This document shows positions 1 through 64,000 of a stretch of DNA of 64,000 bases, piece by piece. A program made the position numbers and the translations under genes. Under the pieces are notes generated by a model that was not told where the DNA came from, ran no database searches, and worked only from the letters and a program-made list of their open reading frames with translations. Position 1 is the first letter of the stretch; each line of letters begins with the position of its first letter. The stretch comes from Sporosarcina ureae (GTDB taxonomy: Bacteria; Bacillota; Bacilli; Bacillales_A; Planococcaceae): positions 1,056,001 to 1,120,000 of the forward strand of contig NZ_CP015109.1 in assembly GCF_002082015.1 (NCBI RefSeq), read 5' to 3'.

Positions 1-1327
1 GAATGAGCGTGCCTTCTTCCGCATCTTTATAGCGAAGCCCTGCTTCTTTGAACGCAGAAAGCATCGAACGTTCTCCTTCAGACAAGTGCTTGCCTGATGA
101 GCCGTGTTTCCGTACTTGCTCAAATACATTTTGCAGGAGTTTGAATTGATATGGAATGAATGGATATACTTCAGCGAACTCCTGTTCATTGTCATACCCC
201 CTAAGATCCGCTGTACTTTCACGGAAGCTAATAAGATTTTTCAAGATGGCACTTTTTTCAGGGAAAAGAACTTTTAGTTTGTCATTGACGTGCTGGTGCT
301 TCTCTAAAATACGTTTCTTAATGACTTCATCTACCGAGATGGATGACAAGGATAATCTTGTATCGAAACGACCTTGGATTCGTGAGAAGTCATCACCTTT
401 TACTTTTACTATGGAGTCAATGCTTTCTTGCGATGTCACCATGATCCATACTTTCCCGTGGGCATGCGTCCCTAAATCTTCCGCAAGCGTCTGCAAGTTG
501 AGCATGAGATTACGGCTATCTCCGATGTATTGACCAATTTCATCGACGAGAAAGACTAAGTGGAATTTCGGGCCTTTTTCGTCAATGTATTCTTTCACGT
601 CTTTCGAGAATTTCTCAATGCTGATTTCAAAGTTATTTACACCGTTTTCAAACCAATTGCGTGCTGATTCCTCCGACATATCCGTCACTTTTGTCAACGC
701 TCCGATAACGAAATCCGCATCAAAGTAAAAGCTGTTGCGACGGCTCTCCCATGGTTCGCCCGCTAACGCTTGGAACTCCTGTTTAAACGCTTCGTACACG
801 TCTTGCTTGTCCAAATACTTCTCCATCTCCGCAACGCCTGGAATGTCCCCATAATAGCCTCTATGTTCGTAAAACACCTTCATAAACACACGTAAGATCG
901 CATCTTCTTTAGATTTATTATCAAGCGAGCTTTTCGAATCAATGTTGAAAAGAATCGTTTCTGTGTCCACGTCAGCAGTTCGCTTCATGTTCGCATATAC
1001 AAGTGGATCTTTTACCTTTTCTTCAAAGAAATCAACTGGCTTTTTTCCTTGTACAGCTTTGTTTTCTAATAGGTAAGCAAGGATTTTAAGGAAGTGTGAT
1101 TTACCCGATCCGAAGAAACCCGAAATCCACACACCCATTTTATCCGTCTTGCCGTCGATTCCCTTTTGGTAGTTATCATAGAACTTAGAGAAGTGTTTAT
1201 GTAATTCTTGTGTAACGACATACTCGTCCAATTCTTGATATATGTCCGCTTCACTTGTTTGGGCAACTTTAATAACGCCACGAATATCCCGTTCAATATC
1301 TTTTAAAAACATCTCTTTCAGTATCAT
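1..1327 (-). CDS. brxC: BrxC-like BREX P-loop ATPase, 3' part beyond left edge
   Basis: An open frame begins at ATG 1327 after a GAGGGGGAAATTAG ribosome site and runs without a stop off the left edge, giving the first ~442 residues. Seen: Walker A GFFGSGKSHFL at about residues 70-80 and a Walker B-like FLVDEIGQYIG near 255-270. This matches the N-terminal ATPase part of BrxC (DUF6079/PglY-like, usually ~1,100-1,200 residues), the large ATPase of BREX phage-defence systems. BrxC acts with BrxA, BrxB, the methyltransferase PglX and the phosphatase PglZ. It lies 19 nt downstream of brxB in the same orientation. pglX, pglZ and brxL would be expected further left and cannot be seen. The family call rests on sequence recognition plus the brxA-brxB context. 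Confidence 0.88.
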   Translation of the reverse strand, partial: MILKEMFLKDIERDIRGVIKVAQTSEADIYQELDEYVVTQELHKHFSKFYDNYQKGIDGKTDKMGVWISGFFGSGKSHFLKILAYLLENKAVQGKKPVDFFEEKVKDPLVYANMKRTADVDTETILFNIDSKSSLDNKSKEDAILRVFMKVFYEHRGYYGDIPGVAEMEKYLDKQDVYEAFKQEFQALAGEPWESRRNSFYFDADFVIGALTKVTDMSEESARNWFENGVNNFEISIEKFSKDVKEYIDEKGPKFHLVFLVDEIGQYIGDSRNLMLNLQTLAEDLGTHAHGKVWIMVTSQESIDSIVKVKGDDFSRIQGRFDTRLSLSSISVDEVIKKRILEKHQHVNDKLKVLFPEKSAILKNLISFRESTADLRGYDNEQEFAEVYPFIPYQFKLLQNVFEQVRKHGSSGKHLSEGERSMLSAFKEAGLRYKDAEEGTLI

Positions 1328-1346
1328 CTAATTTCCCCCTCTTCCA

Positions 1347-1913
1347 TTAATCGACTAAGCGAAATGCCCTGTAGTAGTTATCATCTTTAAATTTGCTGAA
1401 CAATTGGAGTGACTGACCGTCGTACTGTCCCGGGAAGAACATGATGACAGGTGTTTTGTCCAACACTTCCTGAAGGTTGTTCAGGATGTTATGAGAGCGT
1501 ACAAACGGGTACACTTTCCCAACCCCTGTAAGGAAAACAACATTGTGGTCACCCATCTGTTCCTCAATTTTCTGTAGAAATACTTCGGGTTTGGCAAATG
1601 TCGTCATCGCTTTAAACAAAGCATCTTTTCCTTGTTGTTCTTCCATCTGAAAAATACGGTCAAAAATCCGTTTTTCTTTTGTAATTTCGATAAGCATTTT
1701 ATATAAATCAAACTCGATAATTCGTCTGTTCGTCCCTTCATAGCTGAACTCTTTCTTGATATGCTTGATATAGTCCCTCACGACAAGCTCACCGTCTGAC
1801 TCATAGTCGAAGACATAAAAACTGATTTCATTGCCAAGTCCACGCCCATCAATGAATTTGTCTTCTTTGATTTTCGGTATGATCTGATCCAGCCTTGCAT
1901 TCAAATTCGCCAT
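1347..1913 (-). CDS. brxB: BrxB, BREX protein (DUF1788)
   Basis: The protein has about 188 residues, starting MANLNARLDQIIPKI. ATG 1913 is preferred over an upstream in-frame codon because AGGGG sits 7 nt before it. The sequence resembles DUF1788/BrxB, a small conserved BREX component whose biochemical role is poorly defined. Typical features visible are a mixed alpha/beta core, the segment NVVFLTGVGKVYPFVRSH, and a C-terminal MFFPGQYDG motif. It sits between brxA and brxC with spacing of 11 and 19 nt, so the three are almost certainly co-transcribed. No truncation is evident. Confidence 0.9.
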   Translation of the reverse strand: MANLNARLDQIIPKIKEDKFIDGRGLGNEISFYVFDYESDGELVVRDYIKHIKKEFSYEGTNRRIIEFDLYKMLIEITKEKRIFDRIFQMEEQQGKDALFKAMTTFAKPEVFLQKIEEQMGDHNVVFLTGVGKVYPFVRSHNILNNLQEVLDKTPVIMFFPGQYDGQSLQLFSKFKDDNYYRAFRLVD

Positions 1914-1924
1914 GTTGTCACCCC

Positions 1925-2521
1925 TCATTCACCCATCGCACGGACATATCGGGCATCGCCAATATGGGTAAGATGGTTTTTGATTTGTTCGTCTATAATT
2001 AGGCGGTTTAGTTCCTTGCCCCGACGTTCTTTAAACATGCCACTTTCGTATAATACCTGCATAAATGCCCGCTTCAACTTTTCGATATTTATATCACTCC
2101 AACTGGCAACTTTGTCACTTTGCTCTGATTTGGTCGTGAAAAAAAGATTGATATCCTTCTTTTCAATCATATAATCGTTATTCTGGAACTTTTCCCTAAT
2201 CACTTCATCCATAAATTCAAAAAAAAGTAAATCCGTTTTCATAATGGCATACAAATTAATCACTTTGCTCATTTCAATGGAACCTTCCGTCATCAGTGAA
2301 GCTAATGTCGAATCAATCGCTTTAGCTCTCCTCATTACTGATGGCAATGTTCGAGTGATTCTTCCTTTATTCTCGAATTGAAATATGTTATCATCTACTA
2401 CTTTGCTTCTAATCTCTTGTGTAGATAGCCCCATTTGTTGCAATTTAACGACCTGCTTTAATTCAAACAACAAGTAAGATGCACCATTCATACTTGAAGA
2501 ATATTCTAATTCTATTGTCAT
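1925..2521 (-). CDS. brxA: BrxA, BREX protein (DUF1819)
   Basis: A 198-residue helical protein starting MTIELEYSSSMNGASYLL, matching DUF1819/BrxA. BrxA family members are small winged-helix-like, DNA-binding BREX components. The segment SSMNGASYLLFELKQVVKLQQMG near the N-terminus resembles the conserved BrxA opening (description by motif only). The start is supported by GGTAGG upstream. It is the second gene of the visible operon, 31 nt after the small upstream gene and followed by brxB. The brxA-brxB-brxC order is the type I BREX order. Confidence 0.88.
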   Translation of the reverse strand: MTIELEYSSSMNGASYLLFELKQVVKLQQMGLSTQEIRSKVVDDNIFQFENKGRITRTLPSVMRRAKAIDSTLASLMTEGSIEMSKVINLYAIMKTDLLFFEFMDEVIREKFQNNDYMIEKKDINLFFTTKSEQSDKVASWSDINIEKLKRAFMQVLYESGMFKERRGKELNRLIIDEQIKNHLTHIGDARYVRAMGE

Positions 2522-2552
2522 CTAATCCTACCTTTCGCACAAGACTATCAAC

Positions 2553-2789
2553 CTATTTCATTTCCAAAATTCTTTCAACAACAACTAATCGTCTTTTTCC
2601 ACTCTGCTGTTGAACAACTTTCGTGAACTCATTATTTTTAATCAGTTTGTCCTGATTATTTTCATACATACTTTTAACGCCTTCTATTAGTTCATCTTCT
2701 TCAATTTCCTCTTCCCAATATGCATCGACTAACTTGTTCAACGCAGTCGCCAAATCACGTTGGGTGCGGTAAAAAAGCTTTACTTCCAC
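2553..2789 (-). CDS. Small protein upstream of BREX genes (TIGR04540-like)
   Basis: A 78-residue protein if translation starts at GTG 2789, which has GAGG 8 nt upstream. A GTG three codons earlier is possible but overlaps the ribosome site. The sequence MEVKLFYRTQRDLATALN is followed by an acidic helix (EEEIEEDELIEGV) and a basic C-terminal segment (SGKRRLVVVERIL). I recall a short Firmicutes family, TIGR04540, with this pattern, but cannot confirm it. Being first in the operon and 31 nt before brxA suggests a BREX accessory or regulatory role. That role is inference. Confidence 0.65.
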   Translation of the reverse strand: MEVKLFYRTQRDLATALNKLVDAYWEEEIEEDELIEGVKSMYENNQDKLIKNNEFTKVVQQQSGKRRLVVVERILEMK

Positions 2790-2825
2790 GAACGCCACCT
2801 CGTATCTTTATTTTACTTACTTCTT

Positions 2826-2854
2826 ATATTACTCTTACTTTGTTATATACTCAA
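2826..2854 (-). promoter_or_regulatory. Candidate sigma-A promoter of the BREX operon
   Basis: On the minus strand TTGAGT (2854-2849) is separated by exactly 17 nt from TAATAT (2831-2826). It lies about 35 nt upstream of the first start codon of the small BREX-associated gene. The match is good but untested. Confidence 0.5.
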
Positions 2855-2958
2855 TATCACCAAAAAATTATTAATTAAAGGTATCAGGTCTTCACACAAC
2901 TATAGTTCAATTCAGAATTTTTTTTCTGTTTTTTTGGAACCTGGTAGTATATTTAATA

Positions 2959-3122
2959 TGGAGACGGTGGGAGTCGAACCCACATCCAAAGGCTCTGTGA
3001 CTTCAGCGTCTAAGCGTGTAAATTGATCTTTTGGTCCCCACAAGCATTATGCCATCAGCCAAGGCTTCCTGTGCGCTATTCCTGGAATCGCTTATGACAG
3101 CCTCAGAATGCAGATATTATCA
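2959..3122 (-). other. Partial, diverged tmRNA 3' end (probable attachment-site remnant)
   Basis: About 160 nt match the 3' part of the complete ssrA at 9765-10123, in the same orientation. The first 25 nt from the CCA end are identical. Over the whole stretch I count roughly 20 differences by hand plus a 2-nt gap, about 87% identity. Similarity stops at about 3122, and the tag-coding part and the 5' acceptor half are absent, so this is not a functional tmRNA. Such 3' fragments are left where islands integrate into ssrA. It separates the BREX operon from the degV/ger segment. Confidence 0.85.
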
Positions 3123-3281
3123 CATAATGTTCACACCAATTTATACGTTTATTGAGATAAGTAAAACTTCTCTTTTACATATTTCATAAATTCCAATATA
3201 CATCACCTATCCATCATGTATAGTAAAACTAAACTAAATAACCCACACACCCAATAGAATACAAACTGGAGGCGACAAACA

Positions 3282-4133
3282 GTGAAAAAAATCATCCTAA
3301 CAACCGAAAGCGGTGCTGATCTACCAGAGTTTCTAGCAAAGAAACACAACATCCATGTAGTACCCATGCACGTAGTCATGGATGGCCAAGACTATTTAGA
3401 CGGTCATCTACCCGTCCAAGATATCTTTGATTTTTATGCCCGCACCAAAAAGATACCATCCACCGCCGCCACAAATACTCATGAGTACCAAGAGTTTTTC
3501 AAAAAGATTCGAACGGAATTTCCTGATCATACAATTGTCCACATAGGCTATACATCAAAGGCGTCTGTTTCCTATCAAAATGCGTTAACAGCTGCGAAAG
3601 ATTTTGAGGATATTTATTTAATCGATACATTAAACGTTACAGGCGGATTAACTACGGTGATTATGTATGCGGTTACTCTGCTGGAGGAAGAACCTGAAAT
3701 AGATCCTGTCCACTTGCTAGAAAAGATCGAAGCAAAGGTTCCCAAAGCGAGACTTGCCTTTCTTCCGGGTAGCTTAGATTTTTTACGGGCTGGCGGACGA
3801 GTCAGTAATATGGCGTATCTAGGCGGGGCTTTGTTAAAAATCAAACCGTGTATTGAATTAGTGGAAGGGAAGCTTGTTTCGACTAAAAAATATCGTGGGA
3901 ACATGAGCAAAGTGGCTGAAAGTTTACTGCTAGACTATTTACAGCAATATGACATTGATCGACAACAAATATATTTCATATACTCTATCGGCCTTAGTGA
4001 GACTATTAAAGAACGGATCAATGACATTGCAGGAAAAAAAGGATTCGAGAATAGTCTTTGGATTGAAGCGGGTGCGATGATTTCGTCACATTCTGGTCCT
4101 GGAGGATTTGGGATTGCGGGGATAGAGGTTTAA
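3282..4133 (+). CDS. DegV family fatty-acid-binding protein
   Basis: A 283-residue cytosolic protein with the EDD fold. GTG 3282 is the start, with GGAGG about 9 nt upstream. Visible family marks are the opening KKIILTTESGADLP, the central LPGSLDFLRAGGRVS and a C-terminal SSHSGPGGFGIAG. DegV/FakB proteins bind a fatty acid and, in many Firmicutes, present it to the kinase FakA for phospholipid synthesis. No fakA is nearby. It is a single-gene unit followed by a strong terminator, and it lies inside the putative ssrA island, so it is probably accessory. The exact ligand is unknown. Confidence 0.88.
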   Translation: MKKIILTTESGADLPEFLAKKHNIHVVPMHVVMDGQDYLDGHLPVQDIFDFYARTKKIPSTAATNTHEYQEFFKKIRTEFPDHTIVHIGYTSKASVSYQNALTAAKDFEDIYLIDTLNVTGGLTTVIMYAVTLLEEEPEIDPVHLLEKIEAKVPKARLAFLPGSLDFLRAGGRVSNMAYLGGALLKIKPCIELVEGKLVSTKKYRGNMSKVAESLLLDYLQQYDIDRQQIYFIYSIGLSETIKERINDIAGKKGFENSLWIEAGAMISSHSGPGGFGIAGIEV

Positions 4134-4137
4134 TATC

Positions 4138-4170
4138 AAAAAGGTACCTGTGTTATACAGGTACCTTTAA
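4138..4170 (+). terminator. Rho-independent terminator after degV
   Basis: Inverted repeat AAAGGTACCTGT / ACAGGTACCTTT with a 5-nt loop, starting 5 nt after the degV stop. It is A-rich on the left and T-containing on the right, so it could work in both directions. Confidence 0.8.
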
Positions 4171-4572
4171 TTATGTTGAGCTCTATCTAATAAAACACAA
4201 ATACCGTCCTCAACAACAAACGAGCTCCATTGCCATCAGTGAAGGTATTTTCCAACCCGCTATGGAGAATTGCAGCTTCGTATACAACTATAGATCAGTT
4301 ACTTGTTTTTCATAAGAGAACTCTCATTTAAACCCTCACTGAATATATTTCCAAACATCTTCCACAGATTCATAGCCGAAAATATTACACAATAACAGCC
4401 CCAATTCAATCGAGTCCGCTCACATTATCGCTTCTTTAATGTCTACTTGTGCCCCTGCATCTTATTAATTTAGTTTCGTATATTTTAAACTTAAAAAGCC
4501 AATAATGGAATTAATATCGAATTTTACCGTCCTTCCAAAATGCTTTTTAACATATAGAAGTGAGGAATGTAC
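4171..4572. other. Gene-free spacer upstream of the ger operon, with a gene remnant
   Basis: This is about 400 nt without an intact gene. On minus, 4420 to 4336 reads as a 27-codon tail ending in NIFGYESVEDVWKYIQ and a stop. It looks like the C-terminus of a lost gene. Its last 18 nt recur exactly at 9036-9053. Near 4456-4483, TGCATC and TATATT are spaced as in a weak promoter that could serve the germination operon, possibly forespore-specific, but the match is poor. Confidence 0.4.
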
Positions 4573-6048
4573 ATGTTTTGGAAAAAACAACAGGATGAAA
4601 ATAAGCCTGTTTCTCAATCAAACGCAGAATCAGAAATATCAATAGAGACTCTAAAAAAAGCCCTCGTTCAAATGGATGATGCGGAATTTGTGGAACTCAA
4701 TATTTCTGAAAATCAACATGTTGATCTTATCTACGTAAGAACTCTGATTGACCAAGAAAGATTAAATGAAAGCATTCTAAAACCTTTATCTAACTGTTCC
4801 AAACAATCCATTCAGGAATGCAATGTTCACTCAACAATAAACTCCATTTCCACTTTTAATGAGGCAATAAAGCAGCTGTTTAAAGGATCTGTTTTGTTAT
4901 TTGACTCTTCGTCAAACCTTTGGTTCGCTATCCCTTTAGAAAATCCACTTGGACGTGCAATTGAACCATCCGATACTGAAACCATCCTTTTAGGAGCAAA
5001 AGACAGCTTCAGTGAACAGCTAGAACAAAATATTACGCTCATTCGTAGGCGTCTTCCAACACATGATCTGAAAACAGAGAAGTTCACCGTTGGTTCTTTA
5101 AGTAGGACAAATGTGGTTTTATTGTACATAGAAGGGCTGACCAATCCAGAATTTGTTTCAACCGCCAAAAAGAAGATTTCGGAAATTAATTATGATCTCT
5201 TATCTGATTCTTCTCAAGTAGCGGAATTCATGGAGGAACATCAAGATAGTATTTTTCCTCAGTTTCAGCAAACTGACCGACCTGATGTTGTTGCTTATTC
5301 TCTGGGATCAGGAAAAATTACGATTCTGGTAGACAATACACCTTTTGCTCTCGTTGCCCCAATTACTTTTTTTCATTTGTTCCAATCACCAGAGGATTAT
5401 ATTAATCGATGGGTAGTTGCCAGTTTTTTGCGTATCATCCGATATGTAAGTTTTATTCTGTCTATCACATTGATCCCATTCTACGTGGCATTAACAACTC
5501 ATCACTATCAAATGATTCCTTTACAAACACTTTTCGTCCTGGTGGAGTCAAGGAGCAAGCTTCCGTTCACTCCTTTTTGGGAAGCATTTATCATGTTGAT
5601 TTTTATTGAAATTATAAAAGAAGCAAGTTTAAGGATGCCAACAAAGACTGGTCAAACGCTTGGGGTTATTGGGGGCATTGTAATTGGTCAAGCAGCAGTT
5701 GAGGCTGGTATGGCAAGTCAGGTGTTAATTGTCATGGTAGGGATTTCAACTATCGGATCTTTTCTTGTTCCTAATTACCTTGTGACAAAGGCGAATTCAT
5801 TGATTCAATTCATTCTTCTTATATTTTCTTCGTTTCTTGGGATAGTAGGGATTGTTTTGGCAATGATTATCATTTTAGCCCACCTTAATGGCTTGTCTTC
5901 ACTCAAGCAGCCATATTTATCTCCTGTTGCCCCTTTCTATGGAAAAGATTGGCTTGACCTATTCATTCGAGGGCCTTTAGTCAAAATGAAGGAGCGTCCA
6001 GAACATCTTAAACCGCTGAAGATGAAGAGATATCAAACTAGGAGATGA
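4573..6048 (+). CDS. GerA-type germinant receptor, A subunit
   Basis: About 491 residues starting MFWKKQQDENKP. ATG 4573 has GTGAGG 7 nt upstream, whereas the ATG two codons earlier is too close. This is the GerAA/GerKA/GerBA family. A long soluble N-terminal half (to about residue 285) is followed by four or five hydrophobic segments and a basic tail. The conserved block around VESRSKLPFTPFWEAFIM marks the family. The A subunit sits in the spore inner membrane and, with B and C, senses nutrients to start germination. It is first of a three-gene operon, 4 nt before the B subunit. Which germinant is recognised cannot be told. Confidence 0.93.
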   Translation: MFWKKQQDENKPVSQSNAESEISIETLKKALVQMDDAEFVELNISENQHVDLIYVRTLIDQERLNESILKPLSNCSKQSIQECNVHSTINSISTFNEAIKQLFKGSVLLFDSSSNLWFAIPLENPLGRAIEPSDTETILLGAKDSFSEQLEQNITLIRRRLPTHDLKTEKFTVGSLSRTNVVLLYIEGLTNPEFVSTAKKKISEINYDLLSDSSQVAEFMEEHQDSIFPQFQQTDRPDVVAYSLGSGKITILVDNTPFALVAPITFFHLFQSPEDYINRWVVASFLRIIRYVSFILSITLIPFYVALTTHHYQMIPLQTLFVLVESRSKLPFTPFWEAFIMLIFIEIIKEASLRMPTKTGQTLGVIGGIVIGQAAVEAGMASQVLIVMVGISTIGSFLVPNYLVTKANSLIQFILLIFSSFLGIVGIVLAMIIILAHLNGLSSLKQPYLSPVAPFYGKDWLDLFIRGPLVKMKERPEHLKPLKMKRYQTRR

Positions 6049-6052
6049 ACTG

Positions 6053-7195
6053 ATGGAAGCCCTTCAATTATTTAATAAGAATGAAACCTATAATGGGTTC
6101 TATGTCATGTTGATGGTGAATCGCCTCCAAATGCTTTACTTTTTTTTGATTATGCCAAGATTTTTGATCCATTCATATATGATTTGGGTGATTATAGCGG
6201 TCGGCATATTGTCTCAACTAAACATTCTTCTTTTATCCAAATGGTTTTTAACCCGGATTTCTAGCGAAGGATACAACGGATTTGTCCAATTATTCGGAAA
6301 AAAACTTGTACGTCTCCTCTCATTCATCGGGTTGTTCTTTATCCTGCTTAAACTTTTCGTGATTATGTTAGGATTCTCGGAAATGGTTCAAATATTTATG
6401 TTTCCAGCTACAGATTCAAATTGGCTTATCTTTTTTATTATGTTGTCTAGTTTGTATGTAGCATGGAAGGGCGTTGAAAAAACTATACGTTTTGTCGTGA
6501 TTTCATTTTTGTGTACATTTTGGATGTTCTTATTCTTTGCTTTTTTCTTCTTTCCTCCAATAGCTCAACTCAGTGATTTGTATCCAATTATTCCAATGGA
6601 ATTAAGTGTGAATTCCTGGAAAGGAATATTTTTAATTTTATCTTCATTTTCAGGGCCTGAATTTCTGGTATTTTTGGGACCGTGGTTTAAAACAAATAAT
6701 AAGACATTTCGCTATTTGTCTTATGGCAATGCTCTAACCGTTATAGAGTATGTATTCTTATATATGGCGTCCTTATTCTATTTCGGTTCCAATTATTTAA
6801 GCAAAAGTCAATTTCCAATTGTCACTATGGCCCGTTATTTTCAAAATCCAGTAATTGAACGTATTGATATGGTCATGCTTTCTTTAGAATTATTTAACAT
6901 CGTCTTTGCGGTTTCAATTTTTCTACTGTTGTTTTATGGAGCATCTAAAATAGCTAGTGGGAAAATGGAGAGACCACCCAGTCGAGTAGGCTTTTTATTC
7001 AGTGTATTCATTATTTTAATTGGAATGATTCTTGTAAATGAATGGATTTGGAAGTCAGATGAAAAGCAGGTTATTTTACTTAATCTTCAAATTTTAGCAG
7101 GAAGCTTAAGTTACTTAGTGGTTCCAATTACTATGATCGTAGTGATGAAGATAAAGGGGGTTAATAAACATGAGACTACGAAAGAAGATGGCTAA
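6053..7195 (+). CDS. GerA-type germinant receptor, B subunit
   Basis: A 380-residue, very hydrophobic protein with about ten membrane segments, of the GerAB/YndE spore-germination permease family (APC superfamily). It is the subunit thought to bind the germinant. Stretches such as FFLIMPRFLIHSYMIWVI near the start and LVVPITMIVVMKIKG at the end are clear transmembrane helices. The start lies 4 nt after the A-subunit stop, and the end overlaps the C-subunit start by 26 nt, so expression is coupled. Length is normal and no lesion is seen. Confidence 0.93.
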   Translation: MEALQLFNKNETYNGFYVMLMVNRLQMLYFFLIMPRFLIHSYMIWVIIAVGILSQLNILLLSKWFLTRISSEGYNGFVQLFGKKLVRLLSFIGLFFILLKLFVIMLGFSEMVQIFMFPATDSNWLIFFIMLSSLYVAWKGVEKTIRFVVISFLCTFWMFLFFAFFFFPPIAQLSDLYPIIPMELSVNSWKGIFLILSSFSGPEFLVFLGPWFKTNNKTFRYLSYGNALTVIEYVFLYMASLFYFGSNYLSKSQFPIVTMARYFQNPVIERIDMVMLSLELFNIVFAVSIFLLLFYGASKIASGKMERPPSRVGFLFSVFIILIGMILVNEWIWKSDEKQVILLNLQILAGSLSYLVVPITMIVVMKIKGVNKHETTKEDG

Positions 7196-8276
7196 AAAAT
7201 TGTCAATCATATTTATGGCGTTATGGTTAACTGGATGTGCCCCTTTTACTGAAAATAACATTATTGAAGAGCTTACTCCAGTCACATTTTTATCACTTAG
7301 TAAAGGGGATGAAGGTAAAATAAAAATCAGTACGATTTTGCCTTCTCTAAGCAAAGAAAAAAAGAGTGTAATAACGCAAGAAGTAAGCTTAATAAAGGAG
7401 GTACTAAGGAGTTTTAATTTAAACTTCTACCAGGAAATGAAATTTGGGCAAATGCGAATGCTGATAATTAATGAAGACCTCGGAAGAAACGAGGGGATTA
7501 TGTCCATTATTAATGTGTTATTGACTGATCCGGATATTTCTTTGAGAATCTATTTAGTTATCGTAAAAGGAAATTTTGAAGAATACTTGGAAAATCAATT
7601 GGACAAACAAGAAAATCTTGATTACTCTTTTTACCAAATGCTGAAGCACTATGAGGAAAAAAATCAGGGAGAATTAAGTGTCGTTAATCTACATGAATTT
7701 AAAAATTTGTTATATACTCCTTATTCAGATCCTTTCTTACCTGTATTCAAAATAGAAAATGACGCTATCAGCTATGAAGGTACAGCCCTGTTTCAAAATG
7801 ATAAACTAGTTGAAATACTAACAACTTTTGATGATCGTATCTTCCAACTGTTACACAACGATCACTACTTAGCAGTTTTACCGATTCCAAAATTACAAGT
7901 TGTTCTCGGTCATGTTAGGTCTAAAACGAAAGTGGATATCAATAAAAGCTTGTCTACAATGACCTATACAGTGAATATAGACTCAAGAATTGAAGAATAC
8001 CGGGGAGAAAAGCAATTATTTGACCCACAGGATTTAGAAGATTTTAAAAAAGATATCCAATCCAATCTTGAAAAACAAACACAAGAACTAGTAAAAAAGA
8101 TGCAAGAATTGAATGTGGATCCATTACAGCTAGGCATTCATACATTAAAACCATTCTCAAAACCAATGGATGAAAAAAAATGGATTGAACTTTACAAGAA
8201 GATGGACATTAAAATAAAATACAATATTAATATTAATCCTTTGACGGATGCAAATTCAAAAAGGCAAAACCTTTAA
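7170..8276 (+). CDS. GerA-type germinant receptor, C subunit lipoprotein
   Basis: A 368-residue protein with a lipoprotein signal: a basic MRLRKKMAKK, a hydrophobic core and the lipobox LTGC at about residues 20-23. The remainder matches the Ger(x)C family, whose members are anchored to the outer face of the spore inner membrane and complete the A/B/C receptor. ATG 7170 follows GGGGG at good spacing and lies inside the end of the B gene. The protein ends KRQNL, only a few bases before the transposase fragment on the opposite strand, so its last residues could have been altered by that insertion. Confidence 0.92.
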   Translation: MRLRKKMAKKLSIIFMALWLTGCAPFTENNIIEELTPVTFLSLSKGDEGKIKISTILPSLSKEKKSVITQEVSLIKEVLRSFNLNFYQEMKFGQMRMLIINEDLGRNEGIMSIINVLLTDPDISLRIYLVIVKGNFEEYLENQLDKQENLDYSFYQMLKHYEEKNQGELSVVNLHEFKNLLYTPYSDPFLPVFKIENDAISYEGTALFQNDKLVEILTTFDDRIFQLLHNDHYLAVLPIPKLQVVLGHVRSKTKVDINKSLSTMTYTVNIDSRIEEYRGEKQLFDPQDLEDFKKDIQSNLEKQTQELVKKMQELNVDPLQLGIHTLKPFSKPMDEKKWIELYKKMDIKIKYNININPLTDANSKRQNL

Positions 8277-8280
8277 TTCT

Positions 8281-8521
8281 TCCTATTGCAATCTCTTTCT
8301 CATTAATCGGACGTGCGTCTTCTTCAGCCTGCTTTTCCTTTAACCATTGTTCACGTTCGGCCTTAGGCTTCCGTCCGTGCTTTTTCGGTACCTGCTTCTT
8401 TTTCTTTTTGGCGGCTTGGACTCGATCTCTTGCCTCAAAATGTGTGGCATCGAAGGCGACATATTTATCGCTGATACGCCCTTCGTCGATGGCAAGTAGA
8501 ATTAGTTCATCATGGATCTGT
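8281..8521 (-). pseudogene. Transposase fragment, IS1182-like
   Basis: On minus, about 80 codons read IHDELILLAIDEGRISDKY, then AFDATHFEARD, a lysine-rich KKKKKQVPKKHGRKPK and EREQWLKEKQAEED. This pattern is typical of an internal portion of IS1182-type DDE transposases. Both ends are missing: one side ends at the germination operon and the other joins directly onto the truncated Fic gene. No terminal inverted repeats were found. It is a remnant that probably records the event that broke the Fic gene. The IS family name is from memory and is moderately secure. Confidence 0.7.
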
Positions 8522-8941
8522 GGAACTACTTACAGCATCAGGTGGCGTATGAGAGGCACCTGATATGATTACATTCTGTTCTCTATATTTCCCAGCATTA
8601 GCTCTGTCTATTGAATGAAAGACGATGCCATGCAATTGTTTAATCACCATTTCCGCGAAAGGCTGATCTTGCTGCACCGTTTCTTCCGCAACTAAAATTG
8701 CTTCCTTATGATTAATAGCTTCTAGGTGCTCTCTCATGGATTTTCCAGCAATAACTATGCCGTCCTCTAGCACTACTTTCGTTTCATAAACCGTTAACGT
8801 ATTTCCTTCAATCGCATTGGAGTGATATGTATTTTTAATCAGAAAGTCTTCTTTCAAGCTTCGAATAAGTCCTTTTGAAAGTGGTCGTGGTTGATCGACT
8901 TTCTTTTTTAACAGTGAAAGTCGATCTGTTTTTTCTATCAC
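8510..8941 (-). pseudogene. Truncated Fic/DOC-family protein, catalytic motif lost
   Basis: The frame gives 143 residues. The N-terminal 130 match Fic proteins: NTYHSNAIEGNTL contains the inhibitory (S/T)xxxE(G)N motif of Fic proteins with an N-terminal alpha-inhibitor. The helices leading to ISGASHTPPDA follow. The next expected elements, including the catalytic HPFxxGNGRxxR motif, are absent. After TPPDAV the frame enters transposase-derived DNA and stops. Fic enzymes AMPylate target proteins; this copy cannot. The start ATG 8941 is preceded by AAGGGGATGTAAGCTG. It reads away from the neighbouring toxin-antitoxin pair. Confidence 0.82.
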
Positions 8942-8965
8942 AGCTTACATCCCCTTTATTAAAAT

Positions 8966-9007
8966 AAGGGATATTGTGCAAGAGCTCTCTCTTGTACAAT
9001 ATCCCTT
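8966..9007 (-). terminator. Hairpin terminator after the toxin gene, copy 1 of a repeated hairpin
   Basis: Inverted repeat AAGGGATATTGTGCAAGAG / CTCTTGTACAATATCCCTT with a 4-nt loop; on minus it is followed by TTATTTTAAT. It lies 79 nt after the toxin stop and is nearly identical to the ssrA terminator hairpin at 9697-9737. The adjacent 9036-9085 also holds a short gene tail ending DIWKYIQ. Confidence 0.7.
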
Positions 9008-9085
9008 CATAGAAAAAGTGTAGAAAACCGATTCATCACTGAATATATTTCCAGATGTCTTTAACGTCTTTGTATAGGTGCTTCA

Positions 9086-9436
9086 CTACAATTCATTTTC
9101 TAAAATTCGATCTATTATTCGTGTGATTTCCTTTACAGATATATCTTCTTGTTCGTTTTTAGAATAAATGGTTAACGGATATATTTCTAAGTCGGCTGTG
9201 ACTAAATACCATATTACACGAAATCCGCCACTCTTTCCTTTGTTTGCATTTGGATTACTCAATCTGGTTTTATATACGACATTTCCTTTGGTTCTGGGAA
9301 TTCGGTCCCCATATAATTTACCTTCTTCAAAATCCGCAAAAAGGGAATCGACTAAATCAACCACTACTGGATATTTTCTAGCGATTTTTAAAAGCTCTTT
9401 TTCGAACGCTTTAACGCCAAGCACTTTATACTCCAT
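9086..9436 (-). CDS. RelE/HigB-like toxin of a type II toxin-antitoxin pair
   Basis: A 116-residue basic protein. The segment VVYKTRLSNPNANKGKSGGF, followed by RVIWYLVTADLEIYPLTIYSK, resembles the RelE/ParE-superfamily core, where a central sheet carries Arg and Lys residues. These toxins cut mRNA at the ribosome or block gyrase; which applies here is not decidable. Its ATG (9436) overlaps the antitoxin stop by 1 nt (TAATG), the classical coupled arrangement with antitoxin first. The pair is bracketed by two copies of the same hairpin and sits next to ssrA in accessory DNA. Confidence 0.75.
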   Translation of the reverse strand: MEYKVLGVKAFEKELLKIARKYPVVVDLVDSLFADFEEGKLYGDRIPRTKGNVVYKTRLSNPNANKGKSGGFRVIWYLVTADLEIYPLTIYSKNEQEDISVKEITRIIDRILENEL

Positions 9437-9585
9437 TATTTTTCTTCTAAGCTCTTCCTCACTCGGTTCATCATATCCTTATATGAATGTTTGGGTAGCT
9501 TTCCCTTTCTCATTTGGTCTACTTCTTTTATAGATTCTGTCAGTATTTTTTTACTATCTGCCTGATTGTCTTTTAAAATGGCCAT
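9436..9585 (-). CDS. Small antitoxin-like protein
   Basis: A 49-residue charged protein, MAILKDNQADSKKILTESI then a helical lysine/glutamate-rich tail ending VRKSLEEK. ATG 9585 is chosen because GGAGG lies 8 nt upstream; an earlier in-frame codon has no site. I do not recognise a named antitoxin family. The small size, position before a RelE-like gene and TAATG coupling support the antitoxin role. A toxin-wrapping C-terminal helix is plausible. The expected autoregulatory operator in the ~110 nt upstream was not identified. Confidence 0.6.
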   Translation of the reverse strand: MAILKDNQADSKKILTESIKEVDQMRKGKLPKHSYKDMMNRVRKSLEEK

Positions 9586-9696
9586 TTCATTTTCCTCCTT
9601 CTCATCCACACATACCACATCCTTTCAGATTATGTATATGTGTAAGTATGTAATGAGCATGATGATTTAAACATCGTTTTACTTTATTTTAAAAAT

Positions 9697-9737
9697 AAGG
9701 GATATCACACAAGAGGTTCTCTTGTACAATATCCCTT
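9697..9737 (-). terminator. ssrA terminator, copy 2 of the repeated hairpin
   Basis: Inverted repeat AAGGGATATCACACAAGAG / CTCTTGTACAATATCCCTT; reading minus it begins 27 nt after the tmRNA 3' end and is followed by TTATTTTTAAAA. The 19-nt right arm is identical to the hairpin at 8966-9007. Confidence 0.8.
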
Positions 9738-9764
9738 ACATCTTATTACACCTTAATCTCATAA

Positions 9765-10123
9765 TGGAGACGGTGGGAGTCGAACCCACGTCCAAAGGCT
9801 CTGCTACTTCAGCGTCTACGCGTGTAGATCGATTATTTAGGTTTCGCGCAAGCATTCTGCCATCAATCAGGGCGTCCTGTGCGCTATTCCGGGAATCTCT
9901 TATGACACCCTCAGAATGCAGATGTCATCGTAGCTCACTAATAAGTGAACCTTACGCCTCCACATGAGCGATGGAAACGGAAGGTAGATTCAACAGCTTA
10001 CGCTGCGAATGCTAGGTTGTTGTTTGTTTTGCCAGTTATTATTAACTGTCGTTTCTGACGGAGACGATCCCTCCGACGCGCGGCTCAAGCCCAGACCACC
10101 CCTGTCGAATCCGTAACGTCCCC
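9765..10123 (-). ncRNA. ssrA: tmRNA (transfer-messenger RNA)
   Basis: The complete tmRNA is 359 nt, with 5' GGGGACG at 10123-10117 pairing with CGTCTCC before an encoded CCA at 9765. The T-arm GGTTCGACTCCCACC is present. The tag frame read on minus from 10033 to 9998 gives GKTNNNLAFAA then TAA; the LAFAA end is a typical ClpXP degradation tag. tmRNA with SmpB rescues stalled ribosomes. smpB and rnr lie immediately upstream, the normal Bacillales order. Its 3' end marks one end of the accessory segment to the left. Confidence 0.97.
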
Positions 10124-10213
10124 GAAGGAAAGTCCGGAACCCAGGCCCGTTTCACTTAAAACGGCGGGTCGTACTTGAAACTATCTATAGTATACAATAA
10201 ATCGGCTCGAATA

Positions 10214-10681
10214 TCAATCTTGCTGTCTGGATTTGAATGCTCGTTGCATATCGCGCTTATGCTCTTTTTCTTTCAAGTCTTGGCGCTTATCATAGAGTTT
10301 CTTTCCTTTACCTACACCAATCAATACTTTCGCGAAGCCGTTTTTAATATACATTTTCAACGGAACGATCGAGTAGCCTTGTTCTTTCATCGTGCCTGCG
10401 AGTGAAGCAATCTGTTTTTTGTGCAACAGTAATTTTCGCACGCGGACAGGATCATGGTTATGAATATTCCCTTGTTCGTATGGATTGATATGCATATTCG
10501 AAATCCACGCTTCATTATTACGGATCAAGATAAACGCATCGCGCAACTGGACTTTCCCTTTGCGGATCGATTTGATCTCCGGACCTTTTAGCACAATTCC
10601 TGCTTCAATCGTTTCTTCAATTGCGTAATCAAAATTCGCCTTTTTATTAATGGCGAGTACTTTACCGGTTCCCTTGGCCAT
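10214..10681 (-). CDS. smpB: SmpB, tmRNA-binding protein
   Basis: A 155-residue protein starting [22 protein letters not shown] 10681 is chosen because GGGAGG sits 7 nt upstream; an earlier in-frame codon extends into the intergenic region. Family motifs include [15 protein letters not shown] and a basic C-terminal tail ([18 protein letters not shown]) that enters the mRNA channel. SmpB carries alanyl-tmRNA into the stalled ribosome. It lies between rnr and ssrA, 42 nt after rnr, with a GC-rich hairpin (about 10147-10170) between it and ssrA. Confidence 0.97.
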
Positions 10682-10723
10682 GCAACTTCCTCCCTGACGG
10701 AAGACCGGAGACAAGCTCCAGTC

Positions 10724-13105
10724 TTATTTTTTCTTTGGACGTTTCTTAGATTTCTTTGGCATTCCTTCATAAAACTTCTTCTTTGGTTTTTCGTACTTTT
10801 TATTGCGCTTGTCGCTGGAACTTTTCGCTCCGCCACCCGCACTGGATTTCTTACTAGAACCTTGCGCTTGGCCTCTACCAGCACCTTGGCCTCGGCTCTT
10901 ACCTCTGCTAGCTTGGATCACTTTTGGTGACTCTTTACGAGAGCCTCTGAAGTTTTCTTTCATTCCGACGATTTCGAAGTCGACTGATTGCTCTTCTGGT
11001 TTAACAGAAGTCACACGCACTTTTACTTCGTCTCCGATCCGGTATTGTTTCGCTGTACGTTCGCCGATCATCATCATTTGGCGATCATCGAAGCGATAGT
11101 AGTCGTCGTTCATGTTTTTGACATGGACTAGTCCTTCTACCGTGTTCTCTAGCTCTACAAAGATTCCGAAGTTCGTAACAGAAGAAATGACTCCTTCAAA
11201 CTCTTCCCCTACTTTGTCGAGCATAAACTGCGCTTTCTTCAGTGCGTTCGTATCACGCTCTGCATCTACCGCACGGCGTTCACGTTCAGACGTGTGTCGC
11301 GCAATCTCAGGCAGTGTAGCAGACCAATGGGCAACCGTTTGAGCCGATGTGTCTTTATTGAATAAATACGTACGGATCAGTCGGTGAACGATTAAATCTG
11401 GATATCTTCTGATCGGTGCAGTGAAGTGCGTGTAATATTCCGTTGACAAACCGAAGTGACCAATACTGTCTTGGAAGTACTTCGCTTGTTGCATCGAACG
11501 TAATAACATCGTTGAGATAAGGGATTGTTCTGGCATTCCTTCGATCGATTCAACGATTTCTTGCAACGCACCTGAATCGACTTGTTTGCCCGTGCCCTTG
11601 ACGACGATTCCGAATGTTGTCAGGAACTCGAAGAAGCGTTGTAGTTTCTCTTCTTTTGGATCTTCGTGGATTCGGTATAAGAACGGTACTTTCATGCGGT
11701 CGAAGTGCTCTGCAACGGTTTCGTTGGCAGCTAGCATGAATTCCTCGATTAAGCGTTCAGATACTGTACGCTCCACAATGACTACGTCTGTCGGCCAGCC
11801 GTTTTCATCTACTAGAATTTTGGATTCTTTGAAGTCAAAGTCGATGGCACCACGATCTTGACGCTTCTTGCGGAAAATGCTGGCTAATTTCGCCATATCG
11901 TTTAACATCGGTACAATTTCTTCGTATTTCTTTGATAGTTCTTCATCTTGATGCTCAATGATTTGGTACACATCATCGTATGTCATGCGGTAATTCGAAT
12001 TGATGACACTTGGATAAATGGCATGATCAATGACTTTACCGTTCGAATCGACTTTCATTTCGCACGTCAGTGTTAAGCGGTCTTCTCCAGGATTGATGGA
12101 ACAAATTCCGTTAGACAAGCGATGTGGTAGCATCGGTATCACGCGGTCTGTCAAATAGACACTCGTTCCACGGTCTGCCGCTTCTACGTCCATCGGAGAA
12201 TTCTCCGTGACATAGTAGCTCACGTCTGAGATATGGACAAATAGACGATAGGATCCATTGTCTTCTTTGAAGACGGAAATCGCATCATCCAAGTCTTTTG
12301 CGTCGGCACCGTCGATCGTCATCGTCAATTCATTACGTAAATCTTTACGGCCTTCGAAGTCTTCTGGCTGAACGGTCGTCGGTACACTTGTCGCGTGTTG
12401 CATGACGTCTTCAGGGAATTCTATCGCAATGCCATGCTTGTGAATGATCGATAGGATGTCTACACCTGGGTCATTTTTATGGCCGAGAATCTGTGTGATC
12501 ATACCCGTCGCATTGTTTTCATCGCTTGGCCAGTTCGTAATTTCAGCAATCACTTTCTGACCATCTACCGCTTCTAATGAATGACCTTTTTCGATGTAGA
12601 GGTCCATTGGCAATTTCTTGTCATCCGGTATAACGAAACCATATCCTTCATGTGCTTGATACGTTCCGACGACTTGTGTCGTTTTACGCTCGACGACTTT
12701 CGTGACAACCCCTTCGCGACGATCTCCAAATGAGTCGTCTGATACGCGTACGAAGACGATATCGCCATTCATTGCGCTGTTGACTTCATGAGGTGGGATG
12801 AAGACATCATCGCCTTCTACTTCCTCTGGCACCACGAAGCCGAAGCCTTTTGCGTGACCGATGAATTTACCGCGAAGTAGATTCATTTGTTCAGGCAGGC
12901 CGTAGCGGTTATTGCGTGAACGCACGATTTTCCCACTTTGTTCTAATTGTACGAGCATTTTTACTAAGTCTTTAAATTCGTCCGCCTGTTCTAAGCCGAG
13001 TGCTTCTTGAATCTCGTGCACAGTGGACGGGGTATAGGATTTTTCTTTTAATAAAGACATAACCCGTTCTTGTAACTCTTTTATATTTGGTTCCAAAAAA
13101 ACCAT
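10724..13105 (-). CDS. rnr: Ribonuclease R
   Basis: About 793 residues, the RNB-family 3'-5' exoribonuclease that degrades structured and non-stop mRNA with tmRNA. Order: an N-terminal winged helix (about 1-80), two cold-shock domains, and the RNB catalytic core with [16 protein letters not shown] near residues 265-280 (active-site aspartates) and [16 protein letters not shown] near 560. An S1 domain with [17 protein letters not shown] and a long Lys/Arg/Gly/Ser-rich tail follow. ATG 13105 is only 2 nt from AGGAGG; a TTG three codons later (13096) has better spacing and may be the true start. est and smpB flank it closely. Confidence 0.97.
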
Positions 13106-13144
13106 CTCCTCCTTTTGTTTCTTTAGTTATACCTTCCCCTATTT

Positions 13145-13891
13145 TCACTCTTGCCAATCAAGGGATTCTAAAAAATGTAGTACATTTTCGTGAAGTTGTG
13201 CTTTTTCGGGGCCTAGTGTAATGACATGTCCCGATTCTTCGTACCATTGTAGTTCTTTTTCTGTAGATTCTGCTTCGTCATAGATGATTTGTGCAGAGTT
13301 CGGATCGATGACGTCGTCGTGACGTGATTGAACGACGAGTAATGGTGTGTAGATGCAGTCGACTTGGTCGCGCACGCCTTGTACCATCGATTGCAAACCG
13401 TCTAGACCTGGCATGGACTTTGTTTTTAAGTCGTCCATTTCTCTTTTGATTTGCTCGTCTGATAGGCCTGCGAACTTTTTGTAGTCTCGTGCGTATTTCA
13501 GCACGCCGGACCACATCAAGTCAGTCGTTTTCATCGTCATCGGTGCACACATCGTGACGATGCCTTTTAGCGGAAATTGCGTGGCCAGTTTCAGGGAAAA
13601 TACGCCACCAAGTGATAATCCCGCCACCGCAATCTCTTCATATCCTGCCTCTTTTAGCTCATTATATGCATCCAGTACATCTTCCCACCACTGATCAGGA
13701 TTTGTTTGGATTAATTCTTCAGGCGGCACACCATGACCGCGGTAATGTGGTGCTAGTGACGTGTAGTTATGCTTTTCAAGGAAGCGGCCGAGCATCCGCA
13801 CATCCGCGGATGTTCCTGTAAAACCATGCAATAGTAATACCGCACGTTTTCCGTGTTGAAAGAAGAATGGTTTCGGTTGGGCAATTCGCAT
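13145..13891 (-). CDS. est: Carboxylesterase (Est/YvaK type)
   Basis: A 248-residue alpha/beta hydrolase. The oxyanion region [13 protein letters not shown] lies near residues 19-31. The nucleophile serine is in GLSLGG (about 92-97), the acid in RHDDVID (about 190-196) and the catalytic histidine in ESGHVIT (about 221-227). It resembles the Geobacillus Est30 / B. subtilis YvaK carboxylesterase, which hydrolyses short to medium acyl esters in the cytosol. It lies in the conserved secG-est-rnr-smpB order, 39 nt before rnr. Its physiological substrate is not known. Confidence 0.93.
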
Positions 13892-13913
13892 GTCTTTCGT
13901 TCCTTTCTACGAA

Positions 13914-13947
13914 AAGCGCCTGACCGTTCAAACATGGTCAGGCGCTT
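13914..13947 (-). terminator. Terminator between secG and est
   Basis: Inverted repeat AAGCGCCTGACC / GGTCAGGCGCTT with a 10-nt loop. On minus it lies just after the secG stop and is followed by TTTTC, so it probably limits read-through into est. Confidence 0.75.
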
Positions 13948-13952
13948 GCATT

Positions 13953-14180
13953 TTATATTTTCATGATCGCAATGGTTAGGACAAAAAATAGGACGGATAA
14001 GACGATAGTCGCTCTTTGTAGAACGAGATCTAATCCACGTGCTTTTTGTTTTCCGAAAAGTTGCTCTGCGCCTCCGGAGATGGCCCCTGACAGTCCCGCA
14101 CTCTTACCGGATTGCAATAAAACGACGACTATTAATGCTATAGCTACGACTATCAGCGATGCTGTGAAAACTGCATGCAT
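13953..14180 (-). CDS. secG: Preprotein translocase subunit SecG
   Basis: A 75-residue membrane protein. The first hydrophobic helix is [21 protein letters not shown], a second is near the C-terminus, and [15 protein letters not shown] between them is the SecG hallmark. SecG associates with SecYE and improves SecA-driven protein export. GGAGG lies before ATG 14180. The gene has its own promoter and a terminator and precedes est/rnr/smpB. Confidence 0.96.
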
Positions 14181-14219
14181 GTTTTTCCACCTCCAAAAAT
14201 AGCAAGTTACAACATTTCT

Positions 14220-14248
14220 ATTCTACCAAAGCCCGTCTCTCGGCACAA
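14220..14248 (-). promoter_or_regulatory. Candidate secG promoter
   Basis: On minus TTGTGC (14248-14243), a 17-nt spacer and TAGAAT (14225-14220). It is about 40 nt upstream of the secG start and downstream of the eno stop. Confidence 0.55.
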
Positions 14249-14291
14249 CCTTTTGTTACAAATTATGCCGAGTGACCAGTAGTAGTCGCTA

Positions 14292-15599
<1,308 letters not shown>

Positions 15600-17126
15600 T
15601 TAGAATAATGGTTTTCCGGTCATTTCAACCGGTTGTGGAATACCTAACATTTTCAACATTGTCGGTGCCAAGTCTGCCAGAATACCGTCTGTACGCAGCA
15701 CTACATCTGGATTCGTGACGATGACAGGTACAGGATTCGTCGTGTGCGCTGTCATCGGTTGTCCCCCGATGGTAGTGACTTCATCTGCATTACCGTGATC
15801 CGCTGTGATGATAGCCGATCCGCCTTTTGCAGATAAGGCGTCAATGATTCGGCCTAAACACGTATCGACCGTTTCAATTGCTTTAACAGTTGGCTCTAGC
15901 ATTCCGCTATGGCCGACCATATCCGGGTTCGCGAAGTTCAGGATGATCGCATCTTGTCGCTCTGCTTCGATTTCCGCAATTAACGCATCCGTCACTTCGT
16001 ATGCGCTCATTTCCGGTTTCAAATCGTACGTCGCGACTTTTGGCGAATTGATCAAAATGCGGGTTTCCCCTTCAAATGTCTCTTCGCGTCCACCACTCAT
16101 AAAGAACGTCACATGCGGATACTTTTCTGTTTCCGCAATACGCAACTGACGCTTGCCTTGGTCTTCTAACACTTCACCGATAGTTTTAGTTAGGTTGACA
16201 TTATGAAATACAATGTCTGCTACTACATCATCATTATAATGCGTAAAGCCGACAAAATGTAAGTCCGTAAAATTTTTCACGCCTCGATCGAAGCCATCAA
16301 AGTCCGGTTGCGTGATCGCACGTGACATTTGAATCGCACGGTCTGGACGGAAATTGAAGAAAACGACTGCATCTCCGTTTTCGATCGTCGCTACCGGTTT
16401 GCCATCTTGTTGAATGACAAACGGCTCGACAAACTCATCATGTATTTCTTCGGCATACGAAGCGCGGACTCCTTCTTCTGCTGAATCACAATGAGGTCCA
16501 ATTCCGTAGACCATGGCATCATATGTTTTCTGTACGCGTTCCCAGCGCTTGTCGCGGTCCATCGCAAAGTATCTGCCGGACACTGTTGCGATCTGGCCGA
16601 CACCGACTTCTTCCATTACATCTTCTGTCCGTTTAATGTAAGGAAGAGCCGTCGTCGGTCCCACGTCGCGTCCATCAAGGAATGCATGCAAGTAGACACG
16701 TTCTACGCCATGTTCTTTCGCCATTTTTAATAAAGCGAATAAATGCTCATAATGACTGTGCACGCCACCGTCTGATAGCAGTCCCATCACGTGAAGTGCA
16801 GAGCCTTTCGTTTTGACATGCGCCATCGTTTCCAGCAATGTCGCGTTCTCAAAGAACTCGCCTTCACGAATCGACTTGTTGATGCGCGTCAAGCTCTGAT
16901 AGACGATACGTCCCGCACCAATATTTAAGTGACCTACTTCAGAGTTCCCCATTTGTCCTTCTGGTAACCCTACTGCTTCTCCACACGCCGTCAACGTTGC
17001 GTGAGGATAGTTCTCCCACAGCAAATCAAAGTTCGGAATGTTGGCGTGTGCTACCGCGTTGCCGTACGTTTCATCTCGTAAGCCGAAGCCATCCAAGATA
17101 ATTAACGCGACCGGTTTATTCCCCAT
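15600..17126 (-). CDS. gpmI: 2,3-bisphosphoglycerate-independent phosphoglycerate mutase
   Basis: A 508-residue enzyme of the alkaline-phosphatase superfamily that interconverts 3- and 2-phosphoglycerate using two Mn ions. Motifs: [12 protein letters not shown] at the start (metal ligand Asp), the phosphoserine region [17 protein letters not shown] near residue 60, HSHYEHLF and the C-terminal [10 protein letters not shown] metal site. Its start overlaps the tpiA end by 11 nt, and eno follows after 12 nt. Mn dependence gives a physiological link to the manganese transporter encoded about 9 kb away, but no regulatory link is visible. Confidence 0.98.
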
Positions 17127-17880
17127 GAGTTCCAGCCTCCACTAATTTTACGAATGCTGTCGGATCAAGACTTGCTCCTCCAACTAACGCACCGTCAATA
17201 TTGTCCTTGCTGAGTAATTCAGTAATGTTTTCTGGCTTTACACTGCCACCGTATTGAATACGGATGGCATTGGCTACGTCTGCTGTATACAATGTTTCCA
17301 CTTTATGACGGATCGCTGCACATACTTCATTGGCATCGTCGGCTGTTGCGGTTTTGCCCGTGCCGATCGCCCAGATAGGTTCGTACGCAATGACAGCTTG
17401 TTTCGCTTGTTCCGCTGTCACGTCTAGAAACGCTTTTTCTACTTGTGCTGAGACAATCGAAACCGTTTCAAGTGCTTCGCGTTGTTCTAACGATTCTCCT
17501 ACACACACGATGGGTACGAGGTGATGGTTGAACGCTGCGAGTACTTTTTTATTTACGGTATCGTCCGTTTCATTGAAATACTGACGACGTTCGGAATGTC
17601 CAAGAATGACATACTGTACGCCTAAGTCTTCGAGCATAGCCGGGCTGATTTCGCCCGTGAATGCTCCTTCGTCGGTATCATGCATCGTTTGAGCGCCTAC
17701 TTTGATCGCAGTCGCCTCAAAACGTTGTAGTAAATCGTTCAGATACAATGCCGGTGGGCAAATGACTGCTTCGACTCGATCTGATGCCGTGAGTTGTTCT
17801 TTAATGTGTTCCGCAAAATCTGCAGCTTCACCAGATAATTTAAACATTTTCCAGTTACCCGCGATGATTCGTTTTCGCAA
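17116..17880 (-). CDS. tpiA: Triosephosphate isomerase
   Basis: A 254-residue TIM barrel that interconverts dihydroxyacetone phosphate and glyceraldehyde 3-phosphate. Motifs: AGNWKMFK with the substrate lysine, VILGHSERR with the electrophilic histidine, [15 protein letters not shown] with the catalytic glutamate, and [10 protein letters not shown] at the phosphate site. It lies between pgk (12 nt) and gpmI (11-nt overlap) in the glycolytic operon. Confidence 0.98.
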
Positions 17881-17892
17881 AAGAATTCCTCC

Positions 17893-19080
17893 TTATTCTC
17901 GATCTTGTAGCACAGCGACGCCCGGTAATTCTTTGCCTTCCATGAATTCGAGTGACGCGCCGCCACCTGTAGATACATGATCCATTTGATCCGCTACTTC
18001 AAACTTTTCTACTGCCGCTGCGGAGTCTCCTCCACCAATCACGGTATAAGCAGTCGTTTCTGCCATTGCGTCCGCCACAGTTTTCGTTCCGTTTGCGAAT
18101 GATTCCATTTCGAATACACCCATCGGTCCGTTCCAAATGACAAACTTCGAGTCTTTAATGACTTGCTCATAACGCGCTGCTGTTTCCGGTCCGATATCTA
18201 GACCCATCCAACCTTCTGTAATCGCATCGACTGCAACCGTTCGTGTTTCTGCATCCGCTGCAAACTGATTCGCCACGACTGCATCTGTCGGCAAGTATAG
18301 ATTCACGGCCTTTTGCTTCGCCTTTTCAATGAACGACTTCGCCAATTCTACTTTATCTTCTTCTACTAATGAATCTCCCGTTTCGTGACCTTGTGCGCGT
18401 GTGAATGTATACGACAATCCGCCACCAATCAACAAGTTATCTACTTTATCCAGTAAATTGTCAATTACGCCGATTTTGTCTTTTACTTTCGCACCGCCAA
18501 TAATTGCTGTGAACGGACGATCCGGATGAGACAAGGCTTTTCCGAGAACATCTAATTCTTTCTCAAGCAGGAAGCCTAGAACGCCTGGTATGTACTCTGC
18601 AATGCCTGCAGTGGAAGAATGTGCGCGGTGCGCTGTTCCGAATGCATCATTGACAAAGACGTCTGCAAGAGCAGCAAATTGCTTCGATAATTCCGCGTCA
18701 TTCTTCTCTTCGCCTGGATTAAAGCGAACGTTTTCCAGCAAGATCACGTCGCCGTCTTTCATGTCTGCAATCGCTTTTTCTACTTCTTCACCGATCGATG
18801 AATCGAGTTTCTTCACAGGTTTACCAAGAAGCTCAGACAATTGATTGCCAGCAGGTGTCAAGCGCATGTCTTCCTTCACTTCACCTTTAGGTCGTCCTAA
18901 ATGGCTAGCTAAAATAACCTTTGCCCCTGCGTTCGTCATATAGTTAATTGTTGGTAAAGCTGCTTTAATGCGTGTATCATCCGTTACCTTTCCATCTTCC
19001 ATCGGTACGTTGAAATCCACGCGACAAAATACGCGTTGGCCCTTCAATTGAATATCTCTGATCGTCTTTTTCATGTTCAT
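17893..19080 (-). CDS. pgk: Phosphoglycerate kinase
   Basis: About 395 residues starting [17 protein letters not shown] 19080 has AAGGAGG about 9 nt upstream. Longer in-frame extension crosses the terminator at 19108-19138 and is not likely to be translated. Motifs are FCRVDFNVP near the N-terminus, the substrate segment [11 protein letters not shown], and the nucleotide-binding loop [14 protein letters not shown] with [10 protein letters not shown] near the end. It makes ATP from 1,3-bisphosphoglycerate. It is separated from gap by a hairpin terminator but belongs to the same operon. Confidence 0.98.
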
Positions 19081-19107
19081 TCCGTAAATCCTCCTTGGCT
19101 TCAATAC

Positions 19108-19138
19108 AAAAAGAGGAACGGGGTTCTCCGTTCCTCTC
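19108..19138 (-). terminator. Intra-operon terminator between gap and pgk
   Basis: GAGGAACGG / CCGTTCCTC with a 6-nt loop followed on minus by TTTTTG. It lies 76 nt after the gap stop and 28 nt before the pgk start. It may allow higher expression of cggR-gap than of the downstream genes. Confidence 0.75.
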
Positions 19139-19213
19139 ACCCATATTTATTCATTATAATCGGTTACATGTGGAATGGCTACGATTTATAACAGAATTGA
19201 TGGTTTTATCGAA

Positions 19214-20221
19214 TTATAGGCCTTGTTCGTTCATATATCGTGCAAGGTCGATACAACGAGCGGAGTAACCAGATTCATTATCATACCAAGAAACGACTTT
19301 CACCATATTATCTTCCATCACCATAGTAGACAAACCATCTACTGTGGAAGAAGCTGTGTTGCCATTGTAGTCAACAGATACTAATGGTAAGTCACTGAAG
19401 AACAGCAGTCCTTTTAAATCGCCTTCAGCTGCTTTCTTGAATGCTTGGTTTACCTCTTCTACTGTGACGTCTTTTTCTAATTCCGTCACAAAGTCCACAA
19501 GTGAAACGTTTGGAGTTGGCACGCGTACAGCCATTCCATCTAGTTTTCCTTTCAGTTCAGGAATTACTTTTGTTACAGCAGAAGCCGCACCCGTCGTCGT
19601 CGGAATCATCGATACACCCGCCGCACGCGCACGTCGGTAATCGGAATGTGGTAGATCGAGAATCTTCTGGTCGTTCGTATACGAGTGAATGGTTGTCATC
19701 ATACCGCGCTTAATGCCGAATGAATCGTTCAACACTTTTACGACAGGCGCTAAACAGTTCGTCGTACAAGACGCGTTCGACACGATGTGATCATTCGCCG
19801 CGTCATACGTTCCTTCATTAACCCCCATTACAAGCGTCGTCATATCGCCTTGCGCTGGAGCCGACAAAATGACTTTCTTCGCGCCTGCATCGAGGTGCTT
19901 TTGTAATCCTTCTTTTGAGCGGAAGACACCTGTACAATCGATGACGATATCTACGCCTAGGTCTTTCCACGGTAGGTTCGCAGGATCTTTTTCTGCAAAC
20001 ACGCTAATCTTTTTATCATTTACACTGATTGAAGACTCATCTGATTGCACATCTGCGTCGAAAATGCCGTGTACGGAATCATATTTCAATAAATGAGCCA
20101 ACATCGCAGCATCCGCTAAATCATTGATGGCCACGACTTCCATATCTTCTGTTGCAAATGCTTCGCGAAGTACCAATCGTCCAATTCGTCCAAATCCATT
20201 AATCGCTATTTTCACTGCCAT
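19214..20221 (-). CDS. gap: Glyceraldehyde-3-phosphate dehydrogenase (glycolytic type)
   Basis: A 335-residue NAD-dependent enzyme. It has the Rossmann start INGFGRIGRLVLREA, the catalytic cysteine in SNASCTTNCLAP (about residue 151), TTIHSYTNDQKILDLPH and the C-terminal SWYDNESGYSAR. Being directly behind cggR identifies it as the glycolytic GapA equivalent rather than GapB. GGAGG precedes ATG 20221. It lies 62 nt after cggR and is followed by a hairpin terminator. Confidence 0.98.
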   Translation of the reverse strand: MAVKIAINGFGRIGRLVLREAFATEDMEVVAINDLADAAMLAHLLKYDSVHGIFDADVQSDESSISVNDKKISVFAEKDPANLPWKDLGVDIVIDCTGVFRSKEGLQKHLDAGAKKVILSAPAQGDMTTLVMGVNEGTYDAANDHIVSNASCTTNCLAPVVKVLNDSFGIKRGMMTTIHSYTNDQKILDLPHSDYRRARAAGVSMIPTTTGAASAVTKVIPELKGKLDGMAVRVPTPNVSLVDFVTELEKDVTVEEVNQAFKKAAEGDLKGLLFFSDLPLVSVDYNGNTASSTVDGLSTMVMEDNMVKVVSWYDNESGYSARCIDLARYMNEQGL

Positions 20222-20283
20222 ACTAAATCGCCTCCGTTAAAGTAGTTGTATCATTTCGCCTTCTAGGCATGGTCTCTGCATTT

Positions 20284-21309
20284 TTACATAAGCGACAGCA
20301 TATTCTGTGCTGCCCCTTCATCTGTTATCAAAATAGTTTGGGACGGTGCACTCGCCAAATACGATAGCAGTGCTTCCGCTTTACTCGCTCCGCCAGCTAC
20401 TGTGAACACGAGCGGCACGTCTTGCAATTGCTCCATTTGAATCCCAACTGTTCTGATCCGATGGACAATCTCACCTTGCTGATTGAAATAAAAGCCGAAT
20501 GCTTCCCCTTTTGCTTGCTGATCCCGTAGAATTTGTTGTTCTTCTTCGGAAGAGTTTCGCAATACAGCCATCTTCGTCGCATCCCCGACACCGTGTATGA
20601 CGCAATCGGTGCGACTATATAGCGCCAACATCTCTTTTGCAGCAGGCTCATGCTGGAATACCGCATGCGCTTCTTCACTTAGAGTATCTGGATAATAAAA
20701 TGCTTTATACGTGGCTTGACACGATTCTGCAAACGAAGCAGCAATCATATTCGCCTGCAACCCCACTTCTTCTCCAACGCCACCTCTTGCTGCAATGAAT
20801 TGCACATTCGGCAATTCATCTTGCTGCATAAACGATGGAATCGCGGCTACTGAACTGCCACCAGTTACAGCGACAATTTCATTGCCCTTAATGCGCGAAC
20901 GAAATTGTTTCGCCGCTTGCATACCGAGTAGCTTTTTCGTCAAAGCTGAGTCATCAGAATTCCCTTCCACCACATGTACTTTCAGAATACCGAGACGCTC
21001 CGCCAACTCATTCGCAAGTTGTCGTCTACCCGATTTCTCTTCCATCGTATCATGCAATACAAAGAGCACTTCTATACCTTTTTTAGTAGTCGATACGCCT
21101 TCTTTCGCAATATGCACCAATTCTTGTTCTTTCATTAAATCAAGCATCGTACGTGTTTCCCTTTCGGAAAAGCCGGACATAGAACTAAGTGTTCGTCTGC
21201 CGACAGGCCCCGACGCCTTAATCAGTTTCAACATCTGATAGCGTTGCTCGATCAACAGCGGAAGTTCAGGTACAAGTGCGAGTTGCGCTTCGTAAAATGT
21301 TAAGTTCAC
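20284..21309 (-). CDS. cggR: CggR, central glycolytic genes regulator (SorC family)
   Basis: A 341-residue repressor. It has an N-terminal winged-helix region (about 1-90, ALVPELPLLIEQRYQMLKLI and GRRTLSSMSGFSERETRTML) and a C-terminal sugar-phosphate-binding domain with AVTGGSSVAAIPSFM and TVAGGASKAEAL. In B. subtilis CggR represses its own operon until fructose-1,6-bisphosphate accumulates. GTG 21309 is the apparent start with a modest site (GAG, 8 nt upstream). A GGGAC-type operator lies 32-58 nt upstream of it, downstream of a clear promoter. Confidence 0.95.
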   Translation of the reverse strand: MNLTFYEAQLALVPELPLLIEQRYQMLKLIKASGPVGRRTLSSMSGFSERETRTMLDLMKEQELVHIAKEGVSTTKKGIEVLFVLHDTMEEKSGRRQLANELAERLGILKVHVVEGNSDDSALTKKLLGMQAAKQFRSRIKGNEIVAVTGGSSVAAIPSFMQQDELPNVQFIAARGGVGEEVGLQANMIAASFAESCQATYKAFYYPDTLSEEAHAVFQHEPAAKEMLALYSRTDCVIHGVGDATKMAVLRNSSEEEQQILRDQQAKGEAFGFYFNQQGEIVHRIRTVGIQMEQLQDVPLVFTVAGGASKAEALLSYLASAPSQTILITDEGAAQNMLSLM

Positions 21310-21340
21310 TCACATCACTCTTTTCGGGTGGGTTATATTT

Positions 21341-21366
21341 GGTCCCCATTGATTATTCTTGTCCCA
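21341..21366 (-). promoter_or_regulatory. CggR operator
   Basis: On minus, two GGGAC direct repeats (21365-21361 and 21346-21342) are separated by 14 nt between promoter and cggR start. The CggR site of B. subtilis consists of GGGAC-containing direct repeats at nearly this spacing, so this is a roadblock-type operator. Confidence 0.7.
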
Positions 21367-21393
21367 CCTAGTGTAAAAAAATACTATACATGA

Positions 21394-21422
21394 AGTATAG
21401 CATGTTCAGAAACGAAACACAA
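21394..21422 (-). promoter_or_regulatory. Promoter of the glycolytic operon
   Basis: TTGTGT (21422-21417), a 17-nt spacer and TATACT (21399-21394) on minus, 85 nt upstream of cggR and just upstream of the CggR operator. Confidence 0.7.
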
Positions 21423-21424
21423 TA

Positions 21425-21438
21425 AGAAAGCGTTTTCA
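21425..21438 (-). promoter_or_regulatory. Candidate cre (CcpA) site
   Basis: TGAAAACGCTTTCT on minus fits the catabolite-responsive element consensus TGWAARCGYTWNCW at every position. Its centre is about 44 nt upstream of the predicted transcript start, touching the -35 edge. It overlaps the stop codon of the glutaredoxin-like gene. Confidence 0.6.
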
Positions 21439-21669
21439 CTGTTCAATTAATTCCAAAACATCGATATAGCTGATATTTCCGTATGCCAACACCTGTCCTT
21501 CGTGCTCAATAACCGGGATCATCAGCATGTATTTCTCATGGATTTCGTCATCTTCTTCTATATTAATTGTCTGCCACTCGAGTGGATAGTCTTCTGCGAC
21601 TAAATGAAGCATTCGTTCCGCTTCTTCGCATAGCTCACAGTTAGGTTTTGTGTAAAATTGAATTTTCAT
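21436..21669 (-). CDS. Glutaredoxin-like thiol protein (DUF836)
   Basis: A 77-residue thioredoxin-fold protein starting MKIQFYTKPNCELCEEAERML. The CELC pair (residues 11-14) is the redox-active CxxC. The cis-proline is in MLMIPVIEHEG. Short glutaredoxin-family proteins of this type are probable thiol-disulfide reductases; the substrate is unknown. GAGGTGATCC before the ATG gives a good ribosome site. It ends at the cre-like site upstream of cggR, so its transcript may continue into the glycolytic operon. The GAGCG array begins about 95 nt upstream of it. Confidence 0.85.
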   Translation of the reverse strand: MKIQFYTKPNCELCEEAERMLHLVAEDYPLEWQTINIEEDDEIHEKYMLMIPVIEHEGQVLAYGNISYIDVLELIEQ

Positions 21670-21764
21670 TGGTGGATCACCTCGTTTTTACTTATGATGG
21701 CATGGAATGGGTTGTTTTTCTAGGGATTTGCATTTTTTTGTGGAGGTTTGGGTGGTTGGGTTAT

Positions 21765-22635
21765 GAGCGGTTGGCGTGGGAGTATGAGCGGTTACGGGGT
21801 TGCATAGAGCGGATAGCGTGGAACTATGAGCGGTTGGGGGGCGCGATAGAGCGGATCACGCTGTTTATAGAGCGCTAGCGAAGCGACATTGAGCGGATAG
21901 CGTGATTCATTGAGCGCCCCCGCCGCAGTAACTGCGTAAAGTTAGATGGCGCGACAGATACAATGTGAGGAAATACACTGTCATACCGCGGACTTAGAGC
22001 GGATGCGGGGTTTAATAGAGCGGACAACTTGGAATTATGAGCGGTTGGGGAGCGCGATAGAGCGGATCACACTGCTTATAGAGCGCTAGCGAAGCGACAT
22101 TGAGCGGATAGCGTGATACATTGAGCGCCCCCGCCACAGTAACTGCGTAAAGATTAGATAGCGCGACAGATACAATGCGGGAAAACAAACTATCATGCCG
22201 CGGGATTAGAGCGGATACAGGGTTGCATAGAGCGGACAAAATGGAATTATGAGCGGATGTAGGTCGCGATAGAGCGAATCACGCTACGTATAGAGCGGTA
22301 GCGAAGCGACATTGAGCGGATAGCGCGATACATTGAGCGCCTCCCCCGCCACAGTAACTGCGTAAAGATTAGATAGCGCGACAGATACAATGCGGGAAAA
22401 CAAACTATCATGCCGCGCGATTAGAGCGGATACAGGGTTGCATAGAGCGGACAAAATGGTATTATGAGCGATTACGGATCCCGATAGAGCGAATCACGCT
22501 ACGTATAGAGCGATAGCGGACCGACATTGAGCGGATAGCACGATACATTGAGCGCCTTCCCCCACCACAGTAACTGCGCAAAGATAAATAGCGCGGTAGA
22601 TACAATGGAGGAAGATGAGCTGTCATACCGCGAAA
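21765..22635. repeat. Array 1: 29 GAGCG units at 21-nt pitch in four blocks
   Basis: GAGCG occurs at 21765, 21786, 21807, 21828, 21849, 21870, 21891 and 21912, then in blocks starting at 21997, 22209 and 22424 with seven units each. Every step inside a block is exactly 21 nt. Units read like TATGAGCGGTT, ATAGAGCGGAT, ATTGAGCGGAT and close with ATTGAGCGCC. Block ends are followed by a conserved spacer of about 65-70 nt containing the palindrome GCAGTAACTGC and ending near CATGCCGCGG. The block-plus-spacer period is 211-215 nt. One frame reads (Y/I)ERxxxx but has stops in every block. The array lies upstream of the glutaredoxin-like gene and downstream of the TPM gene. No known element name can be given. 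Confidence 0.9.
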
Positions 22636-22653
22636 CTTCATAAAGTACTCAAC

Positions 22654-22698
22654 CTAAAAAAAGTGACAATAACTCAAAATTCGAGTCATTGTCACTTT
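22654..22698 (-). terminator. Terminator after the TPM-domain gene
   Basis: AAAGTGACAAT / ATTGTCACTTT hairpin with inner GACTC / GAGTT pairing, followed on minus by a run of T. It is 17 nt after the TPM gene stop. Confidence 0.85.
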
Positions 22699-22714
22699 CC
22701 TGCGAAGCAAGCCA

Positions 22715-23497
22715 TTACCAACTTCGGCCTGCTCCGCCTCCACCACCGGAACCACCGCCGCCGAAGCCTCCAAAGCCTCCGCCGCTACTTCCACCTCCGA
22801 AGCCGCCGCCACCGGAGCCAGGGAAGAATATCGGTCCCACGCTAGATCGGCCACGTGGACCACCGCCTCCGCCTCTTCCTCCGCCGCCGAAAAAGACGCG
22901 GAAGAGTATATAGAGAACGATAATCACGAAAATAAATGATGGCATGCCTACATCTTCTTCACCTTGCTCGGGGTATACGACTGGCAACTCATCGCCTTCT
23001 AGTCCGTATTCTGCAGCTATTTCATTATAGAATGCTTTGTACGCTTCCATAATCGCGAGGTCTGGTTGTTCTTGCCTTAAATAAGGCATCGCTAATTCAT
23101 CAATATAACGTCCTACTTTACCGTCCGGGAGCGCTCCTTCCAAACCGTAGCCGGTCGTTAAATAAAATTTGCGCTTTATACCTGCCGCTTCATCTTTTTC
23201 TGTGGAAACGACGAGCAATGCGCCGTTGTCCATTTCCTTATCGCCTAATTGTAATTCACGAAGCACCCGAAGCGCATAGTCCTCAACCGGTTCGCCTTCA
23301 AGTGAATAGACTGTACGAACAGCGAGTTCTGCTTTCGTTGCCGCTTGCAGGCGCATGCCGTATTCTTCGAGCTCTGCTTCTTGCGTAGGTGATAGAATAT
23401 CTGCATCATCCACGACCACATCTGTAATTGCATGGACGGTCGTAGTACCAGTAAGGGCCACTAGTACGGCTACGATGAACATGCAGACGCGGTTCAT
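22715..23497 (-). CDS. TPM-domain membrane protein with glycine-rich tail (YgcG-like)
   Basis: About 260 residues. It has a signal-like hydrophobic N-terminus (to VHA), a TPM_phosphatase domain (about 25-175: VDDADILSPTQEAELEEYG, DNGALLVVSTEKDE, YLTTGYGLEGALPD) and a membrane helix FIFVIIVLYILFRVFF. The tail is almost only Gly, Ser and Phe. TPM proteins have been implicated in membrane-protein or photosystem repair; the function here is unknown. ATG 23497 overlaps the lemA stop (TGATG). The lemA-TPM pairing is common in bacteria and suggests a shared envelope role. Confidence 0.88.
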   Translation of the reverse strand: MNRVCMFIVAVLVALTGTTTVHAITDVVVDDADILSPTQEAELEEYGMRLQAATKAELAVRTVYSLEGEPVEDYALRVLRELQLGDKEMDNGALLVVSTEKDEAAGIKRKFYLTTGYGLEGALPDGKVGRYIDELAMPYLRQEQPDLAIMEAYKAFYNEIAAEYGLEGDELPVVYPEQGEEDVGMPSFIFVIIVLYILFRVFFGGGGRGGGGGPRGRSSVGPIFFPGSGGGGFGGGSSGGGFGGFGGGGSGGGGGAGRSW

Positions 23498-24075
23498 CAC
23501 TTCGCGTCATCCCCAAAATCGACTGATGGCGGTTGTTGCGCCCCTTCGACCGCTTTGAAGTATTCTTTTTCGTCGAAACCGAAGATCGAAGCGACGATTT
23601 TACCTGGGAATCGTTTAACGGTTCTGTTAAAAACCGACACGACGTCGTTATAATCTTTACGTGCAACGGCGATACGATTTTCTGTACCTGCTAGTTCATC
23701 CATTAACTGTTGGAAGTTTTGGTTCGCTTTTAGGTCGGGATAATTTTCCACTACTACTAATAAACGACTTAACGCGCTCGATAGTTCTGAATCAGCTGCT
23801 GCTAGTTCTTCAGGACCTTGTGCCCCGGCCATTTTACTACGAGCGTTCGCAATGTTTTCAAGCACCTCTTTTTCATGTGAGGCATACCCTTTCACCGTAT
23901 TGACTAAATTCGGAATTAAATCTACTCTACGTTGTAATTGCGTTTCGATCTGCGCGTACGACTGGTCGACATCTTCTTCTAAGTTCACTAACTTGTTGTA
24001 AGAAGGGACGATCATAATCGCCGCGATAATTACTAACACGATAATGGCTATAAGCGGGCCAGCAAGTTTCTTCAT
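23497..24075 (-). CDS. lemA: LemA family membrane protein
   Basis: A 192-residue protein with an N-terminal membrane helix (LIAIIVLVIIAAIMIVPSYN) followed by a helical bundle. LemA marks are DVDQSYAQIETQLQRRVDLIPNLV (given by key residues Q, R, L, P, N) and YNDVVSVFNRTVKRFPG. The family is widespread with no clear biochemical role. A good GAGAGGAG site precedes ATG 24075. It is the first of a two-gene unit with the TPM protein and is divergent from the manganese transporter. Confidence 0.93.
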   Translation of the reverse strand: MKKLAGPLIAIIVLVIIAAIMIVPSYNKLVNLEEDVDQSYAQIETQLQRRVDLIPNLVNTVKGYASHEKEVLENIANARSKMAGAQGPEELAAADSELSSALSRLLVVVENYPDLKANQNFQQLMDELAGTENRIAVARKDYNDVVSVFNRTVKRFPGKIVASIFGFDEKEYFKAVEGAQQPPSVDFGDDAK

Positions 24076-24287
24076 CGATCACTACTCCTCTCGTCATCTC
24101 ATTAGTATGTACTTACCCTACTTCTTTCACTCACCAAACTTCCCATAGCGATATTTTTAACGTGAGTTATTGGGTCTATGTCCAGTTTACTTCCTATATA
24201 TAAGCATAAACTACATACAATATGACACATCTATTCGATTCAATGTGCTTCTAGATAAAATCCGCGACAATATTTTTCAATAACTAC

Positions 24288-24316
24288 TTTACAGATATTT
24301 TAGAGTAAGCTATACT
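24288..24316 (+). promoter_or_regulatory. Promoter P1 of the mnt operon
   Basis: TTTACA, a 17-nt spacer and TATACT. The predicted start of transcription falls in the first MntR-like box (24321-24342). It lies in the 418-nt divergent region between lemA and mntB; the left part (24076-24287) is AT-rich with no clear feature. Confidence 0.6.
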
Positions 24317-24320
24317 ATTG

Positions 24321-24342
24321 AAAGTTGCACTAGGGAAACAAT
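24321..24342 (+). promoter_or_regulatory. MntR-like box 1
   Basis: AAAGTTGCACTAGGGAAACA closely resembles the B. subtilis MntR site with its TTGCnTnAGGGAAAC core. It covers the start region of P1, a repressing position. Confidence 0.7.
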
Positions 24343-24361
24343 ATAGTCCTAATCATGCATT

Positions 24362-24383
24362 AGAGTTGCATAAGGGAAACTAT
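24362..24383 (+). promoter_or_regulatory. MntR-like box 2
   Basis: AGAGTTGCATAAGGGAAACT. It overlaps the -35 element of promoter P2. It is the closest of the three copies to the classical MntR site. Confidence 0.72.
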
Positions 24384-24394
24384 TGTTTTATATT
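24366..24394 (+). promoter_or_regulatory. Promoter P2 of the mnt operon
   Basis: TTGCAT, a 17-nt spacer and TATATT. The -35 hexamer is embedded in MntR-like box 2, so bound repressor would occlude it. Confidence 0.55.
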
Positions 24395-24455
24395 ATTACT
24401 TATAAAAAAACTATACTGCTACTTGATTAAAATAAAAGTTGTATTCCTTTTATCT

Positions 24456-24477
24456 GAAAGTTGCACTGAGGAAAGAA
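24456..24477 (+). promoter_or_regulatory. MntR-like box 3
   Basis: GAAAGTTGCACTGAGGAAAG, a weaker copy, sits just before the AGGAGG ribosome site of the first gene. A repressor here could act as a roadblock. Confidence 0.5.
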
Positions 24478-24493
24478 AAGAGGAGGAAACTAG

Positions 24494-25234
24494 TTGATAG
24501 ATCCGATCACGGTCAATAATATAAGTGTTTCGTATGACGGTAATGAAGTTGTAAAAGATGTTTCATTTTCATTTGGGGCTGGTAGTTTGATCGGTGTGCT
24601 CGGACCCAATGGTGCGGGCAAATCAACATTGATGAAAGCTATGCTTGGCTTAATTCATAAAGATCATGGGGATGTGAAATTCGGTAGTAAAACGGTGGAT
24701 TCTATGCGTAAGCAGATCGCTTATGTTCCTCAGCGTTCAAATATCGATTGGAACTTCCCGATCATTGTAAAAGATACGGTCTTGCTTGGGACGTATCCTA
24801 AAGTCGGCTTGCTAAGACGTCCGCGTAAAGCAGATAAAGAATGGGCGATGGAGTGTTTAAAGCAAGTAGGTATGGAAAGCTTCGCCGACCGCCAAATTGG
24901 TGAACTGTCAGGCGGCCAGCAGCAACGAGTGTTCCTTGCACGTGCGCTAGCCCAAAAAGCAGATTACTTCTTTCTGGATGAACCATTCGTTGGAATTGAC
25001 GTATCCAGTGAAGAAATCATTATTGGGATTTTACGCGAAATGCGAGCGGCTGGCAAAGTGATTTTCGTCGTTCACCATGACTTATCAAAAGTAAAAAAAT
25101 ATTTCGATGGGTTGGTTCTCATTAATAAAGAGTTAATTGATGCAGGCCCGACTAGTAAAGTATTCCAGTCAGACAATATGGCGAAAGCATATAACCGTGA
25201 ATTTATGATCGACGGCTTGGAGGTTTCTATGTAA
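24494..25234 (+). CDS. mntB: Manganese ABC transporter, ATP-binding protein
   Basis: A 246-residue ABC ATPase: Walker A GPNGAGKSTLM (about 36-46), signature LSGGQQQRV (about 139) and Walker B YFFLDEPFVGID. The start is TTG 24494 with AGGAGG 7 nt upstream. It belongs to the Mn/Zn/Fe (ZnuC/MntB/TroB) subfamily. It powers import through the membrane protein encoded immediately downstream (1-nt overlap). The three MntR-like boxes upstream make manganese the likely metal rather than zinc. Confidence 0.9.
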   Translation: MIDPITVNNISVSYDGNEVVKDVSFSFGAGSLIGVLGPNGAGKSTLMKAMLGLIHKDHGDVKFGSKTVDSMRKQIAYVPQRSNIDWNFPIIVKDTVLLGTYPKVGLLRRPRKADKEWAMECLKQVGMESFADRQIGELSGGQQQRVFLARALAQKADYFFLDEPFVGIDVSSEEIIIGILREMRAAGKVIFVVHHDLSKVKKYFDGLVLINKELIDAGPTSKVFQSDNMAKAYNREFMIDGLEVSM

Positions 25235-26103
25235 TGGAGTTTATTCAAGACTTAATGACGTACAGTTTCTTACAGAAAGCATTGATTACGTCGGTCATGG
25301 TCGGCATCATTTGCGGAGTCATTGGTAGTTTCATCGTTCTTCGTGGTATGGCATTGATGGGCGATGCGATTTCCCACGCGGTTCTACCAGGTGTTGCCAT
25401 CTCTTATATGCTTGGAATTAATTATTTCTACGGCGCAGTATTTACGGGTGTTCTGACAGCATTCAGTATCGGTGCCATCTCTCAAAATAGTCGAATCAAA
25501 AATGACTCTTCTATCGGGATTGTGTTTTCAGCGTTTTTCGCTCTCGGGATTATTTTAATCACACAAGCAAAAAGCGCGACAGACTTAACGCAGATTTTAT
25601 TCGGTAATGTGTTGTCTGTCCGCAGTTCTGATATGTGGCTGACGTTGATTATCGGTGCCATCGTTATTTTAGTCGTTGTGTTGTTCTTTAAAGAACTTCT
25701 CGTTTCTAGTTTTGACGAAACAATGGCTGCGGCTTACGGTTTGAAAACGCGTCTAATTCACTACGCGATTATGTTTTTATTGACATTGGTTACAGTCGCT
25801 TCATTACAAACTGTTGGCGTGATTCTCGTTGTCTCTTTATTGATCACACCTGCTTCCACAGCGTATCTGTTAACGAATCGCTTATCGATCATGGTCGTAT
25901 TGGCAGCATTTTTCGGTGCTGTATCTTCCATCACCGGCCTGTATTTCAGTTTCTTGTACAACATGCCATCCGGACCCGTGATTGCCTTAGCCGCGACAGC
26001 CATTTTCGTCCTGGCATTTTTATTCTCACCTAAGCAAGGCGTTGTCGTTGGTATGTTCCGCAAGAAAATGAAACGTAAATCGATTTCAAGCGTAACCGAG
26101 TAA
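25234..26103 (+). CDS. mntC: Manganese ABC transporter, permease
   Basis: A 289-residue protein with about eight or nine hydrophobic helices, of the ABC-3 (ZnuB/MntC/TroC) family. The marks GDAISHAVLPGVAISYM (about 43-59) and LQTVGVILVVSLLITPASTA (about 195-215) are the conserved permease segments. A charged tail (RKKMKRKSISSVTE) follows the last helix. It forms the membrane channel with the ATPase encoded upstream. Only one permease gene is present, so a homodimer is expected. Confidence 0.9.
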   Translation: MEFIQDLMTYSFLQKALITSVMVGIICGVIGSFIVLRGMALMGDAISHAVLPGVAISYMLGINYFYGAVFTGVLTAFSIGAISQNSRIKNDSSIGIVFSAFFALGIILITQAKSATDLTQILFGNVLSVRSSDMWLTLIIGAIVILVVVLFFKELLVSSFDETMAAAYGLKTRLIHYAIMFLLTLVTVASLQTVGVILVVSLLITPASTAYLLTNRLSIMVVLAAFFGAVSSITGLYFSFLYNMPSGPVIALAATAIFVLAFLFSPKQGVVVGMFRKKMKRKSISSVTE

Positions 26104-26155
26104 GGGATCAACCGCTACGGCGGTACTATAAATTCATTAACCATAAAGGAGTAGA

Positions 26156-27142
26156 ATGTATTACATGAAAAACTTAGCAAAATGGCTAACCTTGTCATTG
26201 CTCGCTGTGTTTATGTTGGCGGCATGCGGTAATGACGATGAAGGCACAAAGACAGAAGGTACGGGCGACGGTGACAAAGTAGCCGAAACCGGCGACAAGC
26301 TAAAAGTGGTTACGTCATTTACTATCATTGCGGATATGGCACGTGAAATCGGTGGGGACTACGTTGACGTGTATAACTTAGTACCAACGGGAACGGATCC
26401 TCACGAATATGAGCCGGTACCAAATGATATTAAAGCCGCAACTGACGCAGACGTATTATTTTACAACGGGTTAAACCTGGAAGGTGGAGAAAAGGGTTGG
26501 TTCTTCAAAATGATGGATTCCGTTGGACAAAAAGACGAAAACATTTATAGCTTGACTGAAGAAGTTGAACCGAAGTATACCGGTGGAGAAGACGGCACAG
26601 ATGAGGAAATTAACCCACACGCGTTTATCGATCCAGCTGTTGGCGTGAAGATGGCTGAAGCTATGCGGGATGTATTGATTGACAAACACCCGACAGATGG
26701 CGACAAGATCAAAGAGCAAGGCGACAAGTACGTACAACGTCTACAAGAGCTCGATGATGACTTCGCAGAGCGTCTTTCTACAATACCTGAAGAAAACCGC
26801 GTGCTCATAACAAGTGAACGTGCATTCCAATACTTGAATGACCACTATGGCTTGAAAGAAGCGTTTATCTGGGAAATTGATACAGAAGAAAATGGTTCTC
26901 CTAAACAAATCAAGGAACTCATTGGCTTTATCAAAGAACATAAAGTACCTGTGTTATTCGTGGAATCTAACGTAGATCCTCGCCCAATGGAAACTGTCTC
27001 CAATGAGACTGGCGTTCCGATTGCCGAAAAGCCGATCTACTCCGACGAAATCGGTAATCCTGGTGACGAAGTTGATACGTATGTAAAATACTTGAACTAT
27101 AATATGGATCTCATTCATGATGAGTTGAGTAAAGAGCGATAA
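26156..27142 (+). CDS. mntA: Manganese ABC transporter, substrate-binding lipoprotein
   Basis: A 328-residue lipoprotein (a little shorter if ATG 26165 is used). The signal core LTLSLLAVFML and lipobox LAAC are clear, followed by an acidic linker. It is a cluster A-I metal-binding protein. Likely ligands are the His in GTDPHEYEP, the His in INPHAFIDP, a Glu in VLFVESNVDPRPME and an Asp in IYSDEIGNPGDEVDTYVKY. Mn is favoured over Zn because there is no His-rich loop. It ends the mntBCA operon, followed by a strong terminator. Confidence 0.9.
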   Translation: MYYMKNLAKWLTLSLLAVFMLAACGNDDEGTKTEGTGDGDKVAETGDKLKVVTSFTIIADMAREIGGDYVDVYNLVPTGTDPHEYEPVPNDIKAATDADVLFYNGLNLEGGEKGWFFKMMDSVGQKDENIYSLTEEVEPKYTGGEDGTDEEINPHAFIDPAVGVKMAEAMRDVLIDKHPTDGDKIKEQGDKYVQRLQELDDDFAERLSTIPEENRVLITSERAFQYLNDHYGLKEAFIWEIDTEENGSPKQIKELIGFIKEHKVPVLFVESNVDPRPMETVSNETGVPIAEKPIYSDEIGNPGDEVDTYVKYLNYNMDLIHDELSKER

Positions 27143-27167
27143 AGGTCTTGGTCAACTAACTTGAGAC

Positions 27168-27203
27168 AAAAAGGAAGCCGCATTCCCCTGCGGCTTCCTT
27201 TTT
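27168..27203. terminator. Bidirectional terminator between mntA and ehuA
   Basis: AAAAAGGAAGCCG / CGGCTTCCTTTTT inverted repeat with a 10-nt loop between two convergent operons. Confidence 0.9.
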
Positions 27204-27207
27204 CTTG

Positions 27208-27981
27208 TTATCGACTATTCATAAAACGTCCCAAGAAGTCTTGCAGTCGCTCACTTTCCGGATGTAACAGTATCTCCGAAGGCGGTCCCTCTTCTTCAAT
27301 GACTCCTTGATTCAAGAATACGACACGATCTGCAATGTCGAGTGCGAAATCCATTTCGTGCGTGACCAGGATCATCGCCATCTCTCCTTCTTTCGCTAGA
27401 TCCCGAATGACTTCTAGCACTTCTCCGACGAGTTCAGGATCCAGTGCGGATGTTACTTCGTCAAACAGCATCACCTGCGGACGCATCATCAATGCACGCG
27501 CCATCGCGACACGCTGTTTTTGACCACCTGATAATTGTGCGGGGAACAATTCGATTTTGTCGCCAAGCCCCACTTTTTCTAGCATCTCTACTGCTGTAGC
27601 TTTCACTTCCGCTTTGCTTTCATTTTTGACGAGAACAGGGGCCAGCATACAGTTCTCGAGAATCGACATATGCGGGAACAAATTAAAGTGCTGGAATACC
27701 ATGCCGATATCCCCACGGATAGAACGTAAATGTTTTTCATCCGCCGTGACCCATTCCCCTTTTTTCTGCATCATCCACAAGTTGTTTCCATTGACTTCAA
27801 TCGCGCCTGAAGTAGGTTCTTCGAGTGTCATTAGCATGCGGATAATCGTTGTCTTACCAGAACCACTAGGTCCAATGAGCGCAACTTTCTCAGAAGGCTT
27901 AATGTCTAGGTCAATTCCTTTTAATACTTCCGTCTTACCAAACGATTTGTGCACATCTTTATATTGTACGATCGGTTCCAC
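27208..27981 (-). CDS. ehuA: Ectoine/hydroxyectoine ABC transporter ATPase
   Basis: A 257-residue ABC ATPase of the polar amino-acid class: Walker A GPSGSGKTTII (about 37-47), signature LSGGQKQRV (about 148) and Walker B VMLFDEVTSALD. The closest transporter type is EhuABCD from the neighbouring binding protein. It is the last gene of the ehuBCDA operon, 29 nt after ehuD. On its own it could serve another amino-acid uptake system; the operon partners decide the call. Confidence 0.85.
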   Translation of the reverse strand: MEPIVQYKDVHKSFGKTEVLKGIDLDIKPSEKVALIGPSGSGKTTIIRMLMTLEEPTSGAIEVNGNNLWMMQKKGEWVTADEKHLRSIRGDIGMVFQHFNLFPHMSILENCMLAPVLVKNESKAEVKATAVEMLEKVGLGDKIELFPAQLSGGQKQRVAMARALMMRPQVMLFDEVTSALDPELVGEVLEVIRDLAKEGEMAMILVTHEMDFALDIADRVVFLNQGVIEEEGPPSEILLHPESERLQDFLGRFMNSR

Positions 27982-28010
27982 GATCTGATCCTCTCCTTCT
28001 TCTTTGTTTC

Positions 28011-28694
28011 TTACGCTAACGTCTTATTGTCGAACCGACGATTATATTTCTTCTCTAATTTATTGATCAGCAGTGCAGATGGATAGCTTAGCAATAAGAA
28101 GAATAATGCGACTACCGTTAACGGCTCCACATATTTGTAATATTGAGCACCGTAATCATTCGCGATATGAAGCATCGCTACCACACCGATCGTTGAAGCT
28201 AACGGTACTTCTTTAAACATGATGATCAAGTAATTCCCAAGCATCGGAATGGTTGGTGGAATCGCTTGCGGTAAAATAATTTTCATCCACTTTTGACGTG
28301 TCGACAGATTCAGTGCAGTAGAAGCTTCCCACTGTCCTTTATCGACAGACTCAATACCCGAACGGTATACTTCAGACATATATGTACTAAAGTGAATGCC
28401 AAGCCCTAAAATTGCGGCTACGAATGGGTTCAATGAAACGCCTACGACTGGTATCATCGGCCATGCATAATAAATGAAAAACAACTGCACGAGTGGTGGC
28501 GTAGAGCGGATAAATTCAGCAATCCAGCCAAATAACCAGCGCACAGGCCGCCAAGGTATGCGACTAATGAATACCCATACAAAACCAAAGATCGCAGCGA
28601 ATAAGTAGCAAGCCAGCGTCAAACCGACTGTAATCCATAGTCCTTTAAATATTAGTGGAATAACGGAAAAGAATACGTCCCAACTCCAAGTCAT
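28011..28694 (-). CDS. ehuD: Ectoine/hydroxyectoine ABC transporter permease EhuD
   Basis: A 227-residue HisM/HisQ-type permease with about five membrane helices. The cytoplasmic coupling loop STALNLSTRQKWMKIILPQA is the EAA motif. It pairs with EhuC; its ATG is in the TAG/ATG junction at 28694, overlapping the ehuC stop. The identity rests on operon context and on the EhuB-like binding protein. Confidence 0.83.
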   Translation of the reverse strand: MTWSWDVFFSVIPLIFKGLWITVGLTLACYLFAAIFGFVWVFISRIPWRPVRWLFGWIAEFIRSTPPLVQLFFIYYAWPMIPVVGVSLNPFVAAILGLGIHFSTYMSEVYRSGIESVDKGQWEASTALNLSTRQKWMKIILPQAIPPTIPMLGNYLIIMFKEVPLASTIGVVAMLHIANDYGAQYYKYVEPLTVVALFFLLLSYPSALLINKLEKKYNRRFDNKTLA

Positions 28695-29353
28695 TAGCTA
28701 GCCACTCCTTTCTTCGATACGCTTTCCATTCTTCTTGTGAAGAATATCAATGGCAATGCAATAACAAAGTACATGACGAGTAGAAGTACATATACCATCG
28801 GAGATTCCGACAAGTGCGTGCTTCGATAAATATTTCCGTAATACAGTAAATCGGTCAGTCCGATTAATGAAACCAATGATGTTGCTTTTAAAATTTGAAT
28901 TAAGTAATTGCCGTATTCAGGTAGCATCATGCGTAGAGCTTGCGGAAGAATAATATGACGCATACGTTGAAACTTGGATAAATTCAATGCAATGGAAGCC
29001 TCCGTTTGACCAGCAGCCACCGCTTGAATCGATCCTCGCACAATCTCAGACATGTACGCTCCGTAGTTCAAGGATATTGCCAGCACGGCTACCCATACAT
29101 CGCTACCTAGATGGATATTGAATAAACCCGGTAACGCATAGGAAAACCAAAATAGCTGTACAATCAATGATGTTCCACGGAAAATCTCTACATAAAAACC
29201 AGTGAATCCTTTAATAAGCGGATTCGTATGGACGCGTGATAAGCCCGCGACGAATGCGATGATACTCGCACAAATAATTGATAATACTAGCACCTGTAGC
29301 GTAATGCCTAACCCTTGTACGACAGTGGAAAAAATATCGGGTAAGGAACTCAC
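28694..29353 (-). CDS. ehuC: Ectoine/hydroxyectoine ABC transporter permease EhuC
   Basis: A 219-residue polar amino-acid-type permease with about five helices. The coupling loop SIALNLSKFQRMRHIILPQA marks the EAA motif. Its start lies 93 nt after the ehuB stop, with a hairpin terminator in between, so the binding protein is probably made in excess over the membrane parts. Confidence 0.83.
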   Translation of the reverse strand: MSSLPDIFSTVVQGLGITLQVLVLSIICASIIAFVAGLSRVHTNPLIKGFTGFYVEIFRGTSLIVQLFWFSYALPGLFNIHLGSDVWVAVLAISLNYGAYMSEIVRGSIQAVAAGQTEASIALNLSKFQRMRHIILPQALRMMLPEYGNYLIQILKATSLVSLIGLTDLLYYGNIYRSTHLSESPMVYVLLLVMYFVIALPLIFFTRRMESVSKKGVAS

Positions 29354-29405
29354 AAAACCACTCCATTATAATTGTTTTACTTCCATCTATTTCATTTCGC
29401 GAATT

Positions 29406-29436
29406 AAAAAGGTCATGCCGCTGTTGGGCATGACCC
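29406..29436 (-). terminator. Attenuating terminator between ehuB and ehuC
   Basis: GGGTCATGCC / GGCATGACC hairpin followed by TTTTTAATT on minus, 10 nt after the ehuB stop. Partial read-through is likely because ehuCDA have no clear promoter of their own. Confidence 0.75.
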
Positions 29437-29446
29437 GGTTGTGTAC

Positions 29447-30334
29447 TTAGTAGTTATCGCCGTTACAAACACTTTCTGTCGTAATGTCGTCTTCTACTAT
29501 ATTCATTTCTTCAGTGAAACCAAATGGTTCGATTAATGCGGCGATTTCACCACTATCTTTCAACTTCTGTAATTCTTCGTTATAGGCTTCTCGTAATTCA
29601 TCGTCGTCATTCAAGAAAGCTGCAGCACCGAAGCTTGGCACTCCCTCAATATCTGGCTGTTCGAAGTCTGACACGAACTCTAGCTTTTCATTGTTCGCAG
29701 ACTCGAGCGCCATTTTGATAGTCATTTCTGTACCTGTCGTAACTGCTGCACGTCCGGATTCAACTGCGGAGAAAGACGCTGGGATATCGGGAACCATCAT
29801 AATCTGATCTTCTGCTATCCCTTCGCGCAACATAAAGTCTTTCTCTGTTGCACCGCTCATTACCGCTACTTTAACGTCTGGGTTCGCAGCGATATCTTTA
29901 TAGCTTTTTAAATTCATTGGGTTACCCGTTTCAACAATCAAACCTTCACCATACTTAATTTCTGGTTCTCCGAATGAAACACTTGAACAACGGTCAGGCG
30001 TAATGGCCATACCCGCTGTAATGACATCAAATTTCCCTGCGCCCAAGCCTGGGATCAATTGGCCAAAATCAGAAAGCTGACCGTCTACTTCTTCCACTCC
30101 CAAGTTTTCAAAAACCGCTTTGGCAATAGCGACCGCTGCACCTTGCAATTCCCCATCTTCTTCATACGCATACGGTTTCTCATTGGCAAAGCCGACTTTG
30201 ACAACGCCCTTTTCTTTCATGTTATCCAATTTGCTTCCGCCTTCATTACTTGACGAATCTGCATCCCCATTCCCGCAAGCTGCAAGTACTATAAGCATCA
30301 TCACCGCCAAAACACCTATCGCCGATTTCTTCAT
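29447..30334 (-). CDS. ehuB: Ectoine/hydroxyectoine-binding lipoprotein
   Basis: A 295-residue lipoprotein: signal core GVLAVMMLIVLAAC with lipobox LAAC, then a Ser/Gly/Asn linker. The mature part follows the EhuB pattern segment by segment: VGFANEKPYAY, LSDFGQLIPGLGAGKFDVI, AGMAITPDRCSSVSF, GNPMNLKSYKDIAANPDVK, VPDIPASFSAVESGRA and IEPFGF near the end. EhuB binds ectoine and hydroxyectoine with high affinity, delivering these osmoprotectants (also C/N sources) to EhuCD. No catabolic eut/doe genes or ehuR regulator are nearby, which favours an osmoprotection role. Confidence 0.88.
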   Translation of the reverse strand: MKKSAIGVLAVMMLIVLAACGNGDADSSSNEGGSKLDNMKEKGVVKVGFANEKPYAYEEDGELQGAAVAIAKAVFENLGVEEVDGQLSDFGQLIPGLGAGKFDVITAGMAITPDRCSSVSFGEPEIKYGEGLIVETGNPMNLKSYKDIAANPDVKVAVMSGATEKDFMLREGIAEDQIMMVPDIPASFSAVESGRAAVTTGTEMTIKMALESANNEKLEFVSDFEQPDIEGVPSFGAAAFLNDDDELREAYNEELQKLKDSGEIAALIEPFGFTEEMNIVEDDITTESVCNGDNY

Positions 30335-30383
30335 AATTCTCCCCCCTTGATTTTTTTATCAAACTATTAGTAAGTTAGTTGAT

Positions 30384-30412
30384 AGATTACCATAGTGAAT
30401 TAATAAGTTCAA
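30384..30412 (-). promoter_or_regulatory. Candidate ehu operon promoter
   Basis: On minus TTGAAC (30412-30407), 17 nt, TAATCT (30389-30384); about 50 nt upstream of ehuB, which has a GGGGGG ribosome site. From 30413 to 30650 the DNA is very AT-rich and no other feature was recognised. Confidence 0.5.
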
Positions 30413-30650
30413 ACGATTTTCGACAACTTTACATTTTAGTTATATAAAAATAGTAACTACAAATACCGTGATGACAGCGTTTCCATAACTTTATTTTTAA
30501 GAATTTTTCACAAAATTTTATTTTTTACTAGGTGAAAAGACATCAATTATTTACTTTTAAAAAGGTTTTTTGAAATTCTACTTCACCTTTCAAAATTTAC
30601 CGTTTATTTTCCATTAGTAAATTAATTAACTAAATGAATATTAATAATTT

Positions 30651-30703
30651 AAAAAGAACACACTGGATGCGTATACTTTCGTCTCTTCTCATCCAATGTG
30701 TTC
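30651..30703 (-). terminator. Second terminator downstream of tRNA-Arg
   Basis: GAACACATTGGATG / CATCCAGTGTGTTC hairpin followed by TTTTTAAATT on minus. Confidence 0.65.
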
Positions 30704-30726
30704 GATATATATTTTTCCGATGTCAT

Positions 30727-30783
30727 AAAAAAACAACGATTGGATGCACAATCCAAATGGATCATGACAAACAATCGTTGTTT
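30727..30783 (-). terminator. First terminator downstream of tRNA-Arg
   Basis: AAACAACGATTG / CAATCGTTGTTT stem followed by a run of T on minus, 16 nt after the tRNA. A nested repeat of GGATTG/CAATCC type is in the loop. Confidence 0.8.
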
Positions 30784-30798
30784 AAGATAGAACCTTGA

Positions 30799-30870
30799 TG
30801 CCCTCGGCGGGAGTCGAACCCACATTTTGAGCTTCGGAGGCTCACGTGCTATCCATTGCACCACGAGGAC
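30799..30870 (-). tRNA. tRNA-Arg (anticodon CCG)
   Basis: A 72-nt cloverleaf on minus. Acceptor GTCCTCG pairs with CGAGGGC plus discriminator A; D-arm GTGC-AATGGATA-GCAC; anticodon stem TGAGC / GCTCA with loop CTCCGAA, giving anticodon CCG for codon CGG; T-arm GTGGGTTCGACTCCCGC. CCA is not encoded. It stands alone with two terminators downstream. Confidence 0.96.
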
Positions 30871-30998
30871 TAAACGTGTAGTATCAAACTTTACCTACAA
30901 ATACTCAACTACAGAAAAAAGCTTTTCTTCTGTAAGAGACATCTTCCATTATATCGTAGAATATAATGAAAAGCAATGTGTATTTTTAAGGCAAATGA

Positions 30999-31017
30999 TT
31001 TGACCTTTGTTGACCTT
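30999..31017 (-). promoter_or_regulatory. CtsR operator at the clpP promoter
   Basis: On minus AAGGTCAACAAAGGTCAAA, a direct repeat of the GGTCAAA heptamer with the usual 3-nt gap, the CtsR recognition pattern. It contains two possible -35 hexamers (TTGACC at 31000 and 31010 on plus). TAAAAT at 31024 fits the first with an 18-nt spacer. Confidence 0.85.
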
Positions 31018-31101
31018 AATAGGTAAAATACAGTTATAGTTGAAATACGAAATGATTTCAACCGAACGAATATTATGAAGTAATTAAAGGAGGAAGTCTA
31101 A

Positions 31102-31698
31102 TTGAATCTAATTCCTACAGTAATTGAACAAACAAACCGTGGTGAGCGAGCGTACGACATTTACTCCCGTCTACTGAAAGACCGAATTATCATGTTGGGT
31201 AGCGGAATTGATGACAACGTCGCTAACTCTATCGTTGCGCAACTTCTATTCCTAGAAGCTGAAGATCCAGACAAAGATATCTCCATTTACATCAACAGCC
31301 CAGGTGGAAGTATCACAGCTGGTATGGCAATCTACGATACCATGCAATACATCAAACCAGACATCCGCACAATCTGTGTAGGTATGGCAGCATCTATGGG
31401 TGCATTCTTGCTAACAGCTGGTACAGAAGGTAAACGTTACGCTTTGCCAAACGCAGAAGTAATGATTCACCAACCACTAGGTGGCGCACAAGGTCAGGCA
31501 ACTGAAATCGAAATCGCCGCAAAACGCATCTTGCACCTACGTGAAAAACTAAACCAAATCCTAGCTGATCGCACTGGCCAGCCAATCGATGTCATCGCAA
31601 AAGACACAGACCGCGATAACTTCATGACTGCCGAGCGCGCTAAAGAATACGGCCTAATCGACCACGTTCTAGAACGCAACGAAATCGAAAAGAAATAA
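31102..31698 (+). CDS. clpP: ATP-dependent Clp protease proteolytic subunit
   Basis: A 198-residue serine protease. The triad is visible at normal positions: Ser98 in [11 protein letters not shown], His123 in MIHQPLGG and Asp172 in DTDRDNFM. ClpP forms a tetradecameric chamber fed by ClpX, ClpC or ClpE and degrades, among others, tmRNA-tagged proteins such as those ending LAFAA here. GGAGG precedes the start (TTG/ATG region at 31102). It is monocistronic, controlled by the CtsR box upstream and closed by a strong terminator. Confidence 0.98.
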
Positions 31699-31706
31699 AC
31701 AACTAC

Positions 31707-31754
31707 AGGTTGTCGCAGAAAGCCAAATGGCCTTCCGCGACAACCTTTTTATTT
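31707..31754 (+). terminator. clpP terminator
   Basis: AGGTTGTCGC / GCGACAACCT stem, inner GCC / GGC pairs, followed by TTTTTATTTT. Confidence 0.88.
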
Positions 31755-31835
31755 TGTATTTAATATTTATTTGGGTTTGGGTTAATCTTTACAATACAAA
31801 TGTATCAGCTCTCTAACTCCAGATTGTAACAGCTA

Positions 31836-31964
31836 GTTGATCTGCGTTCCAGGCGGCGACTCCCGCGGGAAAAGCATGTGCCTTGAGACCCCGCAGGTAG
31901 CGAAGCGGACGAGGAGGCTCAAGCCATGCCCGCAGGAAAGCGTCCGCCTGGAACGCAGATCAAC
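31836..31964. repeat. Large intergenic inverted-repeat element 1
   Basis: A 129-nt palindromic structure between clpP and crh. The outer arms GTTGATCTGCGTTCCAGGCG and their complement at 31945-31964 are perfect over about 21 nt. Inside are CCCGCGGGAAAAGCATG and CATGCCCGCAGG-type arms, CCTTGAG / CTCAAG and a GC-rich loop. The motif GGCGACTCCCGCGGGAAA...GGAAAGCGTCC recurs at 61838-61918. Similar GC-rich palindromes are common between genes of Bacillales genomes; function unknown. The rest of 31755-32070 holds nothing recognisable. Confidence 0.75.
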
Positions 31965-32070
31965 GGCTCCCTTTACTCTCTAATCGCCCTACTCCTGCAT
32001 TCCAGTTGCACAAAAAAAGATGACGAAACCTCAAAAAGGTCATCGCCACCCATGTCTAACATAATTACAC

Positions 32071-32328
32071 TCACTGCTCATCTTCCACTAAATCAGCCAA
32101 ATTCTGAAGAGCCAAATCCTCATCAATCCCGTCCGTAATCAACGTGATCTCCGTTCCCTTCGCAATCGCCAAACTCATAATCCCCATAATGCTCTTCGCA
32201 TTCACCTGACGATTATCTTTCTTCAAATAAATATCAGCCGTATACTTATTGGCCTCCTGTACAAATAACGCCGCCTGCCTTGCTTGCAAACCAGGTTTAA
32301 TTCCTACTTTCACTGTTTTTTCTACCAT
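32071..32328 (-). CDS. crh: Crh, HPr-like catabolite repression protein
   Basis: An 85-residue HPr homologue starting MVEKTVKVGIKPGLQARQ. ATG 32328 has GGAG 8 nt upstream. Position 15 is Gln instead of the phosphotransfer His of HPr, and Ser46 in AKSIMGIMS is retained, which distinguishes Crh from PtsH. HPr kinase (encoded at 41533-42483) phosphorylates Ser46, making Crh a CcpA co-effector. It follows whiA in the conserved nudix-rapZ-yvcK-whiA-crh operon. Confidence 0.95.
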   Translation of the reverse strand: MVEKTVKVGIKPGLQARQAALFVQEANKYTADIYLKKDNRQVNAKSIMGIMSLAIAKGTEITLITDGIDEDLALQNLADLVEDEQ

Positions 32329-32376
32329 ATTGTGTGCTCCTTTTCTTCCTCTTCTCATGAAGGATCTACTAGTTAT

Positions 32377-33303
32377 TTAACGTAAACGATCTGCGATTTC
32401 TTCAATTTTACGCAAACGATGATTGACACCTGACTTACTGACCGGTGCACCTGTTACCAGTTCACCTAACTCCTTTAGCGTCACATCTTGATGCGTGACA
32501 CGTAATCGAGCAATTTCTTGCAGACGATCTGGTAATTGATCTAAACCAATCGTGCGCTCAATCAATTTAATATTTTCTACTTGCCTTTGTGCCGCACCGA
32601 TTGTCTTATTCAGATTGGCGGTTTCACAATTCACTAGCCGATTCACACTGTTGCGCATATCACGCATAATCCGTACATCTTCAAACTTCATAAGAGATAC
32701 ATGCGCACCGATGATACCTAGGAAATCGGATATTTTTTCTGCTTCTTTGAGATACGCAATAAACCCTTTTTTACGCTCAATAGATTTCGCATTCAACTGA
32801 AAGTGGTTCATCAACTCAACAAGTGATTGACTGTGTTCCTGATAGCTTGAGAAGACTTCCAAGTGATAAGAAGACGTCTCTGGATTATTAACGGAGCCTC
32901 CTGCCAGGAAAGCTCCCCGTAAGTATGCGCGTGCACAGCAGTCTTTTTCAATTAGCTGTGGATCGATTGTATGGATCATTTGGAAGTCATGCGTCATGAT
33001 CGATAACTCTTCCAATAAATGTTTCGCTCCATCACGGATTCGACAAATATAGATATTATTTTTCTTTAAACGCATTTTTTTTCGTACTAGCAATTCCACT
33101 TTATATGGATACAATGCCTTCACGTTCGAATACAGACGACGCGCAATAGAGGCATTTTCTGTTTGAACGTCAAGACTTAGTTGTTTATTAGAAAAAGACA
33201 TGACACCATTCATTCGGATGAAAGCCGCAATTTCTGCTTTCGTACAGCAATCATCCGCTTCGATCTGCGTCAGTTCCTTTTTCGTTTTGGATGCAAAAGA
33301 CAT
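32377..33303 (-). CDS. whiA: WhiA, DNA-binding cell-division/chromosome protein
   Basis: A 308-residue protein. The N-terminal two thirds form a LAGLIDADG-endonuclease-like domain without catalytic residues ([24 protein letters not shown] region near 125-150, given in outline). The C-terminal part is a helix-turn-helix ([20 protein letters not shown], about 275-295). WhiA affects division and chromosome segregation in Bacillus and is a regulator in Actinobacteria. It lies between yvcK and crh. Confidence 0.96.
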
Positions 33304-33344
33304 GATATTCCCCCTTTTCGGCGATTTTCATATCTATCCGCCTT

Positions 33345-34307
33345 CTACGTTCTCTCTATATAACGCATCAACATATCTGATACTTCCATCGTTTTATGCA
33401 TGATCGTTCCATCTAGGATGGTCGCAATCTCCTGCACGAATACTTCAGGCACTAAAGATTGCAGTACCTCTAGGTCATTCTCCACAAGCCAAGGTTCTTC
33501 TTTTTCATTCAGGTTATGCGTGCGTCTGAACGCTTCTGCATTATTCACTAGTACTGCATCAAGAAACGGTTCTCCCGCATGATCGTAAAGCGCCTGAACG
33601 TGCTCAGAAGCAGTATAGCGATACGTTTCGCCACGTTGCGTAGTTAAATTACCAACATAGACCTTTTTTGCAGTACTTTCGAGAACCGCTTCACGGATAT
33701 CCTGCACTAAAAGTGTTGGCAAAGTACTAGTATACAAGCTTCCCGGCCCAAATACGATTAAATCTGCATTTTTTATCGTATCGGCTGTTTCCGGCAAAGG
33801 TTTTACATCTTGAGGCGTGATAAAAACGTTACGGATTTTCCTCCCATAGAGAGGAATTTTCGATTCACCTGTAATGATTGAACCATCTTCAAGCTCGGCA
33901 TGCAAGGTAATTCGCTGATTTGCTGCAGGTAACACCGTTCCTTTAATATTCAGCACCACACCCATCTGCTCGACTGCACGTGCGAAATCGCCAGTAATAG
34001 TTGTTAGAGCTGTAAGCATTAAATTTCCAAGAGAATGTCCCTTCAAACCATCCGTTCCCTCGAAACGATGCTGAAACATTTTCTCGATCATGGGCTCAAC
34101 ATCTGAAAGCGCTGCCATAACTTGCCTGATATCTCCAGGTGGCGGTACGTTATATTGGTCGAATAAACGACCTGAACTTCCCCCGTCATCCGCCACCGTA
34201 ACAATCGCGGTCAGCTCAATTGGATACCGTTTTAATCCACGTAGGATATTGGATAAACCTGTGCCGCCACCGAACACAACAACTCTTTTCATCGTAGTGG
34301 ATTGCAT
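33345..34307 (-). CDS. yvcK: YvcK-type gluconeogenesis factor (CofD-like)
   Basis: About 320 residues starting MQSTTMKRVVVFGGGTGLSN. ATG 34307 lies 7 nt beyond the rapZ stop; the longer frame overlaps rapZ and is rejected. Motifs: GGGTGLS, VTVADDGGSSGRL and GDIRQVMAALSD, typical of the CofD/UPF0052 family that binds UDP-sugars. In B. subtilis YvcK is needed for growth on gluconeogenic carbon sources and for morphology. It is translationally close to rapZ and whiA. Confidence 0.95.
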   Translation of the reverse strand: MQSTTMKRVVVFGGGTGLSNILRGLKRYPIELTAIVTVADDGGSSGRLFDQYNVPPPGDIRQVMAALSDVEPMIEKMFQHRFEGTDGLKGHSLGNLMLTALTTITGDFARAVEQMGVVLNIKGTVLPAANQRITLHAELEDGSIITGESKIPLYGRKIRNVFITPQDVKPLPETADTIKNADLIVFGPGSLYTSTLPTLLVQDIREAVLESTAKKVYVGNLTTQRGETYRYTASEHVQALYDHAGEPFLDAVLVNNAEAFRRTHNLNEKEEPWLVENDLEVLQSLVPEVFVQEIATILDGTIMHKTMEVSDMLMRYIERT

Positions 34308-34314
34308 AGTGATG

Positions 34315-35208
34315 TCAACCCTTTCTTTTTTCAACGTCCCGATGCGATACATGTGTCGGGTAATCGCCTTTAAAAACACCTGTAAAATATTCAGCAAGTG
34401 TAACAGAGCGATGTTGACCACCTGTACAACCGAAAGCTATAACCGCTTGACCTTTTCCTTCTTGTTTATACTGTGGAATCAAGAATTTGAATAAATCGGT
34501 TAGTTTTTCAATTAATTCTTTCGTATCTGACCATTTCAATACGTACTCCGATACTTCGCGATTCAAACCTGTCAACGGACGTAATTCCTCCAAATAAAAC
34601 GGGTTCGGTAAAAAACGTACGTCGAATACTACGTCCGCATCAATCGGCATCCCATGCTTGAATCCGAATGATACAAAATTCAATGTAAAGTTTGGCTCTC
34701 CTGCTTCAGCAAACTCACGGGTGATTTTCTCTCGTAATTGCTTAGGTTTTAATTTTGATGTGTCAATAATAGAACGTGAAAGTCCTTTTATTTCAGTTAA
34801 CAAAAGACGCTCTTTGCGAATCCCTTCGAGTAACACGCCGCCTTCGGATAACGGATGTGATCTGCGCGTTTCTTTATACCGTTTCACAAGTGCTTCATCA
34901 TTTGAATCGAGGAATAACAAACTGGTTTTAACATCTTCCATCTTGAATAATCCTTCGAGTGCAGTAACCATAGAGTCAAATAAACTTCCCCCGCGCGTAT
35001 CCATCACAGCGGCAATGCGCCTCATCTGATTATCCGACTTCATCATCAAATCTAGGAATGTTACAAATAATTCGGGTGGCAAATTGTCTATGCAATAGAA
35101 TCCCATGTCTTCAAAGCATTGCATGGCGACTGTCTTACCTGCACCTGACATCCCCGTAATAATTACGACTTCATATTCATTTACCGCCTGTGGTTGATCC
35201 ATAAACAT
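34315..35208 (-). CDS. rapZ: RapZ/YvcJ nucleotide-binding protein
   Basis: A 297-residue P-loop protein with Walker [13 protein letters not shown] near residues 19-30, RSHPLSEGG and the C-terminal [13 protein letters not shown]. The family binds ATP/GTP; E. coli RapZ is an RNA adaptor for GlmZ, and B. subtilis YvcJ affects competence. The start ATG forms a TAATG overlap with the NUDIX gene stop. The operon order is conserved in Bacillales. Confidence 0.95.
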
Positions 35209-35684
35209 TATTCACCTTCCATTGATTGTTGAAGTGATTCCCGCAAGAAGCGGAATTGCTCTGTATAATAGAACGTTCCATACTGCATACCTTCCTGACT
35301 CACCGCAAAGAGCAAATTCTTGCGATCACCTTCCGCCATTGGCAGTGTATGCAAACTTTCAAGCGGATGCCATTCCAGTTCACCTTCGACGGTTGTTTTC
35401 ATTATGTTTCCGGAATAATCACGTGCGACAAATGTAAAGAGTAACCATTCGTTTAATAATTCTTTTTCTTCATCATCCATGATCATCATCGTATATACGC
35501 CTTTTAAATGTGGCGAGATTGCCTGTGCACCGGTTTCTTCGAGAAATTCACGATTAGCTGCTTCATATACAGACTCACCTTCATCGATTTTCCCTCCCGG
35601 TGCTACATACCAACCACGCCTTGGCTTCTTGAGTAAAAGAACTTGACCGTCTTTTACCACGAGCAAATTAGCAATTTTTTGCAT
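35208..35684 (-). CDS. NUDIX hydrolase (YvcI-like)
   Basis: A 158-residue protein starting [23 protein letters not shown] 35684 has GTGAGG upstream; the longer frame runs through the terminator at 35744 and is rejected. The Nudix box [20 protein letters not shown], followed by ETGA, is intact (GX5EX7REUXEEXGU). It probably hydrolyses an oxidised or modified nucleotide, but the substrate cannot be told. It is first gene of the rapZ-yvcK-whiA-crh cluster. Confidence 0.92.
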
Positions 35685-35743
35685 ATGTATTTCCTCACTT
35701 TTCGAGTATGTACTTATAGTATACAATGCTTTCAAGTAAAACG

Positions 35744-35790
35744 AAAAAAAAAGGTGGCTATTCACGGAAGTTTGTACCGTAAATAGCCAC
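35744..35790 (-). terminator. trxB terminator
   Basis: GTGGCTATTTACGG / CCGTGAATAGCCAC stem followed by C and nine T on minus, about 98 nt after the trxB stop. Confidence 0.88.
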
Positions 35791-35887
35791 AAAGTTGCTA
35801 TATTATGAAAGGGGGTCTTTCTTCTTTTTATTATCCCCCTTTTATATTGCAGGACGATTACATACACGTTACAAAACGATAACCTGT

Positions 35888-36985
<1,098 letters not shown>

Positions 36986-36988
36986 TCA

Positions 36989-38512
36989 CTATTCTTCTGT
37001 GTAAGGCAGAAATTGAAGTAGTTCTTGAATATACTTGGAAAGTGTTGAAACGGATACGCTATAATTTTCTGCAATAGACTTCTTTGTCACTTTTTTGTCA
37101 TGTGAAGATTGGAACATAAAATCTGCAGCGGCAGCCAGTGCATGTACATTACTGAACATATACTTTTGTTCAAGCGCCTTTTCACATAACGTAAACCACA
37201 TTTGAAAGAGCAGTACACCTTGCTCATCCAGCGGTTTATACTCTTCATACAATAGATCGCAAATTGCCAGCGCTTTTTTCAAAGCCTTTTCAAATGGAGT
37301 AGTCACTTGGAATGAATAATTCAGGCTGTGCGCTAAAAACAGCTGTTCCGCAGCAGTCAATTTTTCAACATCAATATATCCCGGATGCGATAAGATTTCC
37401 TGTAAATGTGACGACTTTCCTACTAAGTATAAACCGAGCATTCGCTCACTGCGATAAGGGTTCGAAATCTTTTCAATCAAGAACGGCACATCTTCTTCGT
37501 AAGAATCCGTGTCCAACTCTTCGTCCAATGACTTCCATGGTTCAAACCCTTCTTTGGTAGGATCTAATTTCAACAAAGCTTCATTTGCTTGTTCCGCCAC
37601 TTTTCGATGACCCGTAAAGTACGCGGCATTCGCTAACCAGAAATAATACCCAACATCACCTTCAAATCCGCGTTTTTGCAGACTTCGAAGCCAGTGGTAT
37701 GCTTCCTCATAACGACCCGTTAGTGCAAATGTCGCACCTAATTTATAGCGTTGCTCGAATTGGTACGGTTTAATTTTTGACAACAACTCCATCATGCTTT
37801 TCAGACGTTCTTCATCTCGGTTGTAATAAAAGAACACTGCCAAGTTACAAAGCGCATGGATATTGCCTTTCTCTTCACGTAGGACATCATACAAAATGTC
37901 TTCTGCATGCTTTTCTTTGCCAATATAAAAATACGCAAGCGCCAAATTATTGTGGACAGCCCACGTTTTCGGATAATCCACTAATAAATCCTCTAACACC
38001 TTTATGGCCTCTTTAAAATCGCCTTGTTCCATCATGCGACGTGCTTTTTCTTGCCTAAAAATCACTTCACCATCAAGCTGTTCACCTTCTTCAACGAATG
38101 ATTCTTCTTGATCAGCGAATTCAGAGATTTCATGGGCTTCTTCTACAAAGACTCCATCGGGTGCCATAGCTACATATTTCAATGCATATTGCTTCGCTTC
38201 GCGCAAAAGACCAAGATGTGCGTGAACTTCCGCTAAATAGAAAGTCGTCTCTTCATTATTTGGGTCTAGATCATCGGCGGTTTGCAACAACTCATAGGCA
38301 TCTTCAAAGCGGCCGACCTCCATGATGAACACACCGTATTCCATATGTGTAAGTGCATCATCTGGATTCAATTCTAGCGCACGTTTATAATATTTTTCCG
38401 CATCAGAAAATTGTTCACGCTGCATAGCTTGCATTGCGCGTTTACGATAAAAATCACCGTCAGGCAGGAATGATATAATTTTTTCTTTCTTAAATCGTTG
38501 GTTGTTTTTCAA
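36989..38512 (-). CDS. Tetratricopeptide-repeat protein (YvcD-like)
   Basis: About 507 residues. TTG 38512 is the likely start because GGAGGAG lies 7 nt upstream; the longer frame is unsupported. TPR units are clear near the N-terminus (AMQREQFSDAEKYYKRALEL, VFIMEVGRFEDAYELLQTAD) and again around 165-260. The C-terminal 60 residues (KKSIAENYSVSVSTLSKYIQ) look like a helix-turn-helix. This could be a protein-protein scaffold with a DNA-binding end. B. subtilis has a TPR gene next to trxB; its function is unknown. Confidence 0.85.
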   Translation of the reverse strand: MKNNQRFKKEKIISFLPDGDFYRKRAMQAMQREQFSDAEKYYKRALELNPDDALTHMEYGVFIMEVGRFEDAYELLQTADDLDPNNEETTFYLAEVHAHLGLLREAKQYALKYVAMAPDGVFVEEAHEISEFADQEESFVEEGEQLDGEVIFRQEKARRMMEQGDFKEAIKVLEDLLVDYPKTWAVHNNLALAYFYIGKEKHAEDILYDVLREEKGNIHALCNLAVFFYYNRDEERLKSMMELLSKIKPYQFEQRYKLGATFALTGRYEEAYHWLRSLQKRGFEGDVGYYFWLANAAYFTGHRKVAEQANEALLKLDPTKEGFEPWKSLDEELDTDSYEEDVPFLIEKISNPYRSERMLGLYLVGKSSHLQEILSHPGYIDVEKLTAAEQLFLAHSLNYSFQVTTPFEKALKKALAICDLLYEEYKPLDEQGVLLFQMWFTLCEKALEQKYMFSNVHALAAAADFMFQSSHDKKVTKKSIAENYSVSVSTLSKYIQELLQFLPYTEE

Positions 38513-38600
38513 TCGAACTCCTCCGAAAAAGTAAGAGGAACGTACTTGACGTCCCTCTGCAATGTATCCTCTAGTATAGCACAACTACACGGTCCGTCAT

Positions 38601-39122
38601 TCATTTGCTTTCACGTGCCGCACGTTCCGCCATTTCTTCAGCTGTATATATAATACGCACCGGATTTCCGCCAGCAAATGTACCGGCCGGAATATCTTTA
38701 TTGACGAGTGACGCAGCGGAAACAATCGCACCATCACCAATTTTAACGCCTGGTAAAATTGTCGTATTGGCTCCAATCAGAACATGATTGCCTATTTCCA
38801 CATCTCCAATACGGTATTCATCTATCAAGTATTCATGCGCTAAAATCGTTGTATTAAACCCAATTATAGAGTTTTCCCCAACAGAAATTCGTTCTGGAAA
38901 CATGACATCCGGTACAACCATCAGCGCAAAAGCCGTATGTTTCCCAACTTTCATTCGCAAGAACAATCGATAGAAAACATTTTTCCATGAAACGAACGGA
39001 GTGTACCGCGCAATTTGAATCACGATGAAATTTTTGGCTACTTTAAAAATCGAAACCGTACGGTAAATATGCCAGAGGGAATTTGCATCCCCTTTGGAAG
39101 GATGCCGCTCCGTGCGTCTCAT
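38601..39122 (-). CDS. yvoF: Acyltransferase of the left-handed beta-helix family (YvoF-like)
   Basis: A 173-residue protein with hexapeptide repeats: [38 protein letters not shown] and [20 protein letters not shown]. LbH proteins of this size transfer acetyl or other acyl groups as trimers; the acceptor is unknown. Its start overlaps the ppaX end by 4 nt, so it belongs to the hprK-lgt-yvoD-ppaX-yvoF operon. Confidence 0.88.
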
Positions 39123-39775
39123 AGCTTAATTCCCGCAGTTATTTTAAGTAAGTCCGACATATGTTGCAACATGTAATCAGGTTTGAATGTCTGCAAATAT
39201 TCTTCCCCTTTGAGTGCCCATGCGACAGCTGCGGTTCGTGTCCCTGCATTTTGTCCACCGAGTATATCGTGGAAGTTATCCCCGATCATCAGTGACTCTT
39301 CCGCTGTTCGATCCAGACGTGTTAATGCGAGTAATAGGGGTTCTGGGTCGGGTTTAGGATTCGTGATATCATCGAGTCCAATCACCGTATCGAAATAGGA
39401 AGCGATTCCCAAAAGGTTGATCCCTCTTTCGACCATGTCGCGTTTCTTCGTGGAAACGACTGCCATCTTCAAACCTAGATCATATAATTTACGAAGCGTA
39501 TCTGTCACACCTTCGAATTCAGTTACATATGCATCGTGATTCGCCAAATTCCATTCACGGTATTCGGCAATTAGTTGTTCTGTCATATCGGGTGCAATCG
39601 ATGAAAACGTATCATGTAATGTAGGTCCGATGAATGGCAGCATCTCTTCTCGTTCGAAACGTCCAGGGAAATGTTTTTCCAATACATGTTGGAAAGAAGA
39701 GAGTATTAATTCATTTGTATCTGCAAGCGTTCCGTCAAAATCAAATAATAATGTAGTAATTGGTTGATTAGTCAA
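39119..39775 (-). CDS. ppaX: PpaX-type pyrophosphatase (HAD family)
   Basis: A 218-residue HAD hydrolase. It has motif [15 protein letters not shown] with nucleophile Asp, motif II VVSTKK, motif [15 protein letters not shown] and [16 protein letters not shown]. In B. subtilis PpaX removes the pyrophosphate released by HprK/P when it dephosphorylates HPr(Ser-P), which fits its place in the hprK operon. It overlaps the preceding gene by 8 nt. Confidence 0.94.
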
Positions 39776-40727
39776 TCACAACTTCCTCCTTCTCTCTTGG
39801 CTGCTTCCATAGAATACTTACTGTAATAGTCAGCGCAATGGCAGTCACGAGCCGAATGATCAATAATGGCCAAATCGGTATACCAAGTGGCAAGAATAAT
39901 AGTGTATCCTCAATCACCGCATGGCATGCCATCAAAAAAATGAACGCCAATGTAATATCTCGTTTCGATACGCCATCTTCTTGCACTGCTTGGATCATGA
40001 CGCCTGCGCCATATGCCAAGCCAATTAATAATCCAGCAACGAGTGTCATCGAGGCGTTCGGTTTCACGCCAATCATTTTTGTAAACGGTGCCAAACTAGT
40101 AGAAAAACGCTCTAAGTAATTACGGTCTTTCACGTACTGCACAAACAACATTAACGGAATAACGATCATTGCCAGTTGTAAGACGCCAAATGCCGCCTTT
40201 TCAAGCCCGAGGCAGAAAATCTGCGCAAAGCCTTCCGGTACGACTTCCGCTTGTGGCGTTAGACCGTATTGTGCGATTTCGTTACCACCTGTCCAGAATA
40301 CATTAATTAGCACTCCAGCTAGCACAGCTAATCCTAGACGCACAACAAGCACGGTCCATAGTTTGACGCCAACTTTTATAGCAACAGCCGTTTCGATGAA
40401 CAGATTATGCGCAAAACTGATCATTATAGCAATGATGAAAACTTCTTTTACTGTTAATTCTAATGAAATGATTCCGGCAATTCCAGCGTATAAGTTTAAT
40501 GCATTCCCAAGCACGATCGGCACGGCCGCTTCACCGCGCAAGCCAAAAAGATGCATGATAGGTTCAACCAACTGCACAAGCCAAGGTAAGACAGGCGTAA
40601 ACTGCAAAATAGTCACAAGCAACGTAATAGGGAAAATAATCTTACCGAGTGACCACGTTGTTTTGAACCCTACTTGCAAACCATTTTTCAACGTATTAGA
40701 TAATGCAATATTATTTTTGTTTGTCAT
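39768..40727 (-). CDS. yvoD: Nucleoside-recognition domain membrane protein (YvoD-like)
   Basis: A 319-residue, strongly hydrophobic protein with about eight to ten helices. Repeated Gate/Nucleos_tra2-recognition segments occur (PIVLGNALNLYAGIAGIISL and TLVAGLLIGLAYGAGVMIQA). The family is transporter-like but no substrate is established. It overlaps lgt by 17 nt and ppaX by 8 nt and keeps the B. subtilis order. Confidence 0.9.
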   Translation of the reverse strand: MTNKNNIALSNTLKNGLQVGFKTTWSLGKIIFPITLLVTILQFTPVLPWLVQLVEPIMHLFGLRGEAAVPIVLGNALNLYAGIAGIISLELTVKEVFIIAIMISFAHNLFIETAVAIKVGVKLWTVLVVRLGLAVLAGVLINVFWTGGNEIAQYGLTPQAEVVPEGFAQIFCLGLEKAAFGVLQLAMIVIPLMLFVQYVKDRNYLERFSTSLAPFTKMIGVKPNASMTLVAGLLIGLAYGAGVMIQAVQEDGVSKRDITLAFIFLMACHAVIEDTLLFLPLGIPIWPLLIIRLVTAIALTITVSILWKQPREKEEVVID

Positions 40728-41532
40728 CGTAGTTCTCTTTCACTTTCATTGCATATCTACGATACAACAAGATGGCAATCCCTATGACAACTCCCGCTAC
40801 AGATACTAACTGTGCTGCACGCAAACTGCCGATGACATACAGACTATCTGTCCGCATCCCTTCAATAAAGAATCTGCCGATTGAATACCAGATGACATAA
40901 AACAAGAATACCTCGCCACGTTTCATCTTCAGCATTCTGCGAATTACCAAAATCAAAATAAGTCCGACGACATTCCATAACGACTCATACAAGAATGTCG
41001 GATGATACGTGATACCATCAATTGTCATTTGATTCATAATCCAATCAGGAATTATCGTATTTTCTTTAAACGCTTGTGAAACCGGACCGCCATGCGCTTC
41101 CTGATTCATGAAATTTCCCCAGCGCCCGATAATTTGTCCTATCAATAAACCAGGTGCCGTAATATCCGCTACTTTCCAGAATGACACGCCACGCTTCTTA
41201 CAGAATATTACCGCGGTAATGACCGCACCGATCAACGCGCCATGGATGGCAATCCCGCCATTCCAAATTTGAATAATTTGATCAGGATGATCACGGTAAT
41301 AATCCCACGTGAAAATAACATAGTAAATTCGTGCACTGATAATTGAAATAGGAATCGCCCAAATGAGCATATCCGTTAATAAGTCAGTGTGCATTCCCTG
41401 CTTCAGCATGTCTCGTTGTACTATCATAAATCCTAAAATAATTCCGAGCGCGATCAAAATACCGTACCAGCGAACTTCTAAGCTGCCAATACTGATCGCG
41501 ACTGGATTAATCGCTAGCATAGATACATTCAC
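40711..41532 (-). CDS. lgt: Prolipoprotein diacylglyceryl transferase
   Basis: A 273-residue membrane enzyme with about seven helices. It transfers diacylglycerol from phosphatidylglycerol to the lipobox cysteine of prolipoproteins such as MntA, EhuB, PrsA and GerC of this window. The signature IGRWGNFMNQEAHGG is at about 135-150. GTG 41532 is the start, with GAGGGG 9 nt upstream inside the hprK end. It is second gene of the hprK operon. Confidence 0.97.
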   Translation of the reverse strand: MNVSMLAINPVAISIGSLEVRWYGILIALGIILGFMIVQRDMLKQGMHTDLLTDMLIWAIPISIISARIYYVIFTWDYYRDHPDQIIQIWNGGIAIHGALIGAVITAVIFCKKRGVSFWKVADITAPGLLIGQIIGRWGNFMNQEAHGGPVSQAFKENTIIPDWIMNQMTIDGITYHPTFLYESLWNVVGLILILVIRRMLKMKRGEVFLFYVIWYSIGRFFIEGMRTDSLYVIGSLRAAQLVSVAGVVIGIAILLYRRYAMKVKENYDDKQK

Positions 41533-42483
41533 TTAGTCGCGCCCCTCTTCATCTAATAATTCTGCATTATCTGCGATGGCTTGATCCAAACGCTTAGTAA
41601 ATTCCTCTGCGGCATTAATGCCGAGACGTTTCATTCGATAATCCATCGCCGCTACTTCAATGATAACTGCGATATTTCGCCCAGGTCTTACGGGTACGGA
41701 TAATTTGGTAATTTGCGAATTGAGAATTTCTACCTTCTCTTCATCGATTCCAAGACGGTCATAGTGCTTCTTATCATCCCAAATCTCCAAATCGACCGCT
41801 AGCAATACACGCTTATCGTCTTTCACAGAACTCGCTCCAAACAACGTCATTAAGTCGATAATACCGACCCCGCGAATCTCCAACATATGCTTCAACAATT
41901 TCGGTGACGTTCCGATCAAGACATTATCGGACACTTGACGAATCTCAACGGAATCATCCGCTACTAGTCTATGCCCTTTTTTAATGAGTTCTAACGCAGT
42001 TTCACTTTTACCTACTCCGCTGCCACCCGTAATCAACACACCCACACCATACACATCCACTAGCACACCATGCACTGTCGTCATCGGAGCGAGTTGTCCA
42101 ACCAAATAATTCGTCAACATCCCCGAAAACTGTGTAGTCTTATAATCCGTCCGAAGAACCGGAATATCTTTCTCCTCTGCTAATTGGCTCAATTCTTTCG
42201 GACCTTCTTCGCCATGAGCAATAATAAATGCTGGCGTATCTACCGAACAAAGTCGCTCCAAACGTTTTCTTCGCGTAATGGCAGACAATGTTTCGAGGAA
42301 GGACATCTCCTTACGCCCGATCAACTGCACACGTTCCGCAGGATAATAATCAAAATAACCAGCCATCTCAAGCCCTGGCCGTGAAATGTCACTCATTAGA
42401 ATTTGTTTATGAATACCTGCGTGCCCAGCAATCAATTCCAATCCGAATCGATTCATCACATCTTCTACTGTTAATTCACCCAT
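41533..42483 (-). CDS. hprK: HPr kinase/phosphorylase
   Basis: About 316 residues starting MGELTVEDVMNRFGLELI. ATG 42483 has GAGGGG 4-6 nt upstream, better than a GTG four codons earlier. Walker A GGSGVGKSETALELI is near residue 150, and the HPrK signature EIRGVGIIDLMTLFG is near 200. It phosphorylates Ser46 of HPr and Crh, the switch of carbon catabolite repression; both crh and a cre-like site are in this window. It is the first gene of hprK-lgt-yvoD-ppaX-yvoF. Confidence 0.97.
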   Translation of the reverse strand: MGELTVEDVMNRFGLELIAGHAGIHKQILMSDISRPGLEMAGYFDYYPAERVQLIGRKEMSFLETLSAITRRKRLERLCSVDTPAFIIAHGEEGPKELSQLAEEKDIPVLRTDYKTTQFSGMLTNYLVGQLAPMTTVHGVLVDVYGVGVLITGGSGVGKSETALELIKKGHRLVADDSVEIRQVSDNVLIGTSPKLLKHMLEIRGVGIIDLMTLFGASSVKDDKRVLLAVDLEIWDDKKHYDRLGIDEEKVEILNSQITKLSVPVRPGRNIAVIIEVAAMDYRMKRLGINAAEEFTKRLDQAIADNAELLDEEGRD

Positions 42484-42678
42484 GAAACCCCTCACTTTCT
42501 GCTACGATGTACGTATTCTTCAGTCTTTTACAGATTTTTGTGCTTATGTATAAACCATTCCCACCTATTTTACCATGAAGGAAACGAAAAGAAATGGATT
42601 ACTTCTTGATTGATCTCCCCTTTTTGTATCCTTTTTAAAAGATTTCTCTATATAGAGGATAAAGGAGAGTGAACAGAA

Positions 42679-43230
42679 TTGACACTAATCATTCTTGATG
42701 CGGGTCATGGACCCGATACACCCGGTAAACGAACACCTGATGGAAAGCTTCGGGAGTATCACTTTAATGCAGCAGTAGCTACACTTGTCAGCGAAATTTT
42801 AACGAAAGAAGGCCTGACAATCAAGTATACGCACGCAGCTACACGCGACGTACCTTTAAGTGAACGCACCGCTTCAGCTAATCGAATGAAGGCAGATGCA
42901 TTTGTTTCCATCCATGCCAATGCATTTGGCACTGGCTGGCACTCAGCACAAGGGATTGAGACCTATATCTATCCACAAGCAAGCAAAAGCTCCGCAGTGC
43001 TCGCATCCACCGTACAAAAAGCCTTAATTTTCGCATGCCAGCGCCCCGATCGCGGTGTGAAGAAAGCAAACTTCGCCGTACTGCGCGACACAAATATGCC
43101 TGCAATTTTAGTCGAATGCGGCTTCATGTCGAACCAGACAGAAGCTGCGTTACTGCAAAGTAAAACCTATCAACGCCAATGCGCACGGGCTATCGCCTTT
43201 GGGATTTTGTGTTGGGAGTATGAGAGGTGA
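42679..43230 (+). CDS. N-acetylmuramoyl-L-alanine amidase (Amidase_3), minimal form
   Basis: A 183-residue protein consisting of one Amidase_3 domain. Zinc ligands fit His in LDAGHGPDTPG, Glu in KLREYHF and His in FVSIHANAFG; the catalytic Glu is in LVECGFMSN. TTG 42679 is the start with AAAGGAGAG upstream. There is no signal peptide and no wall-binding domain, which resembles phage or mother-cell enzymes such as CwlC-type amidases. It could act in spore mother-cell lysis; this is inference. It stands alone and is followed by GAGCG array 2. Confidence 0.87.
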   Translation: MTLIILDAGHGPDTPGKRTPDGKLREYHFNAAVATLVSEILTKEGLTIKYTHAATRDVPLSERTASANRMKADAFVSIHANAFGTGWHSAQGIETYIYPQASKSSAVLASTVQKALIFACQRPDRGVKKANFAVLRDTNMPAILVECGFMSNQTEAALLQSKTYQRQCARAIAFGILCWEYER

Positions 43231-43278
43231 ATTGATGGGGTTGGAGTGGGTTGGGTTGAAGGAGATGTAGGTGGTTAT

Positions 43279-43756
43279 GAGCGGTTATGTGGTGGGATTG
43301 ATCGTATAGTCCGGTAGTATGAGCGGATGGTTGTTGTGATAGAGCGGTTAGCCCTTGTGGTAGAGCGGTTATACAATAATTATGAGCGCTTATAGGAATT
43401 ATTGAGCGCCCGAGCAACTACCCTCGATATTATAGGATAATGAGCGGATAAACAGCGTGATTGATCGCATAAACCGCAAGTATGAGCGGATACAGACTAG
43501 GATAGAGCGGTTAGCCCACGCCATAGATCGGAATCGCAACAACTATGAGCGCTTACAGGAATTATTGAGCGACCGAGCAACTACCCTAGATAGTTATGGG
43601 ATCATGAGCGGATAAACAGCGTGATTGATCGCATAAACCGCAAGTATGAGCGGATACGGACCAGAATAGAGCGGACAGCTCCTGCAATAGAGCGGTCAAC
43701 CCTCATCATAGAGCGAAAACACAACAACTATGAGCGCTTACACCAATTATTGAGCA
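43279..43756. repeat. Array 2: 22 GAGCG units at 21-nt pitch in three blocks
   Basis: GAGCG/GATCG centres lie at 43279, 43300, 43321, 43342, 43363, 43384, 43404; then 43442-43567 (seven units) and 43606-43752 (eight units). Steps are 21 nt except the last step of each block, which is 20. Blocks are separated by 38-39 nt. The order of unit types is conserved: TATGAGCGGAT, ATTGATCGCAT, TATGAGCGGAT, ATAGAGCGGTT, then TATGAGCGCTT and the closing ATTGAGCGCCC. Each block ends near GAGCAACTACCC. It uses the same unit and closing form as array 1, 21 kb away. It fills the convergent gap between the amidase and the YvlB-like gene. Confidence 0.9.
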
Positions 43757-43803
43757 CCCAAGCAACTCCCCCACGCTCATTACACACATCCAAACAAACC
43801 AAA

Positions 43804-43842
43804 AAAACACCTGCACCGCCACAAACGGCAATGCAGGTGTTT
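43804..43842 (-). terminator. Terminator after the YvlB-like gene
   Basis: AAACACCTGCA / TGCAGGTGTTT with inner GCC / GGC, followed on minus by seven T. It may also stop transcription coming from array 2. Confidence 0.88.
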
Positions 43843-43852
43843 CATTATGCTA

Positions 43853-44944
43853 TCAAATCATATCGACAGAGTTATAGCGAACCATGACTGAGCCTGTCTT
43901 GGACTCACCAGTTACATGCAACGGCTCTTTCGTCTCGTCTTCAGCAGTTTTGCTGAAGCGGATCGTACGATGCAAGAATTGCTCTTGCTCTTCTACACGC
44001 GACACGTCATTTAATTGCAAGTCGAGCTTACCCATGTTGGAAGTAATCTCTCCCTTAACGCTTATAGAAGATGGGAAGTAAATTTCAACAGAACCGCTAA
44101 TTGACTTCGCTTCCAATCTTTTTGCATCAGCAGATGAAGTCGTCAACGTCACATTTCCGTTTAAGGATTTTGCATCTACATCTTGTACAGCGCCATCTAC
44201 ATAGACACGACCGTTTAATGTTTCGGCTTCTAGCTTTTCACCAGTAACTTTTAACAGACGGACCATACCATTTGCTGTTTCTAGCTCGGCTTCATCGAAT
44301 TTAATATCCGCACATTCGATTTTCCCATTCGCCGTTTTGATGCGCAGATCTTTGAAATCGATGCCCTCCAATGAACAGCCACCATTCAACAAACGGACAG
44401 AGAGTTTACTATAAAGTACTGAAGTCGGAACGTATAGATGGAGATTGACTTGCAGCATTTTCAAGTCGCTGCCGATGCGCAGTTTGTTACCGTCTTTCAC
44501 GAACAATAACTTTTCAAGGAACTGATTAAGTGCGCTGGTTTCAGAATCCGTATTGAAATGCTTTACAGAGAACTTCGCCGTAATTTCTTCATTGTCTGAA
44601 GGATGAATTTCCACAGAGCCGTGATCGATATGAATGATGATTTCTTCAATATCTTCTACAGATTTGCTTTCTGCATGTGTAAAGGAAACAGATTTGCTGA
44701 ATGGAGCTTCGAAATCGAATTCTTTCACACGGTGTACCGCCGTGTCCATAAACTGCATGAAGCGATCACCTGCTGTGACGAATTCTTTACGGATATCTTC
44801 GAAGAAAGCATCAGCAGAAGAGCTCTCTTCTGCTGTTTCTTTTTCAGATTCTTTTCCCATGGCTTCTAGTAATTTCAATGCCTCATCAGCTGTGATTTTA
44901 CCTTCTTCGAGCATCGTGAGTATTCGTATGCGTTCATTTTGCAT
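43853..44944 (-). CDS. YvlB-like DUF4097 protein with SHOCT-type N-terminus
   Basis: About 363 residues starting MQNERIRILTMLEEGKITADEA. ATG 44944 has GGAGG 9 nt upstream. The first 40 residues resemble a short helical SHOCT/DUF-type module (MLEEGKITADEALKLLEAM). A Glu/Ser-rich linker follows, then a long beta-rich DUF4097 region (about 120-330) with repeated LNG-type turns (LETANGMVRLL, LNGRVYVDGA, LNGNVTLTT). Such proteins are often linked to the liaIH/PspC envelope-stress response; no stress regulator is adjacent. uvrA lies upstream. Confidence 0.88.
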   Translation of the reverse strand: MQNERIRILTMLEEGKITADEALKLLEAMGKESEKETAEESSSADAFFEDIRKEFVTAGDRFMQFMDTAVHRVKEFDFEAPFSKSVSFTHAESKSVEDIEEIIIHIDHGSVEIHPSDNEEITAKFSVKHFNTDSETSALNQFLEKLLFVKDGNKLRIGSDLKMLQVNLHLYVPTSVLYSKLSVRLLNGGCSLEGIDFKDLRIKTANGKIECADIKFDEAELETANGMVRLLKVTGEKLEAETLNGRVYVDGAVQDVDAKSLNGNVTLTTSSADAKRLEAKSISGSVEIYFPSSISVKGEITSNMGKLDLQLNDVSRVEEQEQFLHRTIRFSKTAEDETKEPLHVTGESKTGSVMVRYNSVDMI

Positions 44945-45024
44945 GCCTAGATTCCTCCTCGTTTTGAACAATCTTTTCAGTACCTATCTATTTATACGGT
45001 TCTGCGGAACAAAAGTTTCACTTT

Positions 45025-47892
45025 CTATTTCTTTACTACTTTATTGATTTGTTCTTTCATCCGGTTTCGATCTCTTTCTAGAATGGTCTTTAAATATTTA
45101 CCAGTGTAAGACTCTTCGACTTCTGCTATTGCTTCCGGTGTTCCCGTTGCAACAATTTCTCCACCTTTGTCTCCACCTTCCGGACCGATATCGATAATAT
45201 AATCGACTGTCTTAATAACATCTAGATTGTGCTCAATCACGAGAACGGTGTTTCCTCCATCTACTAAACGTTGGAGAACTTCGAGTAGCTTGGCAATGTC
45301 ATGTACGTGCAAACCTGTTGTCGGCTCGTCCAGAATATAAAATGATTTACCTGTGGAACGTTTATGCAATTCTGAAGCAAGTTTCACACGCTGGGCTTCC
45401 CCACCAGACAGCGTCGTTGCTGGTTGGCCTAATTGAACATACCCTAAGCCTACATCTACAATCGTCTGCAATTTACGGTGAATCTTTGGGATATTCTCGA
45501 AAAACACCACAGCATATTCTACTGTCATTTCAAGTACGTCCGCAATGTTCTTTCCTTTGTATCTCACTTCAAGTGTTTCACGGTTATACCGCTTGCCATG
45601 ACATACTTCACACGGCACATATACGTCGGGAAGGAAGTGCATTTCGATTTTGATGATTCCATCTCCACGGCATGCTTCACACCGTCCACCCTTCACGTTG
45701 AAACTGAAGCGACCTTTTTTATAGCCGCGAACTTTCGCTTCATTCGTCATTGCAAAAACATCGCGAATATCGTCAAAGACACCTGTATACGTGGCTGGGT
45801 TAGAACGCGGTGTTCGCCCGATTGGAGATTGATCGATATCGATAATCTTCTCTAAATGTTCGACACCACTGATACTTTCGAATTTGCCTGGCTTTTGTTT
45901 GGATCGATTCAATTTCTGAGCCAATGCTTTATGCAAAATGTCATTGACTAACGTACTCTTGCCTGAACCGGAAACGCCAGTCACCGCAATAAATTGACCG
46001 AGAGGGAATTCTGCATCAATATGCTTCAAGTTGTTCTCCGAAGCCCCTTTAACGACAATGCTTCGCTCATCACGCGGTCTACGTTCGGTCGGAAGTGGAA
46101 TGAATTTCTTTCCGCTCAAATATTGACCCGTAAGCGACTTTTTGTTTTTCATGACTTTCGCAGGAGTACCTGCAGCCACTACTTCTCCTCCTGCCACACC
46201 AGCACCAGGACCTATATCAATTAGATAATCAGCAGCCATCATCGTGTCTTCATCGTGTTCTACAACGATCAGCGTATTTCCGATGTCTCGCATGCTCTGT
46301 AGTGTGCCAATTAATCGATCATTGTCTCGCTGATGAAGTCCGATTGACGGCTCATCAAGTATATACAGGACACCCGTCAAACGAGATCCAATTTGTGTGG
46401 CTAGACGAATCCGTTGCGCTTCCCCGCCAGACAATGTCCCCGCTGAACGAGATAAATTCAGATAGTCGAGACCGACGTTCACCAAGAAGCCTAAACGTTC
46501 TTGGATTTCTTTTAGAATCATGTCTGCAATTTGTGTGTCTTTCTCAGACAAGGTCAATTGATCAAAGAATTTTGTTGTTTCAACAATCGAGCGTTCCGTG
46601 ATTTTCCCGATATGCTCGCCATTCACTAATACCGCAAGTGATTCGGGCTTTAAGCGATAGCCTGTGCAAGAAGGACAGGCTTTTTCCGTCATATATTTAC
46701 CCATCTGCTCACGAATATAGTCTGAAGATGTCTCGTGATAACGACGTTCCACGTTGCGCAAAACACCTTCGAAATAAATATCGCTATCACGAGTATTACC
46801 GAATTCATTTGTATAGCGGAAACGAATCTTCTCTTTTTTCGATCCTAGCATTAGTTTTTCAATATCCGAATCAGCTATCTCACTAACTGGTACATCCATA
46901 GGAATTTTATAATGCTTGGCAATCGTCTTCAGGAGTTCCGGATAATACTGAGAGCTCGTTGGTTCCCATGGGGCGATGGCGTGTTCTTTTAGCGTTAGTT
47001 CATTATTGGGAATGACTAATTCTGGATCGACTTCAAGTTTCATGCCAAGCCCATCACATTCAGGGCATGCGCCGAATGGACTGTTGAATGAAAACATCCG
47101 CGGCTCTAGTTCACCTATAGAAAATCCACAGATAGGACACGCATGATGTTCGCTGAAAAACAGTTCTTCTTCACCGATTACATCGACAAGAACATTACCG
47201 TCAGCTAAACGTAAAGCGGACTCTAATGAGTCACTTAAACGTGTTTCAACGCCTTCTTTCATGACAATCCGATCAATGACGATTTCAATCGTATGCTTTT
47301 TATTTTTATCTAAATCTATATTGTCGTCTAAATCAATCGTTTCACCGTTGACCCGTACGCGCACATACCCTTGTTTTTTAATGTCTTCAAATAATTTGGC
47401 GTGCGTCCCTTTTCGTTCAGAAATAATTGGCGCCAATATTTGAATTCTAGTGCGCTCCGGCAACTGAATTACACGGTCTACCATCTGCTGTATCGTCTGC
47501 GTTGAGATTTCAATGCCATGATACGGACAATGAGGTTTTCCGACTCTTGCATATAGCAAACGCAAGTAGTCGTAGATTTCCGTCACCGTTCCTACAGTAG
47601 AGCGTGGATTTTTACTTGTTGTCTTCTGGTCGATGGAAATAGCCGGCGATAATCCTTCTATAGAATCCACATCTGGTTTATCCATCTGTCCAAGGAATTG
47701 ACGCGCGTATGCGGATAATGATTCCACATAGCGGCGCTGTCCTTCCGCGTAAATCGTATCAAATGCCAGTGAAGACTTTCCTGAGCCAGATAAGCCAGTA
47801 AGTACAACTAGCTTATCGCGGGGAATCTTCACTGTAATGTCCCTCAGGTTATTCGCTCTCGCTCCCTGGATTACAAGTTCTGTATTTTTCAT
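45025..47892 (-). CDS. uvrA: Excinuclease ABC subunit A
   Basis: A 955-residue tandem ABC ATPase for nucleotide-excision repair. Walker A sites are [14 protein letters not shown] (about 31-44) and [14 protein letters not shown] (about 640). Signatures [12 protein letters not shown] and [12 protein letters not shown] are present, and zinc fingers are seen as [18 protein letters not shown] and [11 protein letters not shown] with CEVCHGKRY. It lies 7 nt after uvrB in one operon, with a LexA-like box upstream of uvrB. Confidence 0.98.
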
Positions 47893-47899
47893 GCGAACT

Positions 47900-49882
47900 C
47901 TACCTTTCTGCTTTCAGTTCTAGTACGGTATCGCGTAATTCTGCAGCTCTTTCGAAGTCCAAAGCCTTTGCTGCGTCTTTCATTTCTTTTTCCAACTTCA
48001 CTAGCAATAAGCCTTTCTCGTCTTTCGATAGCTTCTTGCCGTTGGTCACCTTTTGCAAATACGATTCCGTTTCTTCAGCCACTTGAGTAGCACGGATCAA
48101 TTCACGTATCGGTTTGACGATCGTTGTGGGTGTGATGCCATGTTTCTCATTATAAGCTTGTTGAATTTCACGACGACGTTCCGTTTCATCGATCGCTTTC
48201 TTCATAGAGTCTGTCATTTTATCCGCGTACATGATAACGCGTCCATCCGAGTTACGTGCTGCACGTCCAATTGTCTGGATTAACGCACGTTCCGAACGCA
48301 AGAAACCTTCTTTATCTGCATCCAAAATTGTGACCAATGAAACTTCCGGTATGTCGATCCCTTCACGCAGTAAGTTGATTCCGATCAGTACGTCATATGT
48401 GCCAATACGCAATTCCCGAATAATTTCTGTCCGCTCTAATGTCTTGACGTCGGAATGTAAATATTGAACTTTAATTCCAACATCTTTTAAATAATCCGTT
48501 AAGTCTTCGGACATTTTTTTCGTCAAAGTCGTAATCAAGACACGTTCATCTCGCTCGATTCGAAGTTGAATTTCATCCAATAAATCATCAATTTGCCCTT
48601 CAATCGGACGCACTTCAATGATTGGATCAAGTAATCCTGTGGGACGTATGATCTGTTCTATCATTTCATCTGTATGCTCAATTTCATAAGGTCCTGGCGT
48701 TGCAGAAATATACATCGCCTGACGAATATGCTTTTCGAATTCTTCAAACATTAACGGGCGGTTATCCAATGCGGACGGCAAGCGGAAGCCATGTTCCACC
48801 AATACCTTTTTACGTGCTTGGTCTCCATTGTACATACCGCGAATTTGTGGCAAGGATACATGACTCTCATCTACAACGATTAAAAAGTCATCTGGGAAAT
48901 AATCCAGCAACGTATAAGGTGTTGCACCTGCTTCACGCAACGTCAAATGTCTGGAATAGTTCTCAATACCGGAACAGAAACCCATCTCTCGCATCATTTC
49001 CAAGTCGTAGCGCGTGCGTTGTTCTAAGCGCTGCGCTTCCAGTAATTTATCGTGATCACGTAAATATTTAAGCTGTTCTTCCAACTCAATCTCAATATTT
49101 TCAATTGCTTTAAGTAACTTTTCTTCGCGTGTGACGAAGTGAGATCCTGGGAATATGGCTACGTGATCACGATCACCGATGACTTCACCTGTTAACGCAT
49201 CCACTTCACGGATCCGTTCGATTTCATCACCGAAGAATTCGAGACGTATACAACGCTCGTCACGTGCCACCGGGAAGACTTCGACTACATCGCCTCTAAC
49301 ACGGAATGTACCACGCGTGAAATTGATGTCATTGCGTTCATACTGAATGTCCACTAGCGTGCGCAATAATTGATTACGCGGTATTTCCATCCCTTTGCGT
49401 AATGAAAAAACCATGTCATTGTATTCTTCTGGCGAACCGAGACCGTAAATACACGAAACAGATGCCACAATCAATACATCATTGCGTTCAAATAATGCAC
49501 TCGTTGCGGAGTGGCGAAGTTTATCAATTTCATCATTGATGGATGAATCCTTTTCAATAAAAGTATCCGTCTGCGGAACATATGCTTCCGGCTGATAAAA
49601 GTCATAGAAGCTGACAAAGTATTCTACTGCATTATCTGGGAAAAACTCTTTGAACTCGCTATATAATTGGCCTGCCAACGTTTTATTGTGGGCAATGACC
49701 AGTGTAGGTTTATTAATTTCTGTCAGTACATTAGAAACAGTAAATGTTTTACCTGTACCTGTTGCACCGAGTAATGTCTGATGTTTCTTGCCTTCTTTTA
49801 TGCCGTTAACAAGGCTGTCAATCGCTTTTGGCTGATCTCCTTGCGGCGTATATGGTGCCTGCAATTGAAATGTTTCGTTCAA
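47900..49882 (-). CDS. uvrB: Excinuclease ABC subunit B
   Basis: A 660-residue helicase-like protein. Walker [17 protein letters not shown] (about 38-53), the beta-hairpin [10 protein letters not shown]-like segment [23 protein letters not shown]-like VVDESH and [19 protein letters not shown]. The C-terminal UVR domain ([21 protein letters not shown]) contacts UvrC. UvrB verifies damage handed over by UvrA. It is first gene of uvrBA. Confidence 0.98.
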
Positions 49883-49954
49883 ATGGTTCCACTCCTCTTC
49901 TTAAACACCTGTCCTTCTATTTTACCACAACTAGGGTTTTTTCTAAAGAAATAA

Positions 49955-49968
49955 CGAACGTACGTTTT
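49955..49968 (-). promoter_or_regulatory. LexA-like (SOS) box upstream of uvrB
   Basis: CGAACGTACGTTTT on plus matches the Bacillus CGAACN4GTTCG box in 8 of 10 fixed positions. It lies about 75 nt upstream of the uvrB start, where SOS control of uvrBA is known in B. subtilis. Confidence 0.6.
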
Positions 49969-50044
49969 AAGCTAACTCTCTATGTACTTTATTGTACCCT
50001 TGTACTTTGTGAAAGAAACTTGCAACTAAGACATTCCATACAAT

Positions 50045-50077
50045 AAAAAACACTGCCAGGATTTTGCCCTAGCAGTG
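50045..50077 (-). terminator. Terminator after the IDEAL-domain gene
   Basis: CACTGCTAGGG / CCTGGCAGTG-type hairpin on minus followed by TTTTTTATTG, 12 nt after the stop. Confidence 0.85.
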
Positions 50078-50089
50078 CCTATGGAAATA

Positions 50090-50356
50090 TTATTTTGTTT
50101 TAAGTTTGTATCCATGTTCTTGTGAAATGTCTAGTAATTGCTGTGTATACAGGTCGAATGCTTCTTTGTCATTTTGATCTAGCGCATCGTCAATCAACAA
50201 CATGATTCGCGATTGTGTTTGTTCCCAATGAATGTGTTGTAGAAACAGATCCCAATAGATTTCGTTCAGCAGCTTTTCCGCTTGGAGAGAAGTGCTATTG
50301 TTACCTACCGCTTTCAAAAATTCAGCATATGAGTTGTTATTATTCATCTCTCTCAC
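50090..50356 (-). CDS. IDEAL-domain protein
   Basis: An 88-residue protein (85 if the ATG at 50347 is used). The C-terminal half, LLIDDALDQNDKEAFDLYTQ, fits the IDEAL domain, a short helical module named for its residues and found in Bacillales proteins near competence regulators. The N-terminal half is helical (AEFLKAVGNN, AEKLLNEIYWDLFLQHI). Function unknown. It has its own terminator; the 200 nt upstream (50357-50564) contain no recognised feature. Confidence 0.85.
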   Translation of the reverse strand: MREMNNNNSYAEFLKAVGNNSTSLQAEKLLNEIYWDLFLQHIHWEQTQSRIMLLIDDALDQNDKEAFDLYTQQLLDISQEHGYKLKTK

Positions 50357-50564
50357 CCCTGATACCTTTTAGTAATTATATATGCAATAGAATAGGAATT
50401 GCAACCATTATTTTAACTATTCGAACTTTTTAATTACTTCAATACGATTAGCACGCTGTTTACTAGGTACATATATTCAGATAATTCTGTCACGGATTTG
50501 ATTCTTTACTTCAGAAACATTGACTCTTTTACTCACACTATTTTATCTTACCTATTGTCTACCA

Positions 50565-51776
50565 TCATATATCTTTCATTTGCTCTTTAGTTAATCGGAT
50601 TGTCGCTTCACCTACAATGAGTGCAACAGCCGCAATCAAGACGGGGGTAACACTTAATCCGTACAATGGTAATGCTGCCAGTAATAGAATGATTGCTTGT
50701 AGCCAAATCAATTTTCTGACTAACAAACGCACCGCTTTGATTTGCGATTTTTCTTGTTCTTCAGGAAATAGCTGATCCATAGTGAACTCGACGCCGCCTT
50801 CAAGTGCCAATATCAATTGAACAGCAGTTGCAAACGCCAATGCTCCTACAAAGATGAACGACACAATCGGTAATGGTATTAAAAACGCACCCAACGCAGA
50901 TAGCGCCGTTAATCTAACCCACAACCAAAACGTATCATCTGTACGGATAAATGTCCGAACGATTAAGTAATTTTGCACATCTTTACGCTTGAACGTAGAA
51001 CGTTTCATGGCAATCTTTAACCAGCTGCGCTTACTCACAGATCCAACTAGATGGGGTACTTCCGTGAAGTAATTTGCAAATCGATAGAAACGCATCATAC
51101 GATTTTGTTCCAATTCAATAAATTGCTCGTAGGGGAACGGAAATTGTTCCGCTTTTTTATCCCAAAACTTCGAATAGAGCATCGCGATCAGTATTCCAAT
51201 AAAGATTGCCGCTGGACTCCAAGTAAGACCCAATTGAATTGTTACAAATGTTAAAACTAATCGAAGGAGACGATCCGGCCATACAAAGTCGTGATTCGCA
51301 ATACGAACATTGAATTCAGTTCCTACAAACAGCCCTTTAAACACTACGATCAGCAACATAACAAGAAGGTAGTCCGTGCCTGTTCCTACTTCCGTAGCTT
51401 TTAATAAAGGTAATGCAATAACCATAGCAATTAACGGCAAAGGCAGTTGTGAACACGTCGACCAAGTGATTGAACGTCTCATATAGCTCGGCAATTGATT
51501 TTCTAACGGTAGGAAAAACACGATATCTGCCGGCTTTAGTAACGTGGTCGGTGCCGCTTTCATTAACAACAGGGCAATGACGATGGATACGATGAAGACT
51601 GAAGGGAACGTAACAGGTACTTCTTTTAGCCATTCACTATACGCATAGCCTCCTGCCCCAATGGCAAACATGAAGACGATCGCCAAATGTCCAGTGAATA
51701 CATAGCGCATATATTTCTGTAATTCATTAACATAATGGAAGAACCGTTGTCCCCAAATATCATGCATGTTGTTCAT
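50565..51776 (-). CDS. ecsB: EcsB, ABC transporter membrane protein
   Basis: A 403-residue membrane protein with about eight helices, several of them paired. The family (EcsB) is the partner of the EcsA ATPase. In B. subtilis the Ecs transporter affects secretion, sporulation and intramembrane proteolysis by RasP. Its start overlaps the end of ecsA by 17 nt. The transported substrate is unknown. Confidence 0.93.
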   Translation of the reverse strand: MNNMHDIWGQRFFHYVNELQKYMRYVFTGHLAIVFMFAIGAGGYAYSEWLKEVPVTFPSVFIVSIVIALLLMKAAPTTLLKPADIVFFLPLENQLPSYMRRSITWSTCSQLPLPLIAMVIALPLLKATEVGTGTDYLLVMLLIVVFKGLFVGTEFNVRIANHDFVWPDRLLRLVLTFVTIQLGLTWSPAAIFIGILIAMLYSKFWDKKAEQFPFPYEQFIELEQNRMMRFYRFANYFTEVPHLVGSVSKRSWLKIAMKRSTFKRKDVQNYLIVRTFIRTDDTFWLWVRLTALSALGAFLIPLPIVSFIFVGALAFATAVQLILALEGGVEFTMDQLFPEEQEKSQIKAVRLLVRKLIWLQAIILLLAALPLYGLSVTPVLIAAVALIVGEATIRLTKEQMKDI

Positions 51777-52506
51777 GGTCGGTTTCCTCAGTCATTGCAA
51801 TATATAAATCATCTAGCGTGGCATCTGGTCGTCCGAACGCCTTGCGCAAGTCGTTCATCGTACCGTTCGCACGTACCCGGCCTTCGTGCAATAAGATAAT
51901 ACGATCGCAATACTTCTCGGCTGTTGCCAGTACGTGAGTCGACATCAAAATAGAAGCGCCTGCATCTTTTCGTTCGATAATTTGGTCGAGCAATGCACGA
52001 ATCGCCAACGGATCTAATCCGACGAATGGTTCATCGATAATATATAATTTCGGTTCTACCAAGAAGGCACACATGATCATGACTTTTTGTCGCATACCTT
52101 TAGAAAAGTGAGCTGGAAACCACTTCAAACGTTTTTCCATACGGAACTCTTTCAGCAATTGTTCAGTTCGAATTTCAAATTGCTGCTTGTCCAACCCGTA
52201 CGCCATCGCAGTCAGTTCCAAATGTTCTTGTAATGTAAGTTCTTCGTATAACACCGGTGTCTCTGGAATATAACTGAATGACTGGCGGTAATGTTCTTTG
52301 TCACTAAACGTCGCACCGTCAATCTTGATCATTCCTTCAAGCGGATTCATCACACCAATGATATGTTTGATTGTCGTACTCTTTCCTGCGCCATTCAGCC
52401 CGATTAACCCAACCAATTCTCCTTCTTCTATTTGAAATGAAAGGTCATGTAGAACAGGCTTGCGCGTATAACCACCTGTAACATGTTCTAGTTCTAGGAT
52501 TGCCAT
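51760..52506 (-). CDS. ecsA: EcsA, ABC transporter ATPase
   Basis: A 248-residue ABC ATPase: Walker A GLNGAGKSTTIKHI (about 36-49), signature FSKGMRQKVMI (about 140) and Walker B LYIIDEPFVGLD. It is divergent from hit, as in B. subtilis (hit-ecsAB). About 100 nt of divergent promoter region separate the two. Confidence 0.95.
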   Translation of the reverse strand: MAILELEHVTGGYTRKPVLHDLSFQIEEGELVGLIGLNGAGKSTTIKHIIGVMNPLEGMIKIDGATFSDKEHYRQSFSYIPETPVLYEELTLQEHLELTAMAYGLDKQQFEIRTEQLLKEFRMEKRLKWFPAHFSKGMRQKVMIMCAFLVEPKLYIIDEPFVGLDPLAIRALLDQIIERKDAGASILMSTHVLATAEKYCDRIILLHEGRVRANGTMNDLRKAFGRPDATLDDLYIAMTEETDHEQHA

Positions 52507-52627
52507 TATATTTCCCCCTATCTTCTGTTATTATTTTAGCAAAGAAATTGTAAAATTGCTTTATCCGCCTTCGTTAACTATCTGAAAATATGCTACAATA
52601 CATCCAAACATGAAAGGATGTGTAGAA

Positions 52628-53053
52628 ATGACCTCATGTATTTTCTGCAAAATTGTAGAAGGCACGATTCCAGGAGAAAAGGTATACGAAGATGATCACG
52701 TGATCGCGTTTATGGATATTATGCCTGTCACGCAAGGGCACGTACTCCTGATTCCAAAAACACATCGTGAAAATGTGTATGAATTAACAGAAGAAGAAGC
52801 TGCGAATTTATTTAAAGTGGCACCCAAAATTGCCAATGCATTAAAAGAAGAATTTCAACCGTCTGGAATGAACTTATTACAAAACAACGGATCTTTCGCT
52901 GGGCAGTCAGTCTATCATTTCCATATGCATTTAATTCCACGCTATGATAAATCAGATGGTCTGAAAGTAGAATTTCATACAAAGGTAGAGCAGTTCCCAA
53001 TGGACGTAGTATCTGAATTAGCTACCCATATTTCAAGACGCCTGCAACAATAA
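52628..53053 (+). CDS. hit: HIT family protein
   Basis: A 141-residue protein starting MTSCIFCKIVEGTIPGEKVY. ATG 52628 has AAAGGATG at good spacing; the longer frame places this ribosome site inside the gene. The HIT signature HFHMHLIPRY (HxHxH) is near residues 99-108, and CxxC at CIFC may bind zinc. HIT proteins hydrolyse nucleotide conjugates such as adenosine derivatives. It is divergent from ecsA. A non-T-rich inverted repeat GACAGAAGAGT / ACTCTTCTGTC (53070-53125) follows. Confidence 0.95.
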   Translation: MTSCIFCKIVEGTIPGEKVYEDDHVIAFMDIMPVTQGHVLLIPKTHRENVYELTEEEAANLFKVAPKIANALKEEFQPSGMNLLQNNGSFAGQSVYHFHMHLIPRYDKSDGLKVEFHTKVEQFPMDVVSELATHISRRLQQ

Positions 53054-53248
53054 CACATGGAGGGAATAGGACAGAAGAGTACTGCACTTTGCTTTATAAC
53101 TTGAAGTGATTCCGACTCTTCTGTCTACCCCTCTACCCAATTAGGACAGAAAACTTTCATTGGAATAATATTTCATTCATTTTCTTGCTCAACTGCGTAA
53201 TAACATGCTTTAATAAAATAATAACTATACAAAAGGAGTGTTCTCTAC

Positions 53249-53605
53249 ATGAAAGCGTCCACATTCTTTATTGGTCTGGCAGCAGGTGCTGTCACTTCTG
53301 CAGTAACTGTTCTATACTCTACACCTAAAGCTGGCAGTGAACTGCGTGATAGTGTCAAACATGCATCACTTGAATTGAAAGATAAGTTGAAAGATGTCAA
53401 AGGGCAAGTCGCAGATCTAAAAGACTCCGTAACGGATTTGTCGAAGGAAGCAAAAGAACTTGTACCAGAGACAGTTGAAGAAATGAAAGTTTCCGTAGCA
53501 GATTGGAAGCGCTCAACCGAACATAATAAAAAACGTTTGGAGAAAGAAATTTCTGCAATCCAAACAGCACTGGATGATCTCGAGAAATCCATTAGCACTC
53601 GCTAA
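53249..53605 (+). CDS. YtxH-domain protein (YhaH-like)
   Basis: A 118-residue protein. It has a hydrophobic start FFIGLAAGAVTSAVTVLYSTPKAGSELR, the YtxH opening, then a long charged helix with about 11-residue periodic K/D/S segments (KLKDVKGQVADLKDSVTDLS). It probably forms an amphipathic coiled coil anchored by its N-terminus. AAAGGAGTG precedes ATG 53249. The B. subtilis equivalent YhaH lies at the same place before hpr. Function unknown. Confidence 0.88.
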   Translation: MKASTFFIGLAAGAVTSAVTVLYSTPKAGSELRDSVKHASLELKDKLKDVKGQVADLKDSVTDLSKEAKELVPETVEEMKVSVADWKRSTEHNKKRLEKEISAIQTALDDLEKSISTR

Positions 53606-53644
53606 CGTATTGCCATGAAGGCATCAGTTCTTCTCCTGCTAATC

Positions 53645-53708
53645 TTTGAGTGATACCCATAGTAAAACAGCTATGACTAGCTGGATTCTATGGGCATATA
53701 CACTCAAA
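53645..53708 (+). terminator. Hairpin between the YtxH gene and hpr
   Basis: TTTGAGTG / CACTCAAA outer arms and CCCATAG / CTATGGG inner arms, with T-rich DNA beyond 53708. Probable terminator, though the T-run is not immediate. Confidence 0.5.
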
Positions 53709-53793
53709 CTGATTTATTTTATTATTCCGTCTTTTTTATTTGTTGCTTTTTTGGTATAATAAATAAAAAGACTGAAAGAAAGCAGGTGTCTCG

Positions 53794-54357
53794 ATGGCCG
53801 ATCAACATATTACACGTAAAGACGCCATGATCTTCAATCAACGCGTAGCCCAAATGTCCAAAGCATTATGGAAAGCTGTAGAGAAGGATTGGCAGCAATG
53901 GATTAAACCTTATGACCTCAATATTAACGAACATCATATTTTATGGATTGCCTATCATTTAGAAGGTGCTACAATTTCAGATATCGCGAAGTTTGGTGTA
54001 ATGCATGTCTCAACCGCCTTTAACTTTTCAAAAAAATTGGAACAACGTCAACTTCTGTACTTCTCGAAAAAAGAGGACGACCGACGCAATACATACGTGA
54101 CGGTTTCAGAAAAAGGCAAAGCATTAATCATCCAGATGAATAAAAATTACCATAAAGAAGATTACAGCGTACTTCAAGGTTCCCTTCCCATTCGCGATAT
54201 TTACGGTAAATTTCCTGAATTCCTAGAGGTCATGTCTGTATTGCGAAATATCTACGGTGACGATTTTATGGATATATTTGAACGCGGTTTCCGAAACATC
54301 GAGAAGACGTATGTCGATTCAAATGATTACTTAACAAAATTAGAAGTAGAATCTTAA
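53794..54357 (+). CDS. hpr: Hpr/ScoC, MarR-type transition-state regulator
   Basis: A 187-residue MarR-family protein. Wing-helix segments are [36 protein letters not shown] and the wing [20 protein letters not shown]. It closely follows B. subtilis Hpr (ScoC), which represses protease, sporulation and peptide-transport genes. The start ATG 53794 follows AGGTG. Located after the YtxH gene, as in B. subtilis. It may also control prsA or the ecs region; no operator was identified. Confidence 0.94.
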
Positions 54358-54442
54358 CGCCTGCTCTTTACACAGTTTAGTTTTTTCCTTTTGATCATAA
54401 ATTCTGCTATGATAGTACAGAAGCAGAAAGAGGAGGTCTAAA

Positions 54443-54628
54443 ATGGTTATAGCGATTACCATTCTATTTTCATTGTTCTACTTATATCAAATTAATAAAA
54501 TGACATTTGCTCTTTGCCAATCTAGAGAGATTCCAGAAGAAAAGCAGCCAAAGATTTACCGAACTGTAAACATTCTGATTACGATTCTCATTTTATCCTT
54601 ATATGTAGAAGTGTTCTTTAGCGCCTGA
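54443..54628 (+). CDS. Small two-helix membrane protein, unknown
   Basis: A 61-residue protein with a hydrophobic segment at each end (VIAITILFSLFYLYQI and ILITILILSLYVEVFF) and a polar, lysine-rich middle (ESREIPEEKQPKIYR-like). AGGAGG 6 nt before the ATG gives a strong ribosome site, supporting expression. I do not recognise a family. Both ends would lie on the same face or span together as a hairpin. Confidence 0.7.
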   Translation: MVIAITILFSLFYLYQINKMTFALCQSREIPEEKQPKIYRTVNILITILILSLYVEVFFSA

Positions 54629-54670
54629 CACTATGTATGCCCACCCCCAGTACTGGAGGCAGGGCTTTTT

Positions 54671-54772
54671 TTAATACAAGTACGCTGCACCGACGATGAT
54701 CAACAAAATGAACAACACAACAATTAAAGCAAAGCCTGATGAACCTGATCCGCCATGTGTGTAACCGCTCAT
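54671..54772 (-). CDS. YjcZ-family small sporulation protein
   Basis: A 33-residue protein: MSGYTHGGSGSSGFALIVVL, then a hydrophobic ILLIIVGAAYLY tail. The Gly/Ser-rich start and the FALIVVLFILLIIVG helix are the recognised pattern of the YjcZ/SscA family of tiny spore proteins found in Bacillales. AGGGGGTG lies 7 nt before ATG 54772. It is transcribed opposite to its neighbours and sits in the gap before prsA. Confidence 0.9.
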   Translation of the reverse strand: MSGYTHGGSGSSGFALIVVLFILLIIVGAAYLY

Positions 54773-54930
54773 GAAGGCACCCCCTTTCACATTGTATCCT
54801 ATGCGAAAGTAGAAAAAAGCGGTTGGGCAGTTTAGATGTATGGAACCTTTTTGTTTTTCATACGTTATATGGTATAGTGTTTACTTGAAGAATATACAGA
54901 ATCGATACTTAGATTAGGGGAGTTAATTAC

Positions 54931-55905
54931 ATGAAAAAGAAGATGTTAGCATTTACACTCGCAGCTTCGGTTGCAGCTTTATCCGCTTGTTCTGGTGGCG
55001 GAGATGAAAAAGTCATGACGTCTAAAGCAGGAGATGTTACGAAAGATGAGTTTTATCAAGAAATGAAAACATCTGTCGGTGAACAAGCCCTACAAATGAT
55101 CATTTTGGAAAAGGTTTTGGATGATAAGTATGACGTAGACGATAAGCAAGTTGACGCAGAATTTGATAAAAACAAAGAACAACTCGGTGAAAACTTCGAA
55201 GCATTCTTGGCTCAACAAGGTCAAACACCTGACAGCTTCAAGAAAATGATTCGTTTGAATAAATTGCAGGAAGCTGCATTGACTGACGGTGTGGAAGTTT
55301 CTGACGAAGAGTTAGACAAGCGCCTTGAAGAATCTCAAACAGAAATCAACGCTCGCCACATCTTAGTGGAAGATGAAGAGACTGCAAAAGAAGTAAAAGA
55401 GAAGTTAGACAAAGGTGAAGATTTTGCAGCTGTTGCAAAAGAATACTCTACTGATCCAGGTTCTAAAGACGAAGGTGGAGACCTTGACTGGTTCGCTTAC
55501 GGTGTAATGGTTCCCGAATTCTGGAATGCTGCATACGACCTAGAGCCAGGCAAAATCAGTGAGCCAGTCCAATCGGATAACGGCTTCCACATCATCGAAG
55601 TAAAAGAAAAACGCAAAACGGATGATGAGAAAATCACTGATGAAAAGAAAGATGAAATCCGTCATGAACTATTGATGGAAAAGGCTGACGAAAATGAGCT
55701 ATTAGCTAAAGTTTCGAAGCTAGTAAAAGAAGCAGATGTAAAAATCAAAGACGAAGATTTGAAATCAGCACTTGATTTGTTCAAGATGGAAGAGCAGCCA
55801 GCTGAAGGTGAAGCTCCGGTTGACGTAGAAGCGCCTGCGGAAGAAGCACCTGCAGAAGACGCTCCAGCTGACGATGCTGAAGTAGAAGTTGAAGAAGGTA
55901 AGTAA
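54931..55905 (+). CDS. prsA: PrsA, membrane-anchored foldase lipoprotein
   Basis: A 324-residue lipoprotein: signal AFTLAASVAALSAC with lipobox LSAC at about residues 17-20, an N-terminal chaperone domain, and a central parvulin-type PPIase domain (about 140-235, ARHILVEDEETAKEV to HIIEVKEK). A chaperone helix and an acidic Ala/Pro/Glu-rich tail (EAPAEEAPAEDAPADDAEVE) follow. PrsA folds secreted proteins outside the membrane. The tail is longer than in the B. subtilis protein. It is monocistronic with a strong terminator. Confidence 0.95.
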   Translation: MKKKMLAFTLAASVAALSACSGGGDEKVMTSKAGDVTKDEFYQEMKTSVGEQALQMIILEKVLDDKYDVDDKQVDAEFDKNKEQLGENFEAFLAQQGQTPDSFKKMIRLNKLQEAALTDGVEVSDEELDKRLEESQTEINARHILVEDEETAKEVKEKLDKGEDFAAVAKEYSTDPGSKDEGGDLDWFAYGVMVPEFWNAAYDLEPGKISEPVQSDNGFHIIEVKEKRKTDDEKITDEKKDEIRHELLMEKADENELLAKVSKLVKEADVKIKDEDLKSALDLFKMEEQPAEGEAPVDVEAPAEEAPAEDAPADDAEVEVEEGK

Positions 55906-55912
55906 TATATGA

Positions 55913-55960
55913 AAAAGGTCTGCCTTGGAAGTTTCAACTTCTAGTGGCAGACCTTTTTTT
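55913..55960 (+). terminator. prsA terminator
   Basis: AAAGGTCTGCC / GGCAGACCTTT outer stem with inner GAAG / CTTC pairs, followed by a run of seven T. Confidence 0.9.
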
Positions 55961-56159
55961 GTGTTTTCAATAGACTTTTAGTGCTCTTTAGGTCACTGTT
56001 CTGTTGTAAGTGCGTAAGTGACCATGATTACGTTTCTATTTAGCATGCCTAATAAGCGACGTGCGGTTGTGGTTCTTGCACGTGCCTTTCTTTTTCCTGT
56101 TCGTACAGGAGGTTGTGGTTTAGCTAGCAATCTAAGTGGCAAATTCTTCGTCCCCACTT

Positions 56160-56252
56160 CGGCGCTGGTGGATGGCTTTCGCGAGGAGCCAGAGACAGGA
56201 AGTGCGCCTGTCTTTGTCTCCTCGCTACGCCTACCACAGCAGGCGCCTTCGT
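56160..56252. repeat. Large imperfect hairpin 2 (yhaM-prsA gap)
   Basis: GC-rich inverted repeat with CGCGAGGAG / CTCCTCG, AGACAGG / CCTGTCT and GGTGG / CCACC type arms in a region with no gene. Same class of structure as elements 1 and 4 but with a different sequence. Base-pairing was followed by eye. Confidence 0.6.
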
Positions 56253-56369
56253 TGCGTCGTGTGTAGGGCAGTTCTTACACTTCTTTTTCATAAATAGAAG
56301 ATCAGTATCACTAAGTCACTGATTTTATTCTTGTTTGAACCACAATCAAAGTTAATACTACTCAGCAGC

Positions 56370-56466
56370 GCAGGCACAACTGCGGGGTAGGCCGTGGCCA
56401 TGAGACAACTGGCAGCCCTACCGCCAGCTGGCTCATGGCTGGAGGCAATCCCCCACGTGCCTGTGC
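56370..56466. repeat. Large imperfect hairpin 3 (yhaM-prsA gap)
   Basis: Nested inverted repeat GCAGGCAC / GTGCCTGTGC, GGCCATGAG / CTCATGGC and ACTGGC / GCCAG(C)T. Very high GC compared with the surrounding DNA. From 55961 to 56683, outside hairpins 2 and 3, no gene was recognised. The GC content and lack of coding features suggest a non-coding or mobile-element-derived stretch. Confidence 0.6.
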
Positions 56467-56683
56467 GGGTCCAGAAAGCAGACACTCGGTGACTCCAGTG
56501 CCCAACAACCAGTCGAGCAACGACCTTAACCAAGAGTGACAAAGACCCGCAGCCGCATAGTCGTTCCACCAACCGCGTTTCTTAGCCGGGTAATGTACAC
56601 CATCTGTCAGTTTATTAGCACTGTTAGAATCACAACCCTAAAAAATTCAGTACTCAACTAGAAATGCATCGTTCCACGCTAGT

Positions 56684-57622
56684 TTATTCAAACGTAGGCT
56701 TGTAGAACGAACGGTTATCCAGCGGGAATACGCGCTCGGAGAACTCGCCCGGTGTAGTCTTAGACATGACACGGTTCAGCATGTTCATCTTCGCATCGAT
56801 ATTATCGATATAATGAAGAATCTCTGCCTCCTTTAACATCGGACGCTTCGGACTGCCCCACTCCTCTTTTCCGTGGTGAGACAACACCATATGCTGAAGC
56901 AACATCACTTCTTCGCCTTCGATCTCCAGCTCTTCTGCTGCCTTGGAAATTTCATTGACCATAATCGTAATATGACCTAGTAAATTCCCTTCGATCGTGT
57001 ACTGCGTACCGACCGGCCCTGATAATTCGATCACCTTGCCGATATCATGCAAAATAATCCCCGCATACAGCAAGTCTTTATTCAACGTCGGATACAACTC
57101 CGCAATCGCTTTACCTAGCTTCAACATTGAAACTACGTGATCAAGTAAGCCAGATACGTAGTCATGATGGTTTCTTGTAGCTGCCGGATACAACACGAAG
57201 TCTTGCTGGTGCTTTTTCAGCAAATGACGAGTGACACGCTGGATTTGTGGGTTTTTCATTTCAAAGAAAAACTGCATCAATTCATCTAGCAATACTTCCT
57301 TGCTTTTTTCAGAAGACGGTACTAAATCTGCAATCGTCACGCCCTCATCCTCTTTTACAGGACGGATGGCTTTAAGTCGAAGTTGATTTTTTCCACGGTA
57401 TTCATGGATTTCTCCACCTACTTTTACAATGGTCGCCCCTTTGTATATCTGGGCTTGTTCTTCACCCGCATCCCAAAGTTTCGCTTCAAGGTCTCCACTT
57501 TTGTCTTGCAGTATCAATGTCATGAACGGACTTCCTTGCTGTGTGATGCCTTTTGTTGCCTGCTTAATCAATAAATACATGTCGACCGTTTCGCCGACTT
57601 GATAATCAAGTAATTTTTTCAT
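56684..57622 (-). CDS. yhaM: YhaM, 3'-5' exoribonuclease
   Basis: A 312-residue protein: an N-terminal OB-fold (about 10-90, [20 protein letters not shown]) and an HD domain with [15 protein letters not shown] and [11 protein letters not shown] (about 160-215), then [13 protein letters not shown]. YhaM degrades RNA and DNA from the 3' end in Firmicutes and works in RNA turnover. ATG 57622 overlaps the yhaN stop (TGATG), so it is the last gene of yhaO-yhaN-yhaM. Confidence 0.95.
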
Positions 57623-60474
57623 CAGTGGATCTCCCCTTTTACTTTTGGTCCCATCTCAATTGTATGCGGTTCACTTAGCCATTTTGATTTCATTTCTGTA
57701 TGGCAAGTAAAATACAGAAATTGATGAGATGGCTGTAACTCAGTAAGTATTTCTATCATACGCGAAAGTCGCTCATTATCAAAGTGGACAAATGGGTCAT
57801 CCATTATAATAGGAAACGGTGCGCGCTCCACTAATTCATATGCCAACGCGAGTCGCAATGAAAGATAGGCTTGCTCTTTTGTAGCTTGACTGAGCTCATT
57901 GATCATGAACGATTGTCCTTCAGCAGTAACTGCCTCAAAATAACCTTCCGCTGTTAAACCGAGCGTCGCGTATCGGTTCCCCGTTAAACGGCCGAACCAA
58001 TTATTGGCCTGTATGAGAACAGCCGGTAATTGATGTTCTTTCCACTCACTCATCGTCTGGCGAATCGATTCACGGACAGCTTTGCGGATCGCCCATTGTT
58101 GCGTCATTTCTTCTAGCTCTGCTTTTCGAACCTCAAATAGCTGCTGAAGCTCACTATACGTTTGACTGGCACCCATTTGTGAAATTTCATGACCTACTTT
58201 GACTTGCTCGTCTACAAGTACCTCTACTTCTTGACGAATCATTTGTAAGCGGTTCGTCGTCTCGCTACGCTGTCGTTCAAGTTCCGGTATAGTCCATTCT
58301 TTCACTAATGGTTCCTTACTATATAAAGACAGCTGGACTTCTACTTCTTTCAGCTGTCGTTTCAGCAATTGTGAATCTTGATCTTGCTGATACGCTGTGT
58401 AAAATTGCTCTTTTTCTGATACGCCAACAACATCGAACAAATTTTGTATTTCTGTTGCTATCGTTTCCAACAACTCATGCGTTTCTTGTATTTGTTCTTG
58501 GATTTCAAGTACTCTTTGTTGTTTGCTTAGATGCTTTTCTTGCAAGCTATCCTGACGAAGTAACTCCTGGCGAATCCGTTCGAATAAATTTTCCTCCGCA
58601 ACAGGACCTAGCATATCTTCCACTTCTTGGGTCAGCGATTGCAATTGTTGCGTCGTCGTTTGCAGTCGTTGCTGCCATGTTCTCCGGTCTATTTCCGCAT
58701 CCTGGAACTCGCGCAGTAAACGGAAGCTTTCCTGAATATTGAATGTCAGATCGAACGGTTCATCTTGTACCAGTTCTTGCAACTTCTTTACTGCCTGTTG
58801 TTTCTGATCATGAAGTTGTTCCATTTCTTCTGCATAATTGTGCAGTTTACGATCCAGTCTTTCAATCTCCGTTAACACTCGCTGTTGATCGCGTTGCTGC
58901 TGATCATCACGTTCAGCCAATCTTTCGAGTTCTGCTGCTAACGCTTCATTATTTCGAATGAATGATTGCTGATCTGCTACAGATTCAGGTTGCTGTTTCC
59001 ATAACCAAGCACCGACCCCCACAACTACTAGTCCGAGGCCTGCAAACAACCATTGTTGCTGCAACATACTATATGCCCCGATTGCTAGTCCAATGAGCAA
59101 AATTAGTATCGGAACCATTTGATTCGATGCGTGCTGATCCGCCGCAGATACACTGAATTTAGCCTCCATAAGCTGACGTTGCAATTTGGGCAATTCTGCC
59201 AGTTTCGCTCGCTCAGATTCAGTCAATTGCAACCGGTCATTACGTTCTTTTTGTTGTTCCGCTATTTGGCGTTCACTTTCTGCTTCCGCCAATAGACGTT
59301 GCAATGCTTTTAATTGCTGATCTAGTTCTTTCTGTTCTTCAAGGATCGGTTCGAGTAAGCGTTCGCGTTGAATGGAGACATCTATTTGCCCTATGGACAA
59401 CTGTTGCTCCTCAGTTACTCCTAAACGATTGCTGAGCTGCTGTCGTTTCTTTTCAAGCAACCGAATTTCCTGTTCAGCAGAAAACCGCTCCGTACGTAAT
59501 CGATGCCATTCCGCTTCTTGTGCCACCCAGCGCTCTAACTGTTGCCGCTCATTTTCAGGTCGCAAATCAATTAATTCCGATTGCCACTTTTCCTGTTCTT
59601 TCTCTAAGCGGGTTTTCTTTAATTGCAATTCTGATTGTTTACTGGCTAGTTCTTCATAACGTTGGATTCCTGCTGCTGGGAATTCATCCGACATATGAGA
59701 AAGCTGTTCACGTATTTGATTGCGTTGTTGCTGCAACGGAACAATTTGCATGGCGATTCGTTGTTCTTCAGACTGCTTATACAGACGTTGCTCTTCCAAG
59801 CGTAATGCCGTCACTTGCTCGTCGAGTTCCGCCTTACGAATAGTCAGTGGTTCATATGACGATAGCTTCTGTTGCTCTTTTTGCATCGCTTGTTCAAGCT
59901 CACGTATTTCGGTCAATTTTTTATTCATCGGTGGTATTTTTCCGGTTTTCTTGAAAAGGGCCCCCATTTCCTTTTCCATTTTCTTTTCCACTTTCCAAAG
60001 TGTATCTAAACCGGTTGTTCCGGAAGCCAGTAACGTACGGCTTAAATCATTTTCATCCATTTTCTCAAGATCTTGTAACTGGAATAAAGAGAAAGAGAAA
60101 ATGGCCTCAAAAGCTTGTCGATCATACCCTCTCAATAACCTCTTCAATTCTTCTTCTTCCGCCATACGCCCGTCTTCAAAACGAATTAACACGTCACCTG
60201 AAGACTTTCCACGCACCCGTTCAATCATCCAATTACCGTATTCCTGATCCTCTATGTATAGACAGCCGCCATATTTACCGCCTGTTTTCGGCTCATAACG
60301 CAACACTTGTTGATTCTTTTGAGGAAAGCCAAATAAAATATGAAGGATGGCTTGCTGAATCGTCGTCTTACCTGCTTCATTCGGTCCATACAAAAGATTC
60401 ATACCAGGTCGCAAATCCATTTCCAAATTCTCATGCTGGCCGAATCCATAAAGAAGTATTCTACGAATTTTCAT
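57622..60474 (-). CDS. yhaN: YhaN, SbcC/Rad50-like ATPase
   Basis: A 950-residue SMC-like protein. It has an N-terminal P-loop [17 protein letters not shown] (about 28-45), a Q-loop region and long Gln/Glu/Arg-rich coiled coils (about 180-850). A hydrophobic segment near 450-490 ([35 protein letters not shown]) may insert into a membrane. The C-terminal signature [20 protein letters not shown] and Walker [15 protein letters not shown] complete the ATPase. It pairs with the nuclease YhaO as in Rad50/Mre11. Role in DNA end processing is inferred. Confidence 0.92.
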
Positions 60475-60475
60475 T

Positions 60476-61678
60476 TTAGCCCTCCTTCAACATTTCATTC
60501 TCAAGCAATGCGGTTGCCTGCTGTTTCAAGCGCTCGAAATCCGCCGGTGTCAGTGCTTCTAAATAGCGACCAGCTTTATGGCTGTATACTTCTTTCACCA
60601 AGTCATTCCAGTCATCCGCTTCCCAAGTAGAAATAGTCTTTTCCACCGGTTCCAGTAATGAATTCGGGACTACTGAATAACTGATTTGCGGCCATTCAAT
60701 TGCTGAAATCCACACGAAAGGTTCCATAGCTTCATACTGTTCGCGCAAAATTTCAAGCCATTCTACTTCTGATCTATCCAAGTCTTTTGTAAGGCCTTCC
60801 GTATGTTCCATCACCAACTCCACGACGACACTACCCATTTCAGCTGTCAGTTGATCAATCGCTTCCTGACACGCAGAAATCCAGTCATCTGCGTATTCAA
60901 TTCCTTTGCACGAAACCGTCAATGTAGTAAATACAACATCGGATGTAGCTACAAATGTCATGGAAACATCAGTAGGCGTCAACGAGACGTCGTAAAAGCC
61001 TTTGAGACCTTGTTCATTGCGGTGCCTGCCTTGAATATTGCCCGGATATACAATTGGCGGTTCCTGTGATAATACTTGGCGTTTATGAATATGTCCAAGC
61101 GCCCAGTAACGATAGTGCTTTTCCTGTAATTCACTGACTGTAAACGGCGCATATACAGCATGCTCGGCATCTCCTGCCACACTTCCATGCAATAGACCAA
61201 TATGTATTCCTTCATTCGCTACAGGATATTGCCTTATCATTGGCTCTTTCACATGGCGTTGCGGGTAGCTGAAGCCGTGTAAATAAATCATTTCGTCTCG
61301 GATCATCAATTGCTTCTGCTCTACTTGCTCAGTAAACACATGTACATTTTCAGGCAATGAAACTCTAGTCCATCTACCTGCCAGGTGGTCATGGTTTCCA
61401 TACGATAAGTAGACTGGGATATTTACATTTTGAAGCTGTTGCATCCCTTGTTGGAAACGAATTTGCGCACGCAAGCTACGGTCTTCACCGTCATATAGGT
61501 CGCCAACAATAACAACGAAGTCCGGTCGTTCTTTAACTGCGTAGGCTATGAATCGGTCGAATGCGGCAAATATAGACTGCTGCAATCTGGCTAACTCGTC
61601 CGGACCAGCTGAGGCCATACCTTTAAAAGGGCTGTCCAAATGCAGATCGGCTGTATGTAAAAAACGTATAGATTCCAT
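60476..61678 (-). CDS. yhaO: YhaO, SbcD/Mre11-like nuclease
   Basis: About 400 residues starting MESIRFLHTADLHLDSPFKG. ATG 61678 has AGAGGTG about 6 nt upstream. Phosphoesterase motifs: DLHLDSP, VIVGDLYDG, SYGNHDHLAG and the His pair in ALGHIHKRQ. The Mre11-like enzyme processes DNA ends with YhaN, encoded 1 nt downstream. It starts the three-gene operon; hairpin element 4 lies upstream. Confidence 0.93.
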   Translation of the reverse strand: MESIRFLHTADLHLDSPFKGMASAGPDELARLQQSIFAAFDRFIAYAVKERPDFVVIVGDLYDGEDRSLRAQIRFQQGMQQLQNVNIPVYLSYGNHDHLAGRWTRVSLPENVHVFTEQVEQKQLMIRDEMIYLHGFSYPQRHVKEPMIRQYPVANEGIHIGLLHGSVAGDAEHAVYAPFTVSELQEKHYRYWALGHIHKRQVLSQEPPIVYPGNIQGRHRNEQGLKGFYDVSLTPTDVSMTFVATSDVVFTTLTVSCKGIEYADDWISACQEAIDQLTAEMGSVVVELVMEHTEGLTKDLDRSEVEWLEILREQYEAMEPFVWISAIEWPQISYSVVPNSLLEPVEKTISTWEADDWNDLVKEVYSHKAGRYLEALTPADFERLKQQATALLENEMLKEG

Positions 61679-61837
61679 AGCGTACACCTCTTCCACGAAT
61701 ACTAGTTCCTATTTTACCATATTCAATCAATTGAAGGAAAGGCGATTAAAACATAGCGCATAGCAATGAATAAGTTAAGACCATACAATAATTCATATAC
61801 TACCTACATTGAGTGATCCAAGCACTCGAACTAGTAA

Positions 61838-61918
61838 GATGGAAGCGGAAGTTGGGGGCGACTCCCGATGGCTCACCGCGAGCCCATGGGAAAGCGTCCC
61901 CCAACTGGAGCTTCCATC
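61838..61918. repeat. Large intergenic inverted-repeat element 4
   Basis: An 81-nt palindrome: GATGGAAGC / GCTTCCATC outer arms, GTTGGGGGCG / CGTCCCCCAAC-type middle arms, then GGCTC / GAGCC. It contains GGCGACTCCCG and GGGAAAGCGTCC, which also occur in element 1 (31836-31964). It lies between yhaO and the yhaP terminator. Confidence 0.75.
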
Positions 61919-61964
61919 CCTTCCCACTTACACCTGCTACTTATACTTGAACTTAAATCCACGC

Positions 61965-62006
61965 AAAAAAGAGTATCCCAAGAAGCACTGCGACTTCTCG
62001 GGACAC
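61965..62006 (-). terminator. Terminator after yhaP
   Basis: GTGTCCCGAGAAG / CTTCTTGGGATAC hairpin on minus with loop TCGCAGTG, followed by TCTTTTTT. Confidence 0.8.
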
Positions 62007-62019
62007 CCTCCACATAAAC

Positions 62020-63300
62020 CTATTCTTTTCCAAGCTGTATAGCCTTCTTCAAATCCTTCAGTGAACGTGATGGTCCATACATCAATACCCCGCCACGATA
62101 CACTTTGGCACCGAACCAACCAAGGATGAAGATGGTCACCACCATGATCCCTATGGAAAGCAATGGTTCCCACAAAGGCAAATCGAGCATACCAACCCGC
62201 AAGAACATGACAAGCGGGGCGAAGAATGGGATGAATGACGCAATCTTCAAGTAGCCCAACTCGGGATTCCCAAGCCCAGTTGCTGCGATTATGAAAGCTG
62301 CAACGATCAGTAACGACATCGGCATAATCATTTGCTGTACGTCTTCTGTACGGCTCACTAGCGATCCAAGCAAAGCTGCAAGTGTGGCATATAAGAAATA
62401 GCCGAGTAAGAAGAAGATCACAGCGTAAACAAGCGTACTTACTTCTAAGTTTTCTAGACTAAAAAACGCGGATAACTCGTTTTCCTCTCCAGTAGAAGAA
62501 AGTGTATAGGCTAAAAATCCTGACACTGCATAGACTAGTATTTGCACAATCCCAAGTGATCCAATTCCAAGTACTTTCGCAAACATATGCTTAACCGGTG
62601 AGACGCTCGAGATGAGTATTTCCATCACGCGTGATGACTTTTCTGTCGCTACTTCCGTCGCAATCATCGATGAGTAAATGATCACGGCAAAGTAAATAAC
62701 GAACATCAACACATACACCAAGATACGCGCCTGGTTTAGTTCCTCTTCTGACTTTGCTGATTCTGAAATATTATGTTTCTCAAACTGAATAGGTGCAAAC
62801 AACTCGGCAACTTGTTCACCGGATAAGGAGAGCTGTTCAGCTTTCACTTCAGTTTGGATATTCTGCAATGCTTCTTGTAAAGCAGAAGGCAAAAACTGAT
62901 CTACCAAACTACCCGTTGTATAAGACGCTTGGATCGTTTGTTCAGTATCAAAACTCAATTCCACAAACGCTTCAATTTCTTCTGACTTTACTTTCTCTAA
63001 TAGCTGATCTTGCGAGTCTTCCGCCTGTTCCAATAAAATTCCTTGTTCATTGCGCTGAAGTTGTTCATGCAATCGGTCAAACAATACTCCACTCTGATCC
63101 ACGACTACTACACGTTCATCTTCCTCACTGCCCATTATCTTACCGACCTTGTCAATAATGCTCGGTAAATTCGCAAATAGGAAAATCCCCGCTATCATAA
63201 TAAGCGTCGTAATGAAGAATGATTTCGTTTTAGCTTTGGTTAAGAAACTTTGTTTGAAAATAATCCAAAACTCACGCATGCTCTTCCCCCACTTTCGCAA
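62020..63300 (-). CDS. yhaP: ABC-2 type exporter permease (YhaP/NatB-like)
   Basis: A 426-residue protein. One helix near the N-terminus (SFFITTLIMIAGIFLFANLP) is followed by a large extracytoplasmic domain (about 60-215) and then six helices from about 225. Membrane stretches LVYVLMFVIYFAVIIYSSMI and LVYAVIFFLLGYFLYATLA are clear. This pattern is NatB-type (sodium/unknown-substrate efflux). Its start overlaps the yhaQ end by 29 nt. Substrate not known. ATG 63282 is an alternative start. Confidence 0.88.
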   Translation of the reverse strand: MRKWGKSMREFWIIFKQSFLTKAKTKSFFITTLIMIAGIFLFANLPSIIDKVGKIMGSEEDERVVVVDQSGVLFDRLHEQLQRNEQGILLEQAEDSQDQLLEKVKSEEIEAFVELSFDTEQTIQASYTTGSLVDQFLPSALQEALQNIQTEVKAEQLSLSGEQVAELFAPIQFEKHNISESAKSEEELNQARILVYVLMFVIYFAVIIYSSMIATEVATEKSSRVMEILISSVSPVKHMFAKVLGIGSLGIVQILVYAVSGFLAYTLSSTGEENELSAFFSLENLEVSTLVYAVIFFLLGYFLYATLAALLGSLVSRTEDVQQMIMPMSLLIVAAFIIAATGLGNPELGYLKIASFIPFFAPLVMFLRVGMLDLPLWEPLLSIGIMVVTIFILGWFGAKVYRGGVLMYGPSRSLKDLKKAIQLGKE

Positions 63301-64000
63301 TGAATATGTCTTGCAAAGATGGTTCTTCTATTTCAAAATGACGAATTGGTCCTTTTAGTAATGCCGTCTGCAACAACGTATGGGCCGCTTGTTCATCCTC
63401 TACTTGAAAGACTGCCCCTTCCAATGAATGATGAGCAGTGGTGACCCCTTCGATGCCTTCTAACTCTACTAAAGGGAAGTCCGCACGGATTCGAACATTC
63501 TGTTTGCCGAATGAACGTTTGACGTCACGCAACTTGCCACTGACCAATTGTTTACCATGATGAATAATACTCAGCTGTTCACATAACTCTTCTACATGAT
63601 CCATGCGGTGACTTGAGAATAGGATCGTCGCCCCACTATTACGGAAGTCCACAATCGCTTTCTTCAACATCTCCACATTAACTGGATCAAGTCCCGAGAA
63701 CGGCTCATCCAAGATTAGTAATTGCGGATCATGCAATAATGCAGCAATGACTTGTATTTTTTGCTGATTCCCTTTGGATAACTCTTCTACCTTTTTATTC
63801 GTATTTTGCGGGACTTCAAAACGATCCAACCAATGAAGTGCAGCACTTTTCGCTGCTGACTTTTTCATTCCACGCAGCTGTCCTAGAAAAATTAACTGAT
63901 CTAGCACTTTCATTTTTGGATAAAGACCTCGCTCTTCAGGTAAATAGCCAATGAGCGGACTCGTCTCATACGATATGGTGCGTCCATTCCATGATATATT
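63272..64000 (-). CDS. yhaQ: ABC exporter ATPase (YhaQ/NatA-like), 5' end beyond right edge
   Basis: The frame is open to the right edge (243 codons visible), so the apparent ATG at 63913 is internal. Present: QQ/EER loop-like LPEERGLYPKMKVLDQ, signature LSKGNQQKIQVI and Walker B LLILDEPFSGLDPVNVEML. The Walker A site lies outside the window. The C-terminal extension after about 63500 is typical for NatA-type ATPases. It energises the permease encoded downstream. Confidence 0.9.
   Translation of the reverse strand, partial: NISWNGRTISYETSPLIGYLPEERGLYPKMKVLDQLIFLGQLRGMKKSAAKSAALHWLDRFEVPQNTNKKVEELSKGNQQKIQVIAALLHDPQLLILDEPFSGLDPVNVEMLKKAIVDFRNSGATILFSSHRMDHVEELCEQLSIIHHGKQLVSGKLRDVKRSFGKQNVRIRADFPLVELEGIEGVTTAHHSLEGAVFQVEDEQAAHTLLQTALLKGPIRHFEIEEPSLQDIFIAKVGEEHA

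Follow-up and report, generated by a model that had tools for sequence, protein, structure and literature searches.

Examination of a 64,000-nucleotide stretch of the Sporosarcina ureae chromosome (hereafter the window), together with related genomes, revealed intergenic arrays in which an asymmetric word recurs every 21 bp. A conserved word at this pitch, under selection and present in half of the family, suggests that the Sporosarcina arrays are probably an unrecognised putative protein-docking system. The region 21765-22550 contained 30 GAGCG. Of these, 29 fell on a strict 21-nt grid and made up array 1, whose four blocks comprised 8, 7, 7 and 7 cores, as the initial annotation had counted; the remaining copy, at 22050, was off-phase. 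Core-to-core distances across the block gaps were 85, 86 and 89, and the starts of homologous blocks were spaced 211, 212 and 215, in agreement with the higher-order period of 211-215 nt described previously. At 21-nt pitch the window contained 33 pairs and 26 triples of GAGCG, compared with 0 and 0 in dinucleotide shuffles of the window. The features of array 1, its surroundings and array 2 were as follows.

21436..21669, minus strand: neighbour gene outside the element, glutaredoxin-like (PF05768)
21702..21761, plus strand: G/T-rich flank entering array 1, typical for arrays of this genome
21762..21929, plus strand: array 1 block 1, eight units, cores at 21765, 21786, 21807, 21828, 21849, 21870, 21891 and 21912
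21930..21993, no strand: array 1 spacer 1, ~65 nt, starting inside the palindrome GCAGTAACTGC (21925-21935)
21994..22140, plus strand: array 1 block 2, seven units (cores 21997-22123) and the off-phase GAGCG at 22050
22206..22352, plus strand: array 1 block 3, seven units, cores 22209-22335
22421..22567, plus strand: array 1 block 4, seven units, cores 22424-22550, then a fourth spacer copy to ~22635
22658..22704, minus strand: inverted repeat and T-run, terminator-like for the TPM-domain gene, read from sequence
22715..23500, minus strand: neighbour gene outside the element, TPM domain (PF04536)
43276..43749, plus strand: array 2, 17 GAGCG and four GATCG at skipped positions, in a convergent gap flanked by amidase and DUF4097 genes

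Array 1 sits beyond the putative terminator (22658..22704) of the TPM-domain gene (22715-23500). Its spacers had been described as carrying a palindrome; exact GCAGTAACTGC was found in the first spacer only (21925), and the remaining spacer copies had just the 9-nt CAGTAACTG in common (22137, 22352 and 22568). The proposal that all units face one side of the DNA held within a block but failed between blocks, because gaps of 85-89 bp are not whole turns. Array 2 was less regular than array 1 and mixed GAGCG and GATCG cores. An end module with a 20-nt last step, TATGAGCGCTTacACGAATTwATGAGCG, was present at the 3' ends of many arrays, at unrelated loci, with examples at 43384-43411 of the window and at L180 and L173. 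At 31836-31964 the window also contained an element that looks dispersed and whose 21-nt inverted arms (GTTGATCTGCGTTCCAGGCGG) match perfectly, and a sequence akin to it (GGCGGCGACTC...CGCCTGGAACGCAG) was located between array blocks in the relative G047.

Analysis of 456 units revealed the profile WWW-GAGCG-(G/C)(A/T)T(A/G), followed by about nine positions that were nearly information-free. Since the search itself dictated the core, core variation was taken from skipped grid positions, which carried GAGCA in 16 cases and GATCG in 8; the synonymous GAACG was not found at these positions. Same-strand distances between GAGCG copies were 21 in 320 cases, 20 in 31 and 22 in 4, with 0 at 18 or 24. 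Among 18 related genomes from two genera, no GAGCG triples were found at pitch 22 or 24, and 17 were found at pitch 20. We also performed an unbiased search for runs of any recurring 5-mer at pitches of 8-60. In a sample partly chosen around known arrays, this search identified 88 intergenic runs at pitch 21, 40 at pitch 42 and only three others; none were detected in shuffled DNA or in 329 kb of 17 other Bacilli genomes. The intergenic runs in 400 kb from five congeners, which were not chosen in this way, were again at 21 bp, with one exception at 40.

The chromosome (3.41 Mb) contained 512 GAGCG triples at 21-bp pitch (226 and 286 by strand), so that the rest of the genome held hundreds of triples beyond those of array 1 and of the second array at 43276-43749; a reversed-pattern control at the same pitch in this genome yielded 0 triples. 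Detailed analysis covered ~659 kb, part of it picked around arrays, and identified 37 array loci; scaling these by triple counts gave an estimate, rather than a count, of ~80 loci in this genome. The arrays were intergenic and often lay ~100 bp beyond gene ends, in either gene orientation. Using simple ORF calls, convergent gaps made up 12 of 36 array gaps versus 80 of 479 background gaps. Replication-strand preference, judged by hand on a subset of the matches, looked weak.

To compare core and spacer, we aligned 18 orthologous array pairs. Divergence was 3% in the core, 13% in the preceding triplet and 38% in the spacer, and 11% in the mostly coding flanks. Out-of-register alignment of repeats would favour the core, and the comparison was hence checked on two nearly gap-free alignments of one-to-one orthologous arrays. 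Here, 1 of 65 core positions differed compared with 35 of 107 spacer positions; the array core is thus under purifying selection. A GATCG variant also remained GATCG in its ortholog.

A search of Planococcaceae for four units of GAKCR at 21-bp pitch identified arrays in 136 of 261 genomes and 14 of 19 genera. The initial annotation had asked whether spacing is kept while unit sequence varies, or whether the 21-nt pitch is lost with sequence drift. Relatives retained the pitch while spacers, and even the core, drifted. At the array 1 locus, six relatives carried 35, 34, 21, 48, 11 and 14 GAGCG units, and the locus was empty in G047. The pattern was also present in many of 60 congeners, and named Sporosarcina genomes carried units of this type. 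Congeners without GAGCG arrays carried 21-bp arrays of TAGTCGTTT, AACTGTSA, CGGTGATAA, GGTCATAA and GTCGCYGGTAA, with CTCGC/GGGCGCGG as further congener types; in some congeners no arrays were seen. Arrays of the GAGCG kind were also identified in Oceanobacillus, Virgibacillus, Ornithinibacillus and Allobacillus. Such arrays were rare in a class-wide sample, in which 22 of 399 genomes had them. Planococcaceae accounted for roughly half of these genomes, and several of the matches outside this family resembled coding heptads or simple repeats.

Individual relatives showed further variation. The orthologous locus of array 1 in G012 (L235) and G044 (L234) carried an opposite-strand array with largely GATC cores. 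Arrays with differing recognition words at a pitch of 20-21 bp were present at L237, L240-L242, L249, L252 and L255. G041 contained three kinds of array word within one genome, and because cores differ between its arrays a single protein is not an easy explanation there. The Planococcaceae genome G102 carried separate GATCA (AAAGATCA) and GAGCG (TATGAGCG) array families, and near-perfect 21-bp arrays (CAAGAGCGTGGTAGCGTGTAG) were located on contigs C2 and C3 of G462, from another Bacilli family. A 122-bp intergenic tandem repeat was present in the congener G059 (L245, 17875-18154), in which 80 kb contained no 21-bp arrays.

We also examined helical phase; A-tracts have ~10.0 bp per turn versus 10.5 for mixed DNA. 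AnTm tracts with a length of 4 or more were present in 58% of 20-bp steps versus 8% of 21-bp steps, in a test that is partly non-independent because a homologous array end is common to many of the 20-bp steps; at loci with both step sizes the tract was more frequent in the 20-bp steps at 10 of 14. Given the different helical repeats, the direction of this enrichment fits helical-phase compensation and lends support to the phasing idea, although a short A-tract makes up only part of the one-base loss. Phase coherence between blocks was weak (P about 0.03, 11 loci). In this genome, on both sides and over ~80 nt, the strand running into an array was G/T-rich (0.68 versus 0.52 in controls). This enrichment faded about linearly to the array centre and was symmetric under reverse complement; it was evident in close relatives and less marked in other genomes. 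The G/T-to-A/C gradient was independent of gene orientation, and its origin in transcription of flanking genes is therefore not supported.

Taken together, the observations underlying our model are that the core is constrained and the spacer is not, that the pitch is strict, that the arrays are dispersed and lie between genes, beyond the gene ends, and that they recur family-wide, with turnover of the core. A strict pitch near whole helical turns combined with a constrained core is what characterizes a phased protein-binding array, and the arrays showed both. We consider it reasonably likely that an array consists of direct repeats, spaced by two turns, to which a putative cooperative DNA-binding protein would bind. 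Each ~12-bp site, WWW-GAKCR-SWT, would be recognised by a sequence-specific DNA-binding protein, and the 21-bp spacing would place neighbouring molecules on the same face, touching each other. The result, within a block, would be a cooperative nucleoprotein segment occupying the inter-operon gap. We infer that protein binding is the source of the constraint and that the phase is sensed through protein-protein contacts; more speculatively, the arrays might serve as operon-boundary (insulation) or nucleoid-organising elements. The earlier reading, which placed pitch above unit sequence and set aside slippage alone, CRISPR and coding, is partly supported, as pitch was kept in relatives and no intact coding frame was present; what did not stand is the single face across blocks. 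In a broader form that we advance tentatively, at somewhat short of an even chance, the arrays would constitute a chromosome-wide Planococcaceae binding system with outliers in related Bacilli. A putative protein family would polymerise or stack on inter-operon arrays, with the pitch set by protein geometry and the word shifting by lineage as arrays and protein coevolve.

Several other explanations account for part of these data. Wrapping sites for gyrase or another topoisomerase, functioning like E. coli BIMEs with phased DNA wraps near supercoil-gathering operon ends, would fit the two-turn phasing and the convergent and inter-operon placement; this is unlikely, as a strict asymmetric 5-bp core is unexpected for anisotropic wrapping and the spacers were without phased composition. 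Neutral minisatellites, shaped by slippage and unequal exchange and with a common core reflecting recent shared origin only, are suggested by the range of 11 to 48 units at one locus that is empty in G047, and by local duplication visible as 42-bp and ~211-bp higher-order repeats. Neutral decay should nonetheless affect core and spacer equally, whereas one-to-one orthologs diverged by 33% in the spacer and 1.5% in the core. Constraint was thus site-specific within the unit, and the 21-bp pitch recurred with other cores; we regard the neutral reading as decidedly improbable, and slippage as sole explanation, which the initial annotation had already ruled out, is disfavoured. We give similarly little weight to a function at the RNA level, in which transcribed arrays would have their units bound or processed as RNA. 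The motif is strand-asymmetric, and array 2 folded better than dinucleotide shuffles (z -3.1), a control that ignores the composition gradient. When local composition was controlled for in 16 arrays, however, no folding excess was observed (mean z -0.32 and -0.15; array 1 z -0.19), and arrays are located beyond the ends of genes of either orientation. No Rfam family matched the arrays, and a search for between-unit covariation revealed neighbouring-base effects only.

An element of a dispersed mobile or CRISPR-like type, writing constant repeats together with new spacers, would explain why an array-end module recurs at many loci and how one locus became occupied independently, even in opposite orientation. 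A repeat of 12 and a spacer of 9 nt are nevertheless too short for known adaptation, spacers drifted between orthologs by point substitution, and both window arrays had housekeeping neighbours without flanking cas or transposase genes. The arrays had no match in phage and plasmid collections, and matches in viral contigs were returned. This makes such an element very unlikely, and the earlier view that the arrays are not CRISPR is borne out. Still more doubtful are Chi-like recombination or repair hot spots, at which G/T-rich inbound strands would favour RecA loading. AGCGG is the B. subtilis Chi and is contained in GAGCGG, inbound strands are G/T-rich on both sides in this clade, and loci undergo turnover in copy number and orientation; but AGCGG was present in only 55% of units, GAGCA and GATCG were retained although incompatible with an AGCGG Chi, and Chi has no need of a 21-bp pitch. 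Scarcely credible is an origin as coding relics, in which 21 nt would equal one coiled-coil heptad, (I/Y)ER(L/I)xxx. Frame 0 is heptad-like in this species and coding-like GAGCG heptads occur in other Bacilli, but readings in other species were non-heptad and steps changed by ±1, never by ±3. For the intergenic arrays, coiled-coil coding was refuted by these ±1 indels, by the absence of GAACG and by frame-0 stops at the chance rate (42 versus 47.7 +/- 5.8 expected), and no intact coding frame was found. Mimicry of the tRNA D-arm (TAGAGCR) was also rejected, as GATCG and TAT/ATT flanks were used equally.

If docking of a protein on these arrays is correct, this family would set aside dozens of intergenic regions in a genome for a nucleoprotein structure undescribed in the open-access literature. 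The fixed 21-bp geometry with shifting words would then represent a bacterial case of coevolution between site and binder, and, given the inter-operon placement, any role in insulation, in DNA supercoiling or in the layout of the nucleoid could be tested directly.

Several known systems resemble the arrays in part. Enterobacterial REP/BIME elements are likewise dispersed, chromosomal, intergenic, near operon ends and subject to fast turnover between species; they are, however, palindromic, in short clusters and without a fixed helical pitch, whereas the Sporosarcina arrays are asymmetric direct repeats at 21 bp with up to ~48 units. The unit WWWGAGCGSWTR is asymmetric and contains no imperfect palindrome, consistent with the initial view that these are not REP sequences. 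Plasmid iterons, direct repeats of ~19-22 bp that bind Rep, are also asymmetric and about two turns apart. They belong to one plasmid replication origin, whereas the arrays, at ~80 chromosomal loci, have random spacers of 9 nt, do not sit at a plasmid origin with a rep gene and had no plasmid match. CRISPR arrays similarly alternate a constant with a variable word, but have repeats of ~23-50 nt, foreign-derived spacers and cas genes, in contrast to a 12 + 9 nt unit with point-mutating spacers, housekeeping neighbours and no phage match. Minisatellites and VNTRs share the tandem arrangement, variable copy number and higher-order repeats; unlike them, the Sporosarcina arrays have a constrained core, a drifting spacer and a pitch kept across core changes. 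AraC/XylS-type operators have direct half-sites 21 bp apart, two turns, on one DNA face. The two-turn spacing is alike, but these operators are pairs at promoters, whereas the arrays are long and away from promoters. No described family accommodated the arrays in these comparisons, and searches of the open-access literature yielded no description of them; in broad terms they belong with extragenic repeats.
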